Source: Opitutales bacterium
GTDB lineage: Bacteria; Verrucomicrobiota; Verrucomicrobiia; Opitutales; Oceanipulchritudinaceae
DNA length: 35,217 nt
Assembly: GCA_020831485.1 (NCBI GenBank)
Contig: JAFIGG010000134.1
Location: forward strand, 1-35,217
Direction: 5' to 3'
The notes under the pieces are model-generated. The model saw only the letters and a program-made list of their open reading frames with translations, had not been told where the DNA came from and ran no database searches. Below, one piece after another: positions 1 to 35,217 of this stretch. Each line of letters opens with the position of its first letter. The stretch's first letter is position 1. Position numbers and translations under genes: made by a program.

Positions 1-48
1 ATCGCCGTTCGCAATCAGATAAATCTTCTTTCCGGAGTTTTTGGTCAT
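1..48 (-). CDS. N-terminal fragment of a gene running off the left edge, possibly fucose-isomerase-like
   Basis: Sixteen codons starting at an ATG at 48 read MTKNSGKKIYLIANGD on the minus strand and stay open to the window edge. The 'KIYLIANGD' start resembles the first beta strand of bacterial proteins annotated as L-fucose isomerase family, which would suit the fucosidase cluster just upstream, but sixteen residues cannot establish this. It lies 140 bp downstream of the sulfatase stop and would be the next gene of the same minus-strand series. No clear ribosome binding site is visible. Coding status is moderately likely; function is a guess. Confidence 0.4.
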   Translation of the reverse strand, partial: MTKNSGKKIYLIANGD

Positions 49-188
49 TGTTTTTAACAGTCAGGGTTCTAAATGAAAGAGTTACTTCCGCAGGATTTTG
101 CCAGTCCACAGTCTGACTTCAAAACAAAACGGCACCAAACAGTCAAAAACTGTTTTCACAATCTGAGAGGTGAGAAAAACGTGATTTC

Positions 189-1676
189 TCAAGGGATGGA
201 TTCCGTCAATTCCGGAAAAAACGCTAACAAGTCAAGGTCGTCGGCCATTTGCTCTTGTTTTTCGATTAACTTTGCAAACAAATGGTGAACCGTTGGCCAT
301 TCGGCAGGGTTACTGGAAAGGTCGTCGATTTCCTGGGGATCCAGCCTTAAATTAAAGAGACGAATGCGTTTTGCCTCCGGATAAACGATGAGTTTCATGT
401 CCCCCACCCGAATCATCCGTTGCTTGGTCGCCAGGTAGCAACCGTAAATGGCATCGTAGGCACTCTTTGCCTGTGGGTTCGCGATCAAGGGCATCAGGCT
501 GTTGAATTCCACATAGGCTGGCTTGTCCATTCCAGCCAAATCAAGCGTCGTCGCCATAATGTCCTGTAGGTAAACCAGTGCTTCGCGCTTTTCATTTTCA
601 GGTACATCTGGCCCGACAACGATCAATGGAACCTTCATGCTGTGATCGTACATGTTCTGCTTTCCGAGAAAGCCATGGTTTCCGCAAGCCAGCCCATGAT
701 CGGCTGCAAACACAATATAAGTGTTATCACGCTTCCCCGTTTTCTCCAATGCCTCCAGGATGTGGCCAATCTGCTCATCCATATGGGTAATGATGGCATA
801 ATATTCCTGGCGATGAACCTTTACGGCATACTCAGTGCGCGGAAAAGGGGCAAGGGCTTCATCACGCAGCAAGGGCGTACAGCCTATGGCGTCTTTATAG
901 GGATATTCGGGCAGATAACTGGCCGGCACCTTTATCTGCTCAACCGGATACATGTCCACAAATCGTTTGGGAGACTGGCGGGGATCGTGTGGAGCATTGA
1001 AAGCCAGATACATAAAGAAGGGTTTGTCACTGGCGGAGGCGTGCTCAAGAAATGCAGTCGCATCATCGGTCAGCACTTCGCTCCAATGCTTTCCACCTTC
1101 CCAGAACCCACCAAACGACCTCGCATACGGCGACCAGGCATCGGGCTCGTTTTTCATTGGCCGATTGTAATCGGGAAACGAACGAATAGACTCCAAGGTT
1201 GGGCTGCCACCTGCATGCAACATGGATATCCAACTATCCAGAGGCATTCCCGGCCGTTCATTGACCTGATGATCAAAAACAGCTTCGGGCTCGACCTTAA
1301 CATGCCACTTTCCGGTAAAGTAGGTTTCGTAACCCGCCTGACCCAGTAATTGCGGCCAAAGTTCTTCCCGCTTGGCATACTCATCCAGATGAGCCTCTGA
1401 ATCACGGGCTCTCCATACCGTCCTGCCGGTAACCATCATAGTCCGTGCGGGCACGCAGACGGCACCAGTCCATCCACCCATATTATAGGCGTTCATAAAA
1501 CTTACGCCTGACTCTGCGAGTCGGTCTAGATTCGGCGTATAAACCTCCTCATTACCGTGAGCCGCAATGGCCTCGTAACTCTGATCGTCGGCAAAGATAA
1601 ACAGGAAGTTCGGTCTCTCAGAGGCAAGCAGTGCGGTGGTCAGGAAAAGCAGGCTTGCCGGGCATAATAGTTTCAT
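189..1676 (-). CDS. Secreted sulfatase, type I formylglycine-dependent (S1 family)
   Basis: This predicted sulfate-ester hydrolase carries an N-terminal signal peptide (MKLLCPASLLFLTTALLAS), so it should act in the periplasm or outside. It has the metal-binding Asp pair in FADDQS (D30, D31), the sulfatase signature CVPAR with Cys74 as the residue converted to formylglycine, and a late metal/substrate segment (AADHG, then GKQNMYDHS). About 495 residues is normal for the S1 family. I chose the ATG at 1676 because the alternatives at 1706 and 1703 add ten residues before the signal peptide and have no ribosome binding site. It follows the GH29 fucosidase by 47 bp, so co-transcription and removal of sulfate from fucose-containing glycans are likely. 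The S1 subfamily cannot be assigned by eye. It resembles the intact sulfatase at 31303 around both the active-site and GKQN segments. Confidence 0.93.
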   Translation of the reverse strand: MKLLCPASLLFLTTALLASERPNFLFIFADDQSYEAIAAHGNEEVYTPNLDRLAESGVSFMNAYNMGGWTGAVCVPARTMMVTGRTVWRARDSEAHLDEYAKREELWPQLLGQAGYETYFTGKWHVKVEPEAVFDHQVNERPGMPLDSWISMLHAGGSPTLESIRSFPDYNRPMKNEPDAWSPYARSFGGFWEGGKHWSEVLTDDATAFLEHASASDKPFFMYLAFNAPHDPRQSPKRFVDMYPVEQIKVPASYLPEYPYKDAIGCTPLLRDEALAPFPRTEYAVKVHRQEYYAIITHMDEQIGHILEALEKTGKRDNTYIVFAADHGLACGNHGFLGKQNMYDHSMKVPLIVVGPDVPENEKREALVYLQDIMATTLDLAGMDKPAYVEFNSLMPLIANPQAKSAYDAIYGCYLATKQRMIRVGDMKLIVYPEAKRIRLFNLRLDPQEIDDLSSNPAEWPTVHHLFAKLIEKQEQMADDLDLLAFFPELTESIP

Positions 1677-1723
1677 TTCTCTACTATTTAAAATTCGTCG
1701 CATCATAAAGCATGATTAGGAAT

Positions 1724-3121
1724 TTAGGAATGGCAGTAATGGCCTAAATAGAGGGTGATCTTGATTACCGATGCAGTCGGATCCGGCAGAACATCCGGCA
1801 CGTTGATGTAGACGGTGCCTTGATTTGATGTCATTTTCAATTCCTCACCGGTGGCCAACAGGATGGCTTTTGATTGAGAGGAGAACCCATCGGGTTGCGG
1901 AATATTAAGCCAACCATCAGGCCACACGGGGCGCTCAAATACAATAGCATAAAGGGCGTCTTCGGTGGCGGTATAGCGACCGTTCCAGTCCGGTTGCTTG
2001 AAGGGGCTGGCTTGGGTGCCATAAATGGCTTCGCCGTTTACTTTCAGCCACTCCCCGATGACTTGAAGGCGCTCAATTGAGGGACGCGGAATATAGCCTT
2101 CAGGAGTTGGACCTACGTTGAGCAGATAGTTGCCGCCCTTGGAAACGATATCGACAAGGTTGCGGATCAGTTCCTCGGAAGATTTCCAGTTGGTGTCATT
2201 GGATTTCCATCCCCAGCTATCATTCATCGTCATGCAGGACTCCCAGTCGACGCCTTCAAGACCCGTGTCAGGAATTTCCTGTTCCGGGGTTCCATAATCA
2301 CCGGCAAACTCACCCTCACGGTTAATCCCAGCCATTCCCTGGCGGCCTTTGTCGACCCGGTTATTGACAATAATTTCAGGTTGCAGGGATCGGATATAGG
2401 CATCGATCTCCTTGCCCATTTCCGTCGTATAGTCTGCAACCCACTCGCCATCAAACCAGAGTATGCCGATATCGCCATACTCGGTGAGAAGCTCCCTCAA
2501 CTGCGGTTTCATTTTACTGTCAATATAGCGCCGGAAATTCGGATTACTGAGAGTGCGACTATTATACGATGGATAAAACGCCGCCTGGGCGTCCGGATGA
2601 TGCCAATCCATTATCGAGTAATAGATGCCCAGGCGTATTTCATGCCTGCGACAGGCCTCGGCCAGCTCTTTAAGGAGATCCCGACCGTAGGGTGAAGCAT
2701 TCATGATATCCCAATCACTTACCTTGGAATCCCATAACGCAAAGCCGTCGTGGTGCTTGGCAGTTATGACAATATACTTCATTCCGGCATTTTTTGCGAT
2801 ACGGACCCATTCATCCGCATCGAAGAACTTCGGATTGAACAGCTCTGCGTAGCCTTCGTATTCTTCCACAGGGATGGCGGCAGATTGCATGATCCATTCG
2901 CCGATACCGGGAATCTGGGCTCCCTTGTAAGTTCCAGCCAATTCGGAATAGACACCCCAGTGAATGAACATTCCAAACCTCGCTTCCTTGAACCAGGCCA
3001 TACGCTGGGTTCGTTCCTCAGGGCTCTCCTTCCAGGTCAAGCCTTCCGCGAATGCCAACAAAGGGCTACTAAAGAAAGCTAACATAATAATCAAAACGGG
3101 AATGCGTGAAGGGTATTTCAT
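1724..3121 (-). CDS. Alpha-L-fucosidase, GH29, secreted
   Basis: A 465-residue GH29 exo-enzyme that should release terminal L-fucose by a retaining mechanism. After a signal peptide (cleavage near AFA/EG, about residue 26) comes the family hallmark 'RMAWFKEARFGMFIHWGVYS', then AKHHDGFALWDS, and the nucleophile region GILWFDGEW, whose Asp is residue 224. The RNLVDIVSKGGNYLLNVGP segment marks the end of the TIM barrel, and a short C-terminal beta domain follows. Length and motif order are typical. It sits between an esterase (187 bp upstream) and a sulfatase (47 bp downstream) on the same strand, which suggests action on sulfated and possibly acetylated fucans. The acid/base residue cannot be placed with confidence. 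Family assignment is firm; the physiological substrate is inferred. Confidence 0.95.
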   Translation of the reverse strand: MKYPSRIPVLIIMLAFFSSPLLAFAEGLTWKESPEERTQRMAWFKEARFGMFIHWGVYSELAGTYKGAQIPGIGEWIMQSAAIPVEEYEGYAELFNPKFFDADEWVRIAKNAGMKYIVITAKHHDGFALWDSKVSDWDIMNASPYGRDLLKELAEACRRHEIRLGIYYSIMDWHHPDAQAAFYPSYNSRTLSNPNFRRYIDSKMKPQLRELLTEYGDIGILWFDGEWVADYTTEMGKEIDAYIRSLQPEIIVNNRVDKGRQGMAGINREGEFAGDYGTPEQEIPDTGLEGVDWESCMTMNDSWGWKSNDTNWKSSEELIRNLVDIVSKGGNYLLNVGPTPEGYIPRPSIERLQVIGEWLKVNGEAIYGTQASPFKQPDWNGRYTATEDALYAIVFERPVWPDGWLNIPQPDGFSSQSKAILLATGEELKMTSNQGTVYINVPDVLPDPTASVIKITLYLGHYCHS

Positions 3122-3308
3122 CTGTATTTGGGTTTACGGGATTTTCTATAAATAGGCTCATCCGCTATTGGTCGCACCACTAGGTTAGCCAGTTAGCACT
3201 GACTTCAACGCTGGTTTGAACGGATTCCCCCTCCTTTACTCCAGTTTATCAAAGGACATACCTTCATTAGCGTAGAGCATTACCACTGTGAATAAAATAT
3301 TTCACTCA

Positions 3309-4355
3309 TCACAAGTTTTGATTCAGGAACGCCCTTAGCGCAGGTCGCAGGTCAACACCCTCCACCTTGAGGGAGTATGTATGGGGTGCATTTCTAATAC
3401 GATGGTACTCATGTGGAATACCCATTGCCCTCAAAGCATCAACCAACCGGTCGGAATGCCGAACGGGAACTGTTGTATCACCTGTTCCATGTGTCACGAA
3501 GAACGGTGGCGACGTAGGACTTAAATGCTCTACAGGAGAGGCCAAAGCCCAGGATTCAGGATCTGATGCGATCCATTCACGTGTAATTCGCGTACGCTCA
3601 CGGCCTGAAGAATCAACCCATCTCTGCGGATCGAATCCCTCCGGATAGTCCATAATAATGTGACCACCCCATCGCCTCACATCCGGAATTCCATAGAAAC
3701 TGACAATAGCCGAAACTTCATTACTTTGTTCGGTGTACAGCCCTCCCCGATTCAGGACATCGGAATCAGCTGTGAGTCCTGCCAACATCGCCAGGTGACC
3801 ACCCGCGGACCCTCCCATCATTGCGATACGCTCCGGATCGACTCCAATCGAACTTTGGTGGTATCGCAGGAATCGCACTGCTGACTTTACGTCATATATG
3901 TTCTGCGGAAAGGAGGAACTGAGCCGTCGCGTTGACCAGACTGCCCCTTCATATTGCGAAAGCTTATAGCTGATGCTCGCGGCAATGTAGCCCTCATCAA
4001 CCATAAAGTGTGCAAACTCAACTTGACGCTCTCCTCGCATATTGCCCCTGGCCCAGCCACCTCCGTGAACAATTACAACTGCTGGTTTTAAAACATCATT
4101 CTCAGATACCGGAACATAAAGATCCAACTTTTCACTGCGATCTGCACCCAGGTAGGGAACATCGCGTAGTAGATAGAATGAGGTACCCGTCTGGGTGGAT
4201 TGGACTTGGGAAGAAACGCCCAGAACTGAGTCTACGGGATTAGCGCTAACTAGACCGGAAGTTGCAACAAACGTCGCCAGAAGTGTCCAAAGGCACTCTA
4301 CATTGAGACACACAAAAAACCTATTCACAATATTTCCTGAAAATGTAATCCTCAA
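3309..4355 (-). CDS. Secreted alpha/beta-hydrolase esterase (BD-FAE/lipase-like), probable carbohydrate deacetylase
   Basis: A 348-residue serine esterase with an alpha/beta-hydrolase fold. Visible elements are the oxyanion-hole motif HGGGW (97-101), the nucleophile elbow GGSAGGH with Ser183, Asp293 in GTGDTTVPVRHSD and His325 in NAPHTY, which together make a complete catalytic triad. The N-terminus has a hydrophobic stretch ending VSANP, so it is probably exported, although the segment before it is longer than usual. The gene starts 12 bp after the TonB-receptor stop, so they are almost certainly one operon. In polysaccharide loci this family usually removes acetyl or other acyl groups from sugars. 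The sequence does not show which ester is cleaved. Confidence 0.87.
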   Translation of the reverse strand: MRITFSGNIVNRFFVCLNVECLWTLLATFVATSGLVSANPVDSVLGVSSQVQSTQTGTSFYLLRDVPYLGADRSEKLDLYVPVSENDVLKPAVVIVHGGGWARGNMRGERQVEFAHFMVDEGYIAASISYKLSQYEGAVWSTRRLSSSFPQNIYDVKSAVRFLRYHQSSIGVDPERIAMMGGSAGGHLAMLAGLTADSDVLNRGGLYTEQSNEVSAIVSFYGIPDVRRWGGHIIMDYPEGFDPQRWVDSSGRERTRITREWIASDPESWALASPVEHLSPTSPPFFVTHGTGDTTVPVRHSDRLVDALRAMGIPHEYHRIRNAPHTYSLKVEGVDLRPALRAFLNQNL

Positions 4356-4367
4356 CTGGAGCTCAAA

Positions 4368-7300
4368 CTAGAAGTCGTAGCGCACAGTGAGCCGGTAGTT
4401 GATTGGCAGTCGGTAGTAGTAACCATTTGGTGTGTTAACCCTTGCAGGTGACGTGATATCACCCTGTGGTGGTCGCAGCCGAGTGTCGTAATACAAAGGA
4501 TCTTTGAAATTGAAAAGGTTATCAATTGACAGATTGACCCTTACTCGATGCCCATTCCGCAAACTAAACGGATAGCTCATAGTCATCGTCGAAGTGTACC
4601 AAGACCCCTGGTAAACGGGTGTAAGAGCATCGACAGAGGGGTCATTGATGGCTGAGCTGGGGTCATCCGGGTCGACAATAGTATCTGCACCGCGCCAGCC
4701 GATAACTTGCCTTCCCCTAAATTGCATTCCATAACCCATTCGCAAACCCTCAAGAGCACCTTCCTGCATGGTATAATCGGCAAAGAAATTGGCAGTGTAG
4801 AGTGTATTCCGAAAGAGTGGCTGCCGTCCGGTAACCCAGTTGGCTCTTGCGCCTTGAAGAGCGTTCCATGCACTGGCTGCCGAAGCTGCATCCGGTGAGC
4901 GGTCAGGCAAGTCCGTTCTCACAGTGGCCACACCTTGTTGATTGATCGCTACTCCCGCATCTTCCACGATAAGTCGCAAAACAGCATCATTTTCATCGAC
5001 CCAAGCCCTTGTCTGTCGGTAAGCGTTGAGCTGAGCTGCATCTGCGGTGCCAAAGTTAGCGGTGACGCGAAGCCCACTCAATGGATTGGCGGTTAATTCG
5101 AACTCCCAACCGCGGGTCTCACGATCAATCTCGTCACTCCAGAAAGGTGGGCGGTCAGCAATATTCCGTTGATTTCGTCCATCGAAACTAAAATCTCCAA
5201 CCGCATTGGCCTGAAGAATTATATTGATGTTCGAATATCCACTTGGTTGGGACACCTCGGCATTCTTCTCTCTCGAATCATATCGACTGAGTGACACATT
5301 AAGTTTTGGTCCGATTGAATAGCGGATGCCAACATCTGTGCCCCTGGAAATCGAATGCTGAGGGGTTCCGAAGTCAATAGTTGTCCTGCCAAGCTCTGAT
5401 GGATTGAATGTTTGAGCGTGGTTAGCCCAGAGGGAAAAGCCCCATCCAATATTGTAAACCATGCCGACGGCTCCGGTACTCACACGTGTTCTCACCGAAG
5501 GTGGATTAAAATCATCTTGAAACCGATCGTCGGAATAGACCGGAATTGCAACCCCGTCACCATCGCGAGGCCTGCTCACAGCCGGCTGCTGAACATCAGC
5601 AGGATTTCCCATCGAGTCTTTCGGAACATAATTAAGTTCCCAATAATCCTCGGGTGCATCCGGGCGGAATCGAAAGCTGTTGCCAGTAATAACTGTTCCT
5701 TCAGGATGATCCATCGCTGCAAGGAATTGTCTCCGGGCACGCTGAACATCATCGAACCTGTAGGCACCAAACAAAATTATTCTTCGATCAAGGAAGCCGA
5801 GGCTAGTGGATCCCTGGATATATCGTGTCTCGCTGGTAGCTTCCAATGTTGCATCGGTTCTGTCCGTCGCCAAGGTCCAGAGCGGTCGGTATTGCGCCTG
5901 TTCACCACTTATGGGATTCACCACAGTGACTTCATCGAACTCTGGAATTTCACGCTGCTCCTGATCCCAGTAATACCTGAAAATGATAGTCTGCGCACGA
6001 CTTCCTGAAATGTGTCCCCATTGACGTGAGTCTGGATCAACGGGCAACATATAATATTCCCGCTTCCGCAATTGATTCACATTCTCCCAAGCCATGATCA
6101 GGTTGGAACGCACATCAACCCAGCCAAACTCATCTTCATGCGCAAGTGCGAAACGGAGCGATTCGTTAACAGAATCAACAAATTGGCGCTCGGGTCGAAA
6201 AAACTCATTATACGGTTTCAGAAAATTCGGATTCTCACGCCCATCAGGCAACTCCTCATTCAGATCAATTTGAACTTCCGGGAACCCGTTGTTCACAAAA
6301 TAGCTGATCAATCCAAAAGTTCGGTCAAGATTACGATTGCCGGACAGCTGAAGATTAAGGTTCTGGTTAACCCGGTGATCCAAATAGAAAGTTCCGGTTC
6401 CAAACTTGTTGTAACTAGTCCGATTGGGCCCAATTGCATTAAACGAACGCGCCGGCATAACAAACTCTGACCCTTCCAAAGCTGCATCAAAAAGGCCTTC
6501 CGGCTCATACGGGAGATTGAGGATAGGCGCTCTGTTTAATCCTAACTGGTTGTTGTCGAGAGGGGTAACGCCGTTTAGAGGGCGCTGCCCGAGGTATCCC
6601 TGAGTGCGCATCATGCCCTCATAGTTGACTATAACATTGTCACCTGCTCCTGATGTTGGCGACCAAACAAATGATGAACGTCCATACCGCCTAGCCCCAA
6701 AAGCGGTCTGATTCGTGTTCGGTTGAACTCCACTGTAAGTGGTAACGCCGTCCCAGCCAGAAAACCCGTTGGTCAACATGGTCATTCCTCTTACCATGTC
6801 CTGTTGGTAAAAATCACCCATAACTGTAAATCGTGTCCTGTTGTTTATCCGCCAGGAAAAACCCGGAGCAAATCCCCTACGCTTAGTACCTTCAAATCGC
6901 CGCCATGAATCTGAATCTGACCATTCACCTGTTACCCGAATCGCGAAATTGCGGCCCACACCTCGATTCACATCAAAATTAAACCGCTGTAAATTCCAGG
7001 AACCAATCTGATAGCGAACGTTTCCCTGATCAGTTTGCATCATCGGTCTCTTTACCATTACGTTGGATGTTCCGCTTATCGATCCAGTTCCGAACAAACT
7101 CGAATTCGGACCCCTCGCATAGTCCAGACGCTCAACATTATAAGATGCTGCATTGGATCCCCCGGCAAAAAAGTTTCTGTTCTGATTGTTGGTCGAGACC
7201 CCCCGGATTGTGCTTGAACCTGTGCCTCCGAACAACTGGCCCTCTCCGGCATCGGGAGTTGTCGTTGCGTTGACTGTCCAGTCCAATGCCTCGTTGACAT

Positions 7301-7574
7301 CAGAAATATTAAGGGCATCAAGAAATTCCCTGGTTTGCACAGAATAAGCAGCGGCAGTTTCAGAGAGCTCGGTTGACATCCGTCCACCTGCCAAAGAAGT
7401 GGCTGCAACAAAACCATCATCACGGTCAACCTGGACCTGGAACGGATCCAAATCGAAAACCTCTTCCGGCTGATCCCCTTGCGCAGAAACTGTAGATACA
7501 GTAAAAATCTTTGAGGCAATGATCAGGAGCGTTAAAAACGTAAGTTTTTGGGGGATTTTATTCTTATATCTCAT
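4368..7574 (-). CDS. TonB-dependent outer-membrane receptor
   Basis: An outer-membrane active-transport channel of about 1068 residues. The signal peptide ends at VSAQG and is followed by the 'EVFDLDPFQVQV' segment that often follows the signal peptide in Verrucomicrobiota receptors. Next comes a plug domain (roughly 60-190) with STIRGV and VERLDYARGPNSSLFG, then a long beta barrel ending in YRLTVRYDF with the C-terminal Phe expected by the BAM machinery. I start it at the ATG at 7574: the longer form from 7676 would overlap the upstream gene and begin with a non-signal sequence. It lies 25 bp after the GH2 stop and 12 bp before the esterase, inside the operon. No SusD-like partner is present. 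Oligosaccharide import is inferred from context; a siderophore role is unlikely here. Confidence 0.93.
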   Translation of the reverse strand: MRYKNKIPQKLTFLTLLIIASKIFTVSTVSAQGDQPEEVFDLDPFQVQVDRDDGFVAATSLAGGRMSTELSETAAAYSVQTREFLDALNISDVNEALDWTVNATTTPDAGEGQLFGGTGSSTIRGVSTNNQNRNFFAGGSNAASYNVERLDYARGPNSSLFGTGSISGTSNVMVKRPMMQTDQGNVRYQIGSWNLQRFNFDVNRGVGRNFAIRVTGEWSDSDSWRRFEGTKRRGFAPGFSWRINNRTRFTVMGDFYQQDMVRGMTMLTNGFSGWDGVTTYSGVQPNTNQTAFGARRYGRSSFVWSPTSGAGDNVIVNYEGMMRTQGYLGQRPLNGVTPLDNNQLGLNRAPILNLPYEPEGLFDAALEGSEFVMPARSFNAIGPNRTSYNKFGTGTFYLDHRVNQNLNLQLSGNRNLDRTFGLISYFVNNGFPEVQIDLNEELPDGRENPNFLKPYNEFFRPERQFVDSVNESLRFALAHEDEFGWVDVRSNLIMAWENVNQLRKREYYMLPVDPDSRQWGHISGSRAQTIIFRYYWDQEQREIPEFDEVTVVNPISGEQAQYRPLWTLATDRTDATLEATSETRYIQGSTSLGFLDRRIILFGAYRFDDVQRARRQFLAAMDHPEGTVITGNSFRFRPDAPEDYWELNYVPKDSMGNPADVQQPAVSRPRDGDGVAIPVYSDDRFQDDFNPPSVRTRVSTGAVGMVYNIGWGFSLWANHAQTFNPSELGRTTIDFGTPQHSISRGTDVGIRYSIGPKLNVSLSRYDSREKNAEVSQPSGYSNINIILQANAVGDFSFDGRNQRNIADRPPFWSDEIDRETRGWEFELTANPLSGLRVTANFGTADAAQLNAYRQTRAWVDENDAVLRLIVEDAGVAINQQGVATVRTDLPDRSPDAASAASAWNALQGARANWVTGRQPLFRNTLYTANFFADYTMQEGALEGLRMGYGMQFRGRQVIGWRGADTIVDPDDPSSAINDPSVDALTPVYQGSWYTSTMTMSYPFSLRNGHRVRVNLSIDNLFNFKDPLYYDTRLRPPQGDITSPARVNTPNGYYYRLPINYRLTVRYDF

Positions 7575-7599
7575 GACAGTTTGTATTTGAATGAATGTT

Positions 7600-10500
7600 C
7601 TATTTGGAAAAGGTTTTTGTTCTATTTGATATCTTGACCAGCCTGTTGGAAAACTCGCGGGCGACCGGATTATCAATGAGCGTATCGATTAATTCTACTT
7701 GGACTATACGCCAACTCCCATTGCAGTCCGAAACCTCGATCGCTGCAGGGATATAGTCCCACGGAATAGACCAACCTCCATTACCTGAAAGCAGGACTGG
7801 ATCTGATTCAGGACAATCTATGACGGATTCAAGGATAGGAGCGACTCGCTTTTTGGAATCGTGATACCAGAAACGAAAATCACTGGGCTCGAGCCCTGCA
7901 ACAAGAGGGTGTTCAGTTGCAATCGAGACAAAATGCCGAGGACCCATCCCCGCCTTCACGATACGGACCGATTTATCACCAAACTCATAGTTTCCTATTG
8001 GCAGTTTCAATAGCAACGCTGTAGCTCCGCTTTTGACGGCCCTCTCTGTAAGTTCACGATTTTCCTGAAAAACCTCGTAATCGGCGTGACAGATAACATC
8101 AGCCATACTCGCGTCGGTGCAGAGTTCGGCACCCAGACTCTGCAAGAACTTTTTTGCACGGAGATCACTGTCCGGACAATAAACTCTAGCAGACAAAGGC
8201 TTGGGAGAAGGAAAGGCCGAGAAAGTGACGCTATCGTCGTGAATGACATTGCCTTCCGCGTCCATAAGACTGACGCCCAACTCAATATCTCTACGCTGAT
8301 CTACATGAGGGATTTGTATTTTTGTCGCACCAAAACAAAGGGGAGAACATGGATCAGCTTCGCAACTACTTTTTGCTGACCGCACAAGGCGACCATCCAT
8401 TTCAAGGTCAAATTCCAGACTCAGGTTCTTCAGCCTTCGCGGGAGATCGTTGCAGATCCAAACTTCCACTGGAACAGATTCTCCCGAAAACACCTGATTC
8501 CGATCACAACGCAAGAAAACTGCGACAGGAGAAAGTGCGTCACGGTAAGCATACCATGCCTTTTTCGGCTTACAGCGAACGTCCATTAGAGATTTCATCC
8601 AACCCGCAGGCCAAGCGTCAATGAAAAGATGTACTGCAAAACTATTCATCCGTTTCATCCGGCGAAAAGCCTTTGTCATCATACTAATAACCCATTCTTG
8701 ATGAGACTGACTGGCTTCAATCCACTCAGAAGCCGTGGAGGCTGTTGGATACCAAAGAAAGTGAAATTTATATGATTGAGCCAGATCGATCACGCTTGGA
8801 CACCAAGCTTCATCTGGTCCCTTGGGTTTCCATTCATCTGGATAGTCCTCAGACATGACCTGATATGAATCCAGTCCTTCAGCCCCGAATTCTCCGCAAC
8901 CAAAATGCCAACCGGGTTTCACCGGTAACCATTGTCCACTGTGCAGTGCGCCGAGATCGACCCCATGACCAATGTACCATCCACAGTAGACATGATTGTC
9001 GGGCATACCGGAACGAGTTGGGGGATCATAATCTCCATCCACATATTTAACCACCCGGTCCGGATTATGGTAATGCACGGTTTGCTCAGAAATTTCAAAT
9101 AAATTTTCCAGCTCTTCCCTGTTTATGAACCGATGCGGTTTACTGGCACTTGCGGGACGTGGTTCATTTATAAACGAAACCAGGATGTTTGAACAATGCC
9201 CCCGGACATGGCGTTCCATGCAACCAGCCTGACGGACAACTTCGGAGAACTGACTCCGTCTTACAGTTGCAAAAAGCGGCAAATCTGTTTGCAGCATCAT
9301 GCCCAGGCGATCACAGTATTCGTAAAACTCCTTAAATACTGGACGCTGAGTCATCCGCAAGAAATTCATATTAGTCAGTTTCGCTAATAGAATCTGGTCG
9401 ATCAAGCCATCATAATCATTTTTCATGATACACCGCTCAAAATTACCCATGTTGTTGGCGCCTCGCAGACGGATCTCATCACCATTTAGATAGAATTTCC
9501 CTTTTGGATCTGAATCTAAATCCTGCCTGAACGATCGCATGCCAAACTGCCCAGACCGGGTGTCCAGTAGTTTATCAGAGGCATCGAACAGTTTAACTTG
9601 TATTTGATACAGCCAAGGCGTTTCGGGGCTCCAAACTCTAAAATCTTCAATCGGCAAACGAAAACTGATAAAATTACGACCACCACCCATCAGGGACGGC
9701 GTAACCTTGTTGTAGCCGTGGTCAAGATCACCAAACCCACGAACAAACGGAGCACTGGCCGTGTATTCGTGAGCCAGATAAATCACTTCTTCGAAGTTCT
9801 GTCCAAACACTGATACTTCAAAACTTACAGATTCATTAAAATTCTTACCAAGGTTCTCGATCTCAATATTAACCTCGATCTCTCTGTCTTCTAGAAGTGA
9901 ACGAACCCAAAGGTCATCGATGAATATCCGGGAAGTACCTACGAGCCTAACATAATTCCAAATGCCCATACCAGGAGGGCAATGATGCCAACCCAGCTTT
10001 GGATCATCGTATCCAAGGCCGGTGGCGGCGTATATCTTATCACCGTCCGGGAAAGAGATCCCCGCTCCATGGCCCAACATCGTGTAATCATTTTCAACAC
10101 GAATAAGAAGAACGTTAACACCATCCTTGAGTGCATTATCGCAATTTAAGCGAAAGCATTCAAAAAAGCCCTCGTGACTTCCCAAACAGATTCCGTTCAA
10201 ATAGACCTGACAACGGTAGTCAACTCCTCCGAAACAGAAGCTACACTGATCGTAGTCCTCATACCATTCAGGCAACTCAAATGTGCACCTGTAAAAGGTT
10301 GCTGCCTTACCCAAGGGAGGCCCATAATGCGGTATTTCAACAGACTTCCACTCTCCCAAACCATCCAACACATCCGAAAAGGACTTGCGGTCCTCTGGCC
10401 GCTCGATGCGCCAATCGAAACTACTAAATTCCATTACTGATCTAACATCCTCAAGGTCTGGAGCGTAATTATTGAGAAAGGGAAGGTACTGTTCACGCAA

Positions 10501-10701
10501 CGATCTCAGCCCTAATTCCAGTTCCTCCTCGTTAGTAATCTTTTTGGATTTTCTACGCTTCTGAGCAGGATTCTCGTCCCAACTGAAGTCCAGATTGGAG
10601 ATTTTCGGTGTTTCTGGCAACTCAAGTTTACCACGTGATTTTGTGTTTTCAGAAAGCGCTATTTCCGCAAAGAAATCGCTGTTCGATTGCTTATTTTTCA
10701 T
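7600..10701 (-). CDS. Glycoside hydrolase family 2 enzyme, no signal peptide
   Basis: A 1033-residue GH2-type retaining exo-glycosidase (beta-galactosidase/mannosidase/glucuronidase superfamily). The order seen is an unassigned, charged N-terminal extension (1-110, with QKRRKSKK), a jelly-roll sugar-binding domain (about 110-260), an Ig-like domain, a TIM barrel with acid/base Glu513 in SFINEP and nucleophile Glu604 in GCGEFG, then an extra C-terminal alpha/beta domain (about 830-1033). There is no export signal, so it should be cytoplasmic and act on imported oligosaccharides. It heads the run GH2, TonB receptor, esterase, GH29, sulfatase. Two overlapping TATACT hexamers on the minus strand at 10762-10772 could be a -10 element, but no convincing -35 accompanies them. 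The substrate cannot be deduced. Confidence 0.9.
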   Translation of the reverse strand: MKNKQSNSDFFAEIALSENTKSRGKLELPETPKISNLDFSWDENPAQKRRKSKKITNEEELELGLRSLREQYLPFLNNYAPDLEDVRSVMEFSSFDWRIERPEDRKSFSDVLDGLGEWKSVEIPHYGPPLGKAATFYRCTFELPEWYEDYDQCSFCFGGVDYRCQVYLNGICLGSHEGFFECFRLNCDNALKDGVNVLLIRVENDYTMLGHGAGISFPDGDKIYAATGLGYDDPKLGWHHCPPGMGIWNYVRLVGTSRIFIDDLWVRSLLEDREIEVNIEIENLGKNFNESVSFEVSVFGQNFEEVIYLAHEYTASAPFVRGFGDLDHGYNKVTPSLMGGGRNFISFRLPIEDFRVWSPETPWLYQIQVKLFDASDKLLDTRSGQFGMRSFRQDLDSDPKGKFYLNGDEIRLRGANNMGNFERCIMKNDYDGLIDQILLAKLTNMNFLRMTQRPVFKEFYEYCDRLGMMLQTDLPLFATVRRSQFSEVVRQAGCMERHVRGHCSNILVSFINEPRPASASKPHRFINREELENLFEISEQTVHYHNPDRVVKYVDGDYDPPTRSGMPDNHVYCGWYIGHGVDLGALHSGQWLPVKPGWHFGCGEFGAEGLDSYQVMSEDYPDEWKPKGPDEAWCPSVIDLAQSYKFHFLWYPTASTASEWIEASQSHQEWVISMMTKAFRRMKRMNSFAVHLFIDAWPAGWMKSLMDVRCKPKKAWYAYRDALSPVAVFLRCDRNQVFSGESVPVEVWICNDLPRRLKNLSLEFDLEMDGRLVRSAKSSCEADPCSPLCFGATKIQIPHVDQRRDIELGVSLMDAEGNVIHDDSVTFSAFPSPKPLSARVYCPDSDLRAKKFLQSLGAELCTDASMADVICHADYEVFQENRELTERAVKSGATALLLKLPIGNYEFGDKSVRIVKAGMGPRHFVSIATEHPLVAGLEPSDFRFWYHDSKKRVAPILESVIDCPESDPVLLSGNGGWSIPWDYIPAAIEVSDCNGSWRIVQVELIDTLIDNPVAREFSNRLVKISNRTKTFSK

Positions 10702-10828
10702 ACTTGAAATAATTTTACGTAGCCAAAGTTACTCCCGGAATTATCTATTCTGGTCTGCGTTAGTATAGTATAGGATATCTTCCGATTTATGGTCTTTTTA
10801 ACAATGAAGCAGATTTGTTTCCTATGTT

Positions 10829-13489
10829 TCATTCTTCTCTTACACGATCGACCATGTAAAAAAGACTCTTTTCTTCTTGAGAAAACGAATCGATAAAGGA
10901 TTCCATGCTATCCTCAGGAAACTTTTCTGAACCTACTACGGGTGTCCATGATTTCAGATCAGAGCTTCTCAACAGTCGATATTTCGTTCGGACATCGAGT
11001 CCATCGAGTGTCACTATAAATCCATTATCATCCAGAGCTACTTCGGTTACCTGAATCGGATTAAAACCTGTTCCATCACCTATCAAAGGTCCAAAAGTCG
11101 GCGTCCACCGCACCACCCCATTCTCATCTATCACCCTCCAACGTGCATAGTAGATCTCATCCTGTGAAAGATCCATTCTCACCTGGACGAATCCTGAGTT
11201 CTTAGGCCCCCGCGTGACTATCGAATGAGACCACGCGCCCGACTCCGACCCACCATCCAGATCGCCGTAAAAAAGCACAACACTCTCGATTTCTCGATCC
11301 GATTCAATCAGCGCACTGAGAGTCATTTGCCCGGCTCTTTCATCTAGCGGCATTGGCCAATCACGAACGTTAAGTGCGCCCCTTCCAATCTTCCCAAATG
11401 GTATCTCCACAAACCCTGGAATTGCGAAAGCCGGGGAATCAAAATGCAGGGTGAAATCCCCATTCTGCGGGTCAGCAAACATCGGATCTGAGCCCATAAG
11501 ATTATCACTAAGAGATGCATAATAACTGAGAGGATTTGCTGCTCCCGAGTAGAGCCGTTCACTGATGTCTTCAGTATTATTCCAGAGAATATTACGCTCA
11601 AAGATCGTATTCTGTGGAGCTTTAGTTTCGTTTGTCCACAAGCTGTAATCGTCAGGAATTGCAGCAAGTTCAGGGAACGCCGTCGACCACGGAGGCTGCT
11701 GGTATCCAACATCCCTCATTGCAGTAAGAAAATCTTCATTAACCTGGATCACTCCCATTGTAGTAGTGTAATGACCTACATCTGAATCAATTATGTAGTT
11801 GTTGCTCCAAACATTATCCCTTCCACCATTGTTGGTGGTAGCCCGATCCTGAATTCCCTGAAGTATATTCCCGATCACGTGGGTTCCGGACAATGCGTCA
11901 TCCAAGTATATTCCCGTCACCTTCGGGCGGCCGCTTGCGATATCCTGGATGTGGTTATACCTTATAATATTTCTTCGCCGAACCCATGAACGGCCACCAT
12001 AGATCGCCGCAGAATCACCACTCCAGCGAACCACATCGTATATGTGGTTGTATTCAACCAGGGAGGCAGTTGAACGCAGGAGAATAGCCGAGTGCGGGGC
12101 ATTGAAGATCTCGTTGTGGCGCACGATCTGTCCGACTCCTCCGAGACTCACAGCCGGCCTGTAAGTCCAGCTGAGTCTGGAAAAGTTATGAATACGGCAT
12201 CCCTCAACAAAATTCCCGCCTGGCTCGAGGGAGGAGAGATCGCCGCCCTCTAGAAAAACTCCAACCCCGGCAAGATTCTTCAACTCACAACGGTACAGGC
12301 CGTTATTCCTCCCTGAGCCGTCAGCTCCCATCTGAGGATTAATCGAAATTGCAGTATTTCCGGCATGCATGAGGCGACAATATCGAAAGACAACTCTCGT
12401 GCTTCCACCAACAACTTCGACCAAACGTGTTCTGCTTGCCTCTAAAACTAAGCCCTCAAAGGTAATATCTGAGGCACCATTTGTCCGAATGATTGGACCG
12501 GAACTACGTTTAGTGAGCAAGATTCGGGCGTTGGAAAGATCTCTGTCTGGCCAAAAATACAAAATCCCTGTGTCTCGATTTATATAATATTCACCCGGTT
12601 CATCAATCTCCTCTAACAGGTTAAAAGCAAAATAATACTGGTTGCTGCTTATCCCATACTGTGTCGGTGATGAAGTCATTTTAATCTGCCTGGCATTCAG
12701 GTCTATATCAGCCACTGCCCTGGCACCATCAGCCCAATCACGGCCCCAGATTCCGTGCAGCCACGGATCTTCCGCTTCGGTCCATCTTTCAGGGCGATTA
12801 CCGCTATACACAAACGTTCGTGAATCCACCCCACTGGCTACGAATGAGAATTCATCGCCATTAGGATAGCGACCCAGTTGCATCATCTCGTCGTCAACAA
12901 CCAACTCCATGTGACCATCAGGCATCGACTGGTTGAAACCCCTGTTCCTCAGGACGCCAAAATCCGAAATCCCATACGAAGACAGATCAAGCTTCAGGAG
13001 ATGCCCTCTCGCCAAAGTGTCAATTCGATCCCAAACGTCCGAAGACTCATCTACTAGCTCAAAAGAGGAACCATCAACCCTTACACCTCCAGTAAAACGG
13101 GGCAAACTCTCACCCGCAACCGCGCGGTATACTGTCTTCCTGTCCTCAGATCCAAGCGTGAATGTGGGACGGGTGCGATAATCATAATCTCCACCATGCA
13201 CCCATACGACCGCAAGACCTTCTTCACCATCACTTCTACGAGAGCGAATCGCATTTCTAGCGCCTTCAAGGTCCGGGAATGGATCCGCTACAGTCCCTTC
13301 TGCATCCAACCTTCCATCAGGTGCCACGTGGAACTCAATAGCTACTGGTTCGTCAAACAAACCCGGCCCCCCTTCAACATCCTCGCCGAACGAAAACACA
13401 GCCCACGATGACAACATAAGCAAAAACGTTACGAAACGGCCGCACAACAAGACCAGCAACCGACAACCGCTCATCCAATTTTTCAACAT
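10829..13489 (-). CDS. Secreted right-handed parallel beta-helix protein, GH141-like, with C-terminal extension
   Basis: An 886-residue secreted protein (signal peptide ending near SFGED). The N-terminal 'DPFPDLEGARNAIRS' strand, the RYPNGDEF and GIWGRDWADG blocks, 'NLLEEIDEPGEYYI' and LYFWPD are shared with the two plus-strand proteins at 26845 and 29204. They match the pattern of pectate-lyase-fold enzymes of family GH141, which includes an alpha-L-fucosidase and a xylanase. Candidate catalytic Asp residues are D492 (GDSAAIY) and D530/D531 (YLDDALSG). It is longer than its two relatives because of a C-terminal beta-sandwich-like region ending with a Verrucomicrobiota-style LLRSSDLKSWTPV module. 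It is 127 bp upstream of the GH2 gene on the same strand. The fold is secure; the GH141 label is likely, and the activity is inferred. Confidence 0.8.
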   Translation of the reverse strand: MLKNWMSGCRLLVLLCGRFVTFLLMLSSWAVFSFGEDVEGGPGLFDEPVAIEFHVAPDGRLDAEGTVADPFPDLEGARNAIRSRRSDGEEGLAVVWVHGGDYDYRTRPTFTLGSEDRKTVYRAVAGESLPRFTGGVRVDGSSFELVDESSDVWDRIDTLARGHLLKLDLSSYGISDFGVLRNRGFNQSMPDGHMELVVDDEMMQLGRYPNGDEFSFVASGVDSRTFVYSGNRPERWTEAEDPWLHGIWGRDWADGARAVADIDLNARQIKMTSSPTQYGISSNQYYFAFNLLEEIDEPGEYYINRDTGILYFWPDRDLSNARILLTKRSSGPIIRTNGASDITFEGLVLEASRTRLVEVVGGSTRVVFRYCRLMHAGNTAISINPQMGADGSGRNNGLYRCELKNLAGVGVFLEGGDLSSLEPGGNFVEGCRIHNFSRLSWTYRPAVSLGGVGQIVRHNEIFNAPHSAILLRSTASLVEYNHIYDVVRWSGDSAAIYGGRSWVRRRNIIRYNHIQDIASGRPKVTGIYLDDALSGTHVIGNILQGIQDRATTNNGGRDNVWSNNYIIDSDVGHYTTTMGVIQVNEDFLTAMRDVGYQQPPWSTAFPELAAIPDDYSLWTNETKAPQNTIFERNILWNNTEDISERLYSGAANPLSYYASLSDNLMGSDPMFADPQNGDFTLHFDSPAFAIPGFVEIPFGKIGRGALNVRDWPMPLDERAGQMTLSALIESDREIESVVLFYGDLDGGSESGAWSHSIVTRGPKNSGFVQVRMDLSQDEIYYARWRVIDENGVVRWTPTFGPLIGDGTGFNPIQVTEVALDDNGFIVTLDGLDVRTKYRLLRSSDLKSWTPVVGSEKFPEDSMESFIDSFSQEEKSLFYMVDRVREE

Positions 13490-13538
13490 GCGACGTTTTT
13501 ATTCCGCAACAACTGGTAGTTGCAATGAAAAAAAATTA

Positions 13539-13551
13539 TTTTTCTGAAAAA
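13539..13551. promoter_or_regulatory. Candidate operator, TTTTTCTGAAAAA
   Basis: A perfect 6-bp-arm palindrome with one central base, 50 bp upstream of the beta-helix gene start (13489). It resembles the TTTTCCTGAAAAC motif upstream of the genes at 23932-25422 and 18315-19187, and so could be a LacI-family site. It is AT-rich, so chance occurrence is possible. Confidence 0.35.
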
Positions 13552-13716
13552 GATTAATTATGATTTCAGGAGCAATGCATAAAGCTTCAAACTCTATGAT
13601 GATCGCGATTATGCTACATATGGACAGAAAAAGACCCTCTAGCCTACGATACATTGCCAACACCCCCAAGGCAGCAGAGCCCTCAACTCTAGCAGTAAAA
13701 ACACAAAACCCTTGAC

Positions 13717-13731
13717 GTTTTCGATGAAAAC
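13717..13731. promoter_or_regulatory. Candidate operator, GTTTTCGATGAAAAC
   Basis: An inverted repeat with arms GTTTTC and GAAAAC around 3 bp. It lies 133 bp upstream of the PEP-CTERM gene start, and its TGAAAACTTAAC edge resembles the CCTGAAAACTTGG sequence in front of the LacI gene at 20474. The regulatory role is inferred. Confidence 0.3.
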
Positions 13732-13756
13732 TTAACTGCAAAAAAGCTTTTTATTT

Positions 13757-13784
13757 TGACAAACCATCTTAAACCCATGCAATG
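13757..13784 (+). promoter_or_regulatory. Possible sigma-70 promoter for the PEP-CTERM gene
   Basis: A perfect -35 hexamer TTGACA at 13757-13762 is followed after 16 bp by TGCAAT (13779-13784), which matches four of six positions of the -10 consensus. It would give an untranslated leader of about 70 bases before the ATG at 13864. Confidence 0.35.
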
Positions 13785-13863
13785 AGCGTCGAAATTCAGA
13801 TAGGAACAAATTTAAAATACCACCCAAACTCAGGCATAACGCCACGTATAACTGTACACCATC

Positions 13864-14796
13864 ATGAAAAATACATCACTCTGTAAACGCACTCTAAATG
13901 CGATAAAGTTATCCCTCGTATTGATCTCAATCACATTTTTCCCAGTCATAGCATCAGGGTCCCTGCTGGCCTATGAAGGCTTTACGGCGGGAACAGATTC
14001 AAGTCAGGGCGAGTATTTGGCAGACAACGGATCAGACCCCTTACGCCACCTGCTCACAAATCAGAATCCCGCCGCCACCGCAGGAACTTCATTCGGATTC
14101 AACGGAGCCTGGAGCGAGGCCTCCGGCGGACGATTTGAACTGGGCGCGGAGCCTCTCCCCAGTCTTTCCTACAATGATGGCACTCACTCGCTGCTGACGA
14201 GTGGTAATGTAGCCTATCGCAGATTCGAATTTGGCATCTCCTCCCGCGCACTGAACCCATTGCCAACCTTGCCCGGCGACAACCTCTACATCAGTTTCCT
14301 GATGAAGCTGGAAAACGCAAATACCCAAGGAAGACTGGAATTGGGTCCCCAGGCAGAGACTTCGACAGGAACCGGCTTAAGGATCCGCGCTCAGAACGGA
14401 AATTTTGTTGCTAGCGTTAGAGGAGCAAACACAACGCTGGCACCCACTGACACAGATACACATTTGTTCGTGTGGCGCGTGAATTTTGGTGCTGGAGGCG
14501 CTTTCGATTGGGGACTTTGGATGGATCCAACGGATCTGACATCTGAATTGGCACCCGATTTTACTGGCTCTGGATCCGACTTAATTCTGGACCACCTGGT
14601 GATGCAGCGTGACACCGGAGGAACTGACGGTATCGGTTTGGCATTTGACGAGCTCAGAATTGGAGAAACCTGGGAAAGTGTCACACCAATCCCCGAGCCA
14701 GCAACGTATGGATTAATTGGAGGCCTGCTCGCACTTGCTGCCGTTTTGCGCAGAAAGTTTGTCGGCTCAAAAAAACAATCCAATCCAGCACTATAA
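13864..14796 (+). CDS. PEP-CTERM sorting-domain protein
   Basis: A 310-residue exported protein of unknown function. It has an N-terminal signal peptide, a beta-rich body beginning 'LLAYEGFTAGTDSSQGEYLA', and a classic PEP-CTERM tail at about 276-300: the IPEPATYGLIGG motif, a hydrophobic helix and the basic cluster RRKF. Proteins with this tail are recognised by the EpsH/XrtA exosortase system and processed at the membrane for surface display. A paralogue lacking the tail lies at 18315-19187 on the opposite strand, with LVYYDGFVAGEDLSKGEYVA at the same place and a shared 'VFDELRIATAWDS'-type ending. It precedes the SSS transporter by 224 bp on the same strand. The body looks like a carbohydrate-binding or LamG-like sandwich, but I do not recognise the family. 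Confidence 0.85.
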   Translation: MKNTSLCKRTLNAIKLSLVLISITFFPVIASGSLLAYEGFTAGTDSSQGEYLADNGSDPLRHLLTNQNPAATAGTSFGFNGAWSEASGGRFELGAEPLPSLSYNDGTHSLLTSGNVAYRRFEFGISSRALNPLPTLPGDNLYISFLMKLENANTQGRLELGPQAETSTGTGLRIRAQNGNFVASVRGANTTLAPTDTDTHLFVWRVNFGAGGAFDWGLWMDPTDLTSELAPDFTGSGSDLILDHLVMQRDTGGTDGIGLAFDELRIGETWESVTPIPEPATYGLIGGLLALAAVLRRKFVGSKKQSNPAL

Positions 14797-15020
14797 AAAA
14801 CTGACGATCCAGATGTAGTCACACAAAGTCCGTTAAAAGAGCAACAAGACCTTGAAAGAGCAAAGACTTTGAGTTTGAAAGTCATTGCTGCACAACTCTC
14901 TTGCTCTGGGACTATGCTGGCAGTGCGAATCCGCGATTTCCCTGAGTGCGGGCGCATAACAGTAGGCACATAATGGACAAACAAGAGCAGGCATCTACAA
15001 CGTATATCAGGTAAGATCTC

Positions 15021-17213
15021 ATGATGGGTTTACATATTATCGACCTTGCGGTTATCGGGGTCTACTTTGCAATTGTTGTCTATATCGGCTTTCGGGTCAT
15101 GAAGAAGGTCAACACCCAGGAGGACTTTTTTTTGGGTGGACGCCAATTCAATCGTTTCTACCAAACCTTTTCTCAGTTTGGGCAAGCAACCAGCAGTGAA
15201 TCTGCCGTACAATCGGTAGCAGAGGTTGGAGCCAACGGTGTCCCCGGTGCACTCCGCCAGTCAATCCAGGCCGGCATGGGCTACCCGATCAACTGGCTAT
15301 TTCCAAAATGGCTACGTCGGAGTCGCTTAATGAGCATGGCTGGATATTTCAACGAGCGGTTCGAGTCTAAAAATCTGGCTACCCTCTATTCGGTGGCGCA
15401 GATATCTCTATTCCTTATGATTGGTGGAATGGGCCTGTACGCCACCTCCACAACAATCATGGCCATAACAGAAAAGCCACTGGAGGAATTAACAGTGGAA
15501 GAACGCATGGAATACGAGCAGGCAGAGCGGCTCAGTTATCTTTCGCGGCAACCAGTGGAGCTGATGACACCGGACGAAATTGAGGAACTGGAGATGTTGC
15601 GCGAGCTCAATCCAAGCCGCTTGCACAGCTACCTGAATCAAAACCTGCTAATTCTCTTCATTGCATTTATTGTCATTCTGTATGCCGCATCCGGGGGGCT
15701 AGAGGCAGCAGTCTATACCGATACCATGCAGGGCGTTTTCATACTTGCACTGACCGTAATGCTGGTACCTTTCGGGATGATTCAGCTAAATGCCCTGCAC
15801 GGGACGACGGGGCTATTGGGGCCGTTTGAGGCACTTCATCGAACGCTACCGCAAACCATGTTCGAAATATTCGGCTCACCGACATGGGCTGAATTTACGT
15901 GGTACAATATCCTGGCGCTGGCATTCATCAGCATGGCCGGAAACATTGCTTTCTCCAATAACCTCGTTGTCGCCGGAGCTGCACGAACTGACAAAGTCGC
16001 GAGCTGGGGTGGGCTCAGCGGCCAATTGACCAAAGGCGTGGGCCAAGTTTTTTGGATATTCCTGGCACTTATCATTATTGGACTTTTTGGCGAACAAACG
16101 ACCAACCCGGATCTCCTTTGGGGTCAAGCAGCCCGAGCTCTACTTCCAATTGGCCTGCTGGGACTGATGGTAGCCTGCTTGACAGCTGCTTACATGAGCT
16201 CGGCTGATATGCACATGATGACAGTTTCCGGATTGTTGACACATCACATATACAAACCGGTAGTTCAGAACAAGTCGGAATACCACTACGTTCAGGTAGG
16301 TCGACTAATGACACTCGTTTATATCGTCGGAGCTGTGTTGATCGCCATGAATTCCGACAACATATTTCGAATGTTCAAGTTCATGCTGTTGATAAACCTC
16401 TGTTGTGGCCCCGCTATGCTTATGGGTTTCCTGTGGCGGCGAACGAATACAGCAGCCGTTTGGGCTTCGATGGGGAGCGCTCTTGCATTAACACTCTTGA
16501 TTCCGCTTATGGTCATGTTATGGCCGGGATCCCGCTACAATGAATCTCTCCTTCTTGCGTCCCATTCCCCCCATGTGGAAAAACAGAGTATCGCCAGTGA
16601 ACGGGATGTGAATGAGCGATTCGAGCGTATAGAAAACTGGAAAAGACTGGAAGCAAAGGGCCTCGCGACTACAGTTCGCCCCGAACCACTTCAGTATGGC
16701 GAACCCTTTATCCAAACCTTTCTTCCAGCTGCGAATCCGATTTTCTGGGATGGGAATTTCGATCGCAACGACTCCGGCCAACGTTACGCGCGAGGCTTTT
16801 TCAAAGCCGAACTCTACCTACTGCATCTCCTCGGCGTTGACTTCACAAGCCTCACACCTTCACGTGTTGAATTTATCAGCTTGATGTTTCGGCTTTTCTT
16901 TCCATTTGCCGCGGTCCTCCTCATTGGCATGCTGACTCCACCAATAAATGAGAGGCATCTGAACAGCTTTTATGCCAAACAGCGTACGCCGGTCCACCCA
17001 GACCCAATCGAGGATCGCAAAGCAGTTGAAAAGGTGATTAATGATCCTAAGGAGATAAACAAAGGGAAAATATGGCCTAACTCTAATTGGGAAATCGACC
17101 GCATAAACAGTTATGACGCCAAAGGCATCAGTGTTGGCGCCTCGGTGGGTGTCATTTTGGTCCTGCTCATTGTCTGGTTAACCACAATCGGCCGAAGTGC
17201 GGCCGGAATGTAG
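15021..17213 (+). CDS. Sodium:solute symporter (SSS family) transporter
   Basis: A 730-residue inner-membrane carrier of the SSS family, which couples Na+ entry to solute uptake. The first helix (IIDLAVIGVYFAIVVYIGF) is followed by the characteristic DFFLGGRQFNRF loop. 'AASGGLEAAVYTDTMQGVF' is the conserved SSS signature, and 'AYMSSADMHMM' is the segment near the sodium site. The protein is longer than the usual 500-600 residues because of a charged insertion at about 151-205 and a hydrophilic stretch at about 505-590. The start at 15021 follows an AGGTAAG-like ribosome binding site at 15009-15015; the ATG three bases on is equally possible. The neighbouring carbohydrate genes suggest a sugar or sugar-acid substrate, but family membership alone does not define it. 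Confidence 0.92.
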   Translation: MMGLHIIDLAVIGVYFAIVVYIGFRVMKKVNTQEDFFLGGRQFNRFYQTFSQFGQATSSESAVQSVAEVGANGVPGALRQSIQAGMGYPINWLFPKWLRRSRLMSMAGYFNERFESKNLATLYSVAQISLFLMIGGMGLYATSTTIMAITEKPLEELTVEERMEYEQAERLSYLSRQPVELMTPDEIEELEMLRELNPSRLHSYLNQNLLILFIAFIVILYAASGGLEAAVYTDTMQGVFILALTVMLVPFGMIQLNALHGTTGLLGPFEALHRTLPQTMFEIFGSPTWAEFTWYNILALAFISMAGNIAFSNNLVVAGAARTDKVASWGGLSGQLTKGVGQVFWIFLALIIIGLFGEQTTNPDLLWGQAARALLPIGLLGLMVACLTAAYMSSADMHMMTVSGLLTHHIYKPVVQNKSEYHYVQVGRLMTLVYIVGAVLIAMNSDNIFRMFKFMLLINLCCGPAMLMGFLWRRTNTAAVWASMGSALALTLLIPLMVMLWPGSRYNESLLLASHSPHVEKQSIASERDVNERFERIENWKRLEAKGLATTVRPEPLQYGEPFIQTFLPAANPIFWDGNFDRNDSGQRYARGFFKAELYLLHLLGVDFTSLTPSRVEFISLMFRLFFPFAAVLLIGMLTPPINERHLNSFYAKQRTPVHPDPIEDRKAVEKVINDPKEINKGKIWPNSNWEIDRINSYDAKGISVGASVGVILVLLIVWLTTIGRSAAGM

Positions 17214-17385
17214 AGAGATCCGCAGGATTAAAATCCCGCCCTACTAATGGATGTAGATATCCCTGTGTCATACTTGAGTTCGTCGAGGAGAGCCAGCGTA
17301 TGCCCGAAAATCATAGCCCCTCCGATGGGGAATTATAATTGTCGTTGACCAATCAGGCCCTGAACCCCGTAAAACGAGACCTGTC

Positions 17386-18180
17386 GGCATCCAGGTGCTA
17401 AAGGAGGTAACCTCAAAAAAATATGTAAGCCCGGAGCACAAACGACGAGCAGTCTCCATGGTCCTTGAAAAGGGGCTGTGCTCACTGTGTCGGGCTTGTC
17501 GGTATCTCGACTTGAGTCGGTCGAGTTTCTTTTACTAGGCAAAGCAGCGCGAGGATTACGAACGCTTATCAACCCAAGCGCAAGCGGCCTCGGCTGGGCG
17601 AATCGACCCAGGCAAAGGCACCGGTGGCGCTTGAGCCCAACGATGTCTGGAGCTGGGACTTCATCTTCGATACGACTGAGCAGGGCAAAAGCATCAAGAT
17701 TCTGAGCATTGTAGACGAAGCTACACGGTTCAATATTGCGCTGCGTGTAAGCACGCAGATGTCATCGGATCAAGTCTTGGACATCATCATGGACGAGGTC
17801 TGCGAAAGCTATGGCGTGCCCAAGTGCGTTCGCAGCGACAATGGGCCTGTTCCGAGGAGCCTTGCGACGACAACAGCGCAGCGTTCATTCGCCTCAAAGT
17901 CGATCCAGAAGTGGGTCGAAGACCGCGAGGTGAAAACCTTGTATATAGAGCCGGGATCTCCCTGGAAGAACAGCTATGTGGAAAGCTTCCACAGCCGGTT
18001 CCGAAACAATTACCTAAACCGGGAATGGTTCATTAACGAACTGGATGCAAAGGCGATCATAGCCGACTGGCGGGAACACCGAAAATCGGATTAGTGCAAC
18101 CCAGTTAACGAAAGGCGACCCCACAGCGGCATTGACTACCTGTCACCAGCTGAAGTCTACTTCAACCGGATACCCGGTTC
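17386..18180 (+). pseudogene. Decayed IS3-family transposase (OrfB, DDE integrase core)
   Basis: The remnant has three recognisable pieces. An N-terminal part in frame 1 (17386-17537) reads VLKEVTSKKYVSPEHKRRAV and CRACRYLDLSRSSFFY, then a stop. The catalytic core is in frame 2 from about 17545, with KRKRPRLGES, WSWDFIFD (first Asp), VRSDNGP (second Asp) and YVESFHSRFRNNYLNREWF (Glu). After an in-frame TAG at 18092-18094, the same frame continues with NERRPHSGIDYLSPAEVYFN, the normal OrfB ending. The 'HPRYGYRRI' region between the first two pieces is missing, and about ten extra codons interrupt the sequence after NGP. It is therefore inactive. OrfA and clear terminal inverted repeats were not found. 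The sequence TTAGAGTGGTTAAGCGCTGG near 18267 may be part of the right end. Confidence 0.88.
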
Positions 18181-18214
18181 CGATCGGGCTACGCCCTCTC
18201 TCCACCGGGTATCC
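18168..18214. repeat. Nested inverted repeat, 11-bp perfect arms
   Basis: GGATACCCGGT (18168-18178) and ACCGGGTATCC (18204-18214) are perfect reverse complements separated by 25 bp. The loop contains a second small hairpin, GGGC-TAC-GCCC (18186-18196). It starts at the end of the transposase relic. It may be a transcription-blocking or terminal structure of the dead insertion sequence, or a separate palindromic repeat that landed there. Confidence 0.6.
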
Positions 18215-18314
18215 CTCAAAAACCAACAAACCATCACAAACCAAGAACCTTCCCTGACTAACATTTAGAGTGGTTAAGCGCTGGGGTCCCTCCACACCCC
18301 AAACTCAAAAAGAC

Positions 18315-19187
18315 TCAAGGCTCTGATGAACGGCGGAGCGTTCCTTCAAACAAATCCGAGTCCCATGCAGTAGCGATTCGCAGTTCATCGAAAACAATGC
18401 CATTCTCGGCAGTTCCTCCCTCGAATCGCTTAAAGACCAGATAGTTGATATCGAGGTTACGCACAACCCTCTGGAAGATAGGTTGATTATTCTCCTCGGC
18501 TGACAGATCGTCTGGGTTCAGCCACATTGTGAATCGACTGCCAGCCTCACTCAATTCAAATTTGATGACCAGAAGATTTGTCTGGTCACTTGAAGGAATC
18601 GTGTTCGGGCTGTTCGAGAAAGCCCCAAAAGGCGTGATTCTACCTCGCTGAATACTGTTGAAATCCAACCCCACTCCATTGCGACTCGAGTCGGCAATCC
18701 GGCTCAACTCGAATCTCCCCTCAGCCGTGGGATCACTGAGCTGGAATAACATGCTGAGATACAACACGCGAACCCCTTCTCCGCGAAAGACATTGTCAAA
18801 CCGACGATACGACATGCCTTCTGCCCACCGCCGCGCAACTGCATTTCCCGTGCTGACAACCCCAGGATACTCAAGCGAAGGTATCGGAGCCACGGCCAGC
18901 GGCGCACCGAAATCCCAAGGAGCTTTTTCATGTTGCCAGCTGCCAGTAAAACCCGGGATGTTTGGGTTCTGCCCTTCAGTCAATCGATACCGCCCTTCGG
19001 TATCCGCACCGGGATTCGCAACATACTCACCTTTCGAGAGGTCTTCTCCCGCAACAAAGCCATCGTAATACACCAGCGAGGCAAGCGCCAAGGAATTGAA
19101 AGCCGAAAAAAGGACCAACGCAATAAAGGCTCGAAAAAGGATGGAAATATTTAAAAATGGATTTTTCTGCATGACATTTTCTTTCAT
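18315..19187 (-). CDS. Secreted paralogue of the PEP-CTERM protein, lacking the PEP-CTERM tail
   Basis: About 290 residues with a signal peptide (NISILFRAFIALVLFSAF, cleaved near LALAS). The body is homologous to the protein at 13864: YYDGFVAGEDLSKGEYVA, IPSLEYPGVVSTGNAVARR and GIVFDELRIATAWDS align by eye. The start is at 19187 (MKENV) or 19172 (MQKNP). The open frame extends to 19367 but upstream residues look non-coding. It ends EGTLRRSSEP where the paralogue continues into IPEPATYG, so it has no visible surface anchor. Its stop is about 20 bp from the likely right end of the IS3 relic, which may have removed the tail. Function is unknown. Confidence 0.8.
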   Translation of the reverse strand: MKENVMQKNPFLNISILFRAFIALVLFSAFNSLALASLVYYDGFVAGEDLSKGEYVANPGADTEGRYRLTEGQNPNIPGFTGSWQHEKAPWDFGAPLAVAPIPSLEYPGVVSTGNAVARRWAEGMSYRRFDNVFRGEGVRVLYLSMLFQLSDPTAEGRFELSRIADSSRNGVGLDFNSIQRGRITPFGAFSNSPNTIPSSDQTNLLVIKFELSEAGSRFTMWLNPDDLSAEENNQPIFQRVVRNLDINYLVFKRFEGGTAENGIVFDELRIATAWDSDLFEGTLRRSSEP

Positions 19188-19284
19188 TGTTTCGCTAGTT
19201 ACGTTAACCGGACATGTTGGACAAACGTTGCGATCCAACTGGATGCCCCCGTCCGGCAGGTACTTCAGGGTTAAAACAGAATTA

Positions 19285-19328
19285 TTTTCCTGCAAAACTT
19301 TTGGAAAGTAAAGCTTTATTCCTGCAAA
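19285..19328. promoter_or_regulatory. Candidate operator pair upstream of the PEP-CTERM paralogue
   Basis: TTTTCCTGCAAAAC at 19285-19298 closely matches TTTTCCTGAAAAC found upstream of the gene at 25422. The ten bases TTCCTGCAAA occur twice, at 19287-19296 and 19319-19328, 32 bp apart, about three helical turns. It lies 98-141 bp upstream of the start at 19187. The role is inferred from repetition and position. Confidence 0.35.
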
Positions 19329-19406
19329 TTGCCTTATTTTTCCGCATTTCCAGAATATAGCGAGCAATCAGGCTACTGCCCTTAAAAATGCATCCGACAG
19401 GGATAA

Positions 19407-20474
19407 TCAGCAACTCTCTGCAGGAACAATAGACGGGACGACCCGAACCATCTCATATGGGAGCGAATCGCGCACCTCGAGCCGCCTTATCAACATCTCA
19501 ACAGCACGACGGCCAATATGTTCGGCCTGAATGTCTATAACCGCAGATGGCTGCGGGACAAGTGAGTCCAAATAAGGACGCTCATTGTTGCAACTGATAA
19601 TAAATACGTCTCGGTTAATTTCCAAACCAAGCTCCGCCAGTTCGGCATATAGTGCGGGAGTGACAATGTCGGCCAGGGAAAAAATCCCGATTGGCCGCTT
19701 CCCACAACCGCTCAGCGCTGGCGACAAGTGCTTGGAGATAACCGACCGATTGACCTGATGCATTCGATTGCCTCCCCTAACTATATCCGCAAGCTGCAAT
19801 TCGACCAAAGGAAGACCGCTTGCTTGAAGACTTCTGCGAAAAGAAACCGTTCGGTGCGTGTAAACATCCTGGTCACCTCCAATCGCGATAAAAAACTCAC
19901 AGCCCTTTTCTTTCAGAAACCCTGCCGCGCAAGCACCAGCAACATGGCCATCGGGAACTACCCTGTCACAAGGAAGGCATTCATGCAGCCCCATAAAGGC
20001 CACAACCGGATACTTAGATACGGCATCGGGTAGCTGATCCCGAATATTTGTCTTTAACACCAGATACCCATCTGCGCTCTTTTCCTCAAGAATCTTCATA
20101 AGGTCATCCGCGCTATTAGCAGCCACAATAGCCCTCTTCAAACCATACTGCCCCAGTCGCTCATCAATCCCATGGAGCGCATAGGAATAAATCGGCGCAT
20201 AATTGGTTATCCACAGCGAATCATAAGGGCCAAAAATGACAACCTTAACCAGCTTGTGCTTTAGGTTATGAAGCGAATCTTTCCGAACGCCCTTTCGCTT
20301 TCCACGCGGCTCCGGTCGATAATCCATTTCCTCAATCACCTTTTCAACTTTCTTCCTAAGCTCCTCAGAAACAAGCGGCGAAGAGTTGACAACGCGGGAA
20401 ACTGTACTGACAGCTACGCCGGCCCTCTTTGCGACATCCGTCAATGAACAAACTTTCTTGCTTATCTTTGTCAT
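19407..20474 (-). CDS. LacI-family transcriptional regulator
   Basis: A 355-residue DNA-binding sugar sensor. The N-terminal helix-turn-helix 'LTDVAKRAGVAVSTVSRVVN' (about 10-29) is followed by the hinge helix (VSEELRKKVEKVIEEMDYRP) and a periplasmic-binding-protein-like sensor with SADGYLVLKTN, DRVVPDG, GIFSLADIVTPALYAEL and IISCNNERPYLDSLVPQPS, the last being the effector/dimer region typical of the family. It is cytoplasmic and probably releases DNA, or binds it, in response to a sugar. A CCTGAAAACTT motif lies about 20 bp upstream of its ATG, so autoregulation is possible. It is flanked on the same strand by the PEP-CTERM paralogue and the phosphatase genes. The effector is unknown. Confidence 0.93.
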   Translation of the reverse strand: MTKISKKVCSLTDVAKRAGVAVSTVSRVVNSSPLVSEELRKKVEKVIEEMDYRPEPRGKRKGVRKDSLHNLKHKLVKVVIFGPYDSLWITNYAPIYSYALHGIDERLGQYGLKRAIVAANSADDLMKILEEKSADGYLVLKTNIRDQLPDAVSKYPVVAFMGLHECLPCDRVVPDGHVAGACAAGFLKEKGCEFFIAIGGDQDVYTHRTVSFRRSLQASGLPLVELQLADIVRGGNRMHQVNRSVISKHLSPALSGCGKRPIGIFSLADIVTPALYAELAELGLEINRDVFIISCNNERPYLDSLVPQPSAVIDIQAEHIGRRAVEMLIRRLEVRDSLPYEMVRVVPSIVPAESC

Positions 20475-20484
20475 TTTTATAATT

Positions 20485-20503
20485 GAAAATTACCTGAAAA
20501 CTT
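20485..20503. promoter_or_regulatory. Candidate operator in front of the LacI gene
   Basis: GAAAATTACCTGAAAACTT spans 20485-20503, 11-29 bp upstream of the LacI ATG at 20474. Its CCTGAAAACT part is identical to part of the site at 25462-25475. This position would suit autorepression. Confidence 0.35.
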
Positions 20504-20719
20504 GGATTATTCTCATTGGAACCATGACAGGCAAGCCCAATTGAGAGAAAATAGGCACCCGACCACAGGGGGGGACCGGTTTTCTCGCTCTTTCTACAAC
20601 CCGTCCGCGGCAACGAACACAGCTATCGCCCGTTGCGGTCTTTTCAGGCGGCATTCGCCCTCAGATTGTATGCACTGGATGCTCTACATCCTAAAAACCG
20701 TCCTGATTCACTCTATAAA

Positions 20720-21802
20720 TTACTGTCCTGATGGGGTGCTGCGAACGCGCCACTGCATAAAACGCGTGTTGGGCGGTCCTTCAGAAACCGACTCACGTAC
20801 CTTTATTTTGGAAGAACTGTTTTCCAGAAGCCTCATGCCCTCACCTCTCTCCTCCCAATTGGACAAATCTATGGCCACCTCCACGACCCAATCCAGCCCT
20901 ATTGCCTCCGAATTACGGTAAATGGTGAAATCCAAATGTCTGCCGGCATCTCCTGGGTGGAAGGAAAGCTCAGGCAAGCGAACACCAAATGGACTGGACT
21001 CATCTTGAGATAAAGCAAAGCGCATTAAATCCGGCATACCGGTTTTGTCAGCGTTGACCTCGGGTTTTCCAGCCGCACTGACACCAAAGCGTTCGCGCCG
21101 CCACTGGGTATAGGCCAAATCGACCGGCCGATTCAGACTCAGTGAAAAATTATCCAAAAAGTATAGAAAATTGCTACTGGACCAAGAGCGCATCACAAAG
21201 CGCTGCAAGTGATCAACCGGGTTTTGAAACTCCTTGTCCCGTAAAGCGAAAACGGCCTGAGCTTGCTGCATTGAGGTGTCCCAGCGATAAACATTGAGAG
21301 ACGATCGTTTGTTGAGCACGTCCACATCGACCAGATCGAAGCGATACCAATGGCCGGAGGAAAAGGCATAGTCAGAATCATTCGCGGTGTCGCCGTCCCA
21401 ATAGCGTAAAAGTCGACTATCGCCCCTCACCTGCAACTCAGTTCCAACGGCGTCCGCCATATCCTCCAGAGTCCACCGAGGCTGACTCCCAAAGCTTTCC
21501 GTAAAAAAGTCCCACTTGACGCGATAGCCTGAGGCCCTGAGCAAGAAACCCGGATGGCCACCGGTCTTGTAAGACTGCCCGGCTTGATTATGGGTTACCG
21601 GGGTAAAATTGAATCTAAGATTACTCTGAGCGGTTGCGCCCTGAAATCGGCCAAACGCGATACTGTTGCTGCCGCAACCGGGCCACGGCGATGCTCTATA
21701 ATCGCTAATGATTGCACCAATATCTACATCGAAAGCGGTAACATACCAGCCACGCTCCAATGCCGGCGTTTCATTGATGTTGTTGCTCCAGGTTGAAATC
21801 GA
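20720..21802 (-). pseudogene. C-terminal half of the metallophosphatase gene, cut off by an in-frame TGA
   Basis: This frame continues directly, without a shift, from the TGA that ends the phosphatase at 21803: the codons after the stop read SISTWSNNINETPALERGWYV and stay open for 360 codons. There is no ATG or ribosome binding site near the beginning, only a TTG at 21760. The body (GWYVTAFDVDIG, HPGFLLRASGYRVKW, GHWYRFDLVDVDVL, NFLYFLDNFSLSL) looks like a LamG/jelly-roll carbohydrate-binding domain. It is followed by the Verrucomicrobiota-type module DLAYTQWRRERFGVSAAGKP and a beta-sandwich ending. It most likely encoded the C-terminal half of one roughly 1060-residue secreted protein. A nonsense mutation (CGA to TGA would restore Arg), a sequencing error or readthrough are all possible. 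Confidence 0.72.
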
Positions 21803-23905
21803 TCAAGGGGTGTCCCGCTGAAACGAATCACTAAACGGCGGGACGCAATGAATTCTTTTACCCATCGCATCTTTTTGCAATAAAACCGGTGGCTCGACAT
21901 GAGACGGGTCCAAGGGAAAAATAGGTTCAGCAAGAAGGGAGGATTGCCCGTCTTCACCAAATGAAACGGTTACCTTCCAAAAACTATTAACCGAAGCGGA
22001 TTCCTTGATAAACCAACGGTCAAGATTGGCCGCACGAGTGCCAAAACCATTCCCAATATAAGTCACGCCATTTTCATAGTCGATGGTTTCATTGCGGATT
22101 GGATAGGTTCTGCTGTGAAGGTGATCATGGCCGTTGATAACAAGATCGACCCCATATCCTTCGAATAGCGGCACCCAATGTGCTCTTATTTGACGTTCGT
22201 CGAATCCGTTCGGATCTCGGTTTGAAGGATAGGGGCTGACATGAAACTGAACAACGATCCATCGACTGTCTTGATTCGCCTCCAGAACCTCTTCCAACCA
22301 TTCAGTCTGCTCACCGGATATAGCCGCGCTATGCCCGGAATTCAACGTGATAATGGTTAAATTTGGACCATAGTTCATTACATAATATTTTTTTTGCTCC
22401 GGCAAAGGGAATCGGCTGTAAAAAAAAGGGGCGCCGTCATCATTACCGTCATGATTGCCCTCAGCAGGCACAATGGTAATACGCCTTCCGTCCGGCGCGA
22501 TCATAGTGGATTCTAGTTTATCCAAAAACGCATCGACAAATTGGTCCACCGGAGTGTCTACCAAGTTCTGGGCATCGGCATACCACAAGTCACCAACCAG
22601 CAATGTGAAGTCAGGACCTTCAGCAGCCACACTGCTTAGAAGCTGACGCTGTTGCGAGGATGGACTCAGGCTTAGGCGATGGGTGTCCGCAATTGCTGTG
22701 AAAACGATACTGGAGGGGTTATTCAAAACCGTTCGGAAGATAATCTCTTGCGGGTGAGTTGGATGCGGAATAACCACGCGATAGAGCGTATCAGGATTCA
22801 ATCCGGTCAATTCCACCGTATTAATCCAGCAACCAAATGAATCCAAAACCGGATCGGTAGCCAGCGAATCGAACTCCACCGACGCACCCGTGGCAGATGA
22901 ATAATCCGAATCTTCATTTTCTTCCTCCGGATAGAAGAATACCGTCGGCTCCTCAATCGCCTTGTCCGTTCTCCATGTGATAGTTTTGCTTGTCTGCGGC
23001 TTATTTTGCCAAGTCAAAATAACCTGTCTCGGTATGGTAAGGTCCGCGGCATCCTTAAGCCGAACTTTTGCCCTCTGCTGAATTTGATCATTCGATTCAA
23101 GAGTTGCGGCAATTTTCACCTCTGTACCGGGTGATACTCCGCTTTCCACTAGCAGCAATCCGGTTTCATAACAGATACTGAGACCGTCAGGGGCGTTGTC
23201 CTCCAGGGTCCATCTTACCTGTTCATCCTCTGTTCCATATTGGTTGCCCCCCTGATTTATCACTCGGGCCCTTAATTGAACCTCATCGGGGATGCCGATA
23301 GCGTCCGGTAACAGCAAGTCAATACCCACCCCCGCTACATCCTCTCCCGTATCCATAATCACGACATCATCAACGTAGAAATCTGATAATCCTTGACTCC
23401 TGATTGTTAACTGGTGCTGACCGTTTTCCTGGGTAACCAAGGGGGCCGAAACCATCTTCCACCCTTCATCAATATTGAAAACATCAGAAACATGCACCAT
23501 CGTCCGAGACGATGGTGCAGTCACGCTCAAAATTATGGTCTCATTATCCTCTGTCGATCTAAACCGCGCCGAAACCTGGTAGACCTTTCCTGATGGGAGG
23601 TTCAGGCGCTGCCGCGCATTATTCCAGACCTGCTCCTTGTTTCGAAGCAAGCCGACCTTTTGGCCTGTTTCATCATCCAAAGCGGTGACAAAGATATCCG
23701 GCCTAGCTGATGGATTCGTCGTCCAGCCTACCGGTGTTTCCCCGATTTCACTGGATTCAAAATCCGAATTAATAACCAGATTTGTTTGTCCGGAAGCAGA
23801 AGTTACCCCGACAGCAAGAAAAGCACAGACAGTCGATATGAAATAGATAAATGGAGAATGTATCACTTTACGAATACCAACCAATCGGAGCGCAGGCCCA
23901 TCCAC
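21803..23905 (-). CDS. Secreted purple-acid-phosphatase-like metallophosphoesterase (upstream part of a split gene)
   Basis: A 700-residue exported metal-dependent phosphoesterase. Order: signal peptide (IYFISTVCAFLAVGVTSASG), a carbohydrate-binding-like sandwich at about 41-190 (NLVINSDFESSEIG), an Ig-like stretch, an FN3-like purple acid phosphatase N-domain at about 290-395, then the catalytic domain. Metal ligands are seen in ADTH (D407, H409), GDLWYAD (D439), GNHD (484-486), QFHVSP (H555) and NGHDHLHSR (H593, H595), so the active site is complete. The protein ends at an in-frame TGA with the downstream frame still open, so its C-terminal half is probably lost. It starts 26 bp after the gene at 23932-25422 and is probably co-transcribed with it. 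Substrate unknown; release of phosphate from organic matter is plausible. Confidence 0.85.
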   Translation of the reverse strand: MDGPALRLVGIRKVIHSPFIYFISTVCAFLAVGVTSASGQTNLVINSDFESSEIGETPVGWTTNPSARPDIFVTALDDETGQKVGLLRNKEQVWNNARQRLNLPSGKVYQVSARFRSTEDNETIILSVTAPSSRTMVHVSDVFNIDEGWKMVSAPLVTQENGQHQLTIRSQGLSDFYVDDVVIMDTGEDVAGVGIDLLLPDAIGIPDEVQLRARVINQGGNQYGTEDEQVRWTLEDNAPDGLSICYETGLLLVESGVSPGTEVKIAATLESNDQIQQRAKVRLKDAADLTIPRQVILTWQNKPQTSKTITWRTDKAIEEPTVFFYPEEENEDSDYSSATGASVEFDSLATDPVLDSFGCWINTVELTGLNPDTLYRVVIPHPTHPQEIIFRTVLNNPSSIVFTAIADTHRLSLSPSSQQRQLLSSVAAEGPDFTLLVGDLWYADAQNLVDTPVDQFVDAFLDKLESTMIAPDGRRITIVPAEGNHDGNDDGAPFFYSRFPLPEQKKYYVMNYGPNLTIITLNSGHSAAISGEQTEWLEEVLEANQDSRWIVVQFHVSPYPSNRDPNGFDERQIRAHWVPLFEGYGVDLVINGHDHLHSRTYPIRNETIDYENGVTYIGNGFGTRAANLDRWFIKESASVNSFWKVTVSFGEDGQSSLLAEPIFPLDPSHVEPPVLLQKDAMGKRIHCVPPFSDSFQRDTP
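23493..23519. repeat. Perfect 12-bp hairpin inside the phosphatase coding region
   Basis: TGCACCATCGTC (23493-23504) and GACGATGGTGCA (23508-23519) are exact reverse complements around a CGA loop. In the message this encodes APSSRTMVH, so it is translated. Such a long perfect stem in coding DNA is unusual and could affect translation or mark an old palindromic insertion. Confidence 0.7.
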
Positions 23906-23931
23906 GGTATAACGGCGATAGGCCCCTCTCC

Positions 23932-25422
23932 CTACAGAGTCTGCCAGCTTTCACTGCTGTAATCCCAGAAATAGCCTGGAATATCCGACCGCAACCATAT
24001 CCAATTCTGCACTTCGGCACGAAAGAGGTAAATCCCCTCCGACGCACTACCGTGGGGGTACAAAAGCCAACCAAGCGAATTGGAATACAAATAATTGGGA
24101 TACAAGCCAACGTAAATGACGTTAAACATAGGTGAAACTCCAATAGAATCCGTGTAACCAGTTATGCTACCAAGCAGTTCATCCTCAGTCACCACTCCTG
24201 GCTCCAAAACTAAGCCATCAACTATTTGCTCTCCTGTCCTGCTGAGGACACCGGTCTGCAGATCAAAACTCCATTCCTCGTCACCGTCTGCGCGCGTCCA
24301 AACTTGCCCCGAGCCATCAGATTCGAAGCCCTCAACAGAAAAATCTGAGCCAAATTCGACTGTAAGGGAAGACTGATCGATCAACAACCATTCACCACCG
24401 GGATAATCCTCATCAACGAAATCAATAACAAAGCTGCCATCAGCATGTAGATGACTAAGCTCGGCCGATTGCCCGCGAATGGTATTACTTGACCCGTCAG
24501 CAGCCACGTAAAACGTGAATGAAGATGACTCTCCTAACTCTAAAAAGATTCCTTCAGCGCCTTCACCGACGATAGTGTCTCCAGAATGAAAGACGTTGCC
24601 GTCAAGACGAAGACGACCATAGGCAACCATGGAATCCACAGTCAACGTCCCCGGTCCGTAAATATCGCCAGTATCATCGCCGGAACCCGGAGCCATTATC
24701 GCCCGAGAACCATTGTCCGTTGCGGCACCACTGACCCTAAAGAATCCATCACCAATCATTTCAAGTCGAATCCGGTCATAGAGTTCATTGCTGAGACGAA
24801 TCACCCCACCATTCACAAGTTGGCCAGTAGCGCCTGGTCCACCCGACCACTGGGCGTTGGAGTGCGGATGAATAAAGCCGCCATCAGAGCGCCAAGTTCC
24901 ATTGAATGCCCAATTCGACCCCCTGAGCCACAAACGGTTATCCCCATGAGTATGCGAGATGACAGCTGAGCCCGCAACGTTGGCTCCAATACCACTTGAA
25001 GCCCAAAAATCCCAAACTTGGTCGCTTTCGCCCACATCAAGAATCAATTCGTCATTACTCTGAAAGCCGATCCGTCCCAAAGGATAATCGCTGCTTATTC
25101 CACCTTCCCCTAAATGAATCGTCGCCTCCTCACTGGGGCCAACGATGGCAACCCCTTCAGCGAGAATATTCAATCCCTCGAACTCCAACACAGCTCCCGT
25201 GGGCAGAAAATACTCTCCGGCATGCACAATTGTAGCGGTATCCGTCCTCCACGGCACTACTCCGCCCTCCCAGGTGAGCCCGAAATTCAAATTAAAACTG
25301 TCACCAGTTGTGTTTATAACCGAGCCTTGAATCGGCGAGAAAAAGACAACCGCAGACAACAGGGCCAAGCAACAAATCCTATTGGAAGAAAAAAGATTAC
25401 AAGAAGTGAAGATAGATTTCAT
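23932..25422 (-). CDS. Secreted beta-rich protein with a C-terminal Trp/Tyr-rich module
   Basis: A 496-residue protein of unknown function, exported by a signal peptide (CLALLSAVVFFSPIQG). The body is glycine- and beta-rich, with repeated phrases such as LTWEGGVVPWRTDTATIV, VLEFEGLNIL, GRLRLDGNVFHSGDTIVG and FLELGESSSFTFYV. These recall the beta-solenoid passenger repeats of autotransporter-like or PEP-CTERM-associated proteins. The C-terminus (about 445-496: LGWLLYP, NWIWLRSDIPGYFWDY, ESWQTL) is a Trp/Tyr-rich module seen at the end of many Verrucomicrobiota secreted proteins, of unproven but probably surface-attachment function. It precedes the phosphatase by 26 bp on the same strand. A TTTTCCTGAAAAC site lies 41 bp upstream of its ATG. 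Confidence 0.78.
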   Translation of the reverse strand: MKSIFTSCNLFSSNRICCLALLSAVVFFSPIQGSVINTTGDSFNLNFGLTWEGGVVPWRTDTATIVHAGEYFLPTGAVLEFEGLNILAEGVAIVGPSEEATIHLGEGGISSDYPLGRIGFQSNDELILDVGESDQVWDFWASSGIGANVAGSAVISHTHGDNRLWLRGSNWAFNGTWRSDGGFIHPHSNAQWSGGPGATGQLVNGGVIRLSNELYDRIRLEMIGDGFFRVSGAATDNGSRAIMAPGSGDDTGDIYGPGTLTVDSMVAYGRLRLDGNVFHSGDTIVGEGAEGIFLELGESSSFTFYVAADGSSNTIRGQSAELSHLHADGSFVIDFVDEDYPGGEWLLIDQSSLTVEFGSDFSVEGFESDGSGQVWTRADGDEEWSFDLQTGVLSRTGEQIVDGLVLEPGVVTEDELLGSITGYTDSIGVSPMFNVIYVGLYPNYLYSNSLGWLLYPHGSASEGIYLFRAEVQNWIWLRSDIPGYFWDYSSESWQTL

Positions 25423-25462
25423 CAGAAACTAAAGTTTGGGTTCATTTGACTAATTCGAGATA

Positions 25463-25475
25463 GTTTTCAGGAAAA
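25463..25475. promoter_or_regulatory. Candidate operator, TTTTCCTGAAAAC (minus strand)
   Basis: A palindrome with arms TTTTC and GAAAA around 2 bp, 41 bp upstream of the start at 25422. A second half-like copy, CCCTGAAAAC, lies at 25517-25526. Related sequences occur at 19285, 20485 and 13539. The LacI gene at 25617 is immediately upstream on the same strand. Regulatory role is inferred. Confidence 0.4.
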
Positions 25476-25616
25476 TATTTCTTTTTTGCAAGAATAAAAA
25501 CACTTTTTTCCGATTTGTTTTCAGGGCTGCGCAACTCCAACAAAGCTTATAAACAGAATAGCGTCGGCGGCTTAACCAAGCAAATACTTCGCGGAATCAC
25601 TCATTCATTCCTGGTG

Positions 25617-26657
25617 TTATTGAAAACCTTCACCGGAACCATCCTTAATCAAGCGAGGATCCACCAACACGACACTGAGAGGCTCGCTGGGATTCCGGCA
25701 GCGCCATAACAACAGATCAAGAGCGCGATCACCGATCGTATCCAAATTGAGATCAATCTCAGCAGGGCGCGGATCCATCCCCGCCAGATACGGCACCTCA
25801 TAATTGCAGGAAATCATCATAAAATCCTTACCCGCTTCGAGCGATCTGCGTCGCATACAGGGGTAAACAGCCGTCGCCATGAGGTCGGTCGGACAAAACA
25901 ACCCAAACGGCCTGCGCGCACGCGCAGACACCTTCTCTAATAAATCTGAAATGGCCGCATAATTGGGCTCAACCCGATTTCGACTCGAGAGAATCAGATT
26001 TTTACCTTGCTCAATGATTGCCTCAGCACCAGCACGCTCAGCCGCATTCCGAAACGCCCTCGCTCTCATGCGTTGAGCGCGGTGAACCGAATCGCAGATA
26101 CATGCAAAATCCTTTAACCCCAACGAATTCAAATATTCAAAGGCTTTAAAGCCTATTCGATCATTGTTCACACTCACAATATCCATATCAGCACAGTAAT
26201 CACCCAGCACTCCGACCTTGGGCAAGTGGCCCAGAGTGGAATACAACTCGGGCACCATTTCGTGCCGAACCACAATGACTCCATCGCCGCCATCTGACAA
26301 AACATCCGGCGGAACCTTGCCACCCGGCGGAACCCTGCACAAAACCATTGTCACCCCTTTCCTATAAGCAGCGTTGTTGATCGCAGTGATAAGATTGCTG
26401 TAGAGCGGGATTTGGAAATCGGGCAAGGTGCAGTTTCCGAATATCAAAGTAAACCGCTGCAATGCCTGATCCCCTACAGACTTAACACGCCTCCGACCCG
26501 GCCGGCGATCCAACGGGCGAGGCTTATAATTGGCTGCCTCCATTGCACGATTTACCTTCATCACCGTCGACGCAGATGCCTTGGGCTTCCCGTTAATCAC
26601 ATTGGAAACGGTTGCAACCGATACGCCGGCCAACTTCGCAACTTCTTCAATAGTCAT
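25617..26657 (-). CDS. LacI-family transcriptional regulator
   Basis: A 346-residue regulator whose helix-turn-helix starts at the very N-terminus: 'MTIEEVAKLAGVSVATVSNV', then INGKPKASASTVMKVNRAME as hinge. The sensor domain shows GDGVIVVRHEM, IVSVNNDRIGFKAFEYL, GLFCPTDLMATAVYPCM and MMISCNYEVPYLAGMDPRPAEI, close in layout to the LacI protein at 19407 (ISCNNERPYL). It is divergent from the GH141-like gene at 26845 across 187 bp, a classical arrangement for local control. Those 187 bp contain no clear copy of the CCTGAAAAC motif, so its operator is not identified. The ligand is unknown; fucose or a fuco-oligosaccharide would fit the neighbours. Confidence 0.93.
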   Translation of the reverse strand: MTIEEVAKLAGVSVATVSNVINGKPKASASTVMKVNRAMEAANYKPRPLDRRPGRRRVKSVGDQALQRFTLIFGNCTLPDFQIPLYSNLITAINNAAYRKGVTMVLCRVPPGGKVPPDVLSDGGDGVIVVRHEMVPELYSTLGHLPKVGVLGDYCADMDIVSVNNDRIGFKAFEYLNSLGLKDFACICDSVHRAQRMRARAFRNAAERAGAEAIIEQGKNLILSSRNRVEPNYAAISDLLEKVSARARRPFGLFCPTDLMATAVYPCMRRRSLEAGKDFMMISCNYEVPYLAGMDPRPAEIDLNLDTIGDRALDLLLWRCRNPSEPLSVVLVDPRLIKDGSGEGFQ

Positions 26658-26844
26658 TGCCCGGATTCAATAGACAATCATGCGTCTGTAAAGCATTTAA
26701 CCTCTAATTTTACCAACACATAAATCGACCTAAAGAGCTTATAAACTAAGCATAAACACTTTATCGTTGACCATAGTTTAACTTCTCTTTTTCACTTATT
26801 TTTATATTTACCTCTTTTTTTTACCACTTAAAAGTAAAACAACC

Positions 26845-29193
26845 ATGCGCATACTATCTTTTATTTTACTCTCATGGATGTTGCTTGGCTTCGAGGCTGA
26901 AGCAAGTAGCGATATCATCAAGTCCGCGCATGAGACTTCCGACGCATCCAAAACTTTTTATGTATCATTGGACGGATGCGACTCCAACCCCGGCAACATT
27001 GATCACCCCTTCGCCACCATTCAACGTGCACGCAACGCTGTGCAAGCCCTGACCGCAAATGGCACGACAGTTCCGGACGGGGGGGTGGTCGTCTACGTGC
27101 GCGGCGGTCGCTATCCAGTGACAGAAACCCTCGAATTCGGCAGCAATGATTCTGGGGCACCAGGTGCGCCTATACGCTACCGAGCGAAACCTGGTGAAAA
27201 TGTAATTTTTGACGGCGGAGTAGAGATTTGCGCCAGCCGCTTTGGCAAGGTGGAAGACCCCTTGATCCTCGAGCGGATTGTGGACAAAGCCGCACGCCCG
27301 CACATTCGCGTGGCAGACCTTACGGATGTCTCATTAGGTGACGGAGAGCTGCTCGGTCCACGCGGATTTCGACGCGCATATCGAACTGCACCTGTTGAAC
27401 TGATTGCCGATGGTAAACCGCAAATTCTGGCCCGGTGGCCCAACCCACAGGATCCAGTTGTAAAACTCGACGGTGTGAAAGATGCAGGCAGTCAGCCTCG
27501 AGATGGTGACTTTGCACTCAAGCCAGCAACCATTCAATTCCAGACCGACCGACCACTGCACTGGGCTCAAGCTGATCGGCTTCATATATCCGGGATCTTC
27601 GCTCGAGAGTGGGCGGACGACACATTGCCGATTGATGAGATAGACCCAGACAACCGGACAATGACCACCAAATTGCCCCATCTGTATGGCGTTGAGATGC
27701 GTGACTTCAGCAGCTGGCACGCAGTCGATTTGTTAGAAGAAATCGATATGCCGGGAGAATACTTTATCGATTACCGAAACAAGAAACTATACTGGTATCC
27801 CGACGAACTGGGACCCGATACAATTGTTCAGCTCTCCCTGTTGCGGGGGGTCATGGTCGCGATCGAAGATACCTCACATTTCTCACTGGAGGGTTTCGTG
27901 TTTGAAAACAGCCGTGGCTCTGGGATCTATATTGAAGGCGGCGACTCGGTGCAAATCATTGGCTGCACCCTCAGAAATCTTGGCAAATTGGGTATACAAA
28001 TCGGTCGAGGCATAACGCCGCTGCCAGAGGGTCTACACGATGCGCATGGCGTCCTTGCCGAAGGATTGCCTGAGCCAAAGACCATTCGTCGGTCGCTGGG
28101 AAGCTGGCATGAATATGTATACCGCTATCCGGCATACTATTTTCACGGTGGGCGCAACCACTTGATTCAAAGCTGCGACATTCATAATACCGGAGCTGGC
28201 GGAATTCACATTACTGGCGGTGACCGGAAAACCCTTAAGCCCGCAAACCACCGAGTGGATAATTGCAACATTTTCCGAGTGACCCGATGGGACAGAACCT
28301 ACAAGGCGAATATCAATGTGGACGGCGTCGGCATAACAATCGCCAACAACCATCTACACCAATCCGACGGGCAAGCCATCTACCTGAGAGGAAACGACCA
28401 CAGGATCGTTCGCAACCGCATAAACGACGTTTGCCGTGACATTTCCGACATGGGGGCGATCTATATCGGTCGTGATCCTTCAGAACTCGGCCACCTGATC
28501 AAAAACAACTTTTTCCATGATATTCAGGACCCGCACGATGGAGCTGGAGCTGGGGTTCAAGCCATCTTTTTTGACGACGGAACACTGTATGCGGCAACCG
28601 TGTATGGCAATCTCTTCTACCGGGCAGGGAGCACAGGCGTGATCAAATATAACCTGGGCGGAGGCAGTTCCGTCGCTAACAACATTGCCATTGAATGCCC
28701 TCCGCTAGTCATAAGGTCACAGGCGACACGAATGGACCGTGCAATTGAAATGATGCGCCTCCCACCAGATGAAAACCCTTCTCCTCACAATGCCGTACAG
28801 CACCTGCGCACCCACGTGGAATCAGCAGATGATCCAAGTGGAGTGCATGTTGGGATGGAACCTTACCGCAGCGCCTATCCCTTTCTCTACACAACCTGGA
28901 AATACGGCAAAGACCTCTCCCCAGAACCTTGGAATAATTTCGAAACCGACAACCCGAAACTATTCGCAAATCCTGAAGACAAAGACTTTCGCCTACTGGC
29001 TAACGCATGCGACTTACTCCCTCGTTCCAGCGACGTCGTTGACCTTATCCAAGGTATCCAAAACGTCGATAAACGGTTTGATCAAATCCCCTTTGAATCC
29101 ATTGGCCTTTATCCTGATGGGCACCGACATTACATAGGAAAAGACCTCCACCAGGCGACCAAACATTTAATCGCTGAACCAAATCAACAATAA
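26845..29193 (+). CDS. Secreted right-handed beta-helix glycosidase, GH141-like (first of tandem pair)
   Basis: A 782-residue exported protein: signal peptide MRILSFILLSWMLLGFEAEA, then 'FYVSLDGCDSNPGNIDHPFA' and TIQRARNAVQ. An N-terminal insert includes ARWPNPQDP and GIFAREWADD, 'VDLLEEIDMPGEYFI' precedes LYWYPDE, and a pectate-lyase-like parallel beta helix runs from about 340 onward (FSLEGFVFENSRGSGIYIEG, NHRIVRNRINDVCRDISD). Candidate catalytic Asp residues are D535 (DMGAIYIGRD) and D577/D578 (FFDDGT). This architecture fits GH141, which contains an alpha-L-fucosidase and a xylanase. It is followed after 10 bp by a second family member and then a sulfatase. A TTGACC at 26767 may be a -35 element but no good -10 follows. 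Fold certain, family likely, activity inferred. Confidence 0.85.
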   Translation: MRILSFILLSWMLLGFEAEASSDIIKSAHETSDASKTFYVSLDGCDSNPGNIDHPFATIQRARNAVQALTANGTTVPDGGVVVYVRGGRYPVTETLEFGSNDSGAPGAPIRYRAKPGENVIFDGGVEICASRFGKVEDPLILERIVDKAARPHIRVADLTDVSLGDGELLGPRGFRRAYRTAPVELIADGKPQILARWPNPQDPVVKLDGVKDAGSQPRDGDFALKPATIQFQTDRPLHWAQADRLHISGIFAREWADDTLPIDEIDPDNRTMTTKLPHLYGVEMRDFSSWHAVDLLEEIDMPGEYFIDYRNKKLYWYPDELGPDTIVQLSLLRGVMVAIEDTSHFSLEGFVFENSRGSGIYIEGGDSVQIIGCTLRNLGKLGIQIGRGITPLPEGLHDAHGVLAEGLPEPKTIRRSLGSWHEYVYRYPAYYFHGGRNHLIQSCDIHNTGAGGIHITGGDRKTLKPANHRVDNCNIFRVTRWDRTYKANINVDGVGITIANNHLHQSDGQAIYLRGNDHRIVRNRINDVCRDISDMGAIYIGRDPSELGHLIKNNFFHDIQDPHDGAGAGVQAIFFDDGTLYAATVYGNLFYRAGSTGVIKYNLGGGSSVANNIAIECPPLVIRSQATRMDRAIEMMRLPPDENPSPHNAVQHLRTHVESADDPSGVHVGMEPYRSAYPFLYTTWKYGKDLSPEPWNNFETDNPKLFANPEDKDFRLLANACDLLPRSSDVVDLIQGIQNVDKRFDQIPFESIGLYPDGHRHYIGKDLHQATKHLIAEPNQQ

Positions 29194-29203
29194 GCCATAA
29201 ACA

Positions 29204-31306
29204 ATGAAAGCACATAGAATCCTTCCCTTTCTTTTAATCGGATTTGCCATTAATTACACACACGCGGCCGTTGAAAAACATACCATTCATGTATCCACTA
29301 AAGGTGAGGACACTTCCGACGGCAGCATTCAAAGCCCTCTAAGGTCGATCGAGGCAGCTCAGCGTCTGGCACAACAATTACGGAACCAACAATCAGAGCA
29401 AGCTATAGTAATCGAACTTGCGCCAGGGGTCTATGAACTCGACACAACCCTAAAATTTTCTGAAAATGACTCGGGCCTCCCTTCCCATCCTTTAACAATT
29501 CAGGGTGCTAATCATGGAAGGAATGGCGAGCCGCAAGTCGTCGTTTCAGGAGGTAGGACCATATATGGCTTCCAACCAGTCAAAGACCCACAGATCCTTC
29601 AGCGACTACCAGAGGAAGCGCATGGCAAAGTTCTCTCCGTCAATTTGAAAGAACAGGGCATCACAGACTTAGGAAAGCTGCATCGAAGAGGTTTTGCCCT
29701 CAGTGGAAGCGGCTCACTCAAACTGTATTACGGGGGTGAACCGATGCCTATGGCAAGGTGGCCTAACACCGGTTGGGCAGTGACAACCTTGCTGTTTGGA
29801 GACCCATCCGAAGTTGGGTATGATCGAAGCATTGGGGTGAATGTCACATCGGAAAGGTTGCGTCGCTGGGCCCAAGCAGAAGAAGTATGGGCACACGGTT
29901 ATTGGTATCACGGTTGGGCAGATGAGCATGCGCCAATTGAATCTATCGACCCGGAAGCAAAGAGTATAACTTTTAGCCAAAGGCATCGCTATGGATACAA
30001 TGATGACCGACACTTCTACGTTTACAATCTGATTGAAGAATTGGATCAACCCGGCGAATGGTATCTCAATCCGCAAACAGGAGATCTCTATTTTTGGCCG
30101 CCAGAATCCGTCTCCCCAGAAATGGTGTCCTGTGTGGTAACGGTATTGGATAGCCCACTGCTGCAATTTGACAACACAAGTCATATACGTATCCGCAATA
30201 TCGCTTTTCGTTACGGCAGGTCACACGCCATTCTGGTTCGAGACGGCCGAGACATTGAAATTGACCAATGCAGCTTATCCAACTTTGACCGAACAGCCAT
30301 CTCCATCCAAGACGGATACGGTCACAAAGTGCTGCAGTCCCACCTGTTCAATCTGAATGAATCCGCAATTCGAATGCAAGGCGGCGATCGCCTACAGTTG
30401 CTACCGGGCAACCACAAGGCCTCCGACAACCACATCCACGATTACGCACTGTGGACAAGAACCTATCGCGGCGCCATTGAAATGGTTGGCGTTGGGATCG
30501 AGGCCTCCCACAACCTCATCCACGATGCACCACATGTGGCCATTCGCTTCTCTGGAAACAATCACACTATCCGAAATAATGAGATATTCCGGGTTGTTAC
30601 AGAAAGTGACGATGCTGGAGCGATCTATGCGGGTCGCGACTGGAGCGCTCGAGGCACGCGAATTGAAGACAATTTCATTTATATGTCTGGAATCACATTC
30701 AGGGAACACCATGCACCAGAAAACCACATGCCGGTATCCAGACATTTTCACAGCAGCGCGCTTATCTATCTGGACGATTTATTGTCGGGAATTGTAATCC
30801 AGGGCAATATTCTCCAAGGTGTTGATGCCACGATCAAGGTAGGGGGTGGCCGCGATAATCTCGTAAATAAAAACGTAATTGTCGGTGGCGAGCGTGGAGT
30901 ACGTCTGGATGCCAGAGGGCTCGCTTGGGCGAACCCTCATGTCGTCCCCGGTGGACGATTTCGGATGTGGGAAAGACTCGAAGAAGTTAATTTCAACGAA
31001 CCTCCATACAGCGAAGCCTATCCCGAACTGGTAACATTGCCAGACAATCAACCATACGCGCCGATCGGAAACAAAATCCAAGACAATTTTTTTATCGGGG
31101 TGGAGCATCCCCTCTATTTTCTGCACGGCGCAGATGAGTATGTCACAAAATCGGGTAACCGTCCATTTACAGTGCATGGGGAAAATCCTGCCACATTTGG
31201 TCGCGAAGAAATCGAAGCTCTGATTTCATCTAAACAAGCCGATGAAGATCTACCAATAGACGTTGATTTCACACGATTTGGTCCGCGCAAATCAACCGGA
31301 AAATGA
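29204..31306 (+). CDS. Secreted right-handed beta-helix glycosidase, GH141-like (second of tandem pair)
   Basis: A 700-residue exported relative of the preceding gene. It has a signal peptide (LPFLLIGFAINYTHAAV), IHVSTKGEDTSDGSIQSPLR, ARWPNTGWAV, GYWYHGWADE, NLIEELDQPGEWYLNPQTG and LYFWPPE, then a beta helix with IRIRNIAFRYGRSHAILVRD and NHTIRNNEIF. Candidate catalytic Asp residues are D470 (DAGAIYAGRD) and D524/D525 (YLDDLLSG). In the YLDD region it is closer to the minus-strand protein at 10829 (YLDDALSG, GNILQG) than to its tandem neighbour (FFDDGT), so the pair is probably not a recent duplication. It begins 10 bp after the previous stop and overlaps the next ATG by 4 bp (ATGA), so translation is coupled to the sulfatase. 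Confidence 0.85.
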   Translation: MKAHRILPFLLIGFAINYTHAAVEKHTIHVSTKGEDTSDGSIQSPLRSIEAAQRLAQQLRNQQSEQAIVIELAPGVYELDTTLKFSENDSGLPSHPLTIQGANHGRNGEPQVVVSGGRTIYGFQPVKDPQILQRLPEEAHGKVLSVNLKEQGITDLGKLHRRGFALSGSGSLKLYYGGEPMPMARWPNTGWAVTTLLFGDPSEVGYDRSIGVNVTSERLRRWAQAEEVWAHGYWYHGWADEHAPIESIDPEAKSITFSQRHRYGYNDDRHFYVYNLIEELDQPGEWYLNPQTGDLYFWPPESVSPEMVSCVVTVLDSPLLQFDNTSHIRIRNIAFRYGRSHAILVRDGRDIEIDQCSLSNFDRTAISIQDGYGHKVLQSHLFNLNESAIRMQGGDRLQLLPGNHKASDNHIHDYALWTRTYRGAIEMVGVGIEASHNLIHDAPHVAIRFSGNNHTIRNNEIFRVVTESDDAGAIYAGRDWSARGTRIEDNFIYMSGITFREHHAPENHMPVSRHFHSSALIYLDDLLSGIVIQGNILQGVDATIKVGGGRDNLVNKNVIVGGERGVRLDARGLAWANPHVVPGGRFRMWERLEEVNFNEPPYSEAYPELVTLPDNQPYAPIGNKIQDNFFIGVEHPLYFLHGADEYVTKSGNRPFTVHGENPATFGREEIEALISSKQADEDLPIDVDFTRFGPRKSTGK

Positions 31307-32595
31307 AGAAACCCAACATCCTTTTTATTATTAGCGATGACCATCGTGCCGACACGATGGGGTTTAAAAATCTACCAGGAGCGCAAACACCGAACCTGGA
31401 TTGGCTCGCAGAACGAGGCTGCTCTTTCGATGCATGTTATCACATGGGAGCTCAGCATGAAGCTGTTTGCGCGCCTTCCAGGGCTGCACTTCACACCGGA
31501 AATAATCCTCGGCGCGCCATGGCCAATTGCGACTTCGAGATCAACAAAGACATGGTTACACTTGGCCAGAATTTCAGAAGTAATGGGTATAATACTTTCG
31601 CCGTTGGAAAATGGCATAATGACCCTGAATCCCTGAACCGCTCATTTCAGGACGGTGCATCACTTTTTCTGGACGGAATGGATGATCATTTTCTAACCCC
31701 ACTGCAAGCGTACTCTCTCGAAGGAGACTACAATATATCACGCACTACTCGTCAAAACAGACACTCATCAGATATTTTCGCTGATTCTTCCGTTGAATTT
31801 ATTCAGAACCAGGAAAATTCAGAAATTCCCTGGTTTTTATATGTAGCATTCACTGCTCCACATGATCCACGTACACCACCAGAAAATTACGGCCGTGACC
31901 GCTACATAAACAAGGTAGAGCTACCTGAAAACACACTCCCCTGTCATCCCTGGCGTATTGGTGATGATCGTATTCGTGACGAACTACTTGCCGGGTTCCC
32001 GAGAAGCCCAACTGAGCTAACAGAACACTGGGCCGATTACCTCGGCATGGTAGAGCATATGGATGCGTGCATCGGTCGGATTTTAACTGCGCTTCGACAA
32101 CTGCCTGGAGGGATTGAAAACACTATCATCGTCTACACAAGCGATCACGGGCTTGGGCTTGGGTCTCATGGGCTGATGGGTAAACAGAACCTCTATGAAC
32201 ACAGCGTAAAAGTGCCTTGCCTACTGAGCGGTCCGGGCGTACCCGAGAAAGTGAGAAGCAGCAGTTTCATCCACACTCCCGACCTTTTCCCGACGCTCTG
32301 TGCTCTATCAGATATAGAAATCCCTGACTCTGTTCGAGAGGCTCAAGACCTCTCTCCGATACTCGAAAACCCTAATCACGACGTTCGAGCTTTCGTTCGA
32401 TGTTTTTACAAAAACTACTCCAACATGATTCGCAAAGAACACTGGAAACTCATCCAATCCCGTAACGAATCAGAAGAAATCCACGAACAACTATTTAACC
32501 TGCAACAAGACCCTTCAGAGATGCACGATGAAAGTCAGAATCCGAATTTTCAGGAGCTGACAAATGAACTAAGGCAATTGATTACAGTTCAATAA
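31303..32595 (+). CDS. Sulfatase, type I formylglycine-dependent, no signal peptide
   Basis: A 430-residue S1 sulfatase that starts directly with [20 protein letters not shown], so D12/D13 are the metal ligands and there is no export signal. Its active-site signature is CAPSR with Cys56 as the formylglycine residue ([14 protein letters not shown]). The late segment [23 protein letters not shown] matches the sulfatase at 189-1676 closely, so both belong to the same or sister subfamilies. The ATG overlaps the stop of the GH141-like gene (ATGA), which fixes the start. A cytoplasmic location implies desulfation of imported mono- or oligosaccharide, or use of an unrecognised export route. All catalytic segments look intact. 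Confidence 0.93.
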
Positions 32596-32639
32596 AACCC
32601 CATCACTACAGACGTAAGGCATCAAGAAAACAAATCGTT

Positions 32640-33186
32640 ATGAGTCTATCCGTACGCCACACCCTCTATGCCATCGTTGCCAGTTGCATGCTAATTTCCG
32701 TAGTATTTTCCGCGGAAAAGAAGCCCAACATTGTCCTCATCTACGCGGACGATCTCGGCTACGGCGATCTCAAATCCTACAATCCGAATTCGAAGATCCC
32801 GACCCCCCATTTTAATCAGCTCGCTGAGGAGGGCTTGCGTTTCACCGACGGAAAATCCAGTGCTGGTCCCTACGGGGACTTCGTCTTCGAGACGGACGAC
32901 GTTTGCGGCCGCCTGATCACCGCACTCAAAGAGAGCGGGCAAAATGAAAACACCATCATTCTCTTCACAGCGGATAATGGAGCGGAGGCCTATGCTTACG
33001 CACGCGATGAAAAAACGCAATGTTCCCGCATACAGCGGTCTCGAAGTGGGTCTATACAACCTCGCGGAAGACATCGGTCAGCGCTATAATCTAGCGGAGC
33101 GGCATCCTGAAAAAGTCCGTAACCTGCAAACCCTACTCCATGAGATTCGTAACAACCCACACACCGCGCCCCGACTTAGCCAATGA
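32640..33186 (+). pseudogene. Sulfatase relic with internal deletions
   Basis: The start is a normal secreted sulfatase: signal peptide ([19 protein letters not shown]), [18 protein letters not shown] and [18 protein letters not shown]. Where CxPxR should follow, the frame jumps to [20 protein letters not shown] and [20 protein letters not shown], which belongs to the second half of the fold. The frame then shifts, and the third piece, [20 protein letters not shown] with LQTLLHEIRNNP (about 33007-33186), is the usual sulfatase C-terminus. About 500 bp remain of an expected 1400 or more, and the catalytic Cys is gone, so it is inactive. It differs from the two intact sulfatases, being closer to the arylsulfatase-A-like group. 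It lies 44 bp after the intact sulfatase and its end overlaps the first copy of a direct repeat. Confidence 0.85.
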
Positions 33187-33240
33187 TCTGGACTCACCTC
33201 AATCCGGCCAGCAGACGGTCACGACAAAACCCAAAGGCAT
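33178..33240. repeat. Direct repeat, copy 1 (63 bp), upstream of the FucP-like gene
   Basis: Starting AGCCAATGATCTG and ending AACCCAAAGGCAT, this matches 35072-35133 with one indel and about three substitutions, in the same orientation. It begins at the very end of the sulfatase relic. The two copies bracket the permease gene. It may be an insertion-sequence end or the footprint of a recombination event. Confidence 0.85.
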
Positions 33241-33510
33241 AAAGACTAAACGGCTGACGCCTGATTCAGGAACGCCTCGCAATTCTCTATTCGTTTAGCC
33301 TTTTCCATTTTGCAGTTTTGCGATTTGTCCCGGCTAGCGGCGCGCCGCAGTAGCCCTCCGCTTCATGGCTCCAACATTCCAATATTCAAAAACTGAACCG
33401 CAGAAACTGCTGGCCAATCTCCCCGTATCTAACAAATATCCATACAATCACACAGAGCTGTTGTTTATTTTACTTCTATACCGGCCTCAAGGGGCCCTTC
33501 ACTTTATCCG
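33187..33510. other. Intergenic mosaic between the sulfatase relic and the FucP-like gene
   Basis: This 324 bp has no convincing gene. It holds most of repeat copy 1, an inverted repeat CTAAACG (33246-33252) / CGTTTAG (33292-33298) enclosing the small palindrome CCTGATTCAGG (33260-33270), and the GC-rich palindrome GCGGCGCGCCGC at 33337-33348 flanked by GGCTA and TAGCC. No clear promoter for the permease was found. Confidence 0.6.
33332..33355. repeat. GC-rich palindrome GGCTA-GCGGCGCGCCGC-AG-TAGCC
   Basis: The central 12 bp is a perfect palindrome and the flanking pentamers are also complementary, with a 2-bp offset. No T-run follows on the plus strand, so it is not an obvious intrinsic terminator. 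It stands out in otherwise AT-rich intergenic DNA about 155 bp upstream of the permease. Confidence 0.55.
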
Positions 33511-34920
33511 ATGCAACGATCTCCTGATTCCAAATCCCCTGCCCTAAAAAGCGACCCCGTAGTTCCGAGCCAATATATCTATCCGTTTATACTGGTCACA
33601 AGCCTCTTCGCGCTTTGGGGCTTTGCAAACGATATAACCAATCCGCTGGTGCGTGCATTCCGGGAAATTTTCCTGATCAGCAACGCGCAGAGCAGTTTGG
33701 TGCAGATGGCATTTTACGGAGGCTATGCGACTATGGCAATTCCAGCAGCCCTGGTAATCCGCAAGGTCTCGTTTAAATCCGGCATAATGGTCGGACTCAT
33801 CCTATACGCCATCGGCGCTCTACTAACCATTCCAGCTGCCGGCAGGATGGACTTCAATATCTTTCTCATCGGGTTTTACATTCTGACTTTTGGTTTAGCT
33901 TTTCTCGAAACCAGCGCAAATCCCTACATTCTATCCATGGGTCCCCGCTCCACGGCGACCCGACGCCTTAACCTCGCCCAGGCATTTAACCCAATCGGAT
34001 CTCTTTCCGGCATGCTGGTGGCCAGCATGTTCATCCTTCCGGCCTTGCACGTAGCCGAGTTTCGGGAGGCGGAGATGCTTGCCAACCCTGAGTATGCGGA
34101 GATGCTACCCAGCGAGGTTGACGCTTTGATTACTGAATCACTGGAAACACTTGCCACAACAGAACAGGAAACGCATCAGGCGATGGTTGCTCATGACCTC
34201 AACGTTGTAAAGGTTCCTTACGTAATCATCGCAATCATTGTCATGGCCGTGCTGCTTTTATTCGCAGTGTCCAAAATGCCTGATACGGGAAGGGAAGAGG
34301 AAAAGATTAAACTAGTGCAGCTCGTTCGGAATCTTTTCATGAATTTCCATTATACAGGCGGTGTTGTCGCACAGGCATTCTATGTAGGTGCGCAGATCAT
34401 GTGCTGGACTTTTATCATCCACTACGGAATGACCCTCCTGGGAATGAGCGCGGCCACCGCCCAAAACTACAACATCCTCGCGATGGTGATCTTTTTAACC
34501 AGCCGCTTTATCTGTACCTTCATTCTCAAATTCATCAATCCGGGCGTACTTTTGTCGTCACTTGCCTTCGGCGGGATTCTCCTTACTCTCGGTGCAGTTT
34601 TCATCCAGGGAATAGTCGGGCTCTACTGCCTTATTGGTGTTTCTGCCTGCATGTCGCTGATGTTCCCAACCATCTATGGCATCGCTCTTCAGGGCCTCAC
34701 CCCGAACGATGCAAAACTTGGATCAGCTGGCCTGATCTTCGCAATCGTGGGAGGAGCCATGATGCCCCGTTTACAAGCCGGCATCATTGACGGCGACGGC
34801 TGGCACATAGGCACGCTCTATCTCGAGTCCGTTCGGGTATCGTTTTTCCTGCCAGTTCTATGTTTTGTCGTCATCGCGATCTACGGTTGGTTGTCCAACA
34901 GGATTGTGCGACACGCGTAA
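33511..34920 (+). CDS. FucP-like sugar permease (MFS, fucose:H+ symporter family)
   Basis: A 469-residue inner-membrane permease of the major facilitator superfamily that would bring a monosaccharide, plausibly L-fucose, into the cytoplasm. It matches the FucP pattern: YIYPFILVTSLFALWGFAN at helix 1, 'QMAFYGGYATMAIPAALVIR' at helix 2, 'FLETSANPYILSMGP' with Glu133 at the position of the essential FucP Glu135, RRLNLAQAFNPIGSLSGM, then VGAQIMCWTFIIHY in the C-terminal half. The position of FucP Asp46 is Asn44 here, while FucP Asn43 is Asp41. Twelve membrane spans are expected. The ATG at 33511 has no good ribosome binding site, only AGGGG 16-20 bp upstream. It is flanked by the 62-63 bp direct repeats. 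Confidence 0.92.
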   Translation: MQRSPDSKSPALKSDPVVPSQYIYPFILVTSLFALWGFANDITNPLVRAFREIFLISNAQSSLVQMAFYGGYATMAIPAALVIRKVSFKSGIMVGLILYAIGALLTIPAAGRMDFNIFLIGFYILTFGLAFLETSANPYILSMGPRSTATRRLNLAQAFNPIGSLSGMLVASMFILPALHVAEFREAEMLANPEYAEMLPSEVDALITESLETLATTEQETHQAMVAHDLNVVKVPYVIIAIIVMAVLLLFAVSKMPDTGREEEKIKLVQLVRNLFMNFHYTGGVVAQAFYVGAQIMCWTFIIHYGMTLLGMSAATAQNYNILAMVIFLTSRFICTFILKFINPGVLLSSLAFGGILLTLGAVFIQGIVGLYCLIGVSACMSLMFPTIYGIALQGLTPNDAKLGSAGLIFAIVGGAMMPRLQAGIIDGDGWHIGTLYLESVRVSFFLPVLCFVVIAIYGWLSNRIVRHA

Positions 34921-35071
34921 ACAAACCAGCCTGAAAGGCACTCGATTCGGATCTGATTGAGATCAAGAAAAAGATCCAAGATCAAGAGCAGGAGGGAAAT
35001 GCCACGTCGCCCCCGCGATGGCGGCCTGGAACTTCTATCAAGTGCTGCCGACATCCACGAGCGCAAGGATA

Positions 35072-35133
35072 AGCCAATGATCTGAGTCACCTCAATCCGG
35101 CCAGCAGACGGTGACTACAAAACCCAAAGGCAT
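35072..35133. repeat. Direct repeat, copy 2 (62 bp), downstream of the FucP-like gene
   Basis: Same orientation and nearly identical to 33178-33240. Its last base is the outer base of the stop codon of the minus-strand gene at the right edge, so the repeat is that gene's immediate 3' flank. Confidence 0.85.
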
Positions 35134-35217
35134 CATTCCAAGCGCCGGTAGGCCCATGCCTGCCGGTCGTCGTCCAGTTGAACAGTCCTGCGTTCATAGC
35201 GCACGCCCAAACGCTCA
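35133..35217 (-). CDS. C-terminal fragment of a gene entering from the right edge
   Basis: The minus strand is open from the window edge to a TGA at 35133-35135 and reads ERLGVRYERR then TVQLDDDRQAWAYRRLE. The composition is protein-like. GVRYERR is a phrase also found near the ends of some transposases, but this is too short to assign a family. A 9-bp hairpin (35145-35166, CCGGTAGGC / GCCTGCCGG with one G-T pair) lies within the last codons. If it is a transposase, the adjoining direct repeat could be the end of its element. Confidence 0.35.
   Translation of the reverse strand, partial: ERLGVRYERRTVQLDDDRQAWAYRRLE

Follow-up and report, generated by a model that had tools for sequence, protein, structure and literature searches.

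Can a sugar permease move its proton-accepting carboxylate by one helical turn and keep its function? The question is raised by a gene in a 35,217-nucleotide stretch of an Opitutales genome (assembly GCA_020831485.1, contig JAFIGG010000134.1), hereafter the window, whose product resembles the E. coli L-fucose permease FucP. Published accounts of that protein describe Asp46 as the proton site accessible from outside and place Glu135 on the transfer path (PMC3824880, PMC4882079, PMC11649914), and one of them has Asp46 as the only residue reached from the outside, with Glu135 belonging to the path (PMC11649914). For FucP, apparent pK values of 6.3 (release) and 9.4 (binding) are given (PMC4882079). 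The original prediction held that in the window permease an Asn replaces Asp46 and an Asp replaces FucP Asn43, with the Glu135 equivalent kept at identical spacing, and that this displacement of charge could alter coupling or sugar choice.

Identity and residue assignment of the window permease

The permease gene (33511–34920, forward strand) is a complete open reading frame of 469 codons and a stop, and its 469-aa product (P0001) was assigned to the FucP-type MFS permeases using TIGR00885, PDB entries 3o7q and 3o7p, and AlphaFold2 with Foldseek. It scores 503.8 bits against the NCBIfam model TIGR00885 (L-fucose:H+ symporter permease), above the cut-off of 280.4, and 235.6 bits against NF007524, the model for E. 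coli-type FucP, below the cut-off of 427. The sequence search returned only two solved relatives, the E. coli FucP structure 3o7q and that of the N162A mutant, 3o7p, which match by phmmer with an E-value of 2.6e-64. An AlphaFold2 model, made with 52 related sequences as input, has a mean pLDDT of 91.2, and Foldseek returns 3o7q as its top match (E 5.9e-19, 33% identity). Despite this rank, 3o7q is absent among the 50 matches listed in the VIA-align structure table, where many of the entries are inward-facing structures; 3o7q is titled outward. The permease is a TIGR00885 member that most likely functions as FucP does, yet lacks the E. coli residue taken as the proton site.

A phmmer alignment places residues 15–177 of the permease on FucP (3o7q) residues 17–179 without a gap. 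In TM1, Asp41 (codon 33631–33633) falls on FucP Asn43, and Asn44 (33640–33642) falls on Asp46, so that the Asp of the FucP proton path is not present at its usual position and Asp41 is the proposed relocated proton-accepting carboxylate. The second proton-path position, FucP Glu135 in TM4, is occupied by Glu133 (33907–33909), which is invariant in A1, and the distance between positions 46 and 135 is 89 residues in both proteins. The binding-site residue Asn162 in TM5 has its counterpart in Asn160 (33988–33990). All four codons lie on the forward strand. A shifted helix is excluded as the cause of the pattern, as there are no gaps in FucP columns 35–56, flanked by the anchors Trp38 and Phe52, among 281 distinct relatives (the proteins left after duplicate rows were removed), and the predicted TM1 is a single unbroken helix (residues 20–54). 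A local oddity or sequencing error is likewise ruled out, because the pattern recurs in independent genomes. The residue assignment made in the original prediction, including the spacing to Glu133 and a charge displaced by about one helical turn, is therefore upheld.

Beyond this site, the window permease shares with E. coli FucP its fold (35% identity over 416 aligned residues), the Glu135 and Asn162 positions, and the length and anchors of TM1. Unlike FucP, it is Asp43/Asn46 rather than Asn43/Asp46 in FucP numbering (used for all relatives below), has a longer TM5–TM6 loop, and carries Phe at the Tyr365 position, as do most Asn43/Asp46 relatives. Helical spacing, by our own reckoning, would put Asp43 one turn before position 46, on a conserved face of TM1 that the two positions share. 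As the N-terminus of MFS proteins is inside, it should also be nearer the cytoplasmic end of the helix than position 46.

Distribution of residue states in the family

In the window's phylum, 114 of 288 genomes have TIGR00885 matches; the counts are 78 of 148 for the phylum holding a Bacteroides genome and 73 of 349 for the phylum holding a Colwellia genome. The relatives come from a biased sample: the proteins from three phylum searches were drawn from higher-scoring matches, and a scan of the collection with a window-like query confirmed 581 places, the best 80 of which were used. The Asp43/Asn46 pattern occurs in 121 of the 281 distinct aligned relatives and is a subfamily trait, found mainly in Verrucomicrobiota and Bacteroidota; named carriers include Rhodopirellula, Colwellia, Mariniflexile fucanivorans, Wenyingzhuangia, Bacteroides, and Prevotella. 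With residues given for FucP positions 43/46/135, the 281 comprise D/N/E (121), N/D/E (44), A/D/E (7), D/T/E (3), and A/E/E (3); in the remainder, position 43 is occupied by further residues, mostly together with Asp46. The higher-scoring sample from the window's own phylum (68 proteins) includes 30 D/N/E and 16 N/D/E. A literature search, mostly of papers outside subscription, found no report of the 43/46 swap.

The two acids exclude one another. Among the 212 relatives with Glu135, 124 have an acid at 43 only, 77 at 46 only, 11 at neither, and none at both. Asp43 and Asn46 are each present in 115/115 members of one group, and Asn43 and Asp46 in 32/32 of the other, but these groups were chosen by their state at columns 43 and 46, and the meaningful point is that neither a D/D nor an N/N state occurs among the 212. 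Three distinct Asp43 members have Thr46, showing that Asn46 is not strictly needed while Asp43 is retained. A double-acid candidate suggested by a DNA pattern (G856, L329) was discarded, having no FucP match and no motif in open reading frames of at least 60 aa.

Asp45 is found in six of the 11 Glu135 relatives without an acid at 43 and 46, and five of the 212 (L150, L151, L153, L121, and L071) lack an acid at 43, 45, and 46. These proteins are possibly uncoupled carriers or, through Asp45, a third placement of the carboxylate. In the 69 relatives with Gln135, an acid is present at 46 in 55 and at 43 in none. Several Gln135 proteins (L123, L125, L129, L255, and others) have no acid at the TM1 site, being Trp43/Gly46 (8/281) or Trp43/Ser46 (4/281), and are candidates for uncoupled sugar carriers.

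Further columns also separate the Asp43 and Asn43/Asp46 groups, FucP A128, A276, A298, and L301 among them. Two features considered as explanations of the exchange do not track it strictly. P45, beside the old site, is invariant in the Asp43 group but is also present in 9 of the 32 Asn43/Asp46 members. With duplicates counted, a coupled pair in TM8 (FucP columns 298/301) is Gln-Asn in 108 of the 127 rows with Asp43/Asn46, and Val-Ala or Val-Gly in 14 rows.

Evolutionary history of the site

With columns 40–48 omitted, an IQ-TREE tree of 98 rows requires 4 changes of a three-state label, and a FastTree tree of 264 rows requires six changes of the same label. In the IQ-TREE tree, a single clade (SH-aLRT 99) unites the Asp43 proteins with their nearest kin; it is nested among Asp46 proteins and itself contains two lineages with Ala43/Asp46. 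L049, an Ala43/Asp46 protein from an Akkermansiaceae MAG, pairs with an Asp43 protein with a support of 99, and the Ala43/Asp46 proteins L087, L143, L120, and L321 from Bacteroidota are placed with a support of 98. Constraining all Asp43 rows to one clade is rejected (p-AU 5.5e-5); the single returns to Asp46, when AU-tested separately, are borderline (p 0.051 and 0.056, with log-likelihood losses of 48 and 58). Other state-separating columns mostly stay Asp43-like in the returned lineages, so it would be chiefly the carboxylate that moved back. As read from these trees, the swap is a feature of the subfamily, with one nested origin and later returns, and not a local event.

The Verrucomicrobiota permeases with the motif NNMTDP (L025, L026, and L031) share with the window permease their phylum, the TIGR00885 family, and Glu135, but they are Asn43/Asp46 as in E. 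coli and belong to a separate clade.

Gene neighborhoods and the transported sugar

Loci from the best 80 of the 581 places, together with 40 loci with flanks of about 8 kb, were searched; the queries were the hydrolases encoded in the window and the fuc, rha, ara, xyl, and gal enzymes of E. coli. Queries for a non-phosphorylative cluster (an amidohydrolase-type lactonase, an FAA hydrolase, and a GD_AH dehydratase) were taken from L302. We defined a fucose marker as FucI, or at least two of these three proteins, within 8 kb. In this sample, which includes the best 80 of 581, markers lie near 45 of 91 Asp43 loci (38/74 and 7/17), which leaves roughly half of this group with none in reach, and near 9/20 Asn43/Asp46 and 2/4 Ala43/Asp46 loci; the Gln135 branch, serving as the control, has them within 8 kb at 0 of 20 loci. 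Fisher values, which are guides only, the loci being related to one another, are 8e-6 for Asp43 versus control, 0.0012 for Asn43/Asp46 versus control, and 0.81 for Asp43 versus Asn43/Asp46. FucI itself lies within 8 kb of 34 of the 91 Asp43 loci and 3 of the 20 Asn43/Asp46 loci. The single Thr46 locus has no marker (0/1), and rhamnose, xylose, and arabinose isomerases were found near none of the searched loci. Left out of the counts were three loci whose transporter is absent from the deduplicated alignment and one with two transporters of different state; all four are markerless, and including them gives an Asp43 count of 45/95. The two marker-positive Ala43/Asp46 loci are L302, the source of the queries, and L087; judged from family names and general pathway knowledge, their clusters look like non-phosphorylative fucose routes.

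Because fucose markers are common to the Asp43, Asn43/Asp46, and Ala43/Asp46 loci and absent at the Gln135 branch, sugar choice seems to be unchanged by the swap. The proposal that the swap could alter the choice of sugar is thus not supported, and the neighborhood counts do not favor a change of sugar as its cause. For the window permease, the strongest indication of fucose as the substrate comes from its close relatives: among the best 80 of 581, FucI is present at three of seven loci (L070, L033, and L038) that are 71–79% identical in the best segment, and the eighth and ninth loci of this identity range leave the three FucI carriers unchanged. At L070, from an Opitutaceae genome, two Asp43 permeases on opposite strands flank FucI, and one of them is the closest relative of the window protein among the best 80 of 581 (79%). 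The window permease also has the Asp43/Asn46 motif in common with the Bacteroidota FucP of fucI-fucA-kinase-fucP clusters, such as L099 from Bacteroides congonensis, to which it is 51% identical in the best segment and whose genome has a best TIGR00885 match of 715 bits. Whereas the L099 FucP adjoins fucose genes, the contig of the window ends 297 bases past the permease stop codon, and no fucose-catabolic marker was found within 8 kb of the permease.

Genomic context of the window permease

The permease closes a forward-strand run of genes that begins with two right-handed beta-helix proteins, one at 26845–29193 (PF13229, E 5.1e-14) and one at 29204–31306 (PF13229, E 3.6e-10). The latter has a GH141-like insertion domain, with PF21231 (GH141_M) at 23.3 bits, below the cut-off of 27. 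A sulfatase follows (31303–32595, forward strand; PF00884, E 2.5e-46), and between it and the permease lies a truncated sulfatase remnant of 149 aa (32640–33089, forward strand), which matches PF00884 in two stretches and was apparently shortened internally. A LacI-type regulator (25617–26657, reverse strand; PF00356, PF13377) is divergent from this run. Elsewhere, the window encodes a GH29 alpha-L-fucosidase (1724–3121, reverse strand; PF01120, E 3.8e-103), another sulfatase, a GH2-like enzyme, a TonB-dependent receptor plug protein, and an SSF transporter. Taken by family, this gene set suits the digestion of a sulfated, fucose-bearing glycan, which has been reported for marine Verrucomicrobiota (PMC8857213). 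An integrase-core (rve) open reading frame of 156 aa (17624–18094) inside the hydrolase cluster is likely a transposase remnant.

In the window's genome assembly (96.8% complete), FucI (TIGR01089) was not found, nor was the lactonase, the latter in a search without a positive control. The genome has one FAA hydrolase (45% identity) with an adjoining SDR; these are too general to indicate a non-phosphorylative route, which was set aside with the lactonase not found. The permease gene lies between the two copies of a 50-base direct repeat (33191–33240 and 35084–35133, 94% identical) whose core is found nowhere else in the genome; the repeat could be the trace of an earlier insertion or duplication of this segment. 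A second FucP-like permease is represented in the same genome by a fragment of 68 aa (L354:3887–4090, G000 contig 84) whose TM2–3 wording resembles the Asn43/Asp46 group and which looks like a decayed paralogue.

Proposed mechanism and alternative readings

We propose, with a probability of about 0.6, that the window permease is a FucP-type protein that couples L-fucose transport to H+ and whose lone TM1 proton carboxylate sits at position 43 instead of 46, with an Asn at 46. Asp43 would do the job of Asp46, taking a proton from the outside-facing cavity and handing it to Glu133, the counterpart of FucP Glu135; L-fucose would be the sugar and H+ the driving ion, so that the TM1 carboxylate would have been relocated by one turn with L-fucose symport kept. 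From the mutual exclusion of acids at 43 and 46, and the replacement of one by the other across lineages, we argue that this patch of TM1 calls for one carboxylate and that either position may serve. The D46N substitution is reported to inactivate H+ translocation in E. coli FucP (PMC8784342), and a natural Asn46 protein would consequently have to use Asp43 or another group, or couple differently; an altered coupling, as originally suggested, is supported to the extent that it can be reasoned from this mutant. A related arrangement is described for the galactonate:H+ symporter DgoT, in which a TM1 Asp and a TM4 Glu form a pair homologous to FucP Asp46 and Glu135, although DgoT differs in its two-proton stoichiometry and its substrate (PMC11649914). 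Another fucose permease, cj0486 of Campylobacter, is reported to complement an E. coli fucP mutant (PMC6946681).

The relocated-carboxylate reading has to be weighed against the possibility that Asp43 members are not proton symporters at TM1 and work by facilitated diffusion or with Glu133 alone, Asp41 being structural or sugar-binding. Such a scheme could draw on the E. coli D46N mutant, for which fucose-specific binding currents are reported to persist with no H+ translocation (PMC8784342), on the single-site scheme on another helix described for LacY (PMC11649914), and on the five of 212 Glu135 relatives without an acid at 43, 45, and 46, which suggest that loss is tolerated. We consider it unlikely, as one shared role fits better with acids that never coexist in those 212 proteins and are swapped on the tree, and as Asp43 is retained even where Asn46 has become Thr.

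Less probable still is that the relocation accompanies a switch of coupling ion, for example to Na+. Na+-coupled members exist in the wider family, the TM1 acid is flanked by Asn and Thr, and many members of the subfamily come from marine taxa, but the same motif is found in gut Bacteroides and rumen Prevotella. A change of sugar could in turn explain why further columns, including FucP A128, A276, A298, and L301, split the groups and why about half of the Asp43 loci are without a fucose marker; the FucI genes near Asp43 and Asn43/Asp46 loci alike, and the two of four Ala43/Asp46 loci in clusters resembling a non-phosphorylative fucose route, make this improbable. Within the relocated-carboxylate reading itself, a bolder and rather doubtful version would have the carboxylate walk along its helix during evolution, with one move from 46 to 43, two or more returns to 46, and no change of sugar, the deeper site altering the timing or number of protons, or the ion, as a naturally tuned coupling.

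The window permease is ordinary as a gene and informative as a natural experiment, being a conserved natural variant. A shift of the carboxylate by one turn is what laboratory mutagenesis would try; in nature it has been made, kept across phyla, and undone. The roles of FucP residues should not be copied onto many members of TIGR00885. Among the members of the subfamily concerned are the permeases encoded in Bacteroidota fucose clusters and that of Mariniflexile fucanivorans, a fucan degrader. Since loss of the carboxylate at position 46 is reported to stop H+ translocation in FucP, this subfamily allows a direct test of whether it is the position of the proton-site carboxylate, or its mere presence, that matters for coupling.
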